Positions 1-64,000 of a stretch of 64,000 nt of DNA are shown here, piece by piece. A model generated the notes under the pieces. The model saw nothing but the letters and a program-made list of their open reading frames with translations, was not told the DNA's origin and ran no database searches. A program made the position numbers and the translations under genes. The stretch lies in assembly GCA_947630805.1 (NCBI GenBank), contig CANRIV010000007.1, positions 1-64,000 on the forward strand, read 5' to 3'. How positions within the stretch are numbered: position 1 is the first letter of the stretch; each line of letters opens with the position of its first letter. The stretch comes from an uncultured Lachnospiraceae bacterium (GTDB lineage Bacteria > Bacillota > Clostridia > Lachnospirales > Lachnospiraceae).

Positions 1-23
1 CCTTCTTTCTTATAGCAGGTGAA

Positions 24-932
24 TTAGTTATTGTTGTCCTTATCCTTCGCCCGGCTCTTATACACATTATACTGGTTTTTACATTTGCCACTGCAAAATA
101 CGCTGTTGGGTCTGCTGGCAACAAAGGCATTTCCGCAGTGTTTACATACCTTTAGTGAGGACTTTTCATCTGTAAGCATAAAGGAAAACATCATCTGCAC
201 ACCTAACAGAAGCGAATGGAAATCCCACACAATGGTAGGATGTTCAAGCAGCTCGATGTGATAGGTTGGCGCAATACCGCCAAATGCCGCCATACCCTGA
301 CGGTAAAGCTGTTTTTGCATATCATCCAGCATGTCAAAGTCCTGATAGTAGAGAAAGCTTGACATAAAGGTAAATGCCCAATCCTTGAATAAGGTCACAA
401 GCCAGTCATACCGCTCCGCATATTCTTTCTGGAAACTCATCATTACTGCCTGCGGTTTATTTTTCATGGTCATAATCAGTGCCATCATCTGCACATCGTC
501 CGTACTCCATGAAGATTCCATCCCTTTTTTCACGAAATCAATCTTATCAAAAGGAAAGAAATAGGAAAGATATTTTTCTGTGGTCATGCTTTCTGCCTTG
601 ATAAAATGGTTTTTCGGTAAATATACCGCATGGTAAGTAATAAAATCCGGTGTGGTAGGAAGTGCGGTCATAAATCCAAGCAGTCCGTAACCGGTAACAA
701 AATCCATAATGGCATTTTGTAGCTGTTCCTGTGTATTATTTTTGTCCATGCACATCAGTCCGAGGTTTACCGCCTTTAACACCATCTGCTCCGAATCCTT
801 GAGCGGATTATAAAGAGACACTTTCGCATCCGGTGAAGGTGTGATGTATAACGTACCTTCTTTATCTTCCTTCCATTCATATTTGTCATATCGTGCCCAG
901 TTGGAGCTGGTTCTTTGAAAAAGGTTACTCAT
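24..932 (-). CDS. Hypothetical protein with C-terminal Cys4 zinc-binding module (mobile-element gene)
   Basis: This gene encodes about 302 residues. I chose the ATG at 932 because a GGAGG lies about 8 nt upstream; the in-frame ATG at 944 has no such site. Most of the protein is mixed helical sequence that I do not recognise. Near the C-terminus a CxxC pair and a CxxxC pair 13 residues apart (CKHCG ... FCSGKC) look like a small zinc ribbon, followed by a basic, Asn-rich tail. Similar proteins, which I recall as DUF6076, travel with integrative elements of Firmicutes, and the neighbours here (sigma-like protein, TnpW, relaxase) fit that. The function is unknown; nucleic-acid or protein binding through the zinc module is only an inference. 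Confidence 0.6.
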   Translation of the reverse strand: MSNLFQRTSSNWARYDKYEWKEDKEGTLYITPSPDAKVSLYNPLKDSEQMVLKAVNLGLMCMDKNNTQEQLQNAIMDFVTGYGLLGFMTALPTTPDFITYHAVYLPKNHFIKAESMTTEKYLSYFFPFDKIDFVKKGMESSWSTDDVQMMALIMTMKNKPQAVMMSFQKEYAERYDWLVTLFKDWAFTFMSSFLYYQDFDMLDDMQKQLYRQGMAAFGGIAPTYHIELLEHPTIVWDFHSLLLGVQMMFSFMLTDEKSSLKVCKHCGNAFVASRPNSVFCSGKCKNQYNVYKSRAKDKDNNN

Positions 933-1016
933 AAAAGCCTCCAATCTGTCTGTTCTAAAATGTAATCTGTATTGTTTGAAAATATATTACTATCATACCA
1001 AGCCTGCCCTATAAGG

Positions 1017-1775
1017 TCAAATGGTATTTGTGATTTCTTTCGTTTTCTTATTCTTTTTATCCGTAATCAGTACCCGGTAGGTGTCATAAAAAATCTGTTC
1101 CGCCTTTGTAAGGGAGATGTGATTATCCACCCTGCTTTGCAGAGCCTGCATAAAGGATTTGCGAAGCTTCTTTAACATGGTGTCTCGGATTTTGCGGATG
1201 TTTCTGTCAGTCTGTTCCCGGAGCATGGCGATAGTCTGGCAGGAGTATCCCAGAATCGTAAGCTGATAAAAAAGCTCCTTTTGAACATCCTTCAATGTAA
1301 AAATCGCTTTGGAAATATCCTCATCCGTTACCAGCTCATGCATTTCAAATGGGCAGTCATAAATGGCATCAAGGAAATCCCCTTTCATAATCTGTTTCCA
1401 GAAAACATGCCGGATGGGAGCAGGAATTACAATCTCATCCGGTGACATTCCCCATTCCAGAGGAACATCCGACCTTCCTATCTCGTGGTAGCGTTCCTTC
1501 CGTTCACGGTTTGCATCAAGCCTGTTCCACCAGGTAACCACGTTCTCAAAATCTTCTTCGGTTCTGGCAGAATCCTCAAGACGTGCCAACGCTTCCTGTT
1601 CCAGTTCACGTTTCAGCTTTTTCCTCGTTGATGCTTCCGGTATCCTTGATACTTCCGGCTCATTTTCCATCTCAAGTTCTATTTCAAGAATGGCGGCATT
1701 CTCCCGTTCAAGGGCATCCGTCAGGTCATCTTCCAGTATGTCTTCTTCAAAATAATCATTTGTACATTCCTTCAA
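1017..1775 (-). CDS. Sigma-70 region-4-like regulatory protein of mobile element
   Basis: This gene encodes 252 residues. The N-terminal third is very acidic with heptad-like Glu/Leu runs, so probably coiled or disordered. The C-terminal part (about residues 165-215) has the feel of a sigma-70 region 4 helix-turn-helix: 'LGYSCQTIAMLREQTDRNIR' followed by a basic RDTMLKKLRK helix. The start is a TTG preceded by GGTGGT about 9 nt upstream; no better ATG lies in frame. It stands tail to head with the Cys4 protein at 24-932 and divergent from the tnpW/mob genes, so it could control them. Whether it is a true sigma factor or only shares the HTH is not settled; region 2 is not visible. Confidence 0.5.
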   Translation of the reverse strand: MKECTNDYFEEDILEDDLTDALERENAAILEIELEMENEPEVSRIPEASTRKKLKRELEQEALARLEDSARTEEDFENVVTWWNRLDANRERKERYHEIGRSDVPLEWGMSPDEIVIPAPIRHVFWKQIMKGDFLDAIYDCPFEMHELVTDEDISKAIFTLKDVQKELFYQLTILGYSCQTIAMLREQTDRNIRKIRDTMLKKLRKSFMQALQSRVDNHISLTKAEQIFYDTYRVLITDKKNKKTKEITNTI

Positions 1776-1922
1776 CAGGATTTCACCACCTTCCCAAAAT
1801 ATTTATCAAATTTTTTCAAAAAACAGTTCCGATTTTGGGACTTCATTTCTCCTATAGGTGAGGAAGTAATCTTATTTATCTAAAAAAGATTACTTAAAAC
1901 CAGAAGAAAGGAGCCGGATTTT

Positions 1923-1970
1923 ATGAAAATTTATCTTATCCGTTGTCGCAGTCCGTCAAAGATACTTTGA
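1923..1970 (+). CDS. Possible 15-residue leader peptide upstream of tnpW
   Basis: An ATG at 1923 sits behind a good AAAGGAG site and opens a 15-codon frame, MKIYLIRCRSPSKIL, ending in TGA at 1970. It lies 46 nt before the tnpW start. The strong ribosome-binding site is the only evidence. It could be a leader peptide, a relic of a longer gene, or chance. Confidence 0.25.
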   Translation: MKIYLIRCRSPSKIL

Positions 1971-2016
1971 TTATACCAAACATATGTTTGCATTTCAAGA
2001 AGGAGGTGAAAGTATT

Positions 2017-2199
2017 ATGGAGCAGACAGCAAATAAGGAGCAGGTAATGTCCTCTTTTACCAAAAAGATAGGACAGACCACCTACAAGGTAAATGTGTTT
2101 TTCGCAGAGAATACCACAGCTACCTTTGAGGATAAGCTTTTGCATCTGATGGCAAATGATATTGCCAACCGGAAGCAGGATACACCGGATGCAGAGTAA
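2017..2199 (+). CDS. tnpW: TnpW-like small transposon-encoded protein
   Basis: This gene encodes 60 residues. The ATG at 2017 was chosen over the in-frame ATG at 1984 because an AAGGAGGTG site lies 8 nt before it. The sequence (SFTKKIGQTTYKVNVFFAE ... TFEDKLLHLM) matches what I remember of the TnpW family, short proteins found in clostridial transposons and integrative elements. Their biochemical role is not established. It begins a plus-strand run of small gene, DUF3847 gene, oriT and relaxase, which is a usual order in these elements. Confidence 0.65.
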   Translation: MEQTANKEQVMSSFTKKIGQTTYKVNVFFAENTTATFEDKLLHLMANDIANRKQDTPDAE

Positions 2200-2257
2200 T
2201 TGTTACACAAATCAATTGTTTTTAAGCTGATATTTTATCAGCGGGAAGGAGTTTTGT

Positions 2258-2596
2258 ATGGGTAAATCAACCAAAACCTATGAAGAAAGAATCCAGGAGA
2301 AGGATTTAAGGATTGAGAAGCTGGCGCAGGAACTGAAGCGTTATGAGGCACAAAAGAAGCAGCTGGAGAAACGCAGGAAGGAGGAAGAACGCAAAATCCG
2401 TACCCACCGTCTGATAGAAATCGGTGCTGCGGTGGAGTCGGTGCTGGGAAGATGTATTGAGTTAGAAGAAATTCCAAAGCTGATTGCATTCCTAAATAAG
2501 CAGGAAGCTAACGGAAAATTTTTCTCTAAAGCAATGCAAAAAGGTCCGGATACGGATATGAAAAAAGAGGAAGTTGGGGAGTCAGGAGTTTCCTGA
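2258..2596 (+). CDS. DUF3847 family protein of mobilization module
   Basis: This gene encodes 112 residues. It is strongly charged and helical over residues 5-50 (repeated Glu/Lys/Arg heptads), then has a compact motif IEIGAAVESVLGR that I associate with DUF3847. An AAGGAG site stands 8 nt before the ATG. The gene sits directly upstream of oriT and the MobA/MobL relaxase. Small coiled-coil proteins in this position are often relaxase accessories that bind oriT, but for this family that is an inference. Confidence 0.65.
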   Translation: MGKSTKTYEERIQEKDLRIEKLAQELKRYEAQKKQLEKRRKEEERKIRTHRLIEIGAAVESVLGRCIELEEIPKLIAFLNKQEANGKFFSKAMQKGPDTDMKKEEVGESGVS

Positions 2597-2665
2597 TTCC
2601 CTTCTCTTTTTAGGGAGAAGGGCGCACTTATAGACAGGCAGAGCCTGTCTCTTGCGCGCGCTCTG
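2597..2665 (+). other. oriT: Origin of transfer (oriT) with MOBQ/RSF1010-like nic motif
   Basis: The sequence AAGGGCGCACTTATA at 2618-2632, read on the other strand, is TATAAGTGCGCCCTT, matching from memory the TAAGTGCGCCCT nic core of RSF1010/R1162-type oriTs. An 8-bp inverted repeat, CCCTTCTC (2599-2606) and GAGAAGGG (2615-2622), runs into the motif, as such oriTs have. A second perfect hairpin, AGACAGGC-aga-GCCTGTCT (2632-2650), follows. The relaxase gene begins 130 nt downstream. The nick position itself is inferred. Confidence 0.7.
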
Positions 2666-2672
2666 CGAGGCT

Positions 2673-2751
2673 TATGGGAAGCAGTTTATTTCCAAATGAC
2701 CAGGTTTGAAAAGGTCTGCTTCCCATAGGAAGAACCCGTTGGCGTTCTTCC
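2673..2751 (+). promoter_or_regulatory. Double hairpin leader between oriT and relaxase gene
   Basis: Two inverted repeats stand one after the other: TATGGGAAGCAG (2673-2684) with CTGCTTCCCATA (2716-2727), and GGAAGAAC (2728-2735) with GTTCTTCC (2744-2751). Both are perfect. They lie between the nic region and the relaxase start at 2792, so they may be part of the oriT or fold in the relaxase mRNA leader to limit its expression. Confidence 0.5.
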
Positions 2752-2791
2752 GTTTCAGAATATGCACTTTTAACGAAGGAGGATATGCACT

Positions 2792-4294
2792 ATGGCAATT
2801 TATCATTGCAGTATAAAAATCATCGGCAGGAGCGATGGCAAATCGGCAGTTGCTTCTTCTGCCTACCGCTCCGGCGAAAAGCTCATGGATGACCGCACAG
2901 GTCTTGTTCATGACTTTACGAAAAAGCGTGGTGTGGTATTTACAGAAGTTTCTCTTCCGGCACACGCTCCGCCGGAATATGCCGACCGGAATGTATTATG
3001 GAATGCGGTGGAAAAGGCAGAAAAGAAATCCAATGCCCAGCTTGCAAGGGAGATTGAAGTGGCTCTTCCGAAAGAACTTTCCAGGGAATGTCAGATTGAG
3101 ATTGTAAGAAGGTATGTGCAGGATAACTTTGTTTCCGTTGGAATGTGTGCCGACTGGGCATTACACGATAAAGGAGATGGCAATCCCCATGCACACATTA
3201 TGCTGACCATGCGTGGCATCAAACCCGATGGCACATGGGCACAGAAGGAAAAGAAGGCTTATGCCCTTGATGAGGCAGGAAACCGCATTCCGCTTATTGA
3301 GCCTGCTACAGGGGAGCAGAAGCTTGGTAAGAGAAATGAAAAGCTGTGGAAACGGATTACCGTAGAACCAAATGACTGGAACGACCAAAGCAAAGCGGAA
3401 ATCTGGAGAAAGTCATGGGCAGATATCTGTAACGAATATCTGTCTTTGGAACAGCAGATTGACCACAGAAGTTACAAACGGCAGGAGCTGGATTTGGAGC
3501 CTACCATCCACGAAGGGTACCGTGCCCGGAAGATGGAGAAGGCGGGCTTTGTTTCTAACCGCTGTGAATACAATCGCATTGTAAGAAAGTTAAATGATCT
3601 AAAAGGTAAGTGGCTTCTTACGGTGAAGGAATTACAGAAAACCATTATGGAGAGAGGACGGATGTTATATGAACGAATTACAGGATACTTTAGAGGAAAT
3701 CATGGAGATTTTCAAATGTCAGGACCATATGCTGGACATTCTGGAAGACCAGCAGTATCAGCTGGAGCAGTTGAAATCGGTGAATTTGAAACAGCAGGAA
3801 TTGCTGGAGAAATTAAATGCCGAGAACAGGAAACTCTCAGCCGAAAATCGGAATCTGATTATACAGAATCAGAGATTAGTAACACAGAACAGACAATTGC
3901 AGGAATTATGCAAAGACTAAAAGAGAAAGCGAGGGAACGTGATGAACGAATCAGAAAACTTATGGAACGCAGACAGTCTTTTGAAGCTGTCGGAGAATTT
4001 ACAGGCGGAGAACGAGCAGTACCGATTACAGCTGGCACAAAAGGAGAATCAGATACAGACGTATTTATCCGATGTGCAAAAGCTGAAATCGCAGATACTC
4101 TCCATGCAATCGACGATAGCAGAGCAAGGGCGAGAGATTCAGAAGCTGAACGCTCATATCGCCAGATTAGCCGAGAGCGACTTGGTGCTAGTGGAGAACG
4201 AGAAGCTGGCAGAAGCGAATCGGAAGTTGCAGGCAGAGAACGAGAAGGCTCAGAACACCTTCAAAGAATCAGTAGCAAAGACAGAGGACGCTAG
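2792..4294 (+). CDS. mobL: MobA/MobL family relaxase
   Basis: This gene encodes 500 residues. The relaxase would nick oriT and lead the strand into a recipient. The N-terminus (MAIYHCSIKIIGR) and the three-histidine metal motif HDKGDGNPHAHIML (His125, His133, His135) are typical of MobA/MobL, and SAYRSGEKL lies near residue 25. An AAGGAGGA site precedes the ATG by 8 nt. Recognisable sequence ends near residue 292; the last 208 residues are Arg/Glu/Ser-rich, look disordered, and are read from DNA that also encodes two coiled-coil proteins in another frame (3669-3920 and 3939-4931). The tail may therefore be only a by-product of low-T coding sequence. Many family members do extend this far, so I keep the full frame. 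Confidence 0.85.
   Translation: MAIYHCSIKIIGRSDGKSAVASSAYRSGEKLMDDRTGLVHDFTKKRGVVFTEVSLPAHAPPEYADRNVLWNAVEKAEKKSNAQLAREIEVALPKELSRECQIEIVRRYVQDNFVSVGMCADWALHDKGDGNPHAHIMLTMRGIKPDGTWAQKEKKAYALDEAGNRIPLIEPATGEQKLGKRNEKLWKRITVEPNDWNDQSKAEIWRKSWADICNEYLSLEQQIDHRSYKRQELDLEPTIHEGYRARKMEKAGFVSNRCEYNRIVRKLNDLKGKWLLTVKELQKTIMERGRMLYERITGYFRGNHGDFQMSGPYAGHSGRPAVSAGAVEIGEFETAGIAGEIKCREQETLSRKSESDYTESEISNTEQTIAGIMQRLKEKARERDERIRKLMERRQSFEAVGEFTGGERAVPITAGTKGESDTDVFIRCAKAEIADTLHAIDDSRARARDSEAERSYRQISRERLGASGEREAGRSESEVAGREREGSEHLQRISSKDRGR
3669..3920 (+). CDS. Small coiled-coil protein, overlapping the relaxase gene
   Basis: This gene encodes 83 residues and lies wholly inside the relaxase gene in another frame. 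The protein is an almost continuous coiled coil: Leu-spaced heptads rich in Gln, Asn, Lys and Glu (LEKLNAENRKLSAENRNLII and so on). AGAGGA stands about 12 nt upstream of the ATG. The clean amphipathic pattern is better protein sequence than the relaxase tail it overlaps. It ends 18 nt before the next gene, in the same frame, and that gene also begins with a coiled coil, so the two may once have been one gene or work together. Confidence 0.5.
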   Translation: MNELQDTLEEIMEIFKCQDHMLDILEDQQYQLEQLKSVNLKQQELLEKLNAENRKLSAENRNLIIQNQRLVTQNRQLQELCKD

Positions 4295-4931
4295 GAAAAT
4301 CCTTGTACAGGCAAAGGTATTAAATGATACTTTTGATAAGCGTGTTAACGAAAAGGTGAGCCGTGTAAAGCGGAATATGGAAGCTGATATGAAGGGAAGA
4401 TTGCAGACCGCACTTCAAAATCAGACCATAGCATTAAGCATCTGGACATGGGCATTTTGTTTTATCAGTATGATACAGACAGGGTATATCCTTTTTATGA
4501 ATCAGGATATTACAAGAACGATTCCGCAGTGGTTTATAAACCGCTGGGAGAATGGCTGCGATACAGCCGAAATGATTATCCGATTGTATCAATGGTGCTA
4601 TGGCTACTTGACCAATTATATGCATCCTTATGTTGTGATTGGTATTATGGCTATTATCTCAGTCGAAATTATTTTAATTGGATTTATACTGATTAGAAAT
4701 TTATTTGACCGGATTGGCGAGAAATGGCATGACCGCTGGCAATATTATGAGGTTTATGGCGAGATGCGTTTGAGAAAAGCGGTGTCAGTTGCATTATGTA
4801 TTGTCAGTATAACTTTTGCATTGATTGCTGGGAAGTATATTCCGGTGGATATCAATGTAGTGAGCTGGTGGCTTGGCATTTCTATAGGACTGAATTTTTT
4901 GTATCATGGTTGCTATAAGATAAATCATTAA
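3939..4931 (+). CDS. Coiled-coil membrane protein (DUF6040-like) of mobile element
   Basis: This gene encodes 330 residues, starting at GTG 3939 (or ATG 3942) behind a GAGGGAA site. Residues 10-150 form a long coiled coil. After it come four likely membrane segments, near 167-190, 230-255, 282-302 and 305-322, with basic loops between. This layout matches my memory of DUF6040 proteins carried next to MobL relaxases. The first 356 nt overlap the relaxase tail. A membrane-anchored coiled coil beside a relaxase might help couple the DNA complex to a host secretion channel, but that is an inference from position only. Confidence 0.65.
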   Translation: MMNESENLWNADSLLKLSENLQAENEQYRLQLAQKENQIQTYLSDVQKLKSQILSMQSTIAEQGREIQKLNAHIARLAESDLVLVENEKLAEANRKLQAENEKAQNTFKESVAKTEDARKILVQAKVLNDTFDKRVNEKVSRVKRNMEADMKGRLQTALQNQTIALSIWTWAFCFISMIQTGYILFMNQDITRTIPQWFINRWENGCDTAEMIIRLYQWCYGYLTNYMHPYVVIGIMAIISVEIILIGFILIRNLFDRIGEKWHDRWQYYEVYGEMRLRKAVSVALCIVSITFALIAGKYIPVDINVVSWWLGISIGLNFLYHGCYKINH

Positions 4932-4933
4932 GC

Positions 4934-4979
4934 TGCAAAAAAGTACTCCCACGGGCAGATAAAATATGCTCGTGGGAGT
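4934..4979 (-). terminator. Rho-independent terminator downstream of acyltransferase gene
   Basis: A 13-bp stem (4945-4957 with 4967-4979, one G-T pair) has a 9-nt loop. Read on the minus strand it is followed by ACTTTTTTGC, so it ends transcripts coming from the acyltransferase gene that stops at 5047. Confidence 0.7.
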
Positions 4980-5046
4980 GCGATATACAAAGGCTCAAAC
5001 TGGGATTTATCAATTTTTTGCAACAATAAAACATCAAATTTCCTGT

Positions 5047-6117
5047 CTAACTTGCTTTATCTCTTTTTAACCCAAACAAAAAACTTATTACCGTATTCTT
5101 CTCAATTATGTAACAAACACTGCAAGTCATAATTGTTGATATTAAAAGTGATAGTACAAAATTATGTACACTTCCCACTCCTGTCAAAGAAATGAAATAT
5201 TGACACAACACCACTATTGGGAAATGCACTATATAAAACACATATGATAACCTTGAGCAGTATCTGCTAACTTTATTAGAATGACTCAGATATTCTTTTC
5301 CAAGACAAACCAAAGCTGGAATTCCAGTTACAAATGAAAGGTAATTACATATATTATTTAATAATTCATAATCTTCAATATATACAAACAAAATCGCATT
5401 CATTATGGAAGATAAAACAAATACGAATACAAATAATATCTTTATTTTTACAAGTTTTTTAATAAATTCTTGATTGCTAAACAAATAATATCCAAGCAAA
5501 TATACACATAAATATGCAGGAATTCTCTCTCCCAAAAATGTCACATCAAATACAGCAATTGCAAGTATGATAATTAAACAGTTTATGATAAGCATGATAT
5601 TTCTATTGTTCCTGCTTATACAATCAATAAACTTTATCACGCCACAGCCTAAGCAGGAAATAATAATCAGCACAGCAATAAACCAAAAGTGTCCAAGTGT
5701 AAATCCACCGTCATATCCTGTTAAATCTGTAAACCTGGTAAAATATACCGAATAATGTTCGAAATAATTACCATCATATCCATTATGTGATTTATCTGCA
5801 ATAAAACTCAATATTGGATTGATGATTGTAATTCCCAATAATAATGGTATTCCCAATCTTATGAATCGTTCTTTGATAAAATCTGAATATCCTCTTTTCT
5901 TGAGAGAAAATGATGCTGATACTCCTGCAAGCAAAAACATTAAAGGCATAAACCACGGTGATATAAACACCACTATTGATGCAATAAGATTAACTCTTTC
6001 AAAAAAAATATAATTTGCTTCTCTCCAAGAATTGTAGGCTATACCCAAATGATATATTATCAACAAAGAAACAATTGCAGTTCTTAAGTTGTCTATATAG
6101 TTAACTCGTGAATTCAT
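5047..6117 (-). CDS. Acyltransferase family 3 membrane protein
   Basis: This gene encodes 356 residues with about ten hydrophobic segments. The N-terminus (NYIDNLRTAIVSLLIIYHLG) and the early conserved His fit the acyltransferase_3 family, integral membrane enzymes that O-acylate sugars, peptidoglycan or lipids. I chose the ATG at 6117 because AAAGGAG lies 10 nt before it. The open frame runs a further 66 codons upstream, but those codons spell the end of a cupin domain and belong to a separate broken gene. The substrate cannot be told. Its AT-rich composition and position between mobile genes suggest cargo. Confidence 0.75.
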   Translation of the reverse strand: MNSRVNYIDNLRTAIVSLLIIYHLGIAYNSWREANYIFFERVNLIASIVVFISPWFMPLMFLLAGVSASFSLKKRGYSDFIKERFIRLGIPLLLGITIINPILSFIADKSHNGYDGNYFEHYSVYFTRFTDLTGYDGGFTLGHFWFIAVLIIISCLGCGVIKFIDCISRNNRNIMLIINCLIIILAIAVFDVTFLGERIPAYLCVYLLGYYLFSNQEFIKKLVKIKILFVFVFVLSSIMNAILFVYIEDYELLNNICNYLSFVTGIPALVCLGKEYLSHSNKVSRYCSRLSYVFYIVHFPIVVLCQYFISLTGVGSVHNFVLSLLISTIMTCSVCYIIEKNTVISFLFGLKRDKAS

Positions 6118-6159
6118 AAATAGGATTCTCCTTTGTTTAAGAAAATCAGAAATTGTCTG

Positions 6160-6383
6160 GTAGTATGTTCCACCCGTATTCTCTTTGTCCAGTGTTCCTT
6201 CCACCTCAATCAACAGACACTTAACAAGTATTGTTAGTATTAGTCTATGTCGTGTTCCCTTCGGAATTATTACAAAATCCCCTTCAGTAAGATGCGTAAT
6301 CCCGTCGTCGGTCACGATAACGAATTTACCCCTCTATGCAATAAAACATTTCATCTGACAACTCATGAACATGGATGGTTTTA
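6160..6383 (-). pseudogene. Frameshifted, 5'-truncated cupin-domain gene remnant
   Basis: Read on the minus strand, the stretch from 6383 gives KTIHVHELSDEMFYCIEG, then a TAA at 6326-6328. Dropping one base at that point restores KFVIVTDDGITHLTEGDF and VIIPKGTRHRL, the second half of a small cupin barrel. The cupin start is missing, because the stop of the GNAT gene lies there instead. The 3' part stays open and runs in frame into the acyltransferase gene, which creates a false long N-terminus for that enzyme. Confidence 0.65.
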
Positions 6384-6920
6384 ATCACAATTACACATTT
6401 TCAATTTCAATTCTTCCTTTGTAATAGAACAAATTACTAAGTTTTTACGTTCTCCTGAGGCAATATCAATTCTTCTGTTTCTAAGCTCTCCATCAAATTG
6501 AAAGCCCAGCTTTTTCAATAAATTTCCAGAAGCCATATTACTTATATTATATTTTGCTTCGAGCATATACATATCTCTTTTCACCAAATATTCTTGAATA
6601 ATGCACTGTAATGCCTCAAATGCGTACCCTCTATTTTGAAAACGTTCACCAATCACATACCCTATCTCTCCAATTTCAAGCTGTATGTACGGTATATCAA
6701 TCGTTACATATCCAATACAATTCTTACTCTCTTTTTCCAAAATAAGCCATGCATTTTTATTCTTCGACCAGGCATCTACAAATGCTTCCATCTGCTTTTC
6801 TTCTGTCGGATAACCAAGTATATATTTTCCAAGCTTTTTATCTTTCCCCCACCCCTCAAGGCAGGAATGTGTATCTTCCGCCACAAAATTTCGTATTAAT
6901 AATCTATTTGTCTCAAGCAT
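6381..6920 (-). CDS. GNAT family N-acetyltransferase (RimJ/RimL-like)
   Basis: This gene encodes 179 residues. It begins MLETNRLLIRNFVAED, the usual opening of RimJ/RimL-type acetyltransferases, and carries the acetyl-CoA loop as ERFQNRGYAFEAL near residue 95, then the closing NLLKKLGFQFDGELR near residue 140. These enzymes move an acetyl group from acetyl-CoA to an amine on a protein, antibiotic or metabolite; the target here is unknown. Its stop overlaps the remains of a cupin gene. It sits among other acquired genes and is probably cargo. Confidence 0.8.
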   Translation of the reverse strand: MLETNRLLIRNFVAEDTHSCLEGWGKDKKLGKYILGYPTEEKQMEAFVDAWSKNKNAWLILEKESKNCIGYVTIDIPYIQLEIGEIGYVIGERFQNRGYAFEALQCIIQEYLVKRDMYMLEAKYNISNMASGNLLKKLGFQFDGELRNRRIDIASGERKNLVICSITKEELKLKMCNCD

Positions 6921-6931
6921 ATTTATTCCCT

Positions 6932-7015
6932 CTAAAGATTTCGATCAACCGTAATTGTTACGACCGCCGCACCAATTTTAGAAATTGTTCTGTTCATAAT
7001 TTTCTTGCCCTCCAT
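6932..7015 (-). pseudogene. Truncated start of a secreted-protein gene
   Basis: Behind a GGAG-like start at 7015, 27 codons read MEGKKIMNRTISKIGAAVVT then ITVDRNL and a TAG. A basic start followed by a hydrophobic run looks like the beginning of a signal peptide that has been cut off after about 20 residues. No downstream continuation is visible before the GNAT gene. It may be only a short chance frame. Confidence 0.3.
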
Positions 7016-7067
7016 AAAATCCGTATTTGTCACCCTCTGCAACTATCCGACAACAGGAAGTTGTCAG

Positions 7068-7541
7068 CTACAATTCTTTCATCATACACAATGATTCTGG
7101 CATCGAAATGTAAGGACCATAATTATCTATTTTTTCAAATCCTACTTTCCGATATACATGACATGATTCTTGTAGCAGTTCTCCAGTTTCAAGAATCAAC
7201 CTCTTGTATCCCAGCTCTTTTGCCCACTCAATCAATTCAAGAACCAGCTTGGTTCCTATTCCTTTCCCCTGAAACTCATCTCTGACAAATACTCTTTTCA
7301 ATTCGGTTGCATCATCGATATCACCATACTGATATTCTCTAATTGCTCCTGCACCAGCGGCTTTTCCATCAACATATACAACTATAGCCTCTTTAATTTC
7401 ATCAAGTTGGTTGTACTGTTTGTACTTGTCTCTCTTAATTACCCTTCCTACTCGCCTATCTAAATCTATATCTAATAGCTGACAGTTCATAATAAAGTCT
7501 TCATTTATGCCAGAACATCTAACAAATTCTATATCATCCAT
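7068..7541 (-). CDS. GNAT family N-acetyltransferase
   Basis: This gene encodes 157 residues. Motif A is clear: [20 protein letters not shown] (residues 88-107) with the Q-G-K-G-I-G acetyl-CoA loop, and motif B follows as [13 protein letters not shown]. An AGGAGG site stands upstream of the ATG. The protein is not closely like the other acetyltransferase at 6381-6920, so the two are not a duplication. Substrate unknown. The 150-nt gap to the next gene on the right holds no further frame. Confidence 0.8.
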
Positions 7542-7662
7542 ATTCGACCATCCTCCTATGTTAAGTATATAAGAACTTACAAGCTCTGTAAATTCAAATT
7601 TCTACCTCCCATTGTACCACGCACCGTTCTTACATTCCACTTATATTTTCCCATAGATTCTT

Positions 7663-7696
7663 AAAAAGGTGGACTGCCCTCACATAGCAATCCACC
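7663..7696 (-). terminator. Rho-independent terminator of the DUF6061-like gene
   Basis: The arms GGTGGACTGC (7668-7677) and GCAATCCACC (7687-7696) pair with one mismatch. Read on the minus strand, TTTTT follows at once. It lies 8 nt after the stop of the small gene at 7704. Confidence 0.7.
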
Positions 7697-7703
7697 CGTA
7701 AAA

Positions 7704-7943
7704 TTACCACACTTCCAGACTATCTTCCGCATCCACCCAATCTTGCATCTCACCCGTCAAAGCCAACCGAGCATACTCCATGGGGTTGTCAATGGCAAGA
7801 GCATTCAATGCACACTGTGAATTGGGTGTGGTCTTCAATCCATCCTCTGCCTTATTGCAGTCAAATCTCAAAAGCATATTGTCAAAAGTGGTTATATCAA
7901 TACTATTGCAGTATTGGTTATATGTAGCATATATAAATTTCAT
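7704..7943 (-). CDS. Small DUF6061-like protein
   Basis: This gene encodes 79 residues. It opens MKFIYATYNQYCNSIDITTF and ends with an acidic tail. I recall this pattern as DUF6061, short proteins seen in Lachnospiraceae mobile and accessory regions. An AAGGATGAAG site lies just upstream. It has its own terminator, so it is probably expressed alone. No function is known to me. Confidence 0.55.
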   Translation of the reverse strand: MKFIYATYNQYCNSIDITTFDNMLLRFDCNKAEDGLKTTPNSQCALNALAIDNPMEYARLALTGEMQDWVDAEDSLEVW

Positions 7944-8029
7944 AACTTCTTCATCCTTTCAAGGTTATTACAGATAAGCCGGTTGTGTTGATAAAATATT
8001 ATGTGTCCTAGAATTATCCTTTAGAACGT

Positions 8030-8299
8030 GAAACACACGCCAGTTTGCTCATCAATCAAGGCTGTGATGCACTTGTTATCGCAGACAGACTGGGACACGA
8101 AAAGGTATCAACAACACTTAACACCTATTCACATCTGTTTCCTCACAGACAGCAGACACTTGTTGATAAACTTGAATCACTGGGTTCACAGGATAAGCCA
8201 ACACCAACTGCACCGTCAGGTTCCACTGCTTTAACGGATAAGACAGAAAAAACATCTTCGGACAGGATAATTCCAATGCCCGTCAGAAAAATTGTTTAA
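8030..8299 (+). pseudogene. Tyrosine recombinase/integrase, C-terminal remnant
   Basis: The frame reads ETHASLLINQGCDALVIADR and then LGHEKVSTTLNTYSHLFPHR, the last third of a phage/ICE tyrosine integrase, including the second conserved His of the HxxR box (here THASLL), the LGH motif and the catalytic Tyr in NTYSH. An in-frame stop at 8009-8011 and unrelated DNA upstream show that the catalytic Arg/Lys part and the N-terminal domain are gone. It ends 194 nt from the 3' end of guaA. It marks an old insertion end rather than a working enzyme. Confidence 0.8.
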
Positions 8300-8338
8300 T
8301 ACCTGTTGAATTTTTTGTCATTAAAATTGATTAACAAT

Positions 8339-8382
8339 TTACATCCAAGACATTGGATGTAACAAAATAACTTTTTGTTACA
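8339..8382. repeat. Two overlapping, mutually exclusive hairpins
   Basis: TTACATCC (8339-8346) pairs with GGATGTAA (8355-8362), while TGTAACAAAA (8358-8367) pairs with TTTTGTTACA (8373-8382). They share TGTAA, so only one can form at a time. They lie between the integrase stub and guaA. Confidence 0.5.
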
Positions 8383-8413
8383 TAAGAACATGATGCCTAA
8401 TTGATACCTGGTT

Positions 8414-8435
8414 TTTAGTAGCAATTTAGTAGCAA
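8414..8435. repeat. Tandem 11-bp direct repeat, possible integrase arm sites
   Basis: TTTAGTAGCAA occurs twice without a gap (8414-8424 and 8425-8435). Short tandem direct repeats beside an integrase gene are often arm-type binding sites of the attachment region. I see no second copy elsewhere in the window. Confidence 0.45.
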
Positions 8436-8440
8436 AGCAA

Positions 8441-8485
8441 AAAGAAAAGCCCGGAAATGCCTTATTTTAGGTCACTTCCAGACTT
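8441..8485 (-). terminator. Rho-independent terminator of guaA
   Basis: The arms at 8447-8459 and 8473-8485 form a 13-bp stem when G-U pairs are allowed. On the minus strand it is followed by TTCTTTTTGC. It lies 8 nt after the guaA stop. Confidence 0.65.
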
Positions 8486-8492
8486 ATAGATA

Positions 8493-10034
8493 CTATTCAA
8501 ACTCTATCGTTCCCGGTGGTTTGCTCGTCAAGTCATACATGACTCGATTCACACCTTTCACCTCATTAATAATCCGATTCATCACCTTCTGCAGTATTTC
8601 AAACGGAATCTCTGAGCAGTCCGCCGTCATGAAATCCGTGGTATTTACCGCCCTTAACGCTACAGCATAATCATACGTCCTCTCATCTCCCATAACACCG
8701 ACACTGCGCATATTGGTCAGTGCCGCAAAATACTGTCCCAGATTTTTATCGAGTCCTGCTTTAGCAATCTCCTCGCGATAAATGGCATCCGCATCCTGTA
8801 CAATTCGTACTTTCTCTGCCGTCACTTCCCCTATAATTCTAATGCCAAGACCAGGTCCTGGGAATGGCTGGCGGTACACCAGATATTCCGGTATTCCAAG
8901 CTCCAATCCTGCCTTTCTCACTTCATCTTTGAACAAAAGCCTTAGGGGTTCAATAATATCCTTAAAATCAACATGGTCCGGCAGACCGCCTACATTGTGG
9001 TGGCTTTTAATCACTGCCGAATCTCCCAGGCCCGATTCAATGATATCCGGATATATGGTTCCCTGAACAAGAAAATCCACGGCTCCGATTTTTTTCGCCT
9101 CTTCCTCAAATACCCGAATAAACTCTTCTCCGATAATCTTTCTTTTAGCCTCCGGCTCCTCTACACCTGCAAGCTTTGCATAATAACGCTCCTGTGCATT
9201 AACCCGGATGAAATTCAATTCATATGGTCCCTCTGGTCCAAAGACAGCCTCAACCTCATCTCCCTCATTCTTTCTGAGAAGTCCATGGTCCACAAAAACA
9301 CAGGTAAGCTGTTTTCCTACTGCCTTTGACAACAAAACCGCTGCCACCGAAGAATCCACACCACCGGACAATGCACAGAGTACTTTTCCGTTTCCAATCT
9401 TTTTGCGAAGCTGATGAATCGTCTCTTCCACAAAAGAAGACATAACCCAGTCCCCACTGCATTGACAAACATCATATACAAATGCACGAAGCATTTTCTG
9501 TCCTTCTTCCGTGTGCATTACTTCCGGATGAAATTGAGTGGCATAGAGCTTTTTCTTTACATTTTCCATAGCTGCCACCGGGCAATTCGGTGTCGTCGCT
9601 GTAATCCGAAAGCCTTCCGGCGCTTTTGAAATATAGTCCGTATGGCTCATCCAACAAACCGTTTTGTCTGATACCTCATGAAACAGAGCACTGTCTTTTT
9701 TCACAGTAACTTCTGTTTTTCCATATTCACTGACAGGGGCTGTCTCCACACTTCCTCCAAGCAGATAAGACATCAGCTGTGAGCCATAACATATTCCGAG
9801 AATCGGAATTCCCAAGTCAAAAATTGCTTTATCACAACGGGGAGATGTATCGCCATAAACACTATTTGGACCGCCGGTAAAAATAATTCCCTTTGGATTC
9901 ATCTGACGAATTTTATCCAGTCCTAAAGTGTATGGGTGCACTTCGCAGTACACATTACATTCTCTTACACGTCTGGCAATCAACTGATTATACTGTCCCC
10001 CGAAATCTAAAACAATAACTAACTCTTTCTCCAT
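8493..10034 (-). CDS. guaA: GMP synthase (glutamine-hydrolysing)
   Basis: This gene encodes 513 residues, normal length. The enzyme converts XMP to GMP in the cytoplasm, taking ammonia from glutamine. The N-terminal class I amidotransferase domain shows the nucleophile elbow GICYGSQL (Cys82) and the His/Glu pair in QFHPEV. The synthetase domain has the PP-loop SGGVDSS (about residue 225), and the C-terminal dimer domain ends KPPGTIEFE. Most homologues end in IEWE, so the last residues may have been changed when mobile DNA inserted next to this 3' end. It has its own promoter and terminator and so is not part of the uvr operon. Confidence 0.97.
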
Positions 10035-10104
10035 GGTTTTCCCCTTGTAATGTCATAAATATTGTGAATCGTATCAAAGAAAATAAAATAATTTTCTACT
10101 GCAT

Positions 10105-10134
10105 ATTATAAAATTCTACCCTATTTTTCAACAA
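10105..10134 (-). promoter_or_regulatory. Putative sigma-A promoter of guaA
   Basis: On the minus strand TTGTTG (10129-10134), an 18-nt spacer and a perfect TATAAT (10105-10110) stand 70 nt before the guaA start. I see no guanine riboswitch or other conserved leader fold in the rest of the gap. Confidence 0.5.
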
Positions 10135-10174
10135 TAGACAATAGCATTTCATTATATTATCCCTCTTTTTCAAT

Positions 10175-13018
10175 TCATGTTTCAGCTCGCTTCAGCATTT
10201 CCCGTACAAACTTAGCAGTATAACTTGTCTTATGTTTTGCCACCTGCTCTGGTGTTCCCTGTACGACTACCGTTCCTCCCCGGTCTCCACCGTCCGGTCC
10301 CATATCAATAATGTAATCAGCTGCTTTGATGACGTCCAGATTGTGTTCAATGACCAATACAGTATTTCCCTCATCTGTAAGACGCTGCAGAATCTCTACT
10401 AACTTATGCACATCTGCAAAATGAAGACCTGTTGTAGGCTCGTCCAATATATAAATCGTCTTTCCAGTACTTCTCCGGCTCAGTTCTGTTGCAAGCTTAA
10501 TTCTCTGTGCTTCTCCTCCTGATAACTGAGTAGAAGGCTGACCCAATTTAATATACCCCAAACCTACATCATAAAGCGTCTTTACTTTATTGTAGACTCT
10601 CGGTACATTTTTGAAAAATTCCAATGCTTCTTCTACTGTCATTTCCAAAACATCATAAATGCTCTTTCCCTTATATTTCACTTCCAGAGTCTCACGATTA
10701 TATCGTTTTCCTCCACACACTTCACATGGGACATATACATCCGGTAAAAAGTGCATCTCCACTTTCAAAATTCCATCACCGGAGCACGCTTCGCAACGTC
10801 CTCCTTTTACATTAAAGCTGAAACGCCCTTTTTTGTAACCCCTTTCTTTTGCATCCATGGTAGCGGCAAACAAATCCCGAATCATGTCAAACATTCCCGT
10901 GTAGGTAGCCGGATTAGACCGGGGCGTTCTTCCAATCGGTGACTGGTCAATGTTAATAATCTTATCCAGTTGCTCCACGCCTTCTATTTTCTTGTGTCGG
11001 CCCGGAATCGTCCTTGCCCTGTTCAACTGTCTTGCCAGAGTCTTATATAAAATTTCATTGACCAGCGAGCTTTTTCCCGAGCCGGAAACACCGGTAACGC
11101 AAGTAAATACTCCCAACGGTATTTTCACATTTATATTTTTCAGATTGTTTTCCTGCGCGCCAATGACTTTGATAAAACCAACAGGTTTCCTTCGCTTATC
11201 CGGCACCGGAATTTTTATTTTCCCACTCAGATATTGCCCGGTAATGGAATTTTTGTTTTTCATAATTTCTTTTGCGCTTCCTACGGCAACCACTTCTCCG
11301 CCATGTTCGCCGGCTCTTGGACCAATATCTATTACATAATCCGCTGCCAGCATTGTATCCTCATCATGTTCTACCACAACCAGAGTATTTCCCAAATCTC
11401 TCAAATGCTTTAATGTAGCAAGCAGTTTCTCATTGTCGTTCTGATGCAGTCCGATACTTGGCTCATCCATAATATAGGCCACTCCCACCAGTCCAGAACC
11501 GATTTGCGTAGCCAGACGGATACGCTGAGCCTCTCCACCGGAAAGTGTCCCTGTCGCTCTGGAAAGACTCAGATAATCAAGTCCTACATCAATTAAAAAC
11601 TGCAGTCTTCCTTTAATCTCTTTTAAAATTTCCTTACCGATTTTCATCTGCGTTTCTGTCAGTTTTAATTCCTCCAAAAACTTTTTGGAATCCCTTACCG
11701 ACAATTCCGTCAGTTCATAAATATTTTTATCTCCCACAGTGACTGCTAGAGATTCCGCCTTCAATCTCTGCCCATGACAGCTTCCACACGGAGTAATCCG
11801 CATAAATGTTTCGTATTCTGCTTTGGAAGACTCGGCGCTGGTCTCCCGATAACGCCGTTCGACATTCCGAATGAGACCTTCAAAGGCAATATCGTATGTT
11901 CCCACACCACGCTGTCCCCGATAGTGAACTGGCACACTTTCTCCATTTGTGCCATATATTAAAATATCCTGTATATGTTGAGGATACTTCTCAAAAGGTG
12001 TATCCAGATCAAATCCATATCTCTTGCACAAGGCCTGAAGGATAGCATTCGTAAAACTTTTTGGATCATTAGCGCTCTGCCATCCCAGTACGACAATAGC
12101 ACCCTGGTTAATACTCAGACTTTTATCCGGGATCATTAAATCTACATCAAACTCCATCTTATATCCCAGCCCGAAACAATCCGGACATGCGCCGAAAGGA
12201 TTGTTAAAGGAAAAGCTTCTTGGCTGTATTTCATCGATACTGATACCGCAATCCGTACAGGCAAAATTCTGACTGAACGTAAGAACTTCTCCATCAATCA
12301 CATCCACAATCATCAGACCATTTCCCAGTTTCAACGCATTTTCAATCGAGTCCGTCAGTCTCTTCTCAATCCCTTCTCTGATACTTAACCGGTCAATTAT
12401 AATCTCTATATTATGCTTGATATTTTTGTCTAACTTAATTTCTTCCGTCAGCTCATACATATTTCCATCTACACGCACTCTGACATAACCGCTCTTTTTT
12501 GCGCTTTCAAATACTTTTTCATGGCGTCCCTTTTTGCCTCGTACAACCGGCGCCAATATTTGAAACCGTGTACGCTCGGGCAATGTCTTTATCTTGTCCA
12601 CCATCTCATCCACGGTCTGCTTTTTTATTTCTTTTCCACATTTCGGACAATGCGGTACTCCTGTTCTCGCATACAACAGTCTCATATAATCATAAATTTC
12701 CGTGACCGTTCCTACTGTCGAACGCGGATTCCTGTTCGTGGATTTCTGATCAATGGAAATCGCAGGAGGAAGCCCTTCAATACTTTCTACCTGTGGTTTT
12801 TCCATCTGTCCGAGAAATTGTCTGGCATAGGAAGAGAGCGATTCCATGTACCTTCTTTGTCCCTCAGCGTAAATTGTATCAAACGCCAGAGATGATTTTC
12901 CGGAGCCGCTGAGACCCGTAATAACTGTAAATTGATCCCTTGGAATATCAATATCAATATTTTTTAAATTGTGCTCACAGGCACCTTTTATCCTGATATA
13001 TTTTTTCTTATCCGCCAT
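10175..13018 (-). CDS. uvrA: Excinuclease ABC subunit A
   Basis: This gene encodes 947 residues, the DNA-damage sensor of nucleotide excision repair. Two ABC ATPase modules are seen: Walker [15 protein letters not shown] near residue 30 and [14 protein letters not shown] near residue 645, with signature and Walker B motifs [11 protein letters not shown] ... [10 protein letters not shown] and [11 protein letters not shown] ... [10 protein letters not shown]. Zinc-finger cysteine pairs ([11 protein letters not shown] and [14 protein letters not shown]) are present. I chose ATG 13018 because GGAGAG lies 5 nt before it, inside the codons of the alternative ATG at 13030. It follows uvrB by 73 nt and is probably cotranscribed with it. 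Confidence 0.97.
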
Positions 13019-13076
13019 TTTTCTCTCCATTCTGTCATGCTGTTTTTATTCTGTCATCGTATTTTCTATTTTATTC

Positions 13077-13090
13077 CGAACGTATTTTCC
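13077..13090. promoter_or_regulatory. Possible second LexA/DinR box between uvrB and uvrA
   Basis: CGAACGTATTTTCC agrees with the Bacillus-type SOS consensus CGAACRNRYGTTYC at 13 of 14 positions, though its right half is not a good mirror of the left. It lies directly after the uvrB stop codon and before uvrA. It may be chance in AT-rich DNA. Confidence 0.35.
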
Positions 13091-13091
13091 G

Positions 13092-15065
13092 TCATTGCAG
13101 CTTTTTCAATTCCGCCAGCCGTTCACGCATTTCAATCGCAGTCTCAAAATCTAATTCTGCCGCTGCGCGCTCCATTTTCTTCTTTACTTTTTCCATCAGT
13201 TTTTTCAATTCTTTTGGATCCATAGATTCCGGATCTTTTTCAATATCACTTATTTTTCTGTCTACTTCTCTCGAGATACTGATAAGATCTCTTACGGCTT
13301 TCTGAATCGTAGTCGGGGTAATACCGTGCTCTTCATTATATTTCTGTTGGATTTCACGACGCCGGTTAGTTTCCCGGATAGCGTTTTTCATAGAATCCGT
13401 AACAGTATCTGCATACATGATAACATGTCCCTGCGCATTTCGGGCGGCACGCCCGATTGTCTGAATTAAGGATGTCTCAGACCGCAAAAACCCTTCCTTA
13501 TCAGCATCCAGCACTGCAACCAGTGAAATCTCGGGAATATCCAAGCCTTCCCTGAGCAGATTAATTCCCACCAGAACATCAAATACATCCAAACGCATAT
13601 CACGAATAATCTGCGTCCTCTCTAACGTATCGATATCCGAGTGAAGGTATTTGACCCGGATGCCCACATCTCTCATATAATCCGTCAGATTCTCTGCCAT
13701 TCTTTTGGTCAGCGTTGTCACAAGTACTTTATTTTTCTTTTCCAGTTCTTTATGAATCTCAGAAATCAAATCGTCAATCTGTCCCTCTACGGGACGCACG
13801 AAAATTTCCGGATCCAGCAGACCTGTCGGCCGGATAATCTGTTCCACTCTGTTTAGTTCATGTTCCTTTTCATATACATTCGGAGTGGCGGAAACAAAGA
13901 GCATCTGGTCTATCATCCCCTCGAACTCTTCAAACTTCAAAGGACGGTTGTCCTTTGCCGACGGAAGGCGAAAGCCATACTCCACCAGTGTTGTTTTTCT
14001 TGACTGGTCCCCATGATACATTCCCCTTACCTGAGGCAGTGTGATATGCGATTCATCGATAATAATAAGAAATTCATCTCCAAAATATTCCATCAGTGTG
14101 TGGGGTGTAGCACCCGGCTCCAAGCCTGCCATATGTCTGGAATAATTTTCAATTCCGGAGCAAATACCTGTCTCCCGCAACATTTCCATATCAAAATTAG
14201 TGCGCTCTGCAATTCTCTGCGCCTCAATTAATTTATCTTCCGATTTAAAATATGCGACCTGCTCCTCCAGTTCCTTTTCAATTGCCTGAATAGCAGTTTC
14301 CATTCGCTCAGGAGGTATTACGTAATGAGAATTTGGAAAAATAGCCACATGCTCCAATGAGCGTTTTACCTCTCCGGTCAACGCATCAATTTCCGTAATT
14401 CTCTCAATCTCGTCATCAAAAAACTCCACTCTGACTGCACTATCCGTGTAAGATGCAGGAAAGACTTCAAGATTTTCTCCCCTTACCCGAAAAGTTCCCC
14501 TTTTAAAGTCCATATCATTTCTGTCATATTGTATCTCTATTAATTTTCGTATAATATCATCCCGGTCCCGGATAGTTCCCGGCCGCAGAGACACTACCAT
14601 GTTCTTATAATCAATCGGGTCCCCCAGTCCGTAAATACAGGAAACAGAAGAAACAATAATCACATCTTTGCGCTCCATCAATGCCATCGTTGCAGAATGG
14701 CGCAGTTTGTCTATCTCATCATTGATTGCTGAATCCTTTTCAATATAAGTATCTGTACTGGGTACATACGCTTCCGGTTGATAATAATCATAGTAAGACA
14801 CAAAATACTCTACCGCGTTTTCCGGAAAAAACTCTTTAAACTCACTATACAACTGTGCGGCCAGCGTTTTATTGTGGGCAATAATCAAGGTGGGTTTGTT
14901 CAACTGCTCAATGACATTTGCCATGGTAAATGTCTTACCGGATCCCGTGACGCCAAGCAGCGTCTGAAATTGTTTTCCCTCCTGAAAACCTTTTACCAGC
15001 GCTTCGATTGCCTGGGGCTGGTCGCCGGTGGGACTATATTCCGAATGTAATACAAAATGATCCAT
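13092..15065 (-). CDS. uvrB: Excinuclease ABC subunit B
   Basis: This gene encodes 657 residues, the damage-verifying helicase-like subunit of nucleotide excision repair. Walker A is [14 protein letters not shown], the beta-hairpin is [20 protein letters not shown], the DEAD-like box is IIDESH, helicase motif VI is QTIGRAARN, and a UVR domain for UvrC binding closes the protein. The open frame extends 34 codons upstream, but family proteins begin close to [10 protein letters not shown], so I place the start at 15065, with GGAAGGA about 11 nt upstream. It leads the uvrB-uvrA operon, and the promoter carries a LexA-type box, so the operon is probably SOS-induced. Confidence 0.97.
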
Positions 15066-15272
15066 ACCTGTCTGTTCCTTCCTCTCCAAGCAGTCCAGAT
15101 AATCCAATGACTTCGGACAACACATAGAGTTCATTAATATTATAAATGTCTGAATGATACAAATCAACTGACACAGTATTGGTTTTATCTGTCAATACCC
15201 TTTCCTTTTTCTGTCATTCCTTTACCAGTTTCTTTATCTAATATGCACCGTAATCTCAGATTTAACATATAT

Positions 15273-15318
15273 CGAACGTCTGTTCTTATAGTATAATATA
15301 AATCTATCCGTTATGCAA
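15273..15318 (-). promoter_or_regulatory. uvrB promoter with LexA-type SOS box
   Basis: On the minus strand TTGCAT (15313-15318), a 17-nt spacer and TATACT (15290-15295) form a promoter. Just after the -10, CGAACGTCTGTTCT (15273-15286) matches the Bacillus-type SOS box, with half-sites CGAAC and GTTCt. A repressor there would cover the start of transcription. The transcript would have a leader of about 215 nt before uvrB, in which I see no other signal. Confidence 0.65.
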
Positions 15319-15335
15319 CTTCTTTTCCTTAAATA

Positions 15336-15375
15336 AGATTAGGGGGTCAAAAAGGGGCTTTTGACACCCTAATCT
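15336..15375. repeat. 17-bp imperfect palindrome (REP-like element)
   Basis: The arms 15336-15352 and 15359-15375 pair over 17 positions with one mismatch around the 6-nt loop aggggc; the outer part is AGATTAGGG/CCCTAATCT and the inner part GTCAAAA/TTTTGAC. It sits upstream of the uvrB promoter, away from any gene end, and lacks a T-run on either side. Confidence 0.55.
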
Positions 15376-15440
15376 AAATAGAAAACTAAATTCCATTTTT
15401 ATATTTTTCTTATTCAAACAAATAATAACCTGTAATTGCC

Positions 15441-15478
15441 GGGCAAAAAAGAAGACCACTGCGCTGTGGTCTTCTTTT
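15441..15478 (-). terminator. Rho-independent terminator of the antiporter operon
   Basis: AAAAGAAGACCAC (15447-15459) pairs perfectly with GTGGTCTTCTTTT (15466-15478). Read on the minus strand the stem runs into TTTTTTGCCC, about 85 nt after the antiporter stop. Confidence 0.8.
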
Positions 15479-15562
15479 GAAACAATATTAATAAATTTTT
15501 GTGAAAATTCTTCTTTTTGATTTTACTTTCCTTCCTGCAAAAAGTCAGACCGTCCTCTCCGG

Positions 15563-16774
15563 CTATTTTGCATCCATCTGAATTTCTCCTATCCGCACCA
15601 ACATTACCTTCGTCAATATCGGTCCAATCAACTCATAAATAATCGTACCACATACTACGATTGCAGTAATCTCGTTACTATATTGTGGCACTACGGCTCC
15701 ACACATCATGGCAAGACCAATTGCCACACCGGCCTGCGGAATCAGTCCGATTCCCAAATACTTTTGTACATTTGGGTGTGCATGAGAGATTTTAGCCCCC
15801 ATATAAGCTCCTGCTATTTTTCCAATGACTCGGACCACAATATAAACCATTCCAATCAACCCAACCTTCGGCAGAATTGAAATATCCATCCCTGCTCCTG
15901 TCACAAAAAAGAATAGCATAAATATCGGCGGCGTCATTCTATCCATCTGTTCAAATACCGGCTCCCACCTGTGGGAAATATTTACCACGGTAATACTCAT
16001 TGCCATGCACGCCAGTAATGGAGAAAACTGCAATACATCTATACTGGAAATACTTACACAAAATGCAACCATGGCGATTGTAATTGCCAGTCTGTTTCCT
16101 CTTCCGGTATAAAACTTTATCAGAATTGTAAATATTACGCCCAGACAAAGTCCAAACAGCAATGACCCGAAAATTTCCTTTATCGGCTCGATAAATGTCA
16201 TAACAGATACGCTTCCGGTAAGCGCTCTTGCCAACGCCACGCAGATACCGTAAGACATCAGCGCAGTTGCATCATCAATCGCTACCACGGGAATTAATGT
16301 TCTTGTAACAATTCCTTTTGCCTTATACTGCCGTGCCACCAAAATCGTAGCAGCAGGATCCGTCGCAGCTGCGATGGCTCCCATAATCAGTGCCAGTTGA
16401 ATATTTCCCGTAATGAAATAAATACCGACAGCCACCAAAATAACTGCGCCCAGGGATTCACAACAGGCAATTACTATCGGTGATTTTCCCAGTTTTTTAA
16501 TATATTTGAATTCAAACTCCGTTCCTATGGAAAAAGCAATAAATCCTGTGGCGAGATCTTTGATTACATCGAATTTAGCAACCATCTCTTCCGCCATATT
16601 TTTCCCAAAAAGAGCTTCCATCTGGTGCGTTCCCATCACAATACCGGCAAACAGTCCCATCAGTATGTATCCTGTCACATTTGGCAATTTAAATTGTTTC
16701 ACTATTTTTCCTGCAATCAGGCACAAAAACAACCCTACTGTCAGGTATATCAGCAGTAAATATTTTGAATCCAT
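15563..16774 (-). CDS. Cation:proton antiporter (CPA family)
   Basis: This gene encodes 403 residues with about twelve membrane segments, usual for the Na+/H+ exchanger domain. The two crossing-point signatures are visible: ATDPAATILVARQ near residue 137 and the ion-binding aspartate pair in VVAIDDATALM near residue 165. It should exchange Na+ or K+ for protons across the cytoplasmic membrane. No C-terminal TrkA-N/C domain is present, so control must come from elsewhere. A PII-like gene ends just upstream of its start, and the two are surely one operon. Confidence 0.9.
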   Translation of the reverse strand: MDSKYLLLIYLTVGLFLCLIAGKIVKQFKLPNVTGYILMGLFAGIVMGTHQMEALFGKNMAEEMVAKFDVIKDLATGFIAFSIGTEFEFKYIKKLGKSPIVIACCESLGAVILVAVGIYFITGNIQLALIMGAIAAATDPAATILVARQYKAKGIVTRTLIPVVAIDDATALMSYGICVALARALTGSVSVMTFIEPIKEIFGSLLFGLCLGVIFTILIKFYTGRGNRLAITIAMVAFCVSISSIDVLQFSPLLACMAMSITVVNISHRWEPVFEQMDRMTPPIFMLFFFVTGAGMDISILPKVGLIGMVYIVVRVIGKIAGAYMGAKISHAHPNVQKYLGIGLIPQAGVAIGLAMMCGAVVPQYSNEITAIVVCGTIIYELIGPILTKVMLVRIGEIQMDAK

Positions 16775-16775
16775 T

Positions 16776-17126
16776 TTATTCTCCTAATCCTTCCGCAAAG
16801 TCAATCGGCATCGTATACATAATTGCAGTTCCCGGTTTACTGATATCTCCGATTACCTGCTCAATCACCGCTTTTGCGCTTTCCAGTTTCTCATTCTCCA
16901 GCAAAAACATCAGGATTTTACATTCTTCATTATATTCAAAATTTTTAGCTCTGCGCAATACCCCGCCAATAATGATAGAATCATCGGACCACGCCCGCAG
17001 TCCATTGGTCATACTTTTCGCATCAATAATCGTTCCATGATGGACCCCGATATTCTTCAACTCATCATTTAATTCGCTAATTAAATCTGTCTGTTTTAAA
17101 ATCAGTGTCAATAATTTCATTTTCAT
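16776..17126 (-). CDS. PII-like signalling protein paired with antiporter
   Basis: This gene encodes 116 residues. A start MKLLTLILKQTDLISELNDE, a middle beta strand with large loop, and an ending GTAIMYTMPIDFAEGL resemble the ferredoxin-like fold of PII and PII-like proteins, where the last strand reads GTGIAF..V. The PII uridylylation tyrosine loop is not present. It stops 1 nt before the antiporter start, so it is translated with it. By analogy with other PII-like proteins that gate a neighbouring transporter after binding a nucleotide, it may sense a nucleotide and control the antiporter. The ligand is not known. Confidence 0.7.
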   Translation of the reverse strand: MKMKLLTLILKQTDLISELNDELKNIGVHHGTIIDAKSMTNGLRAWSDDSIIIGGVLRRAKNFEYNEECKILMFLLENEKLESAKAVIEQVIGDISKPGTAIMYTMPIDFAEGLGE

Positions 17127-17132
17127 TCTCCT

Positions 17133-18314
17133 TTATGATTTGATCAATTTCTCCAACACCTTCTTTGCCGTGTTCAGCTGCACATCTTTTTTTCCACCAT
17201 CCGCAGCTTTCTTGACATCCGGCGTAATTCCCTTTCCATGGATATTTTTTCCTTTCGGAGTATAATAATTCTGTATCGTAAGTTTCACTGCAGAGCCATC
17301 TTCCAACGGAATAACGGACTGCACAATTCCTTTTCCAAATGACTGTGTCCCGACAATTTCTCCGGCATCAAAATCCTGTATTGCTCCGGCAAAAATTTCT
17401 GACGCGCTGGCACTATTTTCATTTTGAAGCACCACCATCGGCATATTAAGACATTTTTCATCAGATTCCTTTACTTCTTTTGTATTATATTTATCCATTG
17501 TATATACGAGGACTCCCTTTGGAAGTATTTCATCCAGAATACTGCATACCGTGTCATACAGTCCTCCCGGATTATCTCTGATATCAAAAATAATTCCTTT
17601 CATATTCTGTTTTTTTAACTGATTTAACGCTTTTACAAACTGCTCATAAGTAACTTCATCAAATTCAGTAATCTGAATATATCCGATTCCTTCTTTCTTA
17701 TCCAGCATTTTACTTTCTATGGTAGGAATATTAATCTCGTCCCTCACAATCTTAAAATCAATATATCTATTTTCCGAGCTTCTGTAAACAGTAATGCTGA
17801 CTTCCGTTCCATTGGCACCTTTGATATCGGCAACAACTTTATTCAGGTCTTTTCCGTCCACTTCCCTGCCTTCTACCTTATAAACCACATCTCCTGCCAG
17901 CATACCTGCCTTCTTTGCCGGTGTTCCCTGAAAAACTTTTATCACAGTAATCACTCCCGTTTCCAGATCCTGAGACATCATCGCTCCAATTCCATAATAA
18001 ACTCCGGAAGTGTCTTTCATAAGTTCCTGATATTCTTCCGCTGTATAATATACTGAGTAAGGGTCTCCCAACCCCTCCACAAGACCTTTATATACTCCTG
18101 CTTCCAGTTGCTTGGAATCTGCATCTTCCAGATAATATTTGTCAATTAACTGCTGCAGATAATTCACTTTATATTTTGTTTTGTCGCTTATATTTTTTTC
18201 AGAATTTCCTTCCGAAGAGAAAAATAATCCAATTCCAATCCCTGCGACAATCACAATCGTCGCAAACATTCCCCAAAAAAATCCTGGAAAAAAACAAGTT
18301 TTTCTTTTATCCAT
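17133..18314 (-). CDS. C-terminal processing protease CtpA, family S41
   Basis: This gene encodes 393 residues. A cytoplasmic start and one hydrophobic anchor (residues 8-30) put the protease outside the membrane. A PDZ domain follows (YYGIGAMM ... GMLAGDVVYKVEG, about 100-180), then the S41 domain with the catalytic Ser in NENSASASEIFAGA and Lys in GTQSFGKGIVQS. These enzymes trim cell-wall or envelope proteins. Directly downstream lie the LytM-type activator, FtsX and FtsE genes, a common clostridial grouping. A start codon at 18314 is preceded by AAGGTGGATGG. Confidence 0.93.
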   Translation of the reverse strand: MDKRKTCFFPGFFWGMFATIVIVAGIGIGLFFSSEGNSEKNISDKTKYKVNYLQQLIDKYYLEDADSKQLEAGVYKGLVEGLGDPYSVYYTAEEYQELMKDTSGVYYGIGAMMSQDLETGVITVIKVFQGTPAKKAGMLAGDVVYKVEGREVDGKDLNKVVADIKGANGTEVSITVYRSSENRYIDFKIVRDEINIPTIESKMLDKKEGIGYIQITEFDEVTYEQFVKALNQLKKQNMKGIIFDIRDNPGGLYDTVCSILDEILPKGVLVYTMDKYNTKEVKESDEKCLNMPMVVLQNENSASASEIFAGAIQDFDAGEIVGTQSFGKGIVQSVIPLEDGSAVKLTIQNYYTPKGKNIHGKGITPDVKKAADGGKKDVQLNTAKKVLEKLIKS

Positions 18315-18403
18315 TTACCATCCACCTTTTTTGTTTCAATTGTAGCAAGGCACTGTAAAGCGCTATACAACAGTCCTTGTTGCAACCTTAGCTTCACAGC
18401 CAT

Positions 18404-18435
18404 AAAGTCTGAAAACATTAATGTTTTCAGACTTT
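18404..18435. terminator. Perfect 32-nt palindrome between EnvC-like gene and ctpA
   Basis: AAAGTCTGAAAACATT is followed at once by its exact reverse complement AATGTTTTCAGACTTT. It lies 67 nt after the stop of the EnvC-like gene and 90 nt before ctpA. It is probably a terminator or processing hairpin, although the T-run after it is short. Confidence 0.5.
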
Positions 18436-18501
18436 ATCCTGCTTATCCTATTCTGATTTATTTTTTTGATATAATTCTATCTGTTTTCTCCTGCCGTCTA
18501 T

Positions 18502-19740
18502 TTATCTTCCTACGTAATTCCAAGGACTTACATAGGCTCCATTCTGTCTTACCGTAAAATGCAAATGATTTCCTGTCGAGGATCCGGTTGTGCCCACCAG
18601 ACCGATTGTCTGACCTGCGCTGACTTTTGTCCCCGCACTAACTAACAATGCTGACATGTGCATATATATAGTATAAACACCATTACCATGACTGATACCA
18701 ATCCAGTTTCCTGCCGTGGCATTTGGCTCTGACCACTCCACAGTACCGGATGCCGCAGCTACGACCGGCGTGCCGGATGGAGCTGGAATATCAATTCCGG
18801 AATGGAAAGAAGTATCACCGGAAAACGGATCACTTCTATATCCAAAATCAGAGGATATTGAAGTATATCCCGGACATGGCCAGGTGTATCCTGAAACGGT
18901 AGCCACATGATTGCTACTACTATTGTTATTATTGCTCTTCTGCGCCGCATCATTCAAGGCAGACTGGGCCTGCTGTTTTGCTCTCTCTTCTGCCGCTTTC
19001 TTTGCCGCCGCAATACTTTCCTGCTCCGCTGCCGCAATTCTCTGCTCTTGCGCACTGATTTCCGCATCCAGAGATTTTGCTGTCGCCTCACTGCTGGCAA
19101 TTAAATCTTTATAAGATTCCAATTCCTGTTTTTTTGCATCAGACAATTTTTCCAATTTTGTTTTATCGTTCTGTTGCTGCTCCTGCATCACAATCAGCGC
19201 ATTTTTGTCTTTTTCCAGTGCACTCTTTGCATCCGCAATCTCTTTCTTTGTCTTCTTTAATTTTTGCAGCATCTTTCTATCATACTGTGACAGCTCTGTT
19301 ATGTACTCTGCTTTATTCAAAAAATCTGTAATACTTTTAGAATTTAAAATCAAATCCAACATCTGCGTATCGCCGTTCTCGTACATATATTTAATTCTGA
19401 GCTTCATGTCACCATACTGAACAACAATACTATCCTGTGCTTTTTTCAGTTTTACTTTTGTCTTTTCGATATTTTTTTGTGTGCTGTCCAGCTTTTTATT
19501 GGTCTCGTAAATCTGCGTTGCCAAATTGGTCAGCTGGCTGTCTACATTTTTAATATATTCCTCTGCTTCTGATTTAGAAGATTCAAGTTCTTCTTTTTGT
19601 GACTGAGCTTCCTGTTTTTGCTCATTTAAGTCAGAAAGTTTACTCTTCTCACTTTTTACATCTCCGAGAGCAGGTACTGCTACTGAAATTGCCACAACAG
19701 CCGCCATTATAATACTTATGATTTTTGAAAATCTTCTCAT
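18502..19740 (-). CDS. Murein hydrolase activator, coiled coil plus LytM (M23) domain
   Basis: This gene encodes 412 residues. A signal peptide (about 1-26) is followed by a long coiled coil (residues 30-265), an Ala/Gln/Asn linker, and an M23 domain (about 285-412). The zinc ligands are kept: HSGIDIPA (H-x3-D) and HLHF (H-x-H), so it may cleave peptidoglycan itself rather than only activate others. The layout matches EnvC/PcsB-type proteins that are worked from inside by FtsEX. It is 13 nt downstream of ftsX, which fits such a partnership. Expected place: outer face of the membrane at the septum. Confidence 0.9.
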   Translation of the reverse strand: MRRFSKIISIIMAAVVAISVAVPALGDVKSEKSKLSDLNEQKQEAQSQKEELESSKSEAEEYIKNVDSQLTNLATQIYETNKKLDSTQKNIEKTKVKLKKAQDSIVVQYGDMKLRIKYMYENGDTQMLDLILNSKSITDFLNKAEYITELSQYDRKMLQKLKKTKKEIADAKSALEKDKNALIVMQEQQQNDKTKLEKLSDAKKQELESYKDLIASSEATAKSLDAEISAQEQRIAAAEQESIAAAKKAAEERAKQQAQSALNDAAQKSNNNNSSSNHVATVSGYTWPCPGYTSISSDFGYRSDPFSGDTSFHSGIDIPAPSGTPVVAAASGTVEWSEPNATAGNWIGISHGNGVYTIYMHMSALLVSAGTKVSAGQTIGLVGTTGSSTGNHLHFTVRQNGAYVSPWNYVGR

Positions 19741-19753
19741 AATATTTCCTCCC

Positions 19754-20662
19754 CTATACTTTCAGATGTTTTCTCAATGAAAGTATTGATCCAATAAAAC
19801 CAATACCGGCCCCGATTCCCAGTCCCAACGGAATTAATATTGCAAAGATATCTCCTGCTGACGCAAAGGAAACAGTATTTGCCATAACTCCAAATTTGGA
19901 AATCACAAAATGAATGAGTCTTTCATAAATGATTCGGATTAAAACCAATGGTATCGCCGAGCCCACAACACCAATAATAACACCTTCTATAATAAACGGT
20001 GAGCGGACAAAGGCATTCGTTGATCCAATCAGTTTCATTATCTTTATCTCATGCCTTCTGACTGAAATACCAATCATAACGGTATTGCTGATAAGGAAAA
20101 TTCCCACACCAAGCAATATAATAATCAATGCCACTGAAGCATATCCCAAAAGTCTTCCCACATTACTCAGCGTCTGTTTGGCCTGGTCAGAATGTTTTAC
20201 TTTTCTTACCCCTTCTATGGACTCCATTTTTTTAACAAAAGCATCCTGATCGTCGATGTTTTTTAAAAATATCGTATACGAGGCAGAATCTGCGAGTGGA
20301 TTGTCATTTGCAAATCCTGATGCCAGGTCCGGATCATCTGAAAAGTAATCATCTTTAAAGTCCTCCCATGCCTCTTCGGCTGATGTGTATTGATACCGCT
20401 CGACTCTCTTGTCTGCTTTTATCTGCTGTCCTATCGCATCAATCCCTGCCTGATTCAGTCCTTTTTCAAAAAATACAGTCACGCCGATTTTTTGTTCCAT
20501 CTGCTTTTCCATGTAATTTACATTAATAATAATCGTAAAAATAATACCGATTAAGAAAATGCAGGCCGAAATTGTTCCAATCGACGCCAGCGAAAATAAT
20601 TTATTTCTCTTTATGTTTACCAGTCCCTGATTGAGACAGTATCTCACTGTTCGTATATTCAT
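19754..20662 (-). CDS. ftsX: Cell division protein FtsX
   Basis: This gene encodes 302 residues, with an N-terminal membrane segment (about 25-47), an extracellular domain of about 120 residues, and three C-terminal segments (about 170-195, 220-245, 265-290). RRHEIKIMKLIGSTNAFVR is the family's cytoplasmic loop. I prefer ATG 20662, 7 nt after GGAG, to the in-frame ATG at 20674. With FtsE it forms an ABC-type complex that does not transport but drives peptidoglycan hydrolase activity; the LytM gene next to it is the likely partner. Confidence 0.93.
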   Translation of the reverse strand: MNIRTVRYCLNQGLVNIKRNKLFSLASIGTISACIFLIGIIFTIIINVNYMEKQMEQKIGVTVFFEKGLNQAGIDAIGQQIKADKRVERYQYTSAEEAWEDFKDDYFSDDPDLASGFANDNPLADSASYTIFLKNIDDQDAFVKKMESIEGVRKVKHSDQAKQTLSNVGRLLGYASVALIIILLGVGIFLISNTVMIGISVRRHEIKIMKLIGSTNAFVRSPFIIEGVIIGVVGSAIPLVLIRIIYERLIHFVISKFGVMANTVSFASAGDIFAILIPLGLGIGAGIGFIGSILSLRKHLKV

Positions 20663-20724
20663 ATTAATCTCCATTCCGCCGTTTCCGGCTGGCGGGATAA
20701 ATAGTAATGAAATTTACTTTCACA

Positions 20725-21393
20725 CTACTCCACCTTACTGTCGCTAACTTTAACACCTTTTTTCATTGTTATTACCCGCTTGTTCATTTTCTGTACAATT
20801 TCCATATTGTGCGTAACGACAATAACCGTGGTCCCCTGTTTATTAATCTTGTCCAGCAGTTTCATAATTTCCCAAGAGTTTTCCGGGTCAAGATTTCCGG
20901 TAGGCTCATCAGCAAGCAAAATTTCCGGACGGTTTACCAAAGCTCTGGCAAGCGCGACTCTTTGCTGTTCCCCTCCGGATAACTCATTCGGATTGGAACG
21001 GTACTTTTCGGAAAGTCCTACCAGCGATAATACCTGTGCAACATTCTTTTTAATCTCTTTTCCGGGTACGCCAATTACTCTTTGCGCAAATGCAATATTG
21101 GAATACACATCCCGATCCTGCAGCAGTCTGAAATCCTGAAAAACCACGCCAATTTTTCTACGGTATTTTGCCGTTCCTCTGGATCTCAGTTTTGATAACT
21201 GAATATCATTTACAGTAATCGTTCCCTCCGTGGGATTTAATTCCTTCAATAGCAACTTAATAAATGTAGATTTTCCTGAGCCGCTGGCCCCCACTACAAA
21301 CACAAATTCTCCATCTTCTATATCAAGATATAAATTATTCAGTGCCGGTGAGCCATTTCCATAAGACTTACTTACACCTTCTATTTTTATCAT
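20725..21393 (-). CDS. ftsE: Cell division ATP-binding protein FtsE
   Basis: This gene encodes 222 residues, a single ABC ATPase. Walker A GASGSGKSTFIKL (about residues 36-48), signature ELSGGEQQRVALARAL and Walker B EILLADEPTGNLDP are complete. The tail is basic with a short acidic end. It starts the ftsE-ftsX-LytM operon on the minus strand; a small GC-rich hairpin (CCGCC/GGCGG) lies in the 62-nt gap before ftsX. Confidence 0.95.
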   Translation of the reverse strand: MIKIEGVSKSYGNGSPALNNLYLDIEDGEFVFVVGASGSGKSTFIKLLLKELNPTEGTITVNDIQLSKLRSRGTAKYRRKIGVVFQDFRLLQDRDVYSNIAFAQRVIGVPGKEIKKNVAQVLSLVGLSEKYRSNPNELSGGEQQRVALARALVNRPEILLADEPTGNLDPENSWEIMKLLDKINKQGTTVIVVTHNMEIVQKMNKRVITMKKGVKVSDSKVE

Positions 21394-21423
21394 ACTGTTT
21401 CTCCTTCTCTATGCAAACGCACT

Positions 21424-21472
21424 AAAAGTGAAAAGCAAAATACAACCGCTTCCGTATCCGCTTTTCACTTTT
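21424..21472. terminator. Bidirectional terminator-like hairpin between ftsE and CdaR-type gene
   Basis: AAAAGTGAAAAGC (21424-21436) pairs perfectly with GCTTTTCACTTTT (21460-21472) across a 23-nt loop. T-rich DNA follows on the plus side and TTTT on the minus side. It would end the transcript of the regulator gene whose stop is at 21481. Confidence 0.65.
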
Positions 21473-21480
21473 TTATTTTT

Positions 21481-22569
21481 TTACAATTCTGTATTTTCCA
21501 TATATTTCATGTATTTCACTACCATCAACGCAATTTTAAATGTAATGGCATCCTCAAATACACGCAAATCCAACCCGGTGCTCTTCTGCAGCTTGTCCAA
21601 TCTGTATACCAATGTATTTCTATGAATATACAACTGTCTTGACGTTTCAGAAACATTCAGACTGTTTTCAAAAAATTTATTGATGGTCGTCAAAGTTTCC
21701 TCATCAAATTCATCCGGTGATTTATCTTCAAAAATTTCTTTAATAAACATTTTACATAATGGAATTGGCAGCTGATAAATCAATCTTCCGATTCCCAAAT
21801 TATTGTATGCCACTACATTTTTTGTGCTGAAAAAAATTTTTCCTACATCTAATGCCATTCTGGCTTCTTTATAAGAACGGGATACTTCTTTAATTTCTTT
21901 GACAATCGTTCCATAGGAAACACTGGCTCTGACCATTGCTTCCGTATTTAACATATCAACAATCGTTTTTGCGATGCGTTCGATTTCTTCATATCCCTGC
22001 TTTTCATCCAGTTCTTTTACGAGAATAATACTCTTTTCATCTACTGCAGTAATAAAATCTTTCTTGTGACCTGCAAACAACGTTCTGATAGTCTCCAAAG
22101 CCACGCTGTCTTTTTCATTTTTCGTCTCTATAATGCATACACATCTTCTTGCATCCACATCGATATGTAATTTTTTTGAGCGGTTATAAATATCGACAAG
22201 CAGAAGGTTGTCCAACAAAAGGTTTTTGATAAAGTTATCTTTATCAAACCTCTCCTTGTAAGCTATAAGTAAATTCTGTATCTGGAAAGCCGCCATCTTT
22301 CCCACCATAAATACATCATCCGTAGTACCTTGCGCAATCAAAATCAATTCCAGTTGATTTTCATCATATACCTTAAAAAACTGGTAATCCTGCACAGACT
22401 GACTATCTGCCGGCGAAGCCACAAAAGATGCAACCGCATGCACAAACTGTTCTCCTACCTGTGCAGTACCGGCCACAATTTTTCCATCTGTATCAGACAC
22501 ATACAAATCCACTCTGGATATATTTTTTATTCCTTCTATTGTATTTTGTAAAATCTGGTTTGAAATCAT
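21481..22569 (-). CDS. CdaR/PucR-type transcriptional regulator
   Basis: This gene encodes 362 residues. The N-terminal 120 residues look like a sugar-diacid recognition/PAS-like sensor, and the middle a GGDEF-like PucR fold. The last 60 residues hold the PucR/CdaR helix-turn-helix, with NVSETSRQLYIHRNTLVYRL as the typical recognition helix. Members respond to small carbon compounds and usually activate nearby genes. It stands upstream of an ABC transporter ATPase gene, but hairpins on both sides make it its own transcription unit. Its effector is not visible. Confidence 0.85.
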   Translation of the reverse strand: MISNQILQNTIEGIKNISRVDLYVSDTDGKIVAGTAQVGEQFVHAVASFVASPADSQSVQDYQFFKVYDENQLELILIAQGTTDDVFMVGKMAAFQIQNLLIAYKERFDKDNFIKNLLLDNLLLVDIYNRSKKLHIDVDARRCVCIIETKNEKDSVALETIRTLFAGHKKDFITAVDEKSIILVKELDEKQGYEEIERIAKTIVDMLNTEAMVRASVSYGTIVKEIKEVSRSYKEARMALDVGKIFFSTKNVVAYNNLGIGRLIYQLPIPLCKMFIKEIFEDKSPDEFDEETLTTINKFFENSLNVSETSRQLYIHRNTLVYRLDKLQKSTGLDLRVFEDAITFKIALMVVKYMKYMENTEL

Positions 22570-22723
22570 AGGATACCCCTCATTCTACGAATTGAAGTAC
22601 AATATACACACGCTCTAAAAAAATAATACTTCAATTTGTATTTTAAACCAGTTTATATCAAAAAACAAGAAAAACTATCGTTTCCAATATCGTTTTTTCG
22701 TGAATTTTTTGTGTCCTTAACAA

Positions 22724-22762
22724 AAAAACATTCAGATGAAATAGTTTCACCTGAATGTTTTT
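22724..22762 (-). terminator. Rho-independent terminator of the sugar ABC ATPase gene
   Basis: AACATTCAGATGAAA and TTTCACCTGAATGTT form a stem with one mismatch around TAG. Read on the minus strand it ends in TTTTTTTG, 22 nt after the ATPase gene stop. Confidence 0.8.
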
Positions 22763-22783
22763 ATCAATCATTTATATTTGATA

Positions 22784-23902
22784 TTAATTTGTAATTACTT
22801 TTTCTGTATCTTTGTCAAAGATGTGAAGTTTTGTAAGATCCATTGCAAGTTGGATTTCATCTCCCGGTCTTGCCGTTGTACGTGCATTGACTCTTGCCGT
22901 ACAATCAAATCCTTCTACATCAAAGTACAAATATACTTCAGCACCTAACAACTCGTAGATTCTGATTGTTGTCTTGAAAACGCTTTCCGGTGACATTTCG
23001 ATGAAGCTTTCCTCATCATGAATATCTTCCGGTCTGATACCCATAACAACTGTCTTTCCTACATATCCGCCTTCTTCCAGCTTCTTTGCCTGCTCTGCAG
23101 GAACTGTAATATAAGTTCTTGCCTGACCGATATGTAATTTTATATCGTTTCCTTGTTTTTCTACTTCTGCATCGATAAAGTTCATCTGAGGAGATCCCAT
23201 GAATCCTGCTACAAACAGATTTATCGGCTTATCATATAAATTCTTAGGAGAATCTACCTGCTGTATCACACCATCTTTCATAACTACAATTCTTGTTCCA
23301 AGTGTCATAGCCTCTGTCTGGTCATGTGTTACATAAATGATAGTAGCTCCTAATCTCTTATGAATCTTTGCAATCTCAACACGCATCTGTACTCTCAATT
23401 TAGCATCCAGATTGGAAAGAGGCTCATCCATAAGGAATACCTTAGGATTACGAACAATTGCACGTCCCATCGCAACTCTCTGTCTCTGACCACCGGATAA
23501 AGCCTTTGGCTTACGATCCAATAACTGCTCTAAATCAAGAATCTTTGCTGCATCCTTAACCAATCTCTCCTGTTCAGCCTTTGGTACTTTTCTTAATTTC
23601 AGACCAAACGCCATATTATCATAAACTGTCATATGTGGATATAAAGCGTAGTTCTGGAATACCATTGCGATATCCCTGTCTTTAGGCTCTACATCGTTGA
23701 CCAGTTTGTCTCCAATGTATAACTCACCGGATGATATTTCTTCCAGACCTGCAATCATACGGAGTGTTGTAGATTTACCACAGCCGGAAGGTCCTACAAA
23801 AATAATAAATTCCTTATCTTTAATTTCAAGATTAAAGTCTTTTACCGCAACGAATCCATTCGGATAAACTTTGCTGATGTTTTTTAATGATAAACTTGCC
23901 AT
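22784..23902 (-). CDS. ABC transporter ATP-binding protein, MsmX/UgpC (CUT1) type
   Basis: This gene encodes 372 residues, typical for the ATPase that powers carbohydrate importers. Walker A is GPSGCGKSTTLRM (about residue 37), the signature LSGGQRQRVAMGRA, Walker B VFLMDEPLSNLDA, followed by a TOBE-type domain (about 240-370). No permease or binding-protein gene is adjacent, which is usual for MsmX-like ATPases that serve several sugar importers in Firmicutes. An AGGAGGAG site precedes the start, and a small GGGC/GCCC hairpin lies just upstream of it. Confidence 0.93.
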   Translation of the reverse strand: MASLSLKNISKVYPNGFVAVKDFNLEIKDKEFIIFVGPSGCGKSTTLRMIAGLEEISSGELYIGDKLVNDVEPKDRDIAMVFQNYALYPHMTVYDNMAFGLKLRKVPKAEQERLVKDAAKILDLEQLLDRKPKALSGGQRQRVAMGRAIVRNPKVFLMDEPLSNLDAKLRVQMRVEIAKIHKRLGATIIYVTHDQTEAMTLGTRIVVMKDGVIQQVDSPKNLYDKPINLFVAGFMGSPQMNFIDAEVEKQGNDIKLHIGQARTYITVPAEQAKKLEEGGYVGKTVVMGIRPEDIHDEESFIEMSPESVFKTTIRIYELLGAEVYLYFDVEGFDCTARVNARTTARPGDEIQLAMDLTKLHIFDKDTEKVITN

Positions 23903-24040
23903 AGTGATTCTCCTCCTAGTAAATTGGGCTTTTTCCGCCCTAACATATAAAAATATTCTAAAGCACCAAAGTGTAAATTACTATATCTCAAATATACAAA
24001 ATAATGAAAAAAAGTTTGTTAAAATTGTATATAGCTTTTT

Positions 24041-24865
24041 CTAATTGTTTAAAAATATACTATTTTCACCAATAGTTATATGCTTTTCTTTGAGCAATCT
24101 GCCGATAGCGCGCTTAAATTCATTCTTGCTCATCTGGAAGTCTCTCCGTATGATTTGGGGGTCCGCCTTATCTGTATAATCTAGTTTTCCACCGTTTTGC
24201 CGTAAAAATTCCAGAATTTTTTCTGCATCCTCTTCTATCTGGAGATAGGCTTTTTTTCGCAATGCCAAATCCAATTTTCCATCAGGTCGAACACTTTTCA
24301 CTCTGGCTTCCACCAAAATTCCCACTTCCGGCTGAATCGTCAGTTCTTTTTGTTGAATCAGGCCGTGAAATTTATTGTCCACAGCAACAAATGCTCCGTA
24401 TTGGGGATTATAATGATAGATAACTCCCCGGACCATATCCTCTTCCTGATATGTCGAAGTACACTTTAAAAACGGATATACTTTCATGGTAGCACACAAT
24501 CTTGCACTTTTATCTAAATATATTCCTACTAGAACGTAGTCTCCCTGTTTTACTTTTACCGTCTGTTCTTTATAGGGAAGAAATAAATCCTTTCCCAGTC
24601 CCCAATCCAAAAATGCCCCATATTTTGTCACATCTTTTACTTCCAATCGGGCTGTCTCTCCCACTTGTGCCAGAGGGCGCTCCATCGTGGCAATCGGTCT
24701 TTCCTCAGAATCCCTGCATAAAAAAACTTCCAGTTCATCTCCTGCCTGAGTTCCATGGGGCAGTTCTTTCTTTGGCAGCAGGACACTTTCCGTCTCAGTT
24801 CCCAAATAGGCTCCATGTTCTGACATTCTTACTATCTTTAATTTCTGTATTTTTCCCAGTTCCAT
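24041..24865 (-). CDS. S1-like RNA-binding protein, CvfB family
   Basis: This gene encodes 274 residues. It has three S1-like OB folds (about 5-60, 70-135, 140-205) and a C-terminal winged helix (about 215-272). Sequence markers are LKIVRMSEHGAYLG, VTKYGAFLDWGLGKDLFLPY and GVIYHYNPQYGAFVAV. CvfB-like proteins bind RNA and affect virulence or stress gene expression in other Firmicutes. It lies 15 nt after the thioesterase gene and is probably in one operon with it. Confidence 0.88.
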   Translation of the reverse strand: MELGKIQKLKIVRMSEHGAYLGTETESVLLPKKELPHGTQAGDELEVFLCRDSEERPIATMERPLAQVGETARLEVKDVTKYGAFLDWGLGKDLFLPYKEQTVKVKQGDYVLVGIYLDKSARLCATMKVYPFLKCTSTYQEEDMVRGVIYHYNPQYGAFVAVDNKFHGLIQQKELTIQPEVGILVEARVKSVRPDGKLDLALRKKAYLQIEEDAEKILEFLRQNGGKLDYTDKADPQIIRRDFQMSKNEFKRAIGRLLKEKHITIGENSIFLNN

Positions 24866-24880
24866 ATCGTCTTTCCGTTC

Positions 24881-25585
24881 TTATTTTGTATATTTAATTT
24901 CTGTCAACAGTTCCTTTTTATCATTTTTAAAGCTGACACTGACTCCATCTTTTTCCCTGTGCAGATAAGGTACAAGCATATCTCCCCGCATTGCTTCCTT
25001 ATGATAAACAATTTCCATCTGGGTAAATGCAGCGTCCTCGGGAATCAATTCTTCTGCCACTCGCACATAATCTGCATTGTTCATATGACCATTTGTATCA
25101 ATATAAGAACTTACCACAGGAATCGGTGTCTGCATTTCTTTCTCTTCACTTAATGTGATTTTTCTGGCAGCAGTAAAATCATCAAAAATCTGCTCCGTCG
25201 TATAAACACTCTGATAATCTTCAGGAATTCTTATTGTTTTTCTTCTATTCAAATCCATCAGAATCCAGATAGAATCTGCTTTTACCAGATACTCTCCCGC
25301 ACTGTCTTTGATAAAAAGCTGACGGGATGCAAAAATTTTTCGAAATCCCGTGGGAGATGTGCCGATTTCAATCTCCTGTCCGTAATAAATCGGCTTATAC
25401 ATCTTTATCCGATAAGATATCAAAACCCATGCTTTTCTGTTTTCCTGCAGCTGTTTCAGGCCAAATCCCATCTCATCTGCATGAAATGTGGCGCAGTCCT
25501 GAAGATAATTTATAATTTCATAATCCGGAACAATGCTTTTTCTGTTTACCTTGCTATATCCAACTTTTGTATTATATGAAAACAT
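24881..25585 (-). CDS. Acyl-ACP thioesterase (FatA/FatB-like)
   Basis: This gene encodes 234 residues, two hot-dog folds in one chain. The first half has the FatA-like start (NRKSIVPDYEIINYLQDCAT) and the second half the catalytic region SYIDTNGHMNNADYVRVAEE, with the Asn/His pair of the family. The enzyme releases free fatty acids from acyl carrier protein in the cytoplasm and so sets lipid chain length. It heads an operon with the CvfB-like gene and follows the L,D-transpeptidase gene by 33 nt. Confidence 0.9.
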   Translation of the reverse strand: MFSYNTKVGYSKVNRKSIVPDYEIINYLQDCATFHADEMGFGLKQLQENRKAWVLISYRIKMYKPIYYGQEIEIGTSPTGFRKIFASRQLFIKDSAGEYLVKADSIWILMDLNRRKTIRIPEDYQSVYTTEQIFDDFTAARKITLSEEKEMQTPIPVVSSYIDTNGHMNNADYVRVAEELIPEDAAFTQMEIVYHKEAMRGDMLVPYLHREKDGVSVSFKNDKKELLTEIKYTK

Positions 25586-25618
25586 TTCTCACCTTTATTA
25601 TACAATAACATTTCTGAT

Positions 25619-27115
25619 TTATTCATTTACGGGACGATTCGTACTTTCCGGCACGCTCTCTGTCTCTTCCGGTGTAACGGTTTCTGAAGGTGTTGTGGTC
25701 TCCGGTGATGGAGCAGTTGTCTGATTCTGCAATGTTGTCGTCTCTTCCTGTGTTGTCACTGTTGGTGCCTTTTGCACAATAACTTTCAGTTTTGCTGTTA
25801 CTGCCGTATATTTCAAATTTTTATACTGGGCAACATATTGAATTGTATATGTTCCCGGTTTTGTTGTATCTACCTTTCCGATACATTTTACATATGTTTT
25901 TTTATCCAGATTTACTCCCTTATACGTCGTCAGTGTACGGATATATTGATATGGATCAAATTTATCATTTTGTTTCAAAGTAACAGAAGCAGTCGTTAAT
26001 GCCATCTTGAGTCTTTGATCCGTCACCTTGTATGTAACTGTTTTGGTCCTTGTCTGTTTATTTGCTGCCTTGACAGTGTAAGTGATTTTATATTTTCCTG
26101 CCTGTGTAAAGGTCACAGTCTTATTTTTCACTTTTACCTTTTTCTTCTTATATTTTACTGATACTTTTACTTTGGAAGTAATATTTTTTCCGGAAATCAT
26201 CTTCGCTTTTACGCCGCTCATCAGATTTACGGTACTGCCCATTGGCACATTCTTTTTAGATACTGCTCCGTTAATTATCGGTTTCTTTGTATCCACTACT
26301 TTAAATGTAATTTTCTTTGTTTTTTTCTTTCCGAGAGAATCCTTTACTTTGTATTGAACTGTATACTTTCCTAATTTTTTTGTATTAATTTTTCCTGATG
26401 TCTTTATTGTTCCATTGCTTTTCGTAATATTATCCCCGGTGCTTCCCTTGATAGAAACCAAATCCAGTACTTTTACTTTCGCCTTATATTCTATTTTTTT
26501 TGTTTTTGCTGTAATTGTCGGTAGCGATTTTCTATATGGATTTTTGGGATCCGGATCTGTAGGGTCCCATGATGTAAATGCTCCTGTGCGAATTGGCGTA
26601 AAAGAAGGTCTTTTCAACGGATCGTCCTTTTTATTTCCCCAGAAAATAACAATCTTTGTTCCTACTGCACAATGGTCATAAATCCATTTTGCGTCTTTAC
26701 ACAGCAGTCTCACGCAGCCATGAGAAGCCTTCTGTCCCATCACATTATATGCGGACACAGACATCGTAGATTTATCTCCGTTTTTGTAATACCAGACGGA
26801 ATGGAATAAAACTCCCGTAGTAATTCTTGTGCAATATTGAGCGTAGCAGTTTCCAATCATCTCATGCCATCTGTATTTCACGGGAACATAAAATGTACCC
26901 GTAGGTGTCTCAGCACTTGGAGAACAAATCATTGCTTTTACTGCCTTACCTTTTTTATAAATCGTCGTACAGTTCGTGCCCAGATTTACTTTTATCGTAT
27001 ACTCTGTGCTTTCTTTAGCCTGTATCGTTTTTGTTTTTGGATTTATGCCCGCAATGCTAAATGCCATTGCCACGATCATCCCCCAGGCAATTCCCTTTTT
27101 TAATATTGCTTTCAT
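25619..27115 (-). CDS. Secreted L,D-transpeptidase (YkuD) with Ig-like repeats
   Basis: This gene encodes 498 residues. A signal peptide (about 1-33) precedes a YkuD domain (about 40-165), with the catalytic motif SHGCVRLLCKDAKWIYD holding His and Cys. Then come two or three Lys-rich bacterial Ig-like repeats (about 200-440) and a Thr/Pro/Glu-rich tail without an LPXTG signal. YkuD enzymes make 3-3 cross-links in peptidoglycan or attach proteins to it. The basic Ig-like repeats may bind wall polymers. The start has an AAGGAG site. Confidence 0.9.
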   Translation of the reverse strand: MKAILKKGIAWGMIVAMAFSIAGINPKTKTIQAKESTEYTIKVNLGTNCTTIYKKGKAVKAMICSPSAETPTGTFYVPVKYRWHEMIGNCYAQYCTRITTGVLFHSVWYYKNGDKSTMSVSAYNVMGQKASHGCVRLLCKDAKWIYDHCAVGTKIVIFWGNKKDDPLKRPSFTPIRTGAFTSWDPTDPDPKNPYRKSLPTITAKTKKIEYKAKVKVLDLVSIKGSTGDNITKSNGTIKTSGKINTKKLGKYTVQYKVKDSLGKKKTKKITFKVVDTKKPIINGAVSKKNVPMGSTVNLMSGVKAKMISGKNITSKVKVSVKYKKKKVKVKNKTVTFTQAGKYKITYTVKAANKQTRTKTVTYKVTDQRLKMALTTASVTLKQNDKFDPYQYIRTLTTYKGVNLDKKTYVKCIGKVDTTKPGTYTIQYVAQYKNLKYTAVTAKLKVIVQKAPTVTTQEETTTLQNQTTAPSPETTTPSETVTPEETESVPESTNRPVNE

Positions 27116-27311
27116 CGCTATCTCCTTCTTATTCTTTTCAAGATAATCCCCATTATACTATCAATTCAATTATTTTACAATTTATTAATATTGCTTTTAT
27201 CGGTCTCTCTAAGATATAATCATTTCTATATGTAATAATTTATTTTCATTAAATTTCCATTAAATTTTCATTTTATACTTTTATAATGTGAACATAATAA
27301 AAGGAGGAGAC

Positions 27312-28133
27312 ATGAAAAATACAAAATTTAATCTGGCTGTTATTTTGCTGATACTGGGATTTGTACTGATTGCACTCGATTGGGATGTTAAGACCGGATT
27401 TGCTTACCCGGAAGAATATGCTAACTCTAAGGATGTAATCGGCGAATTTCAATATTATAATATTGCATCCAATTATGGCGCCACATGTACTTATAAGTTT
27501 ATTGACACATCCACGAAAGAGAACAGTAATGCAAACGACGTTCCTGGCGAGCATCCCTCTTCCAGCGCTGTTTACCAGCAGACAAAAGTAATTGATAAAG
27601 TTTTTTTTGATAATATTCATATTGATATTTTTAATGATCTCCCCGGTTTTTTATTCATTGCTGTAGCGTGCTTGATTTTAGGTACAGGCATCAGACGGTT
27701 TCGTCTGGCTGCATTATCTGCAATTTGCGGTATGGTACTTTTTATTTTGTTGAAAGCACTGCCTTTTGCTGTCAACGGATTATTGCTGTGCAATATTTCC
27801 ATGGTAATCGGGATTGCTTATCTTGGTATTAATACACTGACGATATATCTGTGTGTTAACGCACTGCTTCATATGTGTCCTGATGTCTGCTGCAGAGATG
27901 AACGAAAATGGTGCAGAATCGTATGGTTTATGATTTTTGTACTCCAGATTCTCGTGACATTTATCTTGTGGCTGGGCTCAGATTTTTCAATGTTGTTCCA
28001 TGTTGGAATATTTTTTGAAGGTGTTTTGGTCGCTTTCATTATCATTTTCTGGCTTATTTTAAAAAGAGTTTTTTATTATATTGAAAATACTTATTTCGAC
28101 GCTCTCAAAAAGAAATCAAAGAATTTACGGTAA
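27312..28133 (+). CDS. Hypothetical integral membrane protein
   Basis: This gene encodes 273 residues. I chose ATG 27312 behind AAAGGAGGAGAC rather than the in-frame ATG at 27288. One hydrophobic segment lies near residues 8-25, then an outside loop of about 90 residues, then five to six membrane segments between residues 105 and 260, ending in a basic cytoplasmic tail. I do not recognise the family. It is cotranscribed with the secreted metallo-beta-lactamase-fold gene 68 nt downstream. A TATAAT at 27282-27287 may be its -10. Confidence 0.7.
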   Translation: MKNTKFNLAVILLILGFVLIALDWDVKTGFAYPEEYANSKDVIGEFQYYNIASNYGATCTYKFIDTSTKENSNANDVPGEHPSSSAVYQQTKVIDKVFFDNIHIDIFNDLPGFLFIAVACLILGTGIRRFRLAALSAICGMVLFILLKALPFAVNGLLLCNISMVIGIAYLGINTLTIYLCVNALLHMCPDVCCRDERKWCRIVWFMIFVLQILVTFILWLGSDFSMLFHVGIFFEGVLVAFIIIFWLILKRVFYYIENTYFDALKKKSKNLR

Positions 28134-28201
28134 AGTAATAAAAAATAAATTTTATTTTTGTTACTTTTTGCTGCCCATAGTGCGGCAGAATGGAGATTCC
28201 G

Positions 28202-29872
28202 ATGAAAAATTTTATTAAAAATTTTATAAAAATAACATCTGTTATAATATCTGTTTTTTCTATTTATATTTTGTTTTTCAGTGTTCAGACATTTGCAGGA
28301 GAAATGTCCCTGCATGCAGTATATGTGGGCAGAGGAGATGCTATCATTATCAGCAGTAACAACCACTATATGCTTGTAGATTCCGGGACCGGAGAGGGCT
28401 CCTCTCTTTTAATGAAATATCTGGACCGATTAAACATTCCAGATAAAAAAATAGATTATGTCGTATCTACACATCCGGACGGGGATCATGTAGGCGGATT
28501 TCCCGCAGTATTGGAACAATATCAGATAGGTCAGGTATTTTATTCTCCCTGCACTAAAGCAAATAATGACTATTATCATTTCATTAATACTGTAAAGGAA
28601 CACGATATTCCCTTTCGTAATCCGGTGGATGGAGATACCTGGAAACTGGGCGATGCTACTGTGTCAGTCGTGTATGACGGCTCTCAGGGATCCACATATA
28701 ATGAATGTAGCATCGTCTTAAAAGTAACCTGTGACGGAAAATCCATGCTTCTTATGGGCGACCTTCCTTCCACAATGGAAAGAGAACTGATGGAAAAAGG
28801 ATATCAGTTTCGGGCCGATATTCTTAAAGTGGGGCATCACGGTGCCGCTGCTTCTTCTTGTGCTGATTTTTTAGATGCGGTAAAACCTCAATATGCTGTT
28901 ATTTCATGCAGTAAAGACAAAAATACCAATTTGCCTAAGCCGTCTGTTTTGATGCGTCTGGCAAGAAGATTCGTGAAAACATACCGCACAACTGACGGAG
29001 ATGTTCTAATCCGGGTAAACAACGGAAAAATTTCTACTTCCAACAGGGAAAACAATGGATATCAGTCTATTAAAAACGGTACCATCACATTAAGCAATAA
29101 TGTATTTTACGCTACCGGAAAAGAAATCAGACCTACCGTAACACTTTTCGTAAACGGTATAAAAATACCATCCAGTCACTATACCGTAAAATATTCTTCG
29201 AATAAAGCTACGGGATTTGGGACAGTGAAACTCACTGCAACCGAAGTAAAATATGTCAGTACCTGCAAAACAACTTTTATGATTCTTCCCGCCAAAGAAA
29301 AAATAAGCGGAAAATTAAAAGGATATAAAAAAATAAATCTTTCCTGGTCCTCTCAGAGTAAGGCTACCGGATATACATTACAATATTCCACCGAAAAAGA
29401 TTTCAGCAAAAATGTAGTAACCAAAAACTTTAATCATCCGTCAAAGACTTCCGTTATATTAAAAAATCTAAAAACAAGCCGGAAATATTATATTCGGATA
29501 CGTGCATATAAAAGCAATATTGGAAACGGTAAGTGGAGTAAAAAAATATGTGTAGAAACACAGCAGACACCAATGCCGGAAAAAACAGAAATTATAAAAC
29601 TTCATGCAAAAGGAAAAAATAAGATTTATATTTCCTGGCAGAAAATCAGTTCTAAATACAAAGCCGGCTATCAGATACAATATTCTACCAGCAAAAAATT
29701 TACAAACGGGAAAAAAATTACTACAATCACTTATAAGAAAACAAAGAAAACGTACCGGACAATCAGGGGATTGAAGAAAAACAAGGTTTATTATGTGCGT
29801 ATTCGTGGATATAACAAATTTGGCACTGCCAAGTGGAGTCCTATTAAAAAAGTCCGGACTAAAAAACGTTAA
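28202..29872 (+). CDS. Secreted ComEC-like metallo-beta-lactamase-fold protein with FN3 domains
   Basis: This gene encodes 556 residues. ATG 28202 follows GGAG by 6 nt. A signal peptide (about 1-30) is followed by an MBL domain (about 34-285) like the soluble part of ComEC: LHAVYVGRGDAIII, DSGTGEGSS, and the metal motif STHPDGDHVGGF, then KVGHHGAA. After a short Ig-like stretch come two fibronectin III-type repeats (about 365-455 and 460-555, both closing with a GKWSKK/AKWSPI motif). In ComEC the domain degrades one DNA strand at the membrane; here there is no membrane channel, so a secreted phosphodiesterase or nuclease acting outside the cell is an inference. Confidence 0.8.
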   Translation: MKNFIKNFIKITSVIISVFSIYILFFSVQTFAGEMSLHAVYVGRGDAIIISSNNHYMLVDSGTGEGSSLLMKYLDRLNIPDKKIDYVVSTHPDGDHVGGFPAVLEQYQIGQVFYSPCTKANNDYYHFINTVKEHDIPFRNPVDGDTWKLGDATVSVVYDGSQGSTYNECSIVLKVTCDGKSMLLMGDLPSTMERELMEKGYQFRADILKVGHHGAAASSCADFLDAVKPQYAVISCSKDKNTNLPKPSVLMRLARRFVKTYRTTDGDVLIRVNNGKISTSNRENNGYQSIKNGTITLSNNVFYATGKEIRPTVTLFVNGIKIPSSHYTVKYSSNKATGFGTVKLTATEVKYVSTCKTTFMILPAKEKISGKLKGYKKINLSWSSQSKATGYTLQYSTEKDFSKNVVTKNFNHPSKTSVILKNLKTSRKYYIRIRAYKSNIGNGKWSKKICVETQQTPMPEKTEIIKLHAKGKNKIYISWQKISSKYKAGYQIQYSTSKKFTNGKKITTITYKKTKKTYRTIRGLKKNKVYYVRIRGYNKFGTAKWSPIKKVRTKKR

Positions 29873-29884
29873 AACGAGGTACGA

Positions 29885-30118
29885 ATGATGTCTTATAAAT
29901 TTTTTCAAAATACATCCTGTGAATTTTTTCCCTGTCACAATATAACAAAAAAAGACAATTTTAATTGTCTTTTTTGTTATTGTCCTTTATATGGGCTAAA
30001 AGATAAATGCGGTGGGAATTTTACATACACTGAAAACGGTATCAAGGACTGTTCTGAATGTAATTTCCCACATATAAAAGAAAACTATGATGAAATTATC
30101 AAAAAATTATCGACATAA
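29885..30118 (+). CDS. Cysteine-rich small domain protein
   Basis: This gene encodes 77 residues with ten cysteines. The core FNCLFCYCPLYGLKDKCGG and IKDCSECNFPHI matches the cysteine-rich small domain family (PF04071, from memory), whose members are often near cobalamin genes; none is here. It probably binds a metal or Fe-S centre. Codons 20-32 are spanned by a strong terminator-like palindrome (29942-29980). It ends exactly next to the DegV gene coming from the other strand. Confidence 0.8.
   Translation: MMSYKFFQNTSCEFFPCHNITKKDNFNCLFCYCPLYGLKDKCGGNFTYTENGIKDCSECNFPHIKENYDEIIKKLST
29942..29980 (+). terminator. Terminator-like palindrome inside the Cys-rich gene
   Basis: The arms 29942-29960 and 29963-29980 (ATAACAAAAAAAGACAATT and AATTGTCTTTTTTGTTAT) pair over 18 bp with one bulged A and a TT turn, with T6 in the right arm. 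It is the first hairpin after the preceding gene's stop but lies within the reading frame of the next gene. Confidence 0.6.
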
Positions 30119-31000
30119 TTACTCTTTTTCCCGCAAAATCACACTGATGCCAATTCCCACGGCGTCCGGCCCTACATGGCATCCTACACTCAGGGATAAC
30201 GGATCATAATATATATGTGTTATCTGACTGAATCTTTCTTTTACCATAGAAAACCACTCGTCTGCATCTTCCTGTTTTTGAAAACTTCCTGCAGCACCAA
30301 TTCTGATTTTTTCAACCGGATATTCTTTCAGCATTTTTTCTGTATATTCCTCTGCATAATCCAACAGTTTACTTACGCTTTTTTTCATTCCGCGCACTTT
30401 TTCCAGCGCTTCAAATTTTCCTCCCGTAGTAGTCAGAATCGGCTTAATATTTAAAACTGTTCCAAGGGTTGCTGCTGCAGGGGAAATTCTTCCACCCCGC
30501 TTCAAATATTTCAAATCTTCCACTGTAAGAAAAATAACAGAATTATAAGCGTTTTTTTCTAATGCTTCTTTAATTGCTTCTGCAGAAAATCCCTGGTCTG
30601 CCATATACTTTGCATCCAATACAGACTGGCGCATTGTCACTGATATTCTATGGTCATCTACCACCTGCACTTTTCCTTCATAATCTTCCGCCAGTTGTCT
30701 GGCAGAATAACATGAATTGCTCAGGCCGCTGGAAAGGGGAATATATACTACCTCATCATAGCCTTCTTCTCCCAAAAGTCTGTCCCAGAGGTCCAAAACA
30801 TCACCCGGAGACGGCATGGAAGAGGTTACCTCCCGGTCTGATACCACAGCTTCATAAAACTGTTCATGTGTAATATCTTTTCCCTCAAAATGGACTTTTC
30901 CTTCAATAATAACCGGCATTGGAAGAGAATAAACTCCTATCTTTATTCCCTCTTCCGGTGTGATTCCACTATTGCTGTCGGTCATAACTGCTGTTCTCAT
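30119..31000 (-). CDS. DegV family fatty-acid-binding protein
   Basis: This gene encodes 293 residues. It has the usual DegV opening AVMTDSNSGITPEE, the TSSMPSPGDV motif near residue 78, IPLSSGLSNSCYSARQLA near 105, and the lipid-pocket end HVGPDAVGIGI. DegV (FakB-like) proteins carry a fatty acid to the FakA kinase for phosphorylation and membrane lipid synthesis. No FakA is in this window. A second DegV gene lies 82 nt upstream, about as similar to it as members from different subgroups, so it is not a recent copy. Confidence 0.92.
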   Translation of the reverse strand: MRTAVMTDSNSGITPEEGIKIGVYSLPMPVIIEGKVHFEGKDITHEQFYEAVVSDREVTSSMPSPGDVLDLWDRLLGEEGYDEVVYIPLSSGLSNSCYSARQLAEDYEGKVQVVDDHRISVTMRQSVLDAKYMADQGFSAEAIKEALEKNAYNSVIFLTVEDLKYLKRGGRISPAAATLGTVLNIKPILTTTGGKFEALEKVRGMKKSVSKLLDYAEEYTEKMLKEYPVEKIRIGAAGSFQKQEDADEWFSMVKERFSQITHIYYDPLSLSVGCHVGPDAVGIGISVILREKE

Positions 31001-31082
31001 AATTTATTATTTCTCCTTGCTCTTTGTCTTAATTTGCTCCAGGGGTTTCTGACAGACATTTTCCCAATCCGTCTTTCTTTTG

Positions 31083-31970
31083 TCAGTCTTCTCTCTCACT
31101 TCCCCAGAAGAATAAAGCTACCGTCCCGGGTCCTGTATGGCTGCCAATGGTTGTTCCAATTTCATTAATTTCTACTTTCCCTTTGATATTTGGAAATTTT
31201 TCTTTTACTAAGGCAGCTACCGCTTTTGCGTCTTCCGGACATGCAGAATGTGACATGTAGCATTTATCATTGTACTCCAGACCATTCTGTGCATGCTCTT
31301 CCATCTTTGCCACCATAGCTTTCATCACTTTTTTCTTTCCCTTTACCTTGGCTCTTGGTATTAGTTTTCCCTCGAAATCCACATTTAATAACGGACAGAT
31401 GCCTAAAATACCTCCTACAACACCGGCCGTCTTAGAGACTCTTCCTCCCTTAATAAAAAAGGTCAAATCCGTCGAGAAAAACCAATGATGTACTTTTTTC
31501 TTATTCGATTCTGTCCATTTGTACAGTTCGTCAATGCTCATTCCCTCTTTCTTTAAGTCTGCCATTTTGTCAATTAAAAGTCCGCACCCGGAGGAAGCTG
31601 CAAGAGAGTCCACAACATATATTTTTCTGTCCGGATATTCTTCTTCCAAATTTGATTTTGCAATCATAGCTGAATTAACGGTACCGGAAATACCGGAAGA
31701 AAGACATACATGAATGATATCCTTTCCCTGTTCCAGATATTTCTTAAAATGTGCCTCATACTCATCTGCATTGACCTGATATGTTTTTGTTTCTGCTCCG
31801 TCTACCATTTTTTGATAAAATACATCAAACGGCATCGTTTTTCCTAAATCATCCTGATAGGAAACACCATCCAGTTCATAGTGAAAACATACATAAGCAA
31901 TATTTTTCTTCTCAAAATGTTCTGCTGTCAAATCTGCTGTAGAACAGCTGCTGATTACATATTCTCCCAT
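31083..31970 (-). CDS. DegV family fatty-acid-binding protein
   Basis: This gene encodes 295 residues. The markers are YVISSCSTADLTAEHFEKKN, the motif TKTYQVNADEYE in place of TSSQPS, the serine-rich turn VCLSSGISGTVNSAMIA near residue 90, the RVSKTAGVVGGILGICPLL loop, and SHTGPGTVALFFWG near the end. The changed substrate-site motif suggests a different acyl chain preference from its neighbour. The role is probably as a FakB-like fatty acid carrier. It lies 31 nt after the flavodiiron protein gene and may share its transcript. Confidence 0.92.
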   Translation of the reverse strand: MGEYVISSCSTADLTAEHFEKKNIAYVCFHYELDGVSYQDDLGKTMPFDVFYQKMVDGAETKTYQVNADEYEAHFKKYLEQGKDIIHVCLSSGISGTVNSAMIAKSNLEEEYPDRKIYVVDSLAASSGCGLLIDKMADLKKEGMSIDELYKWTESNKKKVHHWFFSTDLTFFIKGGRVSKTAGVVGGILGICPLLNVDFEGKLIPRAKVKGKKKVMKAMVAKMEEHAQNGLEYNDKCYMSHSACPEDAKAVAALVKEKFPNIKGKVEINEIGTTIGSHTGPGTVALFFWGSERED

Positions 31971-32001
31971 AAATACTTTCTCCCTTTTTCCTTTATATGA
32001 T

Positions 32002-33165
32002 TTACTGATTGTGTATTAACACATTAGCTAACACTTTCATCTGCTCCACATTTTCCGGTTTCATAGCGGATTTCACTGTAATAATCGGCTCTATCAGATG
32101 AATTTCTTTCATCCCCTCCAGCGCCGCTTTCATTACTCTTGCCGCACTAGGGGCCCAAGAGCCGTTTTCAATGATAGCAACTGTTCTTTTCTGATAATTT
32201 TTTATTTTTAAATGACTTAAAAATTTTTCCATCGGAGGAAATACTCCACCATCATAAGAAGATGCTGCCAGAACAATTCTGTCATACCGAAAAGCGTCTT
32301 CCACACACTCATGCAAATCCTCTCTGCACAAATCTGCAACAACAACTTTCTCGCATCCTTTCTCTTCTAAAATTTCTTTTAATTGATATGCCGCTTTTGC
32401 GGTATTTCCATGAATTGACGCATGGGCAATGAAGACTCCTTTATCCTCCGGCTCATACTTGCTCCATATATCATATTTTCCAATATAATATTCAAGATTT
32501 TCTGTGAGTACCGGTCCATGAAGCGGACAGATTGTATTCACGTCAAGTGCTGCAAGTTTTTTCAATAGTGCCTGCACCGGTGCACCATATTTTCCTACAA
32601 TATTAAAATAATATCTTCTCGCTTCACAAGTCCAGTCCTCATCGGCATCCCTCGTTCCAAATTTTCCAAATCCATCTGCACTAAATACAATCTTTTCAGC
32701 ACTCTCATAGGAAACCATGACCTCTGGCCAATGTACCATTGGTGCCATCATAAATGTCAGTTTGTGCGTCCCAAGCTTTAGTTCATCACCCTCTGACACA
32801 ACAATTTCCTTTCCCGTCAAGTCTACATCAAGAAACTGTTTTATCATAGGAAATGTCTTTGCATTTCCTACCACTTTCATTTCCGGAAATTTGCGAATCA
32901 GTTCCATCAAACTGCCGGAGTGGTCCGGCTCCATATGGTGCACAACGACATAATCTACACTTCTTCCATCCAGCGCCTGATCCAGATTGGTAATCCACTC
33001 TTCAACAACTGCGATATCTACAGTATCCATAACTGCCACTTTTTCATCTAAAATCAGATAAGAATTGTATGCCATACCTTTTTCCAGTACATACTGACTC
33101 TCGAATAACGTCGTCTCATAATCGTTTACTCCCACATTGATAATTGTATCTGTCACTTTTTCCAT
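32002..33165 (-). CDS. fprA: Flavodiiron protein (FprA-type O2/NO reductase)
   Basis: This gene encodes 387 residues. The first 250 form a metallo-beta-lactamase fold with the di-iron ligands HHMEPDHSGSL and later His residues (PMVHWPEVM, CPLHGPV). The last 140 are a flavodoxin domain (VFIAHASIHGNTAKAA). Such enzymes reduce oxygen to water or nitric oxide to N2O in anaerobes, protecting against oxidative or nitrosative stress. I chose ATG 33165, 8 nt after GGAGG; the in-frame ATG at 33180 encodes that site. No rubredoxin domain is attached, so the electron donor is a separate protein. Confidence 0.95.
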   Translation of the reverse strand: MEKVTDTIINVGVNDYETTLFESQYVLEKGMAYNSYLILDEKVAVMDTVDIAVVEEWITNLDQALDGRSVDYVVVHHMEPDHSGSLMELIRKFPEMKVVGNAKTFPMIKQFLDVDLTGKEIVVSEGDELKLGTHKLTFMMAPMVHWPEVMVSYESAEKIVFSADGFGKFGTRDADEDWTCEARRYYFNIVGKYGAPVQALLKKLAALDVNTICPLHGPVLTENLEYYIGKYDIWSKYEPEDKGVFIAHASIHGNTAKAAYQLKEILEEKGCEKVVVADLCREDLHECVEDAFRYDRIVLAASSYDGGVFPPMEKFLSHLKIKNYQKRTVAIIENGSWAPSAARVMKAALEGMKEIHLIEPIITVKSAMKPENVEQMKVLANVLIHNQ

Positions 33166-33302
33166 ATGAGATACCTCCAACCATTTTTCTTTTTGTTATA
33201 TTTTCTACTATTTATAATACCCTTTTTCTGGAATTGAAACAAGCAGTACTTTTGTTTTATAAAATATCGCCTCTTAGCATGCTTTTAGCCTTTTGACTCA
33301 CA

Positions 33303-33331
33303 TTGACTTTTCTAAACACATTAGATATAAT
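33303..33331 (+). promoter_or_regulatory. Strong sigma-A promoter facing the hairpin array and restriction-like operon
   Basis: TTGACT (33303-33308), a 17-nt spacer and a perfect TATAAT (33326-33331). A start near 33338 would transcribe the hairpins at 33349-33454 first and could continue into the operon beginning at 33696. Confidence 0.65.
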
Positions 33332-33348
33332 TTTATTGATTTTTTTTA

Positions 33349-33454
33349 GAATATGAAACACATCAAGTGTTTCATATTCGTACTTGACCAGCTCCATTAG
33401 GAGCGTGCTTTGCGAAGCAAAGTTTTGAAACGGTTATCCTTTACCGTTTCAAAA
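33349..33454 (+). ncRNA. Array of four hairpins, possible structured RNA or leader
   Basis: Four inverted repeats follow one another: GAATATGAAACAC/GTGTTTCATATTC (33349-33379, perfect 13 bp, loop atcaa); GCTCC-atta-GGAGC (33391-33404); CTTTGC-gaa-GCAAAG (33408-33422); TTTTGAAACGGT/ACCGTTTCAAAA (33423-33454, perfect 12 bp). The right arm of the first could also pair with the left arm of the last through GTTTCA/TGAAAC. No coding frame is visible here. The rest of the gap up to 33695 is AT-rich with no signal I can name. An RNA is inferred from the promoter and folds; a repeat element is the alternative. Confidence 0.4.
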
Positions 33455-33695
33455 GTTATACAAATAGAACACTTTTTAGTATAAATTTAATATTTTCTCC
33501 TTCTCTGTCGCCTCAGTTCCAACCCCGCAAGTTGACAGATATTCTGTTTTATATAAATCCCATGTTATGATACGAAAGGAAAAGAACATATTAAAAATAT
33601 TAGAATGAATAATTTCGCAATTGAAACAATTTCGATTCATATATGAATAACGGATTAACAGTTTCTTTATGTTATGTGTTTTTGGAGGAAATTTT

Positions 33696-34838
33696 ATGGC
33701 AACATATCAAGATTTTATAGATTCATTACTTCCTGGAAACTATGCTTTAACGAAATCAATGGAGCTAACGAAAATACAAACGAGTGGTACTTTATGGTAT
33801 ACAAAAAAGTTTCTCGTTCTGTATTACTATGTTTTTTTATCCAATGAAATATTTACGAAAGAATATATTCATAAAGTAGTAGACATCTTTGACACATACA
33901 TAAACACACTAGATGACAGCGTTAAAGAAGATGCAAAAATATTTTTTTACCCAGAGAATGAGACCATGAATTTTAAATCTCATTCCTTTAAAACATTTTC
34001 TTCCTTTGCTGGACAAACCGAATTTTTATCTCAGGAAGAGCGCAGAACATATATCCAGAAGGCAAAAAAATGTTATTTCGCACTCTTAATGAATTCTGGT
34101 GGTCAGACTGGTGTGAAAAAATTTTTAAAAGAATCTTTACAGTCAAAAGATTTTTGTTATTCTGAGACATCAATCGCAGAGATTCTTTATACTTCTGCAA
34201 TAAATTCTCTTACGATTGACGTAAATAAAGAGCATAAAATCAAAGATAATTCAATTAAATATATTTTGTCTGAAAAAACTATGCAGCAAGCGGTTTCTCT
34301 ATCTCTTACAGGAACAGTTACCACGAAAGAGATTGAAAAATTGGCCCGACAATATCCAAATCCAAATCCTCACTATGGGAGCATTGAAAATGACATGGTC
34401 GCATTTATTCGAAATGAGCGACAGATATTATATTATTATGGATATTTTCATTCGAAATCTTCCGGTGCAAATGATTTAGAATTTAGCAGTTTAACTCCAA
34501 TAGGAGAATTAGCCTTAACAGCAAATGCCATAGAATTTCTGGCAATTTGGGAACATCAAAAAATAAAAATGATTTCTCAACCAGAAACAGTAATCATAAA
34601 CAAGTTATCCATTTGCCAAAACAATCCGGAACGGTTTGCCATAAGTTTTTCGCCTTATACAGACATTTTAGAACACTTAATGAAAAAGGGGTCTCTTTCA
34701 TTGGAGGAATATAAACTTGTCATTGGCAGAAAAAACCGTCGAATCAATAAAGATTGGAATGACATAGAGTCCGAAATTTTTACTCATTTAGACGATATAA
34801 AACAAACCGTTTATGGTTTCCAACGACGGGGGAGATAA
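33696..34838 (+). CDS. Unrecognised protein, first gene of restriction-like operon
   Basis: This gene encodes 380 residues. ATG 33696 has GGAGG 8 nt upstream; the frame also opens at 33669 without a site. I recognise no family motif. The sequence is AT-biased, rich in Lys, Tyr, Phe and Ser, with no signal peptide or membrane segment, so it is cytoplasmic. A helix-turn-helix-like stretch may lie near residues 205-225 (TKEIEKLARQYPN), and the C-terminus is basic (RKNRRINKDW, FQRRGR). Its last 26 nt overlap the HNH nuclease gene, which shows tight coupling. It could be a specificity or second nuclease subunit, or a controller; this is inferred only from context. Confidence 0.7.
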   Translation: MATYQDFIDSLLPGNYALTKSMELTKIQTSGTLWYTKKFLVLYYYVFLSNEIFTKEYIHKVVDIFDTYINTLDDSVKEDAKIFFYPENETMNFKSHSFKTFSSFAGQTEFLSQEERRTYIQKAKKCYFALLMNSGGQTGVKKFLKESLQSKDFCYSETSIAEILYTSAINSLTIDVNKEHKIKDNSIKYILSEKTMQQAVSLSLTGTVTTKEIEKLARQYPNPNPHYGSIENDMVAFIRNERQILYYYGYFHSKSSGANDLEFSSLTPIGELALTANAIEFLAIWEHQKIKMISQPETVIINKLSICQNNPERFAISFSPYTDILEHLMKKGSLSLEEYKLVIGRKNRRINKDWNDIESEIFTHLDDIKQTVYGFQRRGR

Positions 34839-35925
34839 AAATGATGAAGACAGTCGAAAAGAATTACTTAAATATCTTCTTGGTATCGTAAAAAATATGC
34901 CAAAAGATTGCGGCACTCATTATTTAAATATTGTTACATGGAACAAAACCAAAAGTACCGTCTCATGTGAAAAAAATAATATAGCCCTTTTGTATGACGT
35001 TTATTCTAGGCTAAATGACTATAAAATTCAAAAGTATCACTCTCTTTTTGAACGTTGTGAAAAAGATTTACGAAAAAGATACATTGCTTCATGCAATCAA
35101 AACCCAATTCCAATGGATTCAAAAACAAAAATTGATTGGGATTTATACAATATTCATCTTGACCAATTTATTTATCTAGGAATATTAATAACGATTGCAC
35201 TTAGCAACACTGATTTAAAAATACAAGAAATCACTGCGCTGGATTCTGACGATATTTCTAAAATTATTCGCTACATCAGCGAAAACTTTAGTACATCTTT
35301 AAAAAATATTGGATTAAAAAACAAGACTTCCATAAAACATGAAATCGCAAAAGCAATTAACGCCTTAAAGGAAGAAGAATATTCTATATATATTGATGTA
35401 ACAGAAAATCGAAAGTATGCTTACGCCTGTTACCGTTCCTGGAGCAGCAATGATCTTTATAAAAGAATTAAGGAAATTTCCTCTGAGACAAGTGTTTCAT
35501 TTGCCGAAAACAGAACAAGAAATACCAATTTAATAAATCTATTAAAATCATATTACATACAACGCTATGCAGAAAACTCAATGTTAAAATGTGAATGTTG
35601 TAAAGAAGAAACATTTATTACTGCGTCAGGAGAGCCATATGTTGAATTTCATCATCTTATTCCTTTTAACATTGCATATGGCCCAGATCATTATTTAAAT
35701 TTGTTTGCACTATGTCCAAATTGTCACAGTAAAATTCACTTTCTTAATACAAACGAAAAACAAATATACTATAAACAATTAAATCAAAACAATTATCTAC
35801 ACATTAGTTTTATAGAAAGATTGTGTACATTACGGGAGCAAAATCTATTGAGGTCATATCATCTGGAGTATCTGCTTTCTGAAAATGCAATTACGCAGGA
35901 CGATTATAATTATATCGCAGCTTAA
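34813..35925 (+). CDS. HNH endonuclease (putative restriction enzyme)
   Basis: This gene encodes 370 residues. The nuclease domain is near residues 258-310: a zinc-type CECC pair, the EFHHLIPFN histidine pair (about His280-281), an Asn in DHYLNLFALC, and a second CPNCHSKIHF pair (about residue 300). This is the fold of McrA-like and many type II HNH restriction enzymes. The N-terminal 250 residues have no motif I know and may recognise DNA or partner with the preceding protein. The ATG has no good ribosome site and lies inside the previous gene, so it is probably translated by coupling. Two DNA methyltransferase genes follow. Confidence 0.8.
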   Translation: MVSNDGGDKNDEDSRKELLKYLLGIVKNMPKDCGTHYLNIVTWNKTKSTVSCEKNNIALLYDVYSRLNDYKIQKYHSLFERCEKDLRKRYIASCNQNPIPMDSKTKIDWDLYNIHLDQFIYLGILITIALSNTDLKIQEITALDSDDISKIIRYISENFSTSLKNIGLKNKTSIKHEIAKAINALKEEEYSIYIDVTENRKYAYACYRSWSSNDLYKRIKEISSETSVSFAENRTRNTNLINLLKSYYIQRYAENSMLKCECCKEETFITASGEPYVEFHHLIPFNIAYGPDHYLNLFALCPNCHSKIHFLNTNEKQIYYKQLNQNNYLHISFIERLCTLREQNLLRSYHLEYLLSENAITQDDYNYIAA

Positions 35926-35937
35926 AGGAACTACATT

Positions 35938-36738
35938 ATGATAGAAATAGAAAAAATTAAAAACAGTGTCATTCACGCTAAATCAGAAGAATATTTAAAA
36001 GAATTTCCCTCCGACAGTATAGATTTAGTGATTACAAGTCCTCCTTATGATGATTTAAGGGATTACGAAGGAAATTTATCCTGGAATTTTGATATTTTCA
36101 AAGAAATATCTTCGGAATTGTACAGAATTGTCAAAAAGGGAGGTGTGGTCGTCTGGGTTGTTGGCGACAAAACAATAAAAGGCAATAAGTCTTTAACAAG
36201 TTTTCGTCAAGCATTACATTTTCAAGAACTTGGTTTTAATATGTATGATATTATTATCTATGAAAAATGTGGATCTGGCCCTCCACATTCCAACCGATAT
36301 TTTAATGCTTTTGAATACATGTTTATTTTAAGTAAAGGCAAACCGAAAACAATTCATCTTCTTAAAGATAAGCCAAACAAATGGGCAGGATACACTACTT
36401 ACGGCAAAGTAACGCGTCGAGAAAAAGATGGTTCTCTTACAGATAAAGGGAAAAAAATAATTGGAGAATTTGGAATCCGGACAAATATATGGAAATATTC
36501 TAATGGAAAAGGATTTTCCACCAAAGATAAAATTGCTTATAAACATCCTGCTATTTTTCCGGAAAAATTAGTGCAGGATCATATTAACTCATGGTCTAAT
36601 CCGGGAGAAATTGTTTTAGATCCTTTCGGCGGAAGCGGAACAACCGGAAAAATCGCAAAACAGTTAAATCGTAATTGGATTCTCATTGAATCTGTAAAAG
36701 AATACTGCGACATTGCCAGAAAGAGAATAGAAGGATAA
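35938..36738 (+). CDS. DNA methyltransferase, N4-cytosine type (beta class)
   Basis: This gene encodes 266 residues. The catalytic motif IV is VITSPPYDDLRDY (about residue 32), and the AdoMet-binding motif I is VLDPFGGSGTTGKIA (about residue 227), so the order is IV before I, the beta class. TSPPY is usual for enzymes that make N4-methylcytosine, though a few N6-adenine enzymes have it. The stretch HPAIFPEKLVQDHI before motif I is also typical. It starts 12 nt after the nuclease gene and would protect the host from that enzyme. Confidence 0.88.
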   Translation: MIEIEKIKNSVIHAKSEEYLKEFPSDSIDLVITSPPYDDLRDYEGNLSWNFDIFKEISSELYRIVKKGGVVVWVVGDKTIKGNKSLTSFRQALHFQELGFNMYDIIIYEKCGSGPPHSNRYFNAFEYMFILSKGKPKTIHLLKDKPNKWAGYTTYGKVTRREKDGSLTDKGKKIIGEFGIRTNIWKYSNGKGFSTKDKIAYKHPAIFPEKLVQDHINSWSNPGEIVLDPFGGSGTTGKIAKQLNRNWILIESVKEYCDIARKRIEG

Positions 36739-36742
36739 GATA

Positions 36743-38092
36743 ATGATAAGAACTGTTATTTCCTTTCAACCGTACGAACAAACAATTGAATTGTTAAAAA
36801 CAAAATATAATACACTCTCTGAAGATGGCAGTTTTTTTGCTATTTTTTCTACAGAGTATGATTCTATGGGAAATGTAATTCACGATTTTTTTCAAATCAT
36901 TCAAAAAGGGGTTTCTATGGGATATGATTATGTAAATACTATCATTTATCCTACATTAGATTTGCAAAACGTAACTTTTCCGGACAACATAAGGTATGTT
37001 GTCTGGTTGTGCAAAAATAATACTGAAATGTATTTAAATAAAGATAATATTCGTGAAAAACATATATGGAAAGATGTAGAATGGGGGAAACGGGCAAAAA
37101 ATTATAACCCTAAGGGAAAGGATCCTGGAAATGTGTGGATTCCCACCAATGATGACGGGCATGCAAATATAACGGAACACATTTTGCTTTCTGATAAAAA
37201 CATAATTGATCGGATTATATCAATGACCGATAGTTTTGAGGATAATGAAATATTTTACAATCCTTTGGTGCAAAAAAACATCGTACAAAATAAATATTCA
37301 GAAAGCAATATACGAAATGAATCGAAACCGTCCGCCAAGGTAATTTTTGATACTTCTGAAAAAATGAATTATGTGAAAGATAATTCTATAAACGTTGTAA
37401 TTACTTCTCCTCCATATTGGAATTTGAAAGATTATTTTAAAGAAGGGCAAATCGGGCAGGAACCTTATAATCAGTATCTTTCCAGAATGAAATCTGTTTG
37501 GTCAGAATGTTACAGAGTACTCAATCCTGACGGAAGTTTATGGATTAATATTAATATAAGAAAACATAATCACAAAGTAATTCTTATTCCTTACGATTTT
37601 ATAAAAATGTGTAAGGAACTGGGATTTTATTATAAAGGGATTTTTATTTGGCATAAATCTTCTGGTATTCCCACCGGCAAAAAAAATATTGTTGACCGGC
37701 ATGAATATGTACTTGTTTTTTCTAAAAAAGAAAATTTCGTACTAAACAAAAATTTTTTATCTGCTATTACTGACTATAAAAATAATTTAATAAATGGTGG
37801 TGCTTTCTGGAATATTAATAAAAAGGCCGGAAGTATCGGAAAAAAATATATTCATCCCGCTATATACCCTAATGATTTAGTATGTCGCATCATCAATATG
37901 ACGACTCAAAAAAATGATTTTGTTTTGGACCCATTTTTAGGTAGTGGAACCTCATTGATTGCTTCATTACAGTGTGGACGCAATTTCATAGGATATGAAT
38001 ACAATGAAGGTTTTCAGGAATTAATGCAATCCCGTTTTGAAAAAGAATTGACAAACTCTGATAAATCCATAGAGTTTATCAACAATTTCTAA
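36743..38092 (+). CDS. DNA methyltransferase, N4-cytosine type, with N-terminal pseudo-methyltransferase half
   Basis: This gene encodes 449 residues. The second half (about 200-440) is a complete beta-class enzyme: VVITSPPYWNLKDYF (about residue 217), HPAIYPNDLVCRIIN, and FVLDPFLGSGTSLIAS (about residue 394). The first half appears to be a worn copy of the same fold without the SPPY and FxGxG motifs: EDGSFFAIF matches PDGSLWINI, RYVVWLCKN matches EYVLVFSKK, and SDKNIIDRIISMTDS matches YPNDLVCRIINMTTQ. It starts 4 nt after the first methyltransferase. Two methyltransferases for one nuclease suggest an asymmetric recognition site, one enzyme per strand. Confidence 0.87.
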   Translation: MIRTVISFQPYEQTIELLKTKYNTLSEDGSFFAIFSTEYDSMGNVIHDFFQIIQKGVSMGYDYVNTIIYPTLDLQNVTFPDNIRYVVWLCKNNTEMYLNKDNIREKHIWKDVEWGKRAKNYNPKGKDPGNVWIPTNDDGHANITEHILLSDKNIIDRIISMTDSFEDNEIFYNPLVQKNIVQNKYSESNIRNESKPSAKVIFDTSEKMNYVKDNSINVVITSPPYWNLKDYFKEGQIGQEPYNQYLSRMKSVWSECYRVLNPDGSLWININIRKHNHKVILIPYDFIKMCKELGFYYKGIFIWHKSSGIPTGKKNIVDRHEYVLVFSKKENFVLNKNFLSAITDYKNNLINGGAFWNINKKAGSIGKKYIHPAIYPNDLVCRIINMTTQKNDFVLDPFLGSGTSLIASLQCGRNFIGYEYNEGFQELMQSRFEKELTNSDKSIEFINNF

Positions 38093-38130
38093 TCTGTCAT
38101 TATCATTTTAAAATTCTATATATAAAACAA

Positions 38131-38156
38131 TAGAGAGTTCGCAAGCGAACTCTCTA
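38131..38156. terminator. Bidirectional terminator between methyltransferase operon and GH81 gene
   Basis: TAGAGAGTTCGC (38131-38142) and GCGAACTCTCTA (38145-38156) are perfect arms. TATTTTAT follows on the plus side and TTGTTTTAT on the minus side. It separates two convergent genes. Confidence 0.75.
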
Positions 38157-38177
38157 TATTTTATAAGAATTTATTTT

Positions 38178-41100
38178 CTACTTAGAATAGACTTCCATTT
38201 CCCACAAAGAATATCCATATTGCAACGCGCGCTCTACACCCTGCATTTTGACATATCTCGCATTTACCACATTAAATGCTATCTCATCTGTTCCGCCGTT
38301 TTGTCCGGTCAGACTCTTTGCTGTCGTCCAGTCTTTTCCATTTGTTGATACCTGTATCTTATATGCTTTTCCATAAGCGCCTTCCCATTTCAGAACGACT
38401 TTATTGATACTATATGTCTTACCTAAATCTACTGTAACCCAGGCATTATCTGAAAAATCGGAAGACCAGCGCGTCCCTTCATTTCCATCTGCTACATATT
38501 TCGCCCCAAAAACATCATTTTCTGAGCCGGAAGCTGTTACCGTCGCTGATTTTGCTACATTTACACCGGATGGTGTCGTATTTTCTTCCGGTGTTTCTGC
38601 AGTACTTCCTGCTCCGCCATAGACTTCAAATTCCCAGATAGAATATCCATATGGCAACGCTCTCTTAACACCCTGCATTTTAACATATCTTGCGTTTACT
38701 GCACCAAATGTAATTTCGTCGGTACCGCCATTCTGCCCTTTTAGACTTTTGACTGTCATCCAGTCCTTTCCATTGACAGAAGTCTGAATATCATAGTTTT
38801 CTCCGTAAGCGCTTTCCCACTTCAAAACAACTTTACTTATCTGATATTCTTTTCCTAAATCTACTGCAATCCATGCGTCATCTGAAAAATCGGAAGACCA
38901 ACGGGTCCCATTGTCCCCGTCCACAGCTTTGTCGGCTGACGTCGCCTCAGATTCTGCACCGGACTGTGTTGTCTTCTTTCCTTTTGCAAGATTTTCATCC
39001 AGTTTTGGTGTTTCTGCAGTACTTCCTGCCCCGCTATAAACTTCGAATTCCCAGATAGAATATCCGTATGGCAGCGCTCTCTTAACGCCCTGCATTTTAA
39101 CATATCTCGCATTTACTGCACCAAATGTAATTTCATCGGTACCACCATTCTGCCCTTTTAGACTCTTTACTGTCGTCCAGTCTTTTCCATTGACAGAAGT
39201 CTGTATATCATAACTTTCTCCGTAAGCACCTTCCCATTTCAGAACAACTTTGCTAACCTGGTATTCTTTTCCTAAATCTACTGCAATCCATGCGTCATCT
39301 GAAAAATCGGAAGACCAGCGCGTTCCTTCATTTCCATCTGTCACATATCTGGCTGCAAAAACATCATTTTCTGAGCCGGAAGCTGCCACAGCTTTTCCCT
39401 CTGCCAGATTTACGTTTCCTGTCGTATCTCCTCCCGGATTTTCCTGTGTTTCTCCATCAATTTTGTATTCTGCCACAGCTACTTCAGATGCAATCATTCC
39501 TTTACGGTATGCAATTGCTTTTATTGTCGTATTTTTACTAATCTTAACTGTCGGAATATAAAGTTTTGAATTTTCATCTGGTATTGAGCCATCTGTTGTG
39601 TATCTGATTTCTACACCCTTTGTCGGACTGCTAATCATTAATTCCTGTGTGCCCTGATAATTTCCGGAAGGGAGACTGAATTGCGGTGCCTGTACTTTGG
39701 CCGCCTCATATACCCCCATCTCCCACAGAGAATATCCGTAAGCAAGGGCTCTCTTAATCCCCTGCATCTTTACATATCGGGCGTTTACAGCATCAAAGAT
39801 AATTTCTTCTTTTCCGCCTTTTCCATTGGATGTGTTATAGACTGTCTTCCAGTTGTTTCCATTTTCTGAAACCTGTATCTCATATGCTTTTGCATAAGAA
39901 GCTTCCCAATCCAACGTTACTTTGTTGATGGTATGCACTTCGCCTAAATCAATTTGACTCCACTCATCATCGCTAAATTCAGAAGACCATCTTGTACTTG
40001 TATCATTATCAACAATTTTATCTCCACCTACAGATGGATTTTCTGCAGAAGAAACCGTTATATTTTTTCCCAAAGCAATATTTGTATCCAACGATACCGG
40101 CGTGCCATTTACTGTAATTGTGCTTGAAGCCATCGCTGATGTAATATAGTTTTCCTTCACTGCGATTGCCTTTATTGTTGCCGTACTGGAAACCGCAAAT
40201 GTTCCATCATATACTTTGGAAGTTTTTGTCGGCATTGTTCCATCTGTTGTATAATAAATCGTTGCGCCTTCTGTTGCTGTCTTAATTGTCACATACTGTG
40301 TATCATCATATTCGCCGGTTGGCACTGAAATTTCAGGTGTTTCTGCCTGAACAATATCAAAACTTCTATCCTTGTATACTTCAAAGCTTACCAACGCTTT
40401 TGCTCCAATTGTTGCTGTTCCGATTTTACCGGAAACATTATAGAATGTCACAATTTTTGTCTCGTTCGTCGGATTCCATACTGTCGCTGTATACCTATTT
40501 GTCTCCCGGTTATAGTAAACTGCCGCAGAGCAGTCTCCCGTTGCAATAATATCTGTCGTTTTTACACCCAGTTCTTTCATCGCATGAATAAACCAGTAAG
40601 TATTTGCCGTATCTGTCCTCTGCACGCTTGTATCATTCTGCAGGAATTTTTCCAGTGCTAGGTTTGGATTTGTCTGAGAAAGGAATGGCCACGTAATATG
40701 CTGCCATCCGGTATCAGCCTGCGGATAATCCTTCAGCATCTTATCAATCTCTTCCTGACTCTTTCCTTCTTTATTTGCCGCTTTTATGGCTTTTTCCATC
40801 GCAATATCAGTATCGTCCAACAGGCCCTGATAAATTTCAGCACATCTTTCCTGATTCATTCCATAGTAAGTCAAATATTCCGAAATTGGCAGCCACTGAA
40901 TACCGTATACATATAATGGCTGTCCGCCAAAGAATGTGCCGTAGAAATTAATTCCACCATAAACCTGACCTACTACATCATATGGCCAGGCATCAATCCA
41001 GTTATCTTTATCATAATCAAACCAATACTGTTTTACGGCTTCCATTTCATTGGTAAATCCAAAAACTCCGGCATCTCTGTATGTATCATTTTCTGTGAGA

Positions 41101-43730
41101 ACACCCCAGAGATACATACTTACCCAGCTGAACAATGATTCGCTGGCTGATTCCTGATTATTTCCGGAATCATTGTCTGCATATCCGCCTGCCCAGGAAT
41201 GTCCTTCATACAAATCATACGCTCTGAATCTACAATACTCATCATCTTTATCGGACGGATTTGCATAATCTCTGATTAACAGCTCTATCATATCTTTATA
41301 ATCATGATAAAATTCTTCATCATATGTTGCCAATACAGTCGCTGCAAACATAAAATATCCGTATGTAAAATGATGATCACAAATAGAGGCATTTGCACCA
41401 AACTCACTCTGTTCGTAATACAACGTTCCCCAGTTTGGATTATAAATCAAATAACTGATATCCTCTTTACCATCATACGTAAACCAGTTGACAAGTATCT
41501 TTTTAATTCTTGCAAGAAATACATCTCTTAATTCTGTCTCTCCAATCTGGTCAGCCATAAGAACTCCCATTCCTAATGGATGAAGATTTTTTCCTTCCCA
41601 ATAAGCATCTCCTGCCGGATTAAGATTTTTTGTAGCGTCCTCAAGTTGATTTAAATATCCAAGTACTGCCTCTCCATCAAATTCTGCATTTTCCGGAAGT
41701 GCAAACGTTGGAAGCAATCCTGCAAAATCAGAGACTGTTTTAAATGAATTTCCTTCAATAACTTTCATATCGCCCCGAACAGATGTATATGTGCTAAACG
41801 CCCCATTATCATCCGAAGAATTTTTCCACTGATGTGGCAGCATGCAGAGAATTGTCTGATTAGAAAAACCAGTTCTCTTTTCTTCTGTCGTCACAGAATA
41901 ATTTGAAGTTATTTTTGCCTTGCTGTCATCATAGCTGTAAGTTACCATCGTATCTTTGACAAAAGCATATCCATGACGATAAAACGTTTCTATCTGTGAT
42001 TTATCTGTCATAGCACCAACTGACATATATCCGTTATCAGATGGGAATGTTACTTTGATATAACTTCCAACCTTCTTGAATACTGTTCCTTCCGGAACGC
42101 TGAGACAATAATAGCTTTTTGCTGTTTTCGTTCTCTCTTTATTGTCGCTGTCTGTAATTTCCATTCCGATATGGTCTGTGCTTATCGCAGATAGATTTTC
42201 ACTCAATATATCATTTCCCGCCCCATCAAAAATTGATGTAATAGAGGAAGATGAAACATAAATTGTTCTTGTCGTTCCATATTCGGTATAGACATATGGG
42301 GAGCCTTTTACATGCGTACTCTTCATTGCCACATGATTGTCATCACAGAGTTCTGCAGTCACTGAAAAATCGCTGTAGTCCAGCACTTTATCACAGGCAG
42401 TTGCTGTATCCAGATTTTCCGGAAGAATATAAAAATCAATTTCTGTCTCTGAATTTACAGACACATTGACGTCTGTCTCTCCCATATCCGGAAGCCATCC
42501 TTCTGTGGCTGTTAATATTCCAAGACCCTTCGTGGAATATTTTGTTTTTAATGGCATTGTAGAAAGCATATGTCCAAACTTATTAATCAAAATAGACTGC
42601 CACCAGTCATTACTGTCGATTGGACTTTTTACACTATCGTCTTTGTACACCGGCAACTTTGCTTTCTCATTGTACATTGAATTGGTAAGATAAGAGCCTT
42701 TTCCTTTTGTTACAACATAAGACTCCGGCAGTTTTGGAATATTGTAAGATGGCTTTTCCTCTCCTGCTTTGTATTCGTAAACTTTTAATTCTTTTATACT
42801 AAATCCACTACCACTTTCAACTCTTGTATATCCATACACTCTCACATATCTCGCTGTGGCAAACATTGGAATGTCAGCCGTCTCGTATCCGTATCCTTTC
42901 AGTTGTCTGTAAACTGTATTCCAATCTTCTCCATTCGCCGATACCTGAATATCATACATTTTTCCTGCATCAGAAGACCAGTCAATTACGATGCGTCCGA
43001 TATCATAATTTCTTTCTAAATCCACCATAAACCACTGGTTATCTTTTTCGCCCGATGTCCAATAAGTGTTGTCATTTCCATCCACTGCATTTTTGGCCAG
43101 AACAGAGGTCTGATCAATGACGCCATTGTCATCATACATCCACCATACATCTCTCAGAGAGGAAGCAGATGCTGTTTTATTCTCTGCAATATTCGTTCCA
43201 TAATCTTTTGGTCTTTTTGTTACTCCATCTAGCCCGTACACTTCAAACTCATAAAGGGAGTAACCATATGCCGCCAGTGCTTTTTGGGTCATGTACAATC
43301 TTATATATCTTGCACTACCCTGTATGTTGAGTTCTTCATTTCCACCCTGACAGTTATTGTTTTCATAAATATCTCTCCAGTTTTCTTCATCATTGGAAAC
43401 CTGGATTTTGTATTCTTTCGCATATGCACCTTCCCAATATAGTTTGACTTCGGTAAATTCAGCCACTTTGCCCAAATCTACATAAATCCATTCTATATTG
43501 CTGGTCCATCCGCTTTCCCATCTTGTTCCCTTAGAGCCGTCATTCACGTATGTTGGATCACTGTTAGAAACAGACGAGCTGGCATAAATCATTCTCCCCT
43601 GAGAAATAACATAGGGCGAGTTGTCTGCCGCTTTTGCCTGTTGCATTGGTATCATTCCAGCTATCATTGCCAATACTACACACGTTGCTGTAGCCTTTTT
43701 CACTTTGGTAAAGAACTTACCTTTTCTCAT
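38178..43730 (-). CDS. Secreted GH81 endo-beta-1,3-glucanase with six discoidin (F5/8 C) domains
   Basis: This gene encodes about 1850 residues. ATG 43730 has GGAGGAG upstream and begins a signal peptide (MRKGKFFTKVKKATATCVVL ... AKA); the frame extends 27 codons further without reason. Order: two F5/8 C domains (about 35-320), GH81 catalytic domain (about 325-1100), a chitobiase-like Ig repeat, a third F5/8 C domain, another Ig repeat, and three more F5/8 C domains to the end. GH81 signs are DHHFTYGYFMFAATVLATYD and EGHSWAGG ... NQESASESLFSW, the conserved Glu cluster near residue 860. GH81 enzymes cut long beta-1,3-glucans such as yeast or plant glucan. No LPXTG or SLH anchor is seen, so it is probably released. 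Confidence 0.92.
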   Translation of the reverse strand: MRKGKFFTKVKKATATCVVLAMIAGMIPMQQAKAADNSPYVISQGRMIYASSSVSNSDPTYVNDGSKGTRWESGWTSNIEWIYVDLGKVAEFTEVKLYWEGAYAKEYKIQVSNDEENWRDIYENNNCQGGNEELNIQGSARYIRLYMTQKALAAYGYSLYEFEVYGLDGVTKRPKDYGTNIAENKTASASSLRDVWWMYDDNGVIDQTSVLAKNAVDGNDNTYWTSGEKDNQWFMVDLERNYDIGRIVIDWSSDAGKMYDIQVSANGEDWNTVYRQLKGYGYETADIPMFATARYVRVYGYTRVESGSGFSIKELKVYEYKAGEEKPSYNIPKLPESYVVTKGKGSYLTNSMYNEKAKLPVYKDDSVKSPIDSNDWWQSILINKFGHMLSTMPLKTKYSTKGLGILTATEGWLPDMGETDVNVSVNSETEIDFYILPENLDTATACDKVLDYSDFSVTAELCDDNHVAMKSTHVKGSPYVYTEYGTTRTIYVSSSSITSIFDGAGNDILSENLSAISTDHIGMEITDSDNKERTKTAKSYYCLSVPEGTVFKKVGSYIKVTFPSDNGYMSVGAMTDKSQIETFYRHGYAFVKDTMVTYSYDDSKAKITSNYSVTTEEKRTGFSNQTILCMLPHQWKNSSDDNGAFSTYTSVRGDMKVIEGNSFKTVSDFAGLLPTFALPENAEFDGEAVLGYLNQLEDATKNLNPAGDAYWEGKNLHPLGMGVLMADQIGETELRDVFLARIKKILVNWFTYDGKEDISYLIYNPNWGTLYYEQSEFGANASICDHHFTYGYFMFAATVLATYDEEFYHDYKDMIELLIRDYANPSDKDDEYCRFRAYDLYEGHSWAGGYADNDSGNNQESASESLFSWVSMYLWGVLTENDTYRDAGVFGFTNEMEAVKQYWFDYDKDNWIDAWPYDVVGQVYGGINFYGTFFGGQPLYVYGIQWLPISEYLTYYGMNQERCAEIYQGLLDDTDIAMEKAIKAANKEGKSQEEIDKMLKDYPQADTGWQHITWPFLSQTNPNLALEKFLQNDTSVQRTDTANTYWFIHAMKELGVKTTDIIATGDCSAAVYYNRETNRYTATVWNPTNETKIVTFYNVSGKIGTATIGAKALVSFEVYKDRSFDIVQAETPEISVPTGEYDDTQYVTIKTATEGATIYYTTDGTMPTKTSKVYDGTFAVSSTATIKAIAVKENYITSAMASSTITVNGTPVSLDTNIALGKNITVSSAENPSVGGDKIVDNDTSTRWSSEFSDDEWSQIDLGEVHTINKVTLDWEASYAKAYEIQVSENGNNWKTVYNTSNGKGGKEEIIFDAVNARYVKMQGIKRALAYGYSLWEMGVYEAAKVQAPQFSLPSGNYQGTQELMISSPTKGVEIRYTTDGSIPDENSKLYIPTVKISKNTTIKAIAYRKGMIASEVAVAEYKIDGETQENPGGDTTGNVNLAEGKAVAASGSENDVFAARYVTDGNEGTRWSSDFSDDAWIAVDLGKEYQVSKVVLKWEGAYGESYDIQTSVNGKDWTTVKSLKGQNGGTDEITFGAVNARYVKMQGVKRALPYGYSIWEFEVYSGAGSTAETPKLDENLAKGKKTTQSGAESEATSADKAVDGDNGTRWSSDFSDDAWIAVDLGKEYQISKVVLKWESAYGENYDIQTSVNGKDWMTVKSLKGQNGGTDEITFGAVNARYVKMQGVKRALPYGYSIWEFEVYGGAGSTAETPEENTTPSGVNVAKSATVTASGSENDVFGAKYVADGNEGTRWSSDFSDNAWVTVDLGKTYSINKVVLKWEGAYGKAYKIQVSTNGKDWTTAKSLTGQNGGTDEIAFNVVNARYVKMQGVERALQYGYSLWEMEVYSK
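38190..39460 (-). repeat. Tandem near-identical F5/8 C domain coding repeats
   Basis: The last three discoidin domains are encoded by repeats with spacing 432 and 417 nt, measured from the matching 'ttccca' point at 38199, 38631 and 39048. Blocks such as RWSSDFSDDAWIAVDLGKEY and NGGTDEITFGAVNARYVKMQ recur almost unchanged. This points to recent duplication or gene conversion. Confidence 0.85.
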
Positions 43731-44110
43731 TTCTTTCTCCTCCATAAGGTTTGTGCAGGACCTCCGGATTTCCTGCTGTAAATAACTTTTGAAATGTAGC
43801 GCTATTGTCATTTTAACCGGACAAAATTTTTCGCCAGTTTAAAAAACATATTTTTACGATATTCAATAAAAACGTTTTTTGCAATATTTTTACAAAATTG
43901 AAAATGTTTTATTTCTATTTTTGTGCATTTTGTATATTTTTTATGGATTTTTTGCTTCTACTGACGGAGGAGTTTCATCAATTTGTCATTTTTAATTTGT
44001 TTTTTTATGTGTTTTTGAAAATTCACAAAATTTTTTTTATAAAAATATTTTTATTATTGTATCAATTCCCCTACAATACGTCTTACTTATATCATGTTCA
44101 TTGACATAAA
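43731..44110. other. AT-rich intergenic region upstream of GH81 gene
   Basis: This stretch is very rich in A and T, with long T runs. It must hold the GH81 promoter on the minus strand, but I cannot pick one -35/-10 pair with confidence. A short AAAAACGTTTTT palindrome near 43867-43878 recalls LacI-type operator centres but lacks flanking match. No gene is seen. Confidence 0.4.
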
Positions 44111-44156
44111 AAAAAATGGAAGAAATTCTTGTCTTCAAGAATTTCTTCCATTTTTT
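44111..44156. terminator. Strong terminator of the BspA-like gene
   Basis: Arms 44111-44131 and 44136-44156 pair perfectly over 21 bp around TCTT, with A/T runs on both outer sides. On the minus strand it closes with a T9 run, so it ends transcription from the gene whose stop is at 44275. Confidence 0.85.
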
Positions 44157-44274
44157 TTCCTATTATCTTCCTCTCGCAGATAATACATTTATTTCCCTGT
44201 ACAGCGTCAATCTTTTTGCCATACCATTCTATCCCTTTTAGATTTGCTGTAATTCTCTAATAATGACCTGACAA

Positions 44275-46038
44275 TCACAACAATGAATTTTTTATCCTGC
44301 ACACATTGTCAATCTGAATCTCACTGGTATTGTCCGGGTCGCCGCAATACAGTCCTGCCCCCGACTCAAATACCATAAACAAATATCCCTTTTTATTCAA
44401 TGTTATTCCTTCTAACATAGACGGTAATGTCTTTGTCGTTTTTGCTGTACCAATAGATTTTGCTTTTTTTAAATTTATGGAATATGTATACAGAGATGAA
44501 TTATTAATCCGGCCATAAGATTGTGACAAAATAAATTGCCTCTTATTTTTGCTTACTTTTTTTACAGCCATTCCCTGCACATTTTTCGGTACATAATAAC
44601 TGTATTTTTTTGTAAATATAAGTTTTTTCTTTTTAATTTTTACTTTATATCCCTGCATGGTCGCATTGGAAATATTGGCACTTTTTCCTGCCCAAAAATA
44701 ACTGCCATCAAACGATGCAAAATCCGCACTTCCGGAAAGAATCCTTACATAATTGTATTTAATTGTATTTCCATTCTTTATTTTTTTTAGACGGGATTCG
44801 CTGATAACAGCTGCTCTGTTTTTTGATGACACGTTGTTCAATCCGACCACAAGTCTCCCCTTTACATTCGTCACCGAGCCTACATGGTCCTTAGAAGGCA
44901 GTACCACCGTCTTTATATAAGCGCCCGTAGATTTATTATAAACTAAAAGAATTGATTTCTTTTGGAGCTTCTTATGATACATGGAAACAACCAAATAGTT
45001 TCCGATAATACAGGTGCCTTGGGGAACATAGTCCGTCAGATTTTTCAGGGCAAACTTATTTCTATCCTTTGTTTTAATTAATCTTATAAAATTCTGATAT
45101 ATTTTTTCATTCTCAGCTCTACGTTTTATTTCAGAAGCAGTATATTCCCATTTCAAATTGTTTTTACGGGCATACGCTTTTCCTTTCGAATTGGCATATA
45201 CCAATAATACCAGATTTTTATCATTGTCAAACACATTGGCTCCAATGCTGGTAGTCTTTTTGTAAATTGTCAGTTTTGCAAGAGCTGTACAGTTTTTAAA
45301 TGCGTATTTTTCTATTGTTTTGACATTCTTTGACATTGTCACTTTCGTCAGAGACTCACAATTAAAAAAAGTAGATTTTTTTATCACTGTGACATTGTCC
45401 GGTATCACAAAAGACTGCAGTTTTTTACATCCATAAAACGCATGCTTTCCTATTTTTGTTACCGTAGACGGCAATTTTATCGTCTTTAATGCAGAGCATT
45501 TTTTAAACGCATAGTTGCCAATCTCCGTCAGTTTGCTCTTGCTGTCAAATGTTACCTTCTCGATATATTTGCACTCTTCAAAAACATTGCTGTCAATTTT
45601 TGTGATAGATGCGGGAATTTTAAGAGTTGTTGTGCTCTTGTCCTTTTTACTTCCCAGATATTCAATCAGAACATTATTTTTTACTTTGTAAACGCCATCA
45701 AGAATTACGTAATCCACCGTAGTTGGCTCCTCCGTCGTAGGAGGCTCCGTGGTTGGCGGCTCTGTAGTCGGCTCCTGTGTCGTTGGCTCTTCCGGGGTAG
45801 AAGTTTCATCTGTTGTCTCCGATGCTTCTATGTCAGTACTCGCAGTCTCTGACGTATGGTCTTTTGTGAGTTCCTCAGAAACGTTCTCACCGGATACCGC
45901 TTCTGCTTCGATACCTGTTGCAGATATCGTCTTTCTTTCTGCTGCAGAAACAGAACTTTCCTGTCCTGACACTATTGTTGTTATCAATAAAACGACAGCC
46001 AGCAGCATGGCTGTTTTTTTCATTCTGTTGTATCTCAT
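44275..46038 (-). CDS. BspA-like leucine-rich repeat surface protein
   Basis: This gene encodes 587 residues. A signal peptide (about 1-32) is followed by an acidic Ser/Thr/Glu stretch and a Pro/Thr/Glu linker (about 70-108), then LRR_5 repeats (about 140-285) such as EIGNYAFKKCSALKTIKLPS and IGKHAFYGCKKLQSFVIPDN, spaced by 22-24 residues. The last 290 residues are Lys/Tyr/Ser-rich and may form a beta-propeller. BspA-like proteins bind host proteins, other bacteria or polysaccharide. No sortase motif is seen. It stands beside the glucanase gene in the same direction but has its own terminator. Confidence 0.87.
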   Translation of the reverse strand: MRYNRMKKTAMLLAVVLLITTIVSGQESSVSAAERKTISATGIEAEAVSGENVSEELTKDHTSETASTDIEASETTDETSTPEEPTTQEPTTEPPTTEPPTTEEPTTVDYVILDGVYKVKNNVLIEYLGSKKDKSTTTLKIPASITKIDSNVFEECKYIEKVTFDSKSKLTEIGNYAFKKCSALKTIKLPSTVTKIGKHAFYGCKKLQSFVIPDNVTVIKKSTFFNCESLTKVTMSKNVKTIEKYAFKNCTALAKLTIYKKTTSIGANVFDNDKNLVLLVYANSKGKAYARKNNLKWEYTASEIKRRAENEKIYQNFIRLIKTKDRNKFALKNLTDYVPQGTCIIGNYLVVSMYHKKLQKKSILLVYNKSTGAYIKTVVLPSKDHVGSVTNVKGRLVVGLNNVSSKNRAAVISESRLKKIKNGNTIKYNYVRILSGSADFASFDGSYFWAGKSANISNATMQGYKVKIKKKKLIFTKKYSYYVPKNVQGMAVKKVSKNKRQFILSQSYGRINNSSLYTYSINLKKAKSIGTAKTTKTLPSMLEGITLNKKGYLFMVFESGAGLYCGDPDNTSEIQIDNVCRIKNSLL

Positions 46039-46121
46039 ATTATCACTCTTTCTGCATATATTATTTTGATTTCTGTCTATTATAAGAAAATACGTTGATA
46101 TGAATGTGATAACTTCTCATT

Positions 46122-47528
46122 CTATTCTTTTCCATCCCAACAATATGTACAAAGTTTACACTTGTCAATGCCTACCGCATCCAGCATATCATCCAATCTA
46201 TTGTATCGAAGTGAAGTGAAGTTTAACTCTTTCCGTATTTCTTCAATCATACGCTCATACTTTTCATTCTCCGGATCTGCATATTCATGCAATACTTCAT
46301 CCGTTACATTGCCATTTTCCAGTCTTTCTATCACACGTCGTGTAATTAAATCCAGTTCTGATGTGGACCTGGAAAAATTCAGATATTTGCAGCCATACAA
46401 AAGCGGCGGACATGCCGGCCTGATATGGACTTCCTTTGCGCCGCTCTGATATAAAAACTCTGTCGTTTCCCGCAGCTGTGTTCCTCTCACAATCGAATCA
46501 TCAATTAACAAAAGACTCTTATCTCGAATTAATTCCTCCACTGCCAATAGTTTCATTTTTGCTATCAAATCTCTTTTACTCTGAATCGTAGGCATAAAAG
46601 AACGCGGCCAGGTCGGCGTATATTTGATAAATGGTCTGGAGAACGGAATTCCTGAAGCATTCGCATAGCCCACCGCATGTGCTGTACCGGAATCCGGAAC
46701 GCCCGCCACAATATCTGCTTTCACATTATCTCTTTTTGCCATTTTTTCACCACAGGCATACCGCATTTTTTCTACATTCACACCTTCATACGAGCTTGCC
46801 GGATATCCATAATAAATCCACAAAAATGTGCAGATTTTCATCTCTTCGTTAGGATTTACCAATGTAACACAATTTTTTGGCGTCATTACGATAACTTCAC
46901 CCGGTCCTAATTCCTTGTAATCTGCATACCCCAGATTCTTATATGCAAAGTTTTCAAACGACACGCAAAAAGAATTCTCTTTTCGCCCTATAACAATCGG
47001 TGTTCTTCCGTATTTATCACGGGCAGCATAAATTCCGGCATGATTCATCAGCAATATTGACATCGAGCCGTCGATTGCCTCCAAAGCATAAGATAATCCC
47101 TCAATCAGATTATCTTTCTGATTAATAATGGCTGCCACCAGTTCGGTCGCATTAATTTCACCACCGCTCATTTCCTGAAAATGCGCATGTCCCTTATCAA
47201 ACATTTTTTGCGTCAATTCTTTTATATTATTAATCTTTCCTACTGTCGTCAGCGCATATGTACCGTGATGTGAGCGGATAATCAAAGGCTGCGGCTCATA
47301 ATCTGAAATACAGCCAATTCCGTAATTTCCTTTCATTTCGTGTACATCTTTGTCAAACTTTGTTCTAAAAGGCGCATTTTCAATATTATGAATGGCTCTG
47401 TTAAATCCATCTTCTCCATATACAGCCATTCCTCCCCGTCTTGTTCCTAAATGAGAATGATAGTCAATCCCAAAAAACAAATCAAAAACACAATCCTCCT
47501 GTGAGGCTACTCCAAAAAAACCACCCAT
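46122..47528 (-). CDS. Amidophosphoribosyltransferase (PurF) homologue lacking Cys1
   Basis: This gene encodes 468 residues. It follows the PurF plan: N-terminal Ntn amidotransferase domain (about 1-230), then a phosphoribosyltransferase domain with VAGVPDSGTAHAVGYA and the PRPP loop LLLIDDSIVRGTQL, and a C-terminal CKLCTYC like the Fe-S ligands of the Bacillus enzyme. But it begins MGGFFGVASQEDC, where active enzymes have a Cys directly after Met (or after a propeptide). Thus the glutamine-cutting nucleophile is missing. It may use free ammonia, or be a paralogue with another role. No other purine genes adjoin it. Confidence 0.85.
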   Translation of the reverse strand: MGGFFGVASQEDCVFDLFFGIDYHSHLGTRRGGMAVYGEDGFNRAIHNIENAPFRTKFDKDVHEMKGNYGIGCISDYEPQPLIIRSHHGTYALTTVGKINNIKELTQKMFDKGHAHFQEMSGGEINATELVAAIINQKDNLIEGLSYALEAIDGSMSILLMNHAGIYAARDKYGRTPIVIGRKENSFCVSFENFAYKNLGYADYKELGPGEVIVMTPKNCVTLVNPNEEMKICTFLWIYYGYPASSYEGVNVEKMRYACGEKMAKRDNVKADIVAGVPDSGTAHAVGYANASGIPFSRPFIKYTPTWPRSFMPTIQSKRDLIAKMKLLAVEELIRDKSLLLIDDSIVRGTQLRETTEFLYQSGAKEVHIRPACPPLLYGCKYLNFSRSTSELDLITRRVIERLENGNVTDEVLHEYADPENEKYERMIEEIRKELNFTSLRYNRLDDMLDAVGIDKCKLCTYCWDGKE

Positions 47529-47609
47529 TCCTTTATCCTCTTTTTCTTAAATATTTATTTTACCGGTCTCCTGCAAAATGTTTTATTCTGCTTTTATACC
47601 ATACATATT

Positions 47610-47638
47610 ATCATAACGTTTTTTTCCATTATGAACAA
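47610..47638 (-). promoter_or_regulatory. Putative promoter of the PurF-like gene
   Basis: On the minus strand TTGTTC (47633-47638), a 17-nt spacer and TATGAT (47610-47615). The leader is about 75 nt. I see no purine riboswitch core or PurR-type box in the gap up to 47737. Confidence 0.45.
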
Positions 47639-47737
47639 TCTTTGATATCCGTTTTACTGATTTCCAATTTCTGGATATTTTCTGCTCCGCCTGCTCATTC
47701 TGTTCTAAAAATATTTTTGTTACTGTCTGGTGTAAAA

Positions 47738-48268
47738 CTAATCATCCTCTTCGTTTTCTGCTGGTTTCCATGCTTTTCCAAACTGAATGTCTTTAAACAG
47801 TGCAGCAAGGCCTGTAATCTGCTTTAACCGGAGTATTTCATCCCGATCCATTCCCAGATGTTTGGATATCCACGCATCCGAACGTCCTAATTCATGCAGT
47901 TCTTTTACAATATTACTCATCAAGTCTACATCATGACTTCCTCGGGCACGATTGTGCCGTATCGTACTTGCCATTCTCTGATCGATTGACTTTTGAATAA
48001 CGGAAACCGGCAGCATTCCCTTTTCCCTATCATAAATGTCATCATGTTCTTTCATGATGCGGTAACGGTGAAATCCATCTACAATAATGTATTCGTCATT
48101 GTCCTTATCATAGTAGCAGACAATCGGCATTGTGTATCCATCCAGTTTAATGCTCTCATATAGCAATTTCATCTCCGGAGGAGCTACCGCATTCGGATTA
48201 TATGTATTGGGCTTTATTTTTTCGATAGGAACTGCCACTACATTGTATACCGGACTTTTATACTCCAT
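47738..48268 (-). CDS. ParB-N-like protein, IbrB family
   Basis: This gene encodes 176 residues. A ParB N-terminal fold runs through IEKIKPNTYNPNAVAPPEMK, YIIVDGFHRYRIMKE and STIRHNRARGSHD, the last two being the nucleotide-binding boxes as in IbrB/Srx-type ParB relatives. A short helix-turn-helix follows (WISKHLGMDRDEILRLKQIT). Its ATG lies within the last 11 nt of the IbrA-like gene, so the two are translated together. In E. coli, IbrA and IbrB together raise expression of immunoglobulin-binding proteins, but the biochemistry is not known. The related fold hydrolyses CTP or ATP. Confidence 0.85.
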   Translation of the reverse strand: MEYKSPVYNVVAVPIEKIKPNTYNPNAVAPPEMKLLYESIKLDGYTMPIVCYYDKDNDEYIIVDGFHRYRIMKEHDDIYDREKGMLPVSVIQKSIDQRMASTIRHNRARGSHDVDLMSNIVKELHELGRSDAWISKHLGMDRDEILRLKQITGLAALFKDIQFGKAWKPAENEEDD

Positions 48269-49589
48269 AATTCATTTCCTCCACACTCTTGTACTCTTTT
48301 CGAATTCTGTCAACTCTCTTTTGCTGTTCTCTAGTCAGACTAAACCCCATAAAACGACAATTATGGTCATTTTTTAAAATACAGTAACACATTCTTTTCC
48401 AGCTTGGAATATCCTTTGTTGATTTGATATCATCCGTATTATCCGGGATTTTTCCTTCAAATACCACTCTTGACTTCTTATTTAATGTATAGTTTGAAAC
48501 TCCATTTCTGCGTATATGATATCCTTTTTCAAGTAATTCCTGAATTGTTTCCTCTTCCAGTCCCCCTCCGGTATTATGCCAGAATTCAATCGATGAATTA
48601 AATTTCTTGGCATAGTTATTTCTAAGCCGAATGGGCAGCGTATCCAAAAGAAATAATGTATAAGATCTCCATGTGTGTCCCTCAGGCAACGTTACGTTTC
48701 GATATCCCATTGCTTTTGTTCTTCCGTAAATACTCGTAAAATTTGCCCCCTGAACTCTTCCTACTAATTTTACCCATATGTTCGGATCAATGACCCGATA
48801 GAGATTTAGGGCATCTTTTGAATAATCATTGAAAGGAGACGCTACTCTCATCTGTGATATATGAAGTCCCGCTTTATAATACAAATCATACAGGTGATTG
48901 TAGTCATAATCAAATATGTAATTGGCATGCCATACATCCTCAGAAGTCCAGTCAAACATTGGAGAGGCGCACCACATATCTTTAAACTGTTTTCCAATCC
49001 AGCATTTCCCTTTATACCCATGTCTTTTATTTAAAAATCCGCTATATCTCTGCAGGGACTCATCTGCCCGCATGCCAAGCAGACACACAGTTTTTTTATT
49101 TCCGTGGGAAATCCGGTACCAGCGTCCAAACTGTTTTGCCAAATCTTCCTGGTGCATCCGATACCGGTAAGTAGTAATCGGATTGTTATCCAGATTGATA
49201 ACATACTCCTTATCCGGCATATCACGCACCCATACATCTTTTTTTCTATCATCCCACGGATACCAGTACATTTCATAACTGCTGAGCGCTGTCCGTGTGG
49301 CCATAGGGAGACATACCCAATAAGGCTCTACTTCATCTTTTATTTTTTCAAACGTTCTTTCCACGTATTCTGTGGTCATTGTATACTGTGCCTCAAAATC
49401 CTGATGAAAAACTCCCACCATTCTATCCGGATAATATTTTCTTTTAAAATCCAGCAGAATATTTAATAAGAGTCCGCTATCTTTACCTCCTGAAAAAGAT
49501 ATATAGATATTGTCGAACTCTTCAAATATAAATCTCAATCTATCTGTTAATGCCTCATATACATTCTTGTCTAAGTATTTTCGTATCAT
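48258..49589 (-). CDS. PAPS-reductase-like PP-loop protein, IbrA family (DUF3440)
   Basis: This gene encodes 443 residues. ATG 49589 was chosen for its AAAGGAAA site; 45 extra in-frame codons upstream are AT-rich and unlike protein. The PP-loop YISFSGGKDSGLLLN (about 30-44) binds ATP, and the aromatic/Cys-containing middle part (CWIGKQFKDMW, SPMFDWTSEDVWHANY) matches IbrA/PAPS-reductase family proteins. The reductase's C-terminal catalytic Cys motif is not seen, so sulfate reduction is unlikely. It probably adenylates something with its ParB-like partner. Such PP-loop/ParB pairs often lie in variable genomic islands. Confidence 0.85.
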   Translation of the reverse strand: MIRKYLDKNVYEALTDRLRFIFEEFDNIYISFSGGKDSGLLLNILLDFKRKYYPDRMVGVFHQDFEAQYTMTTEYVERTFEKIKDEVEPYWVCLPMATRTALSSYEMYWYPWDDRKKDVWVRDMPDKEYVINLDNNPITTYRYRMHQEDLAKQFGRWYRISHGNKKTVCLLGMRADESLQRYSGFLNKRHGYKGKCWIGKQFKDMWCASPMFDWTSEDVWHANYIFDYDYNHLYDLYYKAGLHISQMRVASPFNDYSKDALNLYRVIDPNIWVKLVGRVQGANFTSIYGRTKAMGYRNVTLPEGHTWRSYTLFLLDTLPIRLRNNYAKKFNSSIEFWHNTGGGLEEETIQELLEKGYHIRRNGVSNYTLNKKSRVVFEGKIPDNTDDIKSTKDIPSWKRMCYCILKNDHNCRFMGFSLTREQQKRVDRIRKEYKSVEEMNYGV

Positions 49590-49670
49590 ATTATTTTTCC
49601 TTTGTTTTTCATATTTCCAAATTTTTCCATAATTGTATGTAACTGTAAATAATTTAACACAAAACAAATA

Positions 49671-49715
49671 AAAAAGGAAGTTTTTAAGGCAACAGGCTTT
49701 AAAAACTTCCTTTTT
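49671..49715 (-). terminator. Rho-independent terminator of the rRNA methyltransferase gene
   Basis: AAAAAGGAAGTTTTTAA (49671-49687) and TTAAAAACTTCCTTTTT (49699-49715) are perfect arms. On the minus strand a T-run follows. It is 24 nt after the stop at 49739. Confidence 0.85.
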
Positions 49716-49738
49716 TATAAGCATTTTTTACATTTCAT

Positions 49739-51169
49739 CTAATTCGCAAAATTATCTTTCGTCTTGAGATTTAAGTCAGAATCATTTCCACGGACCAGTA
49801 AGGCCACACATTCGACATGAACACTCTGTCCAAACATATCATAGGGAGTTATCTCCATCAGACTGTAACCATGTTCGTTCAGATGTCTGATGTCTCTGGC
49901 CAGCGTGGCGCTGTCACAACTCACATACACAATTCTTTTGGGGCTCATTGCAATCATAACATTTAATAAAACTTCATCACAGCCTTTTCTCGGTGGGTCC
50001 ACAACAATAACATCCGGCCGGCACTCCGGGCGCTGTGGATACCTCGCAAAATATTCCGGTACCACTTTTTCGGCGGCCCCTGTCATAAATTCTGCGTTTT
50101 CAATGTCGTTCATCGCTGCATTTTTTTTCGCATCTGCAATCGCCTCCGGTACAATCTCCACTCCAAGCACTTTCTTTGCCTTCTTTGCAAGAAAGAGAGA
50201 AATAGTGCCCGTTCCACAATACAAATCCCACACAGTTTCTTTTCCCGTAAGATTTGCATACTCCAGAGCCTTCTCATAAAGTCTTCGGGTCTGCTTCGGA
50301 TTTACCTGAAAAAATGATAACGGTGAAATTCTAAATTTAATATCGCCTATATAGTCTTCAATATAGCCATTCCCGTACAGAGAAATCACTCGATTTCCCA
50401 AAATCACATTGCTTTTCTCCGTATTGACATTCAGAGAAATGTCTTTCATGCCAGATATTTTCAGCAACTGTTCTATCAGGTTTTCTGCTTTTGGAAGTTT
50501 CTTACCGTTGATGACAATGCAGACCATAATCTGCCCCGTCTGGGCTCCCAAACGAATCAGTATATGTCTTACCAGACCTTCATGGGAGATTTCATCATAA
50601 GGCTCTATTCCATAAGTTTCCATAAATTTTTTTACGACCTGCAGTATCTCCCTGTTAATGTCTTTATTATTTTTCCACATTCCAAGCATACAGGTATCCG
50701 TTTCGATAATAGAATGTGTCCTCCCGGCATAAAATCCGCTGATAATTTTTCCCTCTTTATTTTTTCCGATTGGAAATTGCGCTTTGTTTCGGTAATAAAA
50801 AGGCTCTTCCATTCCGATAATCGAATTCATAACAAAATCAGTGATACCGGCAATCCGCTTAATATTATTGTAGACTTTTTCCTGTTTAAATTTCAACTGC
50901 TGCGCATACTGCATTGCCTGAAGCTGGCACCCTCCACAGCTTCTGGCAATCGGGCATGGCGGCTCTACGCGGTATTGGGATGGTTCAATCACTTTCATCA
51001 GCCGGGCATACCCATAACTTTTTTTTGCTTTTATCACTTTCACTTGTACCAAATCTCCAATGATTGTGTCTTTGACAAAAAAGGTATACCCTTCTGCTTT
51101 TCCTATCCCTTCCCCAGTTGCGCCCTGGTCTGTAATTTTTATTGTAACAATATCATTTTTTTTATACAT
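49739..51169 (-). CDS. rlmD: 23S rRNA (uracil-5)-methyltransferase, RlmD/RlmCD type
   Basis: This gene encodes 476 residues. An N-terminal TRAM RNA-binding domain (about 1-60) is followed by Fe-S cysteines CPIARSCGGC and a fourth Cys in TDTCMLG. Then comes the AdoMet fold with DLYCGTGTISLFLAKKA (about residue 317), DPPRKGCDEV and the catalytic Cys in YVSCDSATLARD. It makes m5U in 23S rRNA (U1939 and perhaps U747 in the Gram-positive double-site enzyme). The start has no strong site but fits the family. It is one operon neighbour of the YhaM-like gene 52 nt upstream. Confidence 0.92.
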   Translation of the reverse strand: MYKKNDIVTIKITDQGATGEGIGKAEGYTFFVKDTIIGDLVQVKVIKAKKSYGYARLMKVIEPSQYRVEPPCPIARSCGGCQLQAMQYAQQLKFKQEKVYNNIKRIAGITDFVMNSIIGMEEPFYYRNKAQFPIGKNKEGKIISGFYAGRTHSIIETDTCMLGMWKNNKDINREILQVVKKFMETYGIEPYDEISHEGLVRHILIRLGAQTGQIMVCIVINGKKLPKAENLIEQLLKISGMKDISLNVNTEKSNVILGNRVISLYGNGYIEDYIGDIKFRISPLSFFQVNPKQTRRLYEKALEYANLTGKETVWDLYCGTGTISLFLAKKAKKVLGVEIVPEAIADAKKNAAMNDIENAEFMTGAAEKVVPEYFARYPQRPECRPDVIVVDPPRKGCDEVLLNVMIAMSPKRIVYVSCDSATLARDIRHLNEHGYSLMEITPYDMFGQSVHVECVALLVRGNDSDLNLKTKDNFAN

Positions 51170-51221
51170 TTCCGTTAATCCATTTTATGTAAACTTGTTA
51201 TTTTTTGTTATTCCACAACAT

Positions 51222-52193
51222 TTACAATTCCGGTATCGCCGTACTTTTGCTGGTTTTTCTCACATTGGTTTCCAGCAGTCTGCTGTATCCCAACCACTGG
51301 TCAGAGTTTTCCATATTTCCGCTGGTCAGTAATTCTTTCATGGTCTCCATCTTTGCATCTGTATTGTCCGCAAAACTAAGAGCAAGTGCTTCTATTAATG
51401 CCGGTCGTTTTGGAGAGCCAAACTCTAATGTCCCATGATGAGACAAAATGCAGTGCTTTAATTCATTTGCCTGTTTTGCCGGGAAATCCGGTATTGTACT
51501 TATAATCTTTCCTACCATTTCAGATCCCATAACAATATGACCTAACAGTTGTCCTGCATCCGTGTAATCATTTACCGGAAAGTCTGAAATTTCAAACACT
51601 TTTCCGATATCATGGCATATGGATGCCGTAATTAACAAATCTCTGTTTATCATCGGATATTGTGCAGCATAAAAATCACACAGCTTTGTAACCGCCACTG
51701 TATGTTCCAGGAGTCCCCCAATAAAACCATGATGCACGCTTTTTGCTGCAGAATGTTTTTTAAATTTTTGGACAAACTCCGTGTTTTCCACAAAAAATCT
51801 GCAAAGCAGCTGCCAGTAATACGGATTTTTCACACTCTCTATAAACTGTAACAGTTCTTCCATTAACTGCTCTACATCTTTCTCCGTACATGGAAGATAA
51901 TCGGATTCTTCTACACTTTCCCGGTCGATTTTTCTGGCGCGTTTAATGCTAAGCTGCAGTTGTCCGTTAAACATTGTTACATCTCCGTGCACTTCCACAT
52001 AATCCAACGGCTCAAAAGCATCAATTCCCATTGAGCCCGGCTCCCAGATTTTAGCGTCCAGCTGTCCGGTTTTGTCCTGTAAAATCACATTCTCATATTC
52101 TTTTCCTGTTTTTGTCATTGCAATATTTTTTTGTTTACAAAGATATATTTCCTGAATTTTTTCCCCTTCTCTGAGCGTTTCAATAAATTTCAT
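51222..52193 (-). CDS. 3'-5' exoribonuclease YhaM-like, OB plus HD domain
   Basis: This gene encodes 323 residues. I chose ATG 52193, 10 nt after GGAGG, so the protein begins MKFIETLREGEKIQEIYLCK; the frame extends 20 codons upstream. An OB nucleic-acid fold (about 20-105) is followed by an HD phosphohydrolase domain with GLLEHTVAVTKLCDFYA, SICHDIGKVFEI and HCILSHHGTLEFGSP. YhaM trims RNA and single-stranded DNA from the 3' end. The gene is divergent from mutS2, with 116 nt between them holding both promoters. Confidence 0.9.
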   Translation of the reverse strand: MKFIETLREGEKIQEIYLCKQKNIAMTKTGKEYENVILQDKTGQLDAKIWEPGSMGIDAFEPLDYVEVHGDVTMFNGQLQLSIKRARKIDRESVEESDYLPCTEKDVEQLMEELLQFIESVKNPYYWQLLCRFFVENTEFVQKFKKHSAAKSVHHGFIGGLLEHTVAVTKLCDFYAAQYPMINRDLLITASICHDIGKVFEISDFPVNDYTDAGQLLGHIVMGSEMVGKIISTIPDFPAKQANELKHCILSHHGTLEFGSPKRPALIEALALSFADNTDAKMETMKELLTSGNMENSDQWLGYSRLLETNVRKTSKSTAIPEL

Positions 52194-52309
52194 TTTGTGC
52201 TGTTTCCTCCGATTTTCAATGTTTTTCCCATACATTTTTTCTTTACCTTGCAACTATTATTTATTATAATTGATAATGTATTTAAATACAAGAATTGGAG
52301 ATTTTGGGA

Positions 52310-54679
52310 ATGAATGAAAAAGTGCTGAAAACACTTGAATTTGATAAAATAACAGAACTTTTGATGCAGGAAGCTTCTTCTCTTCCGGGGAAAAAATTAT
52401 GTCAAAAATTAAAACCTTCCTGTGACCTGGAAGAAATTCATCGCAATCAGTCTGAAACCGCAGATGCTTTTTCCAGAATTCTGCAAAAAGGAAGTATTTC
52501 TTTTTCCGGTATTCATGATATTACCGACTCCTTAAAACGTCTGGAACTTGGAAGTACACTGGGAAGCGATGAACTTCTGCGCATCAGCGCTCTGCTTAAA
52601 GTCGCCTTAAAAATAAAAGCCTTTTCCAGAAAGGAAGAAAATTCTCCGGAAGACAGCCTGGATGAATTATTTGATTCCATTGAGCCTTTAAGTAATTTAA
52701 ACAAAAATATTGAACGTTGTATTATTTCGGAAGATGAGATTGCTGATGAAGCTTCCTCCAATTTAAAACATATTCGCCGCCAGATAAAAATAACAAACGA
52801 CCGCATACACAGTCATCTGAATTCACTGGTAAACGCACAAAGCATAAAAGGTTACCTGCAGGATTCTCTAATTACCATGCGGGACGGCAGGTACTGTATT
52901 CCGGTCAGGCAGGAATACCGCGCAAATGTGGCGGGTATTATCCATGACCAGTCATCCAGCGGCTCCACACTTTTCATCGAGCCTTCTGCCGTTGTAGAAT
53001 TTAATAATAAATTACGGGAACTAGCCATTCAGGAAGCCGATGAAATCCAGGTAATTCTTACCAACCTGAGTCTGGAGTGTTCCCAGTTTATTTCAGAGCT
53101 TGAAACAGACCTGAAAACGTTATCTTATCTGGATTTTGTTTTTGCAAAGGCATATCTTGCCAGAAAAATGAAAGGAATCATGCCTTTATTTAATGACCGG
53201 AGACAAATTCACATAAAACAGGCGCGGCATCCTTTACTGGACGCAAAGAAAGTCGTTCCCATTGATATTACTCTGGGAAAGGATTTTACTTTGCTGATTG
53301 TGACCGGTCCTAATACCGGTGGAAAAACAGTGTCGCTGAAAACAGCCGGTCTTCTCACATTAATGGGGCAGGCCGGTCTGCACATTCCCGCAATGGAAGG
53401 AAGCCGTCTTGCGGTATTTCGTGAAGTTTTTGCAGACATTGGTGATGAACAGAGCATTGAACAGAGTCTCAGCACATTTTCTGCTCATATGGTAAATATT
53501 ATTCATATTTTAAATGAGGCCGATGAAAATTCTCTTATTTTATTTGATGAACTCGGAGCCGGTACCGACCCGGTAGAAGGTGCCGCACTCGGCATTTCTA
53601 TTTTGTCTTTTTTGAAAAACATCGGTGCACGGGTACTGGCAACGACACATTACAGTGAATTAAAACTTTTTGCACTTTCTACAGACAACGTGGAAAATGC
53701 CTGCTGTGAATTTGATGTGGAAACTTTAAGACCTACTTACCGTCTTTTAATTGGTATTCCGGGAAAAAGCAATGCCTTTGCCATTTCTGAAAAACTGGGC
53801 CTTCCGGCACATATTATTGCGGACGCCAAAACCCGGATTGATGCAGAAAATGAACAGTTTGAAGATATTATTTCTGAACTGGAGCAACAAAAAATCCAGA
53901 TGGAAAAAGACCGGCAGTCCATTACAGTTTATAAATCTCAGATTGAATCTTTAAAAAGAGATTATGAGATAAAAACGCAGAAACTTGAGGAAAAAAAGGA
54001 TAAAATTCTTGAAAATGCACGGGAAGAAGCTGTTACTATTTTAAAAGAAGCTAAGAAAACTGCAGATGAAGCAATTAAAAATATTCATAAATATGGTAAT
54101 TTAGGCAATGCAAAAGAATTAGAGAAATCAAGAAGTCTGGTGGGAAAAGGAATTAAGAAAAACCAGAGTATTTCCTCAATCAAACAGCCACAGCAAAACA
54201 AACAGTATAAGCCTTCTGATTTTAAGCTCGGTACCGGCGTAAAAGTTTTGAGCATGAATCTGAACGGCACCGTTGCTTCTCTTCCGGATTCGGACGGAAA
54301 GCTGACTGTAAAAATGGGTATTTTAAATTCTAAAGTGCATATTAAGGACCTGGAAATTATTGATGAACCTGATATTAAGGCTCCCGGGCTTACGCGCGCA
54401 AGCAGCGGAAAAATAAAAATGGAAAAATCTTTGAATGTTAAAATGGAATTAAATTTGATTGGTAAAACGGTGGACGAAGCCTTGTTCCTGTTGGATAAAT
54501 ATTTGGATGACGCGTATCTTGCCCATCTGCCCCAAGTGTACATTATACATGGTAAAGGGACCGGAACGCTTCGCACTTCCATTCAGTCGCACCTGAAAAA
54601 ATGCAGTTATGTCAAATCCTACAGAAATGGAGAGCATGGCGAAGGTGGCGCCGGCACTACCGTCGTAGTATTTCAATAA
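52310..54679 (+). CDS. mutS2: MutS2 endonuclease/ribosome-rescue ATPase
   Basis: This gene encodes 789 residues. ATG 52310 is 10 nt after GGAG; a TTG five codons earlier overlaps that site. The core and clamp regions (1-300) lead to the ATPase with Walker A VTGPNTGGKTVSLKTAGLL, Walker B ILFDELGAGTDPVEGAALG, then a long coiled coil (about 510-600), a KOW-like part and a C-terminal Smr domain (VYIIHGKGTGTLR). There is no mismatch-recognition domain, as in all MutS2. Known roles are suppressing recombination and splitting collided ribosomes. Confidence 0.95.
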   Translation: MNEKVLKTLEFDKITELLMQEASSLPGKKLCQKLKPSCDLEEIHRNQSETADAFSRILQKGSISFSGIHDITDSLKRLELGSTLGSDELLRISALLKVALKIKAFSRKEENSPEDSLDELFDSIEPLSNLNKNIERCIISEDEIADEASSNLKHIRRQIKITNDRIHSHLNSLVNAQSIKGYLQDSLITMRDGRYCIPVRQEYRANVAGIIHDQSSSGSTLFIEPSAVVEFNNKLRELAIQEADEIQVILTNLSLECSQFISELETDLKTLSYLDFVFAKAYLARKMKGIMPLFNDRRQIHIKQARHPLLDAKKVVPIDITLGKDFTLLIVTGPNTGGKTVSLKTAGLLTLMGQAGLHIPAMEGSRLAVFREVFADIGDEQSIEQSLSTFSAHMVNIIHILNEADENSLILFDELGAGTDPVEGAALGISILSFLKNIGARVLATTHYSELKLFALSTDNVENACCEFDVETLRPTYRLLIGIPGKSNAFAISEKLGLPAHIIADAKTRIDAENEQFEDIISELEQQKIQMEKDRQSITVYKSQIESLKRDYEIKTQKLEEKKDKILENAREEAVTILKEAKKTADEAIKNIHKYGNLGNAKELEKSRSLVGKGIKKNQSISSIKQPQQNKQYKPSDFKLGTGVKVLSMNLNGTVASLPDSDGKLTVKMGILNSKVHIKDLEIIDEPDIKAPGLTRASSGKIKMEKSLNVKMELNLIGKTVDEALFLLDKYLDDAYLAHLPQVYIIHGKGTGTLRTSIQSHLKKCSYVKSYRNGEHGEGGAGTTVVVFQ

Positions 54680-54704
54680 CAAATTAATTTACAATTTCTT
54701 CTAT

Positions 54705-54733
54705 TTTACTTCATATAGATTGTTTATGATAAT
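54705..54733 (+). promoter_or_regulatory. Putative promoter of the two-component operon
   Basis: TTTACT (54705-54710), a 17-nt spacer and GATAAT (54728-54733), 27 nt before the response regulator ATG. An AAAGGAGAA site follows. Confidence 0.5.
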
Positions 54734-54760
54734 AATATTACCATCGAAAGGAGAACAACA

Positions 54761-55474
54761 ATGGCAGAAAAACAAAAAATATTGATTGTGGATGATGATG
54801 AAAATATCGCAAATCTGATTTCCCTTTACCTCACAAAAGAATGTTTTGAAACAAAAATTGAACATGATGGACAAGCCGCTCTTTCTGCTTTCCAGTCCTT
54901 TGCGCCGGATTTGGTGCTTTTGGACATTATGCTTCCGGGAATTGACGGGTACGAAGTATGTCGTGAAATCAGAAAGACTTCTCAGACTCCTATTATAATG
55001 CTTTCAGCAAAGACAGAAGTATTCGATAAAGTTCTGGGATTAGAGCTTGGCGCAGATGACTACATGATAAAGCCTTTTGATTCCAAAGAGCTGGTAGCAC
55101 GTGTCAAAGCGGTATTGAGACGATACCCTGTTGCCTCCGCTTCCGCCACGGATACATCCGAAAAGAAAGTCGTCTACAAAGACTTGGTAATCAATCTTTC
55201 CAACTACGAAGTGCTTTATCGGGGAAAACCTGTAGAAATGACTCCGCGAGAAATCGAACTGCTTTATTTTCTTGCTTCCTCTCCGAATCAGGTATTTACC
55301 CGGGAACAGCTTTTAGACCATATCTGGGGATATGAATATGCCGGAGATACCCGTACCGTTGATGTTCATATTAAACGCATCCGGGAAAAAATATCAGATA
55401 CCGACGAATGGTCTATCGGCACTGTATGGAGCGTAGGATACCGTTTTGAAGTCCACAATACAAACAGGAGATAA
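54761..55474 (+). CDS. OmpR/PhoB-type response regulator
   Basis: This gene encodes 237 residues. Receiver domain: acidic pocket DDDE (residues 11-14), phospho-acceptor Asp55 in LVLLDIMLPGIDGYE, Lys105 region MIKPFD. A Ser/Ala linker leads to a winged-helix DNA-binding domain (about 140-232) with MTPREIELLYFLASSPNQVF and TRTVDVHIKRIREKI. It is 3 nt before the histidine kinase gene, which is its partner. Target genes are not visible. Confidence 0.95.
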   Translation: MAEKQKILIVDDDENIANLISLYLTKECFETKIEHDGQAALSAFQSFAPDLVLLDIMLPGIDGYEVCREIRKTSQTPIIMLSAKTEVFDKVLGLELGADDYMIKPFDSKELVARVKAVLRRYPVASASATDTSEKKVVYKDLVINLSNYEVLYRGKPVEMTPREIELLYFLASSPNQVFTREQLLDHIWGYEYAGDTRTVDVHIKRIREKISDTDEWSIGTVWSVGYRFEVHNTNRR

Positions 55475-55477
55475 CTC

Positions 55478-56902
55478 ATGAGAAGTTCTATTCTGACCAA
55501 ATTTTTTGTAGGATACTTTACCTTTGCCATTTTGGGATTTCTTTTGATATCTTACTGGTCCACCAATTTAATTTACAATAATCTTCTGAAAGAAGATGCC
55601 AATAAACTGTATCGGTATGCGGAAGTCGTATCTGACAATATTTCTTCTGCCACAGATACCTCGTTTCAGGATATTGATAATCCGGATAAATATTTCAGCG
55701 ATTTTAATGATGTACTCGACTGTAACCTGCTGATTCTGGATGCCGAAAACAAACTAATATATTCTACAGATACCACGACCTCTGTAGATGATGCTGACTC
55801 CAATATTATCATCAAAGATTTCAATCCCGAAGAGTACGCCAAAAATCATTACAAAATCAGCAATTTTTACAACATATACAAAACAGATACTCTCAGCGTA
55901 GTAGATGAAATATTAAAAGACAATACCGTTTCCGGCTATGTCGTTGCTCATATGCCCACATGGATTATCAAAAAGAACAGTTACGATGTGACATATATTT
56001 TTTATATCACATACGCTATTATTCTGGCTCTTTCTCTGATTGTATTTTTTAATTTTATGTGGTTTGTATATATTCCGCTGAAGCAAATACGTCTGGCAGC
56101 CATGGAATACGCTAAAGGAAATTTTGAATATGACGGATTAAAAATAAATAACGATGACGAAATCGGAGAGATGGCAAGTTCTCTGAAATATATGTCCAAA
56201 CAGTTAAGTAATTCCAGGGAATATCAGAAAACATTTATTTCAAATATTTCCCACGATTTTCGCTCTCCACTGACTTCTATCAAAGGATATCTGGAAGCAA
56301 TGATGGACGGTACGATTCCTCCGGAAGACCACAAAAAATATTTGTCTATTGTGCTGTCAGAAGCCAACCGTCTGGAAAAACTTACCAGCGGTCTCAGAGA
56401 ATTAAATCATTGGAGCAGTACGGGTCCGGAATTATTTTTCGAAGAGTTTGACATGGAAAATGTCATTGCCTCTACTGTTGAAACTTTTCAGGGAAGCTGC
56501 GAAAAGAAACACATTGACCTTATCATACAATTTCCTTCAAAACATTATAATGTGTATGCGGATAAAGGGAAAATTGAACAGGTTATTTATAACCTCTTAG
56601 ATAATGCCATCAAATTCAGTAATCCCTCCTCTAAGATTGTTCTTCGCCTTTACAATAAGGGGGATAAGCAATATTGCTCTGTAAAAGATTTTGGTATTGG
56701 AATTCCTCAGGGAAGTATTGATAAAATATGGCAGCGTTTCTATAAGACAGACTTATCCAGAGGTCGGGATAAGACCGGATCCGGCATCGGACTTTCTATT
56801 GTAAAAGAAATTATCCGGGCTCATAATGAAACGATTGATGTTATTAGTACCGAGGGAGTAGGAACAGAATTTGTCTTTAGTTTAAAAAAAGTGAAAAAAT
56901 AA
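55478..56902 (+). CDS. Sensor histidine kinase
   Basis: This gene encodes 474 residues. Two membrane segments (about 10-30 and 168-190) enclose an extracellular sensor of about 135 residues, acidic and without clear family. Then come a HAMP linker (about 190-243), HisKA with SNISHDFRSPLTSIKGY (His259) and HATPase_c with NLLDNAIKFS, FGIGIP and GSGIGLSIVKEI. It would phosphorylate the response regulator encoded just upstream. The signal sensed is unknown; the sensor has no Cys pair or His cluster. Confidence 0.95.
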   Translation: MRSSILTKFFVGYFTFAILGFLLISYWSTNLIYNNLLKEDANKLYRYAEVVSDNISSATDTSFQDIDNPDKYFSDFNDVLDCNLLILDAENKLIYSTDTTTSVDDADSNIIIKDFNPEEYAKNHYKISNFYNIYKTDTLSVVDEILKDNTVSGYVVAHMPTWIIKKNSYDVTYIFYITYAIILALSLIVFFNFMWFVYIPLKQIRLAAMEYAKGNFEYDGLKINNDDEIGEMASSLKYMSKQLSNSREYQKTFISNISHDFRSPLTSIKGYLEAMMDGTIPPEDHKKYLSIVLSEANRLEKLTSGLRELNHWSSTGPELFFEEFDMENVIASTVETFQGSCEKKHIDLIIQFPSKHYNVYADKGKIEQVIYNLLDNAIKFSNPSSKIVLRLYNKGDKQYCSVKDFGIGIPQGSIDKIWQRFYKTDLSRGRDKTGSGIGLSIVKEIIRAHNETIDVISTEGVGTEFVFSLKKVKK

Positions 56903-56999
56903 AGAAAATAAATAGAGTGCAGAATAATTTTTCTAAAAATTTTTGTCTGTCGTAACTTATAAAACTCATTTCCTTTTCTACGACATATAAGAATAAGAT

Positions 57000-57797
57000 T
57001 TAGGATGAGATTCGTATGTTCTGACTTAACTTTGCAATGAATTCTGTATTGGTTGGTCGGATTTTTCCTGTGCTTAGCAAATAGTTAAATTGATTTTTGA
57101 AGGAATTGTTTTCCTTTGACATCCATGCTACTTCTATAGCATGCCGTATTGCTTTTTCCACTCTCTGCGGAGTGGAATTATGCTTTTGCGCCACATCAGG
57201 ATACAGCACTTTTGTAACACTTTCCAGTGCATCCTCATTGCTCATAACTTCCTTGACAGCAGTAATCATATACCGGTATCCTTTTAGTCTTGCCGGAATT
57301 CCAAGCTCATTCAGTTTATTTGATATAATATTTTCTAATCTTTTATCATGATTTTGTCTTGTCTGAAAATATTTATCATTTACAATATCCTCCTGTTTGC
57401 CGGCTTTCATTTCCTGTCCAATAAGAAAATATATTTTTTTAATTTTTTCTGCTATGATTTCCGTATCATACGGCTTTTGAATAATGTAATCCACTCCATT
57501 GGATAACGCTTCATTTAGCAAAACGTCATTGTACAGAGACGTCGTCATAATCAGTTTCATATCCGTTGGAGGACTATCTTCCTTTATTTTGTCCAGCAGC
57601 GTGAGTCCATCATATACCGTCAGCAGCAAATCGAAAAGAATTACACTTGGCTTTTTACTTTTATAAAACTCATATGCTTCTTTTCCATTATCTGCCACGC
57701 CTACCAGTTTTAAGTTCTTATCCTGCATGATTTGCTTTGCCAGCTGATTTCTTAATTTCGGATGACTATCCGCAATAACGACTTTTATGTTTTCCAT
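57000..57797 (-). CDS. spo0A: Sporulation response regulator Spo0A, atypical receiver
   Basis: This gene encodes 265 residues. The C-terminal Spo0A DNA-binding domain is standard (YRYMITAVKEVMSNEDALES, KHNSTPQRVEKAIRHAIEVAW, TGKIRPTNTEFIA). The receiver departs from the norm: the acidic pair is VVIADSHPKL (Asp-Ser rather than Asp-Asp), the acceptor region is ILFDLLLTVYDG, where most have D-I-I-M-P-x-x-D-G, so the conserved Met-Pro is lost. The Thr/Lys switch residues look kept (MTTSL, QKPYD). No spoIVB gene is beside it. It may be the main Spo0A with weak phosphorylation or a paralogue. It faces the XRE-type gene across 155 nt. Confidence 0.85.
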   Translation of the reverse strand: MENIKVVIADSHPKLRNQLAKQIMQDKNLKLVGVADNGKEAYEFYKSKKPSVILFDLLLTVYDGLTLLDKIKEDSPPTDMKLIMTTSLYNDVLLNEALSNGVDYIIQKPYDTEIIAEKIKKIYFLIGQEMKAGKQEDIVNDKYFQTRQNHDKRLENIISNKLNELGIPARLKGYRYMITAVKEVMSNEDALESVTKVLYPDVAQKHNSTPQRVEKAIRHAIEVAWMSKENNSFKNQFNYLLSTGKIRPTNTEFIAKLSQNIRISS

Positions 57798-57952
57798 ATG
57801 TATCCTCCTAGTTTATTTTTTTAGGCTTGCTTTTCTGGTAATACGGTTTATAATAACCTCAACAATATTACAAAAAAAGGTATATTTTGGCACTCATTTT
57901 TTTATATCGAAAATTTTTTCGTTCCATGAATTACCAAAAAGGGGGATACCGT

Positions 57953-58687
57953 GTGTACAAAGAAATGAAAAATAAAGAAATGGAATTATTAGAAATACAA
58001 TCGGCCTGTATTGAAAACATCAACCAGCTTTTAAATACGAACGGCTGGTCCATTAAACAACTTGCAGACCGTGCAAAACTTCCTTATGACTCTGTGAAAA
58101 AACTGCTTTACGGAAAGATTGGCAATCCCAGCATTTACACTTTGGCAAAAATTAGTCAGGCTTTTAACTGCAGCGTTGATTTTCTTTTAAAATCAGATTC
58201 TATCTACGGTTTTAATGTTTCTCAACTCCCATCACGCGCATTGACCTTACTACAGGAAATCGTAAATTTTGAAAGATATTTACAACAACTGAACGTTTCA
58301 GAAAATACAGACCTTGTTCCCGTATTTGTTCCTTCCGGCTCTTACCATGACGGCTCTATTTTTGACAGTGTCTACTATGAATCTGTGGACATTTCTGCTT
58401 ATCGCGAAGAATTTGGCGACATTATAATGTGCGGCGTGAAAGTAATAGGATCATATCTTCACCCTACTTACCTGAATAACGATATTCTTTTGGTTGCAAG
58501 AGACCGTTTCCCTCTGAACAATGAAGTCGCTGTATTTATCAAAGAACACAAAATTTATATTCGGAAATATATTCTGGGAAATCCAATTATTATGGAATCG
58601 ATTAACGGCACTGCCAAACCGATTAAAATATACAATATTGATGATATTCATTTCTTTGGAAGAGTGCTGACTGTTGTGCGACAATAA
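57953..58687 (+). CDS. XRE-family regulator with degenerate S24-like C-terminal domain
   Basis: This gene encodes 244 residues from the GTG at 57953 (AGGGGG 8 nt upstream); ATG 57965 is the alternative. A Cro/C1 helix-turn-helix spans about 20-75 (WSIKQLADRAKLPYDSVKKL). The C-terminal half resembles the LexA/CI S24 fold: VIGSYLHPTYLNNDILLVAR and VAVFIKEHKIYIRKY. But at the usual G-D-S-M position it reads G-S-Y-L, so self-cleavage is unlikely. Such regulators may bind a ligand instead. It is divergent from spo0A and may control it, an inference from position. Confidence 0.8.
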   Translation: MYKEMKNKEMELLEIQSACIENINQLLNTNGWSIKQLADRAKLPYDSVKKLLYGKIGNPSIYTLAKISQAFNCSVDFLLKSDSIYGFNVSQLPSRALTLLQEIVNFERYLQQLNVSENTDLVPVFVPSGSYHDGSIFDSVYYESVDISAYREEFGDIIMCGVKVIGSYLHPTYLNNDILLVARDRFPLNNEVAVFIKEHKIYIRKYILGNPIIMESINGTAKPIKIYNIDDIHFFGRVLTVVRQ

Positions 58688-58790
58688 TGTCTGTTCCCCA
58701 AAAATTTCAGAATATTTTTATAGACTGTTCAACTTTTATAATATAATTTATTTTTACAATGTTCTTCTAACTTTGTAAAATATTATAATA

Positions 58791-58819
58791 TTGCAATATA
58801 TCATTAATTGTATTATTAT
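58791..58819 (+). promoter_or_regulatory. Putative promoter of the ferredoxin gene
   Basis: TTGCAA (58791-58796), a 17-nt spacer and TATTAT (58814-58819), 36 nt before the ferredoxin ATG. The DNA around is strongly AT-rich. Confidence 0.5.
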
Positions 58820-58855
58820 TGTTCTATAAAACTTAATTTAAAGGAGGCTTACATA

Positions 58856-59029
58856 ATGGCTTACAAAATTAACGATGGCTGCATCGGATGTGGTGCATGT
58901 GCAGGCGCCTGCCCTGTTGGAGCCATCAGCGAAGGAGACGGGGTGTTTGTAATTGACCCTGACACATGTATCGAATGTGGAGCTTGTACCGGCGCATGCC
59001 CTACAGGATCTATTGAATTAGATGCTTAA
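58856..59029 (+). CDS. 2[4Fe-4S] ferredoxin
   Basis: This gene encodes 57 residues, the classic clostridial size. ATG 58856 is 8 nt after AAAGGAGG. Two motifs CIGCGACAGACP and CIECGACTGACP give the eight cysteines (CxxCxxCxxxCP twice) that hold two clusters. It carries low-potential electrons in the cytoplasm, for example to hydrogenase, pyruvate:ferredoxin oxidoreductase or Rnf. It is transcribed alone, with its own promoter and terminator, as expected for an abundant carrier. Confidence 0.96.
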   Translation: MAYKINDGCIGCGACAGACPVGAISEGDGVFVIDPDTCIECGACTGACPTGSIELDA

Positions 59030-59033
59030 TAGG

Positions 59034-59068
59034 AATAAAAGAGGTTGCGACAGGCAGCCTCTTTTATT
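59034..59068 (+). terminator. Rho-independent terminator of the ferredoxin gene
   Basis: AATAAAAGAGGTTGC (59034-59048) pairs with GCAGCCTCTTTTATT (59054-59068) over 15 positions with one G-T pair. TTTTCTCTT follows. It begins 5 nt after the stop. Confidence 0.88.
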
Positions 59069-59127
59069 TTTCTCTTATCCGGATATTTCCGGTAATGCAC
59101 GGACCTTATTTCCATATCAACCTTTTA

Positions 59128-59748
59128 TTATGTAGTCTGTGGCTTTTTTCTAAAATTCATTTTATTCTTTTTCTTTCGCGCTTTTTTCGTAAGCATTTTT
59201 TCCGCCTTCAGTTTTTTCTTCCGTTCCTTTCTGCTCATTTTCTGGCGTTTTCGCATCACTTCATCCAATTTCTTATATCGTTCTTCCTCTTTCTCATCCT
59301 GTATTCTCATAAGATAATTCATTTCCTTTAATACCGTCTCGCTCACATTGTCACTGACCTCTTTTCCCAGTCCCTCTGTAGACTTTTGCATCGCCTTTGA
59401 CACAATTCTGTCCATAATTTCCTGAAACTGCTCCATCTTGCTTCCTCTCTCCTCTGTTTCCATTGGAGTAACTTCTGTCGCTGTCAGTGGCATGATAGCC
59501 ATTTTTCCTGTTCTTTCCCGCTCATCCGGGTCTGTTATCATCATTTTAATTGCCCGAAGTCCGTATCCCTGTTTCTTCAAATCTCTGACGTTTTTTAATA
59601 AATTAATATGTTGCTCTGTATAATAGCGATGCCCCATCTCATTTCTCGGTATTGTGATATTAAGTTCTTCTTCCCAGTATCTTAACACATGGGACTCAAC
59701 ATTCAACACTTTAGATGCGTCTGAAATAATATACCGCTTCTCCCCCAT
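59128..59748 (-). CDS. MerR-family DNA-binding protein with basic tail
   Basis: This gene encodes 206 residues. The N-terminal MerR helix-turn-helix is clear (YIISDASKVLNVESHVLRYW, GHRYYTEQHINLLKNVRDLK). A helical, coiled middle (about 105-165) follows, and the last 45 residues are almost all Lys and Arg. There is no metal-binding Cys, so it is not a metal sensor. The layout recalls RacA-type proteins, MerR-like with a coiled coil, which tie the chromosome to the cell pole in sporulating Bacillus, but sequence likeness beyond the HTH is not shown. It is downstream of dnaB in the same direction, with a terminator between. Confidence 0.8.
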   Translation of the reverse strand: MGEKRYIISDASKVLNVESHVLRYWEEELNITIPRNEMGHRYYTEQHINLLKNVRDLKKQGYGLRAIKMMITDPDERERTGKMAIMPLTATEVTPMETEERGSKMEQFQEIMDRIVSKAMQKSTEGLGKEVSDNVSETVLKEMNYLMRIQDEKEEERYKKLDEVMRKRQKMSRKERKKKLKAEKMLTKKARKKKNKMNFRKKPQTT

Positions 59749-59765
59749 TTTAACCTCCTATAAAA

Positions 59766-59798
59766 AATTGAGACGTTTCTCTATGAAACATCTCAATT
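59766..59798 (-). terminator. Rho-independent terminator of the gdpP-rplI-dnaB operon
   Basis: AATTGAGACGTTTC and GAAACATCTCAATT pair with one mismatch. On the minus strand TTTTTTA follows. A second hairpin, ACCGC/GCGGT with A/T-rich inner arms (59835-59861), lies between it and dnaB. Confidence 0.75.
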
Positions 59799-59894
59799 AT
59801 AAAACCATTATATGTACCATTCAATAGCATTAACACCGCGAAAAATATTATTTTTTGCGGTAATGTCGATATCTGAATTTTTAAGCAACTCAAA

Positions 59895-61232
59895 CTAGAT
59901 TTTTTCCGGCTCCGCATTTTCGAATTTTGTATATTGAGGAATCCATACCAATTCTACTTCGCCGACCGGACCATTTCTCTGCTTTGCCACATTTACAATA
60001 ATTCTATTTCTATCTTCTGTCTTTTCCTCCCGGTCATAATATCGCGACATCAGCATGACCACATCTGCGTCCTGTTCTATGGAGCCGGACTCTCTCAAGT
60101 CTGCCATGATTGGTTTTCGATCTTCACGGCTCTCAGAAGAACGGTTTAGCTGTGACAATGCAATAACCGGCACGTTTAATTCTCTTGCAATTCCTTTCAA
60201 TGTTCTCGAAATTTCTGCAATTTCCTGTTCCCTGCTGTTATGATACGAATTTGTTGTCATAAGCTGCAGGTAATCCACAATTATCAACTGAATATCCTTT
60301 TCCAGTTTAAATTTTCGGCACTTAGAGCGCATCTCTCCAATACTAATGCCCGGAGTATCATCTATAATAATATTGGAATTTCCAATAATGTTTGCCGACT
60401 CAACAATATTTGCCCACTCATTATCGTTCAGTTCTCCATTTCTTATCTTCTGGGAACTGACCATGGAATTCTGGGAAATAATACGGTTTATCAACTGTTC
60501 ACTTGACATTTCCAGACTGAAAATAGCCACTGGAATTTTATTCTTTACAGCCACCGTCTCTGTAATATTCAAAACAAATGCCGTTTTACCTACAGACGGT
60601 CTTGCCGCAATTAAAATCAAATCCGAAGGCTGTAGTCCTGAGAGCTGTGTGTCAAGTTTTCGGAATCCGGTCGCTATTCCCGTAATGGTACCTTTTGTCT
60701 GAGACGCTTTCTCAATCTTCTCAAAAACATTTAATACGACCTGCCTTATCGGAACATAATCGCCGGAATTTCCGGATTGAATCAAATCAAAAATGACTTT
60801 CTCCGTCTCTTCCAATATGACATCCAGACTTTTATTTCCCGCATAACAGGTATTTGCTATATTCTCATTGGCACGAATCAGATTCCGCAGAACAGATTTT
60901 TCATAGACAATGTCTGTATATTGCTTGATATTGGCGGAAGTAGGTACCATATCCAATATATTTCGGATAAAGTCAATACTGATAACCTCTGACGGTACTT
61001 CCATCTCCTCCAATTTGGTCTTAATTGTAATCAAATCACAGGTTTTTCCCTCATTGTACAATGCCGCCATGGCCTTAAACAGGGCACCATACTGTTTGTT
61101 ATAAAAATCAGTATCCGTTATTTTTTCCATCGCAACAGTAATAGCCTCGGCATCCATAATCATTGAGCCAATCACTGCCTGTTCCGCCTCATTGCTGTGG
61201 GGCATTATTCTTTTTACTACTGCTTCTTCCAT
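59895..61232 (-). CDS. dnaB: Replicative DNA helicase DnaB
   Basis: This gene encodes 445 residues. The N-terminal DnaB domain begins with RIMPHSNEAEQAVIGSMIMD. The RecA-like ATPase has Walker A IAARPSVGKTAFVL (about residue 208), Walker B QLIIVDYLQLM and the DnaB motif LSQLNRSSESREDRKPIMAD with arginine finger region. The hexamer unwinds DNA at the replication fork. It starts 4 nt after rplI, third in an operon. Confidence 0.96.
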   Translation of the reverse strand: MEEAVVKRIMPHSNEAEQAVIGSMIMDAEAITVAMEKITDTDFYNKQYGALFKAMAALYNEGKTCDLITIKTKLEEMEVPSEVISIDFIRNILDMVPTSANIKQYTDIVYEKSVLRNLIRANENIANTCYAGNKSLDVILEETEKVIFDLIQSGNSGDYVPIRQVVLNVFEKIEKASQTKGTITGIATGFRKLDTQLSGLQPSDLILIAARPSVGKTAFVLNITETVAVKNKIPVAIFSLEMSSEQLINRIISQNSMVSSQKIRNGELNDNEWANIVESANIIGNSNIIIDDTPGISIGEMRSKCRKFKLEKDIQLIIVDYLQLMTTNSYHNSREQEIAEISRTLKGIARELNVPVIALSQLNRSSESREDRKPIMADLRESGSIEQDADVVMLMSRYYDREEKTEDRNRIIVNVAKQRNGPVGEVELVWIPQYTKFENAEPEKI

Positions 61233-61236
61233 ATTT

Positions 61237-61683
61237 CTACTTTGCCTCTACTTTAACTGCTAATATACCTGTGACGTCTTTGTGTAATTTAATATTTACA
61301 TTGTATGTTCCAATAGATTTAATCGTATCAGGTATGACAATTTTTTTCTTATCAATATCCATTCCAAGCTGCCTCTTTGCTTCCAATGCAATTTCCTTAC
61401 TAGAAACAGAGCCAAATACTTTTCCTTCAACTCCTGCCTGTATTTTAATTGTAACGCTTTTTCCTTCCAGCTCTTTTGCGACTTTTTGCGCCGCTTCCAG
61501 TTTTTCTTTGGCTACTTTTATTTCATTCTGGCGCTGCAGTTTTAAATCATTCAAATTTTTTCCATTCGCTTCGAGTCCCAGTTTTTTAGGTATAATATAA
61601 TTTCTTGCATACCCGTCGTTGACATTTACGATATCCCCTTTTTTCCCAAGCGTTTTAACATCCTGCAATAATATTACTTTCAT
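61237..61683 (-). CDS. rplI: 50S ribosomal protein L9
   Basis: This gene encodes 148 residues. The N-terminal rRNA-binding domain reads MKVILLQDVKTLGKKGDIVN and VNDGYARNYIIPKKLG, a long helix links it to the C-terminal domain. Its ATG overlaps the gdpP stop (TAATG), and the ribosome site GGAAGGAG lies inside gdpP. Confidence 0.97.
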   Translation of the reverse strand: MKVILLQDVKTLGKKGDIVNVNDGYARNYIIPKKLGLEANGKNLNDLKLQRQNEIKVAKEKLEAAQKVAKELEGKSVTIKIQAGVEGKVFGSVSSKEIALEAKRQLGMDIDKKKIVIPDTIKSIGTYNVNIKLHKDVTGILAVKVEAK

Positions 61684-63794
61684 TATATTTCTCCTTCCTC
61701 CCGTTTTTTACTGATTACCTGTTTGAGAATGGCTAAAACTTCGCCGACAGACTTATCTTTTACTTGTGCGCCGGCCAGATTCATATGGCCTCCTCCTCCA
61801 AACTCTTCCATGAGAAGCTGCACATTAATCTTATCCAGTGATCTGGCGCTGATATAGACCTGGTCATTATAAGGAGTACACACAAACGACGCCTTGACAT
61901 TTTTAACATTCAAAAGTTCATTTGCAGCCTGCGCTCCCACCACAGTCGGAGAAGATACATTATTTGCCAGACAGACAGAGATTGCAAACTCCTGCATATA
62001 TATTTCTGTATTTTGGATTGCTGTAGCACGCGCTTTATAGTCGTCAATATCATCCCGAAACATTCTGCGTACTTTGGTAATGTCTGCTCCATTCTTTTTA
62101 AGATAAGCAGCAGCTTCAAAAGTACGCACACCGGTACGATTGGTAAAATTGTTTGTATCTACCATGATACCGCCATAAATAGCTTCCGCTTCCAGCTTGG
62201 TCAGCTTAACTGTCTCATTAATATACTGCATAATTTCAACAACCATCTCGCAGGTCGAAGAAGATGACAATTCAATATAGGAAAGTTGTGCATTGTCTAT
62301 GACATCTGTAGTCTGCCTGTGATGGTCAAATACCAGAAGACACTGGGCTCTTCTTACCAGTTCCGGATACTCTGTATAACCCGCTCTGCTGCAGTCTACA
62401 ATAATCAGCGCATCATTTCTCGTGATATCCAGGGTCGCCTGTGGTCCGGTAATAAACATACTTTCATCATAAATATCCATATCTTTAAAGGCTTCCACAA
62501 GAGGAATTACACTGCTGCTTACCTCACCTAAAACGATATGGGCTTCTTTTCCAATCGTCTTGGCAATTCTGTAAAATCCGATGGATGCCCCGAAAGAGTC
62601 ATTGTCTCCAATGTGATGCCCCATAATATAAATCGTCTCTTTGGTCTCAATCAAATCACGAAAGGCTGTCGCCTTGACCCTGGATTTTACTTTTGTATTT
62701 TTTTCTACAGACTTTGACTTTCCGCCATAGTAATATACTTTATTTCCATCTTTGAGCACAGCCTGGTCTCCTCCGCGTCCGAGGGCCATATCAATGGCTG
62801 ATCCGGCCAAATCATAATTTTCTGCCAGTGTACTTCCACCCATACCTACACCAATACTGATGGTAATCGGAAGGCCATTTCCAATATTTACTGTTTTAAC
62901 TTCATCCAGCACCGAGAATTTGTTTGTCTGCATTTTGCTGATATATTTTGTCTTAAAAATAACAAAATATTTATCGTTCTCCAACTTTCTTACAATACCG
63001 TCATATTGAGCAAAATATTTATTTATTTTTCTGTCAATCAACGCTACCAGCAAAGTTCTTCTGGTAGCTTCCACACTCTGCAGCACTTCATCATAATTGT
63101 CAATATATATATGACCTGTAACCAGCCTCTCTTCTCTGTTTTCTTTGGTCAGCTGCCGTATCTTTGTCTCATCGAACATATATACTGAAATAAGGCTTCC
63201 CTCACTGTGTGAGAACTCTGTAATTATACTGTCTTCCGAATTATCTTTCAGTTGGAATATTTTGAGTACTACTCTGTAATCGCCTTTTTCTGTGTGTACA
63301 TGAAATTCACTTCTTCCATTTTCATCCAGTTCCAGATACTCATCCTTAAAATCTTCAAAAATAGAAAAAATCATTTTGTTGCGGAGATTTTTTCCCGGGC
63401 ACAACTCGTCCAGAGCGCTGTTGGTCCAGAGGATCTTTCCCTCCTCCTCTATCAGGCCGTAAGGAATTTCCATTTCATGCAGCATCTGTCGCTGAATCTG
63501 GCTGTATTCGGATCCGAACTCTATCAGTGTTTTTGTGATATTTGGTTTAAATCTCACATATATTACCGCAGTCATTAAAATATGTACAACTTCAGCAAGA
63601 GACATTATAAATCCGGCTTTCACATCTATCACATAGACAATCAGCACTATAATAATCCAGAATATATTAAAATATACAGGCCACTTGATATACTTGCTAA
63701 TGCGTCCCTTTAATTTTGATTTTACTTTGCTTTCCATCACACTCTCCATTCCACCTTTATGAAGGTGGTATAAATTGCTTATAGATTTTTTCAT
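61683..63794 (-). CDS. gdpP: c-di-AMP phosphodiesterase GdpP
   Basis: This gene encodes 703 residues. Two membrane segments near the start (about 40-90), then a PAS-like domain, a degenerate GGDEF domain (about 215-365), and DHH-DHHA1 (about 385-700) with MGHHIGDNDSFGAS, IIVDCSRAGYTEY, VFDHHRQTTDVID and GGGGHMNLAGAQV, the metal and nucleotide motifs. GdpP breaks c-di-AMP and so affects potassium uptake, wall stress and beta-lactam tolerance. The start at 63794 has GGGGGAAAT next to it; in-frame ATGs at 63749 and 63737 are alternatives. It leads the gdpP-rplI-dnaB operon. Confidence 0.95.
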   Translation of the reverse strand: MKKSISNLYHLHKGGMESVMESKVKSKLKGRISKYIKWPVYFNIFWIIIVLIVYVIDVKAGFIMSLAEVVHILMTAVIYVRFKPNITKTLIEFGSEYSQIQRQMLHEMEIPYGLIEEEGKILWTNSALDELCPGKNLRNKMIFSIFEDFKDEYLELDENGRSEFHVHTEKGDYRVVLKIFQLKDNSEDSIITEFSHSEGSLISVYMFDETKIRQLTKENREERLVTGHIYIDNYDEVLQSVEATRRTLLVALIDRKINKYFAQYDGIVRKLENDKYFVIFKTKYISKMQTNKFSVLDEVKTVNIGNGLPITISIGVGMGGSTLAENYDLAGSAIDMALGRGGDQAVLKDGNKVYYYGGKSKSVEKNTKVKSRVKATAFRDLIETKETIYIMGHHIGDNDSFGASIGFYRIAKTIGKEAHIVLGEVSSSVIPLVEAFKDMDIYDESMFITGPQATLDITRNDALIIVDCSRAGYTEYPELVRRAQCLLVFDHHRQTTDVIDNAQLSYIELSSSSTCEMVVEIMQYINETVKLTKLEAEAIYGGIMVDTNNFTNRTGVRTFEAAAYLKKNGADITKVRRMFRDDIDDYKARATAIQNTEIYMQEFAISVCLANNVSSPTVVGAQAANELLNVKNVKASFVCTPYNDQVYISARSLDKINVQLLMEEFGGGGHMNLAGAQVKDKSVGEVLAILKQVISKKREEGEI

Positions 63795-63931
63795 ATTTCC
63801 CCCAATCTAGTATTTTTAAGTATACCATTATTCATGAAATAATAAAAGAAAAAAGTATGAAAGAGGGTAGCGCACTGTTTCTCTTTTTGATATGCTGTAA
63901 ATAAAGAACGTTAGACAGGGAGATATGATAT

Positions 63932-64000
63932 ATGTTTCGGGTTTGGGGAAGAACATTTAAAAACAACAAAATGATACAGAGCACTACAATAGAACTGGAT
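63932..64000 (+). CDS. Partial gene start, hypothetical protein
   Basis: An ATG at 63932, with AGGGAG about 9 nt upstream, opens a frame that runs off the window after 23 codons (MFRVWGRTFKNNKMIQSTTI...). The opening resembles a hypothetical protein family I have seen in Lachnospiraceae that starts MFRLWGK.F, with no known function. It is divergent from gdpP. Confidence 0.6.
   Translation, partial: MFRVWGRTFKNNKMIQSTTIELD

Follow-up and report, generated by a model that had tools for sequence, protein, structure and literature searches.

A candidate Type IIS restriction-modification cassette joining a FokI/BspD6I-type recognition region to an HNH cleavage domain in a Lachnospiraceae genome

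The restriction enzymes BspD6I, BpuJI and FokI cleave via PD-(D/E)XK-type domains. Such a cutter has been described for BspD6I, and MnlI has been named among the HNH enzymes (PMC4081073). Type IIS systems with an HNH restriction enzyme and two methyltransferase activities are already known as a kind, having been established with HpyAII and HpyAV. HpyAII of Helicobacter pylori (GAAGA 8/7) is a Type IIS system that combines an HNH restriction enzyme with one m6A and one m4C methyltransferase (PMC7494987), and HpyAV (CCTTC 6/5) is an HNH Type IIS system whose asymmetric site needs protection on both strands and for which lateral transfer has been proposed by the authors (PMC2816704). Methyltransferases made up of two units include the EcoP15I Mod dimer (PMC4490356) and METTL3-METTL14, and also M12.MhoVII of Mycoplasma hominis, a Type II protein that marks complementary non-palindromic motifs and carries both units in one chain (PMC12898733).

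A locus resembling these systems in part is present in a window of 64,000 nucleotides (the whole stretch of DNA analysed) from an uncultured Lachnospiraceae bacterium. Like HpyAII, it has an HNH restriction enzyme (PF01844), here termed R, and two exocyclic-type methyltransferases (two PF01555 proteins, M1 and M2). The HNH residues of HpyAII, however, are H328-H359, as against about 650-679 in the 740-residue protein of the related locus L002, and the available parts of the HpyAII report, with which the cassette was compared by description only, mention no degenerate methyltransferase domain (PMC7494987). HpyAV, also compared by description, shares the HNH cutter and the Type IIS-like character, but its methyltransferase fuses C5 and N6A domains (PMC2816704), whereas the present locus has two beta-class enzymes, one with a putatively degenerate domain. 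M2 joins in one chain what are two units in EcoP15I Mod (PMC4490356) and METTL3-METTL14, and differs from both in that its presumed reader has lost motifs IV and I. M12.MhoVII likewise carries two methyltransferase units in a single protein, but both are active, whereas one of those in M2 appears degenerate (PMC12898733). In the open-access literature searched (titles and the starts of abstracts) we found no description of this cassette, of the reader-cutter combination or of the dead/live arrangement of M2, and a putative entry in REBASE is quite possible.

A first-pass annotation had read the locus as a four-gene, restriction-like operon with an unrecognised first subunit. The four ORFs and their spacing hold up (Table 1), with ORFs 1 and 2 overlapping by 26 nt and later gaps of 12 and 4 nt. 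The first ORF opens at 33669 (389 aa), and the 380-residue version begins at 33696, after GGAGG, a good ribosome-binding site for this start. Pfam searches confirmed the HNH domain of the second protein (PF01844, E 3.6e-8) and the N6_N4_Mtase domains of the two methyltransferases (PF01555, E 8.8e-47 and 6.5e-52), and the first protein did indeed go unrecognised, none of Pfam, PADLOC, NCBIfam and the PDB sequences giving a match. The terminator proposed at the end of the operon is a hairpin with a fold z of -7.2, none of 200 shuffles being equally stable. The AT-richness noted for the island is also real, G+C being 29-33% in each of the five bins of 1 kb from 33001 to 38000 and 38-42% in those of 31001-33000 and 38001-41000, and isolated bins of low G+C occur elsewhere in the window as well (e.g., 29% at 5001-6000). 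The promoter-like site 5' of the operon is weak evidence, since the 31 such sites in the region are no excess over shuffles (mean 26.6, sd 5.6).

Table 1. Features of the locus, numbered from the first letter of the window
Feature	Position	Strand	Detail
Promoter-like site, TTGACT-17-TATAAT	33303..33331	+	5' of operon; consensus match at 11/12 positions
R N-terminal piece, 380 aa, most of the predicted DNA-recognition region	33696..34838	+	Alignment to fused relatives
Frame break, 26-nt overlap with G-run	34813..34838	+	HNH ORF one step ahead of first ORF
R C-terminal piece, 370 aa: remaining recognition region, helical part, Cys4-type HNH cleavage domain	34813..35925	+	PF01844
M1, beta-class DNA methyltransferase, 266 aa	35938..36738	+	PF01555; TSPPY and DPFGGSGT
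M2, whole protein, 449 aa	36743..38092	+	PF01555
M2 N-terminal, putatively degenerate methyltransferase domain, residues 1-190	36743..37312	+	Without motifs IV and I; near-invariant loop IREKHIWKDVEWGKR.KNYNPKGKDPGNVWIPT
M2 C-terminal, active-looking methyltransferase domain	37313..38092	+	TSPPY, DPFLGSGT
Bidirectional intrinsic terminator, operon end	38130..38157	.	12-pair stem; T-rich flanks on both strands

That the first two genes are separate genes was not confirmed. One scan of genome contigs using the first protein as query gave 14 related loci, in records bearing the titles Eubacteriales, Clostridia, Clostridium, Defluviitaleaceae, Peptostreptococcus, Anaeroplasmataceae, Bacteroidetes/Bacteroidia, Alistipes, Chitinophaga and Elusimicrobiales. 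The first and HNH proteins form a single uninterrupted ORF of 678-741 codons in 13 of these, and the odd one out, L012, is a broken remnant with in-frame stops. The N-terminal piece of the window aligns with residues 1 to ~377 of the fused relatives, the best segments being 35-58% identical. The first protein is the N-terminal half of a restriction enzyme, severed here by a frame break, and what had been described as a four-gene system is better called a three-gene system whose first gene is broken or split. As an unknown subunit, a second nuclease or a new effector the first protein was rejected, being the front of R in 13/14 relatives. The earlier suggestion that it might be a recognition subunit or second nuclease was right in kind as regards recognition, as the protein makes up the greater part of a recognition region that is Type IIS-like by structure match, but it is neither a separate subunit nor a second nuclease, being fused to the HNH part in relatives.

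In the window copy, the first ORF tracks the fused relatives until the residues preceding its last three, and the HNH ORF tracks them from a few residues past its start. The codons homologous to the break lie in one frame in the 11 relatives aligned there. The two pieces occupy different frames that join at a G-run, so R is frame-broken in the window, the cause being probably mutation or assembly error. Inspection of the ORF list of the window, by itself, did not obviously point to frame breaks being widespread. The HNH motif (CxxC-HH-N-CxxCH-H) is intact in all 14 sequences checked, the window included, and PF01844 was found in 13/13 R proteins searched. Judging from the sequence, restriction is probably off in the window genome, unless the break stems from an error in the sequence, and M1 and M2 look intact.

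A structure search with a model of the L002 R protein gave a recognition-type match within residues 1-529 and an HNH match at 600-707. The former was to the recognition regions of Nt.BspD6I, BpuJI and FokI, with residues 11-529 of R matched to BspD6I and 1-489 to BpuJI. The alignment ends at residue 357 of BspD6I (Nt.BspD6I/R.BspD6I, BstNBI), and in BpuJI it takes in the recognition domain alone. In this model R has the FokI/BspD6I/BpuJI recognition-region fold and the layout of a Type IIS enzyme, with an N-terminal recognition region and a distinct C-terminal cleavage domain. Unlike that of BspD6I, BpuJI and FokI, however, the cutter of R is an HNH domain, and a PD-(D/E)XK-type C-terminal domain is absent.

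M1 is 65-74% identical to the M1 proteins of 12 cassette relatives, and TSPPY is present in 13/13 M1 and 13/13 M2 proteins. This motif suggests N4-cytosine methylation, but the nearest solved structures include both m4C and m6A enzymes. Each M2 has one copy of TSPPY and one of DPFxGSGT, located in the C-terminal domain, and motifs IV (xPPY) and I (FxGxG), as carried by an active beta-class enzyme, are absent from the N-terminal domain. A profile of the latter matched M.RsrI 86-236 only (E 0.0014), hhalign related it to the C-terminal domain of M2 (E 3.4e-5, probability 72), and it matched a separate Haloquadratum protein with a probability of 98.7. No similarity to M1 was found with hhalign, which counts against reading the N-terminal domain as a degenerate methyltransferase. 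The structure model of M2 has a pLDDT of 82.6, and the structure search covered residues 195-449. The longest low-confidence stretch (pLDDT under 50), residues 110-128 (37070-37126), is part of the most conserved loop, and a loop that becomes ordered on DNA could be expected to show such low confidence in the model. The N-terminal domain is probably a worn-out, DNA-reading second copy of a methyltransferase, and we infer M2 to be a built-in reader/writer pair, in which the degenerate domain would read DNA and the active-looking one would write.

A similar degenerate and active-looking pair occurs on plasmid PL100 of Haloquadratum walsbyi (HQRW_RS14455/RS14460, in the region 5267-7758 of L016), but as two overlapping genes. 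The pair is followed by a different 303-aa protein with no PADLOC match, and no relative of R or M1 was seen beside it. By eye, a PD-(D/E)XK-like stretch can be made out in this 303-aa protein. This is possibly a different restriction-modification system using the same methyltransferase pair.

That the locus is a restriction-type operon with two methyltransferases, as had been proposed, is well supported, and the genes stay together elsewhere, R and M1 in 13/14 loci and R, M1 and M2 in 12/14. In L014, M1 is cut by the contig end and M2 would lie past it. Across 12 loci, R, M1 and M2 are strongly correlated in their identities. The flanks are not shared among loci save for four single-pair matches, and no flanking gene emerged as a partner of the system beyond these pairs, the library scans covering ten chosen neighbours each. 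The cassette is self-contained, of three genes and evidently mobile.

We consider it probable that members of the family are compact Type II cassettes, most probably Type IIS, which consist of R, M1 and M2 and move horizontally, with M2 a reader/writer and R split in the window genome. R would be one chain, some 680-740 residues long, of which the first ~530 would read a DNA site, probably asymmetric, via the FokI/BspD6I/BpuJI-type recognition region, and the C-terminal HNH (beta-beta-alpha metal) domain would cut, probably not far beyond the site itself. The host would be protected by M1 and M2, which would methylate the two strands of the site, with the dead domain of M2 keeping the target-recognition loop and the active domain transferring the methyl group, comparable to the division of reading and writing in EcoP15I. 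In the window genome, R is split by a frame break within the recognition region. The presence of two different methyltransferases is consistent with an asymmetric site without proving asymmetry, and the cassette may serve in phage defence. With somewhat less assurance, we lean towards regarding R as an undescribed family that pairs a FokI/BspD6I-type reader with an HNH cutter, accompanied by a single-chain, dead-reader/live-writer methyltransferase in the style of EcoP15I and METTL3-METTL14, in a three-gene cassette spread across several bacterial phyla.

For the window copy itself there is a substantial chance, if somewhat short of an even one, that R is simply inactivated and that the strain keeps a methylation-only remnant for protection or gene regulation, which is compatible with the explanation given for the family. 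R is frame-broken there while M1 and M2 are intact, and the further decay of L012, in which no M1/M2 similarity is left, indicates that decay does occur in the R family, but R has no stop besides the break, and a recent mutation or an assembly error would fit equally. It is unlikely that the split is functional, with R working as two chains in this lineage or with ribosomes shifting frame at the G-run, given that R is a single ORF in 13/14 relatives and that the break, at about residue 377, falls within the stretch that matches BspD6I (11-529) and BpuJI (1-489) and not at the border between recognition and cleavage. No ribosome-binding site is evident by eye ahead of the second start, although the overlap does contain a start codon, each piece is a long open frame, the HNH motif is preserved, and Type IIS enzymes can have their recognition and cleavage parts split into separate chains (PMC4081073).

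The remaining explanations concern the nature of R. R is very unlikely to be a Type IV enzyme of the McrA kind, dependent on modification, that adjoins two methyltransferases by chance. BspD6I, BpuJI and FokI, which are matched by the recognition region, cut unmodified DNA. The HNH end of R resembles EcoKMcrA (6ghc) and ScoMcrA, McrA being modification-dependent, and winged-helix fusion endonucleases that require methylated adenine exist (PMC11037411), but in the matches the likeness to McrA is limited to this end. No modified-base-binding domain was among the matches listed for R, though one may still exist, and R is co-inherited with both methyltransferases, which would be harmful if it cut their product. 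We give the least credence of all to a categorically new defence system with the first protein as a new effector. This protein has no family model, but it is the front of a restriction enzyme in relatives and structurally matches Type IIS recognition regions, and the new-effector reading of the locus as an undescribed system with an unknown first subunit is largely refuted by the fused relatives.

If the Type IIS reading of R is true, readers of the FokI/BspD6I type are not bound to one nuclease fold, and the joining of such a reader to an HNH cutter would be natural module swapping, useful for nucleases with separate reading and cutting parts. M2 would similarly provide a single-chain, easily dissected test of the division between reading and writing in dimeric beta-class methyltransferases, a question that links the bacterial enzymes with METTL3-METTL14. 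There is also a caution here that 'multi-subunit' operons inferred from one genome can be single genes, broken.

The restriction system is rare. In the family draw, the first protein matched in 1/397 genomes, that being its own genome. The R profile matched in 46/398 genomes of the phylum draw and 21/391 of the class draw (the two draws overlap and count its own genome), and the matches listed outside its own genome were all at profile positions of at least 464, the end of R with the generic HNH domain. Searching with tblastn for the first protein gave nothing in 72,556 plasmid or 50,697 phage records, scans of viral contigs with the first and HNH proteins and with the alignments of R and of the M2 N-domain recovered no relative, and nothing in the viral fold library matched at E 0.001. 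A viral or plasmid origin was rejected on the absence of the first protein from the plasmid and phage records and of relatives from viral contigs.

A number of minor observations were made at these and other loci. Relatives of M1 occur in 76 of the 50,697 phage records (47-52% identical among the 15 listed) and in 3 of the 72,556 plasmid records (53-57% identical), and in two of the plasmid neighbourhoods the annotation shows neither a restriction enzyme nor a second methyltransferase immediately next to it. The decayed R remnant of L012 lies at 5702-6920. In L006, ~1.5 kb with a DUF772 transposase fragment (10098-11570) lies between R and M1 and represents an insertion into the cassette. The gene immediately before R in L010 (3447-4238) is weakly PtuB-like (PADLOC E 9e-4), so another defence gene may adjoin the cassette there. 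In the window, a protein of 1877 residues (38178-43811, minus strand), in which repeated discoidin-like segments can be seen by eye, faces the operon from the other side of the common terminator.
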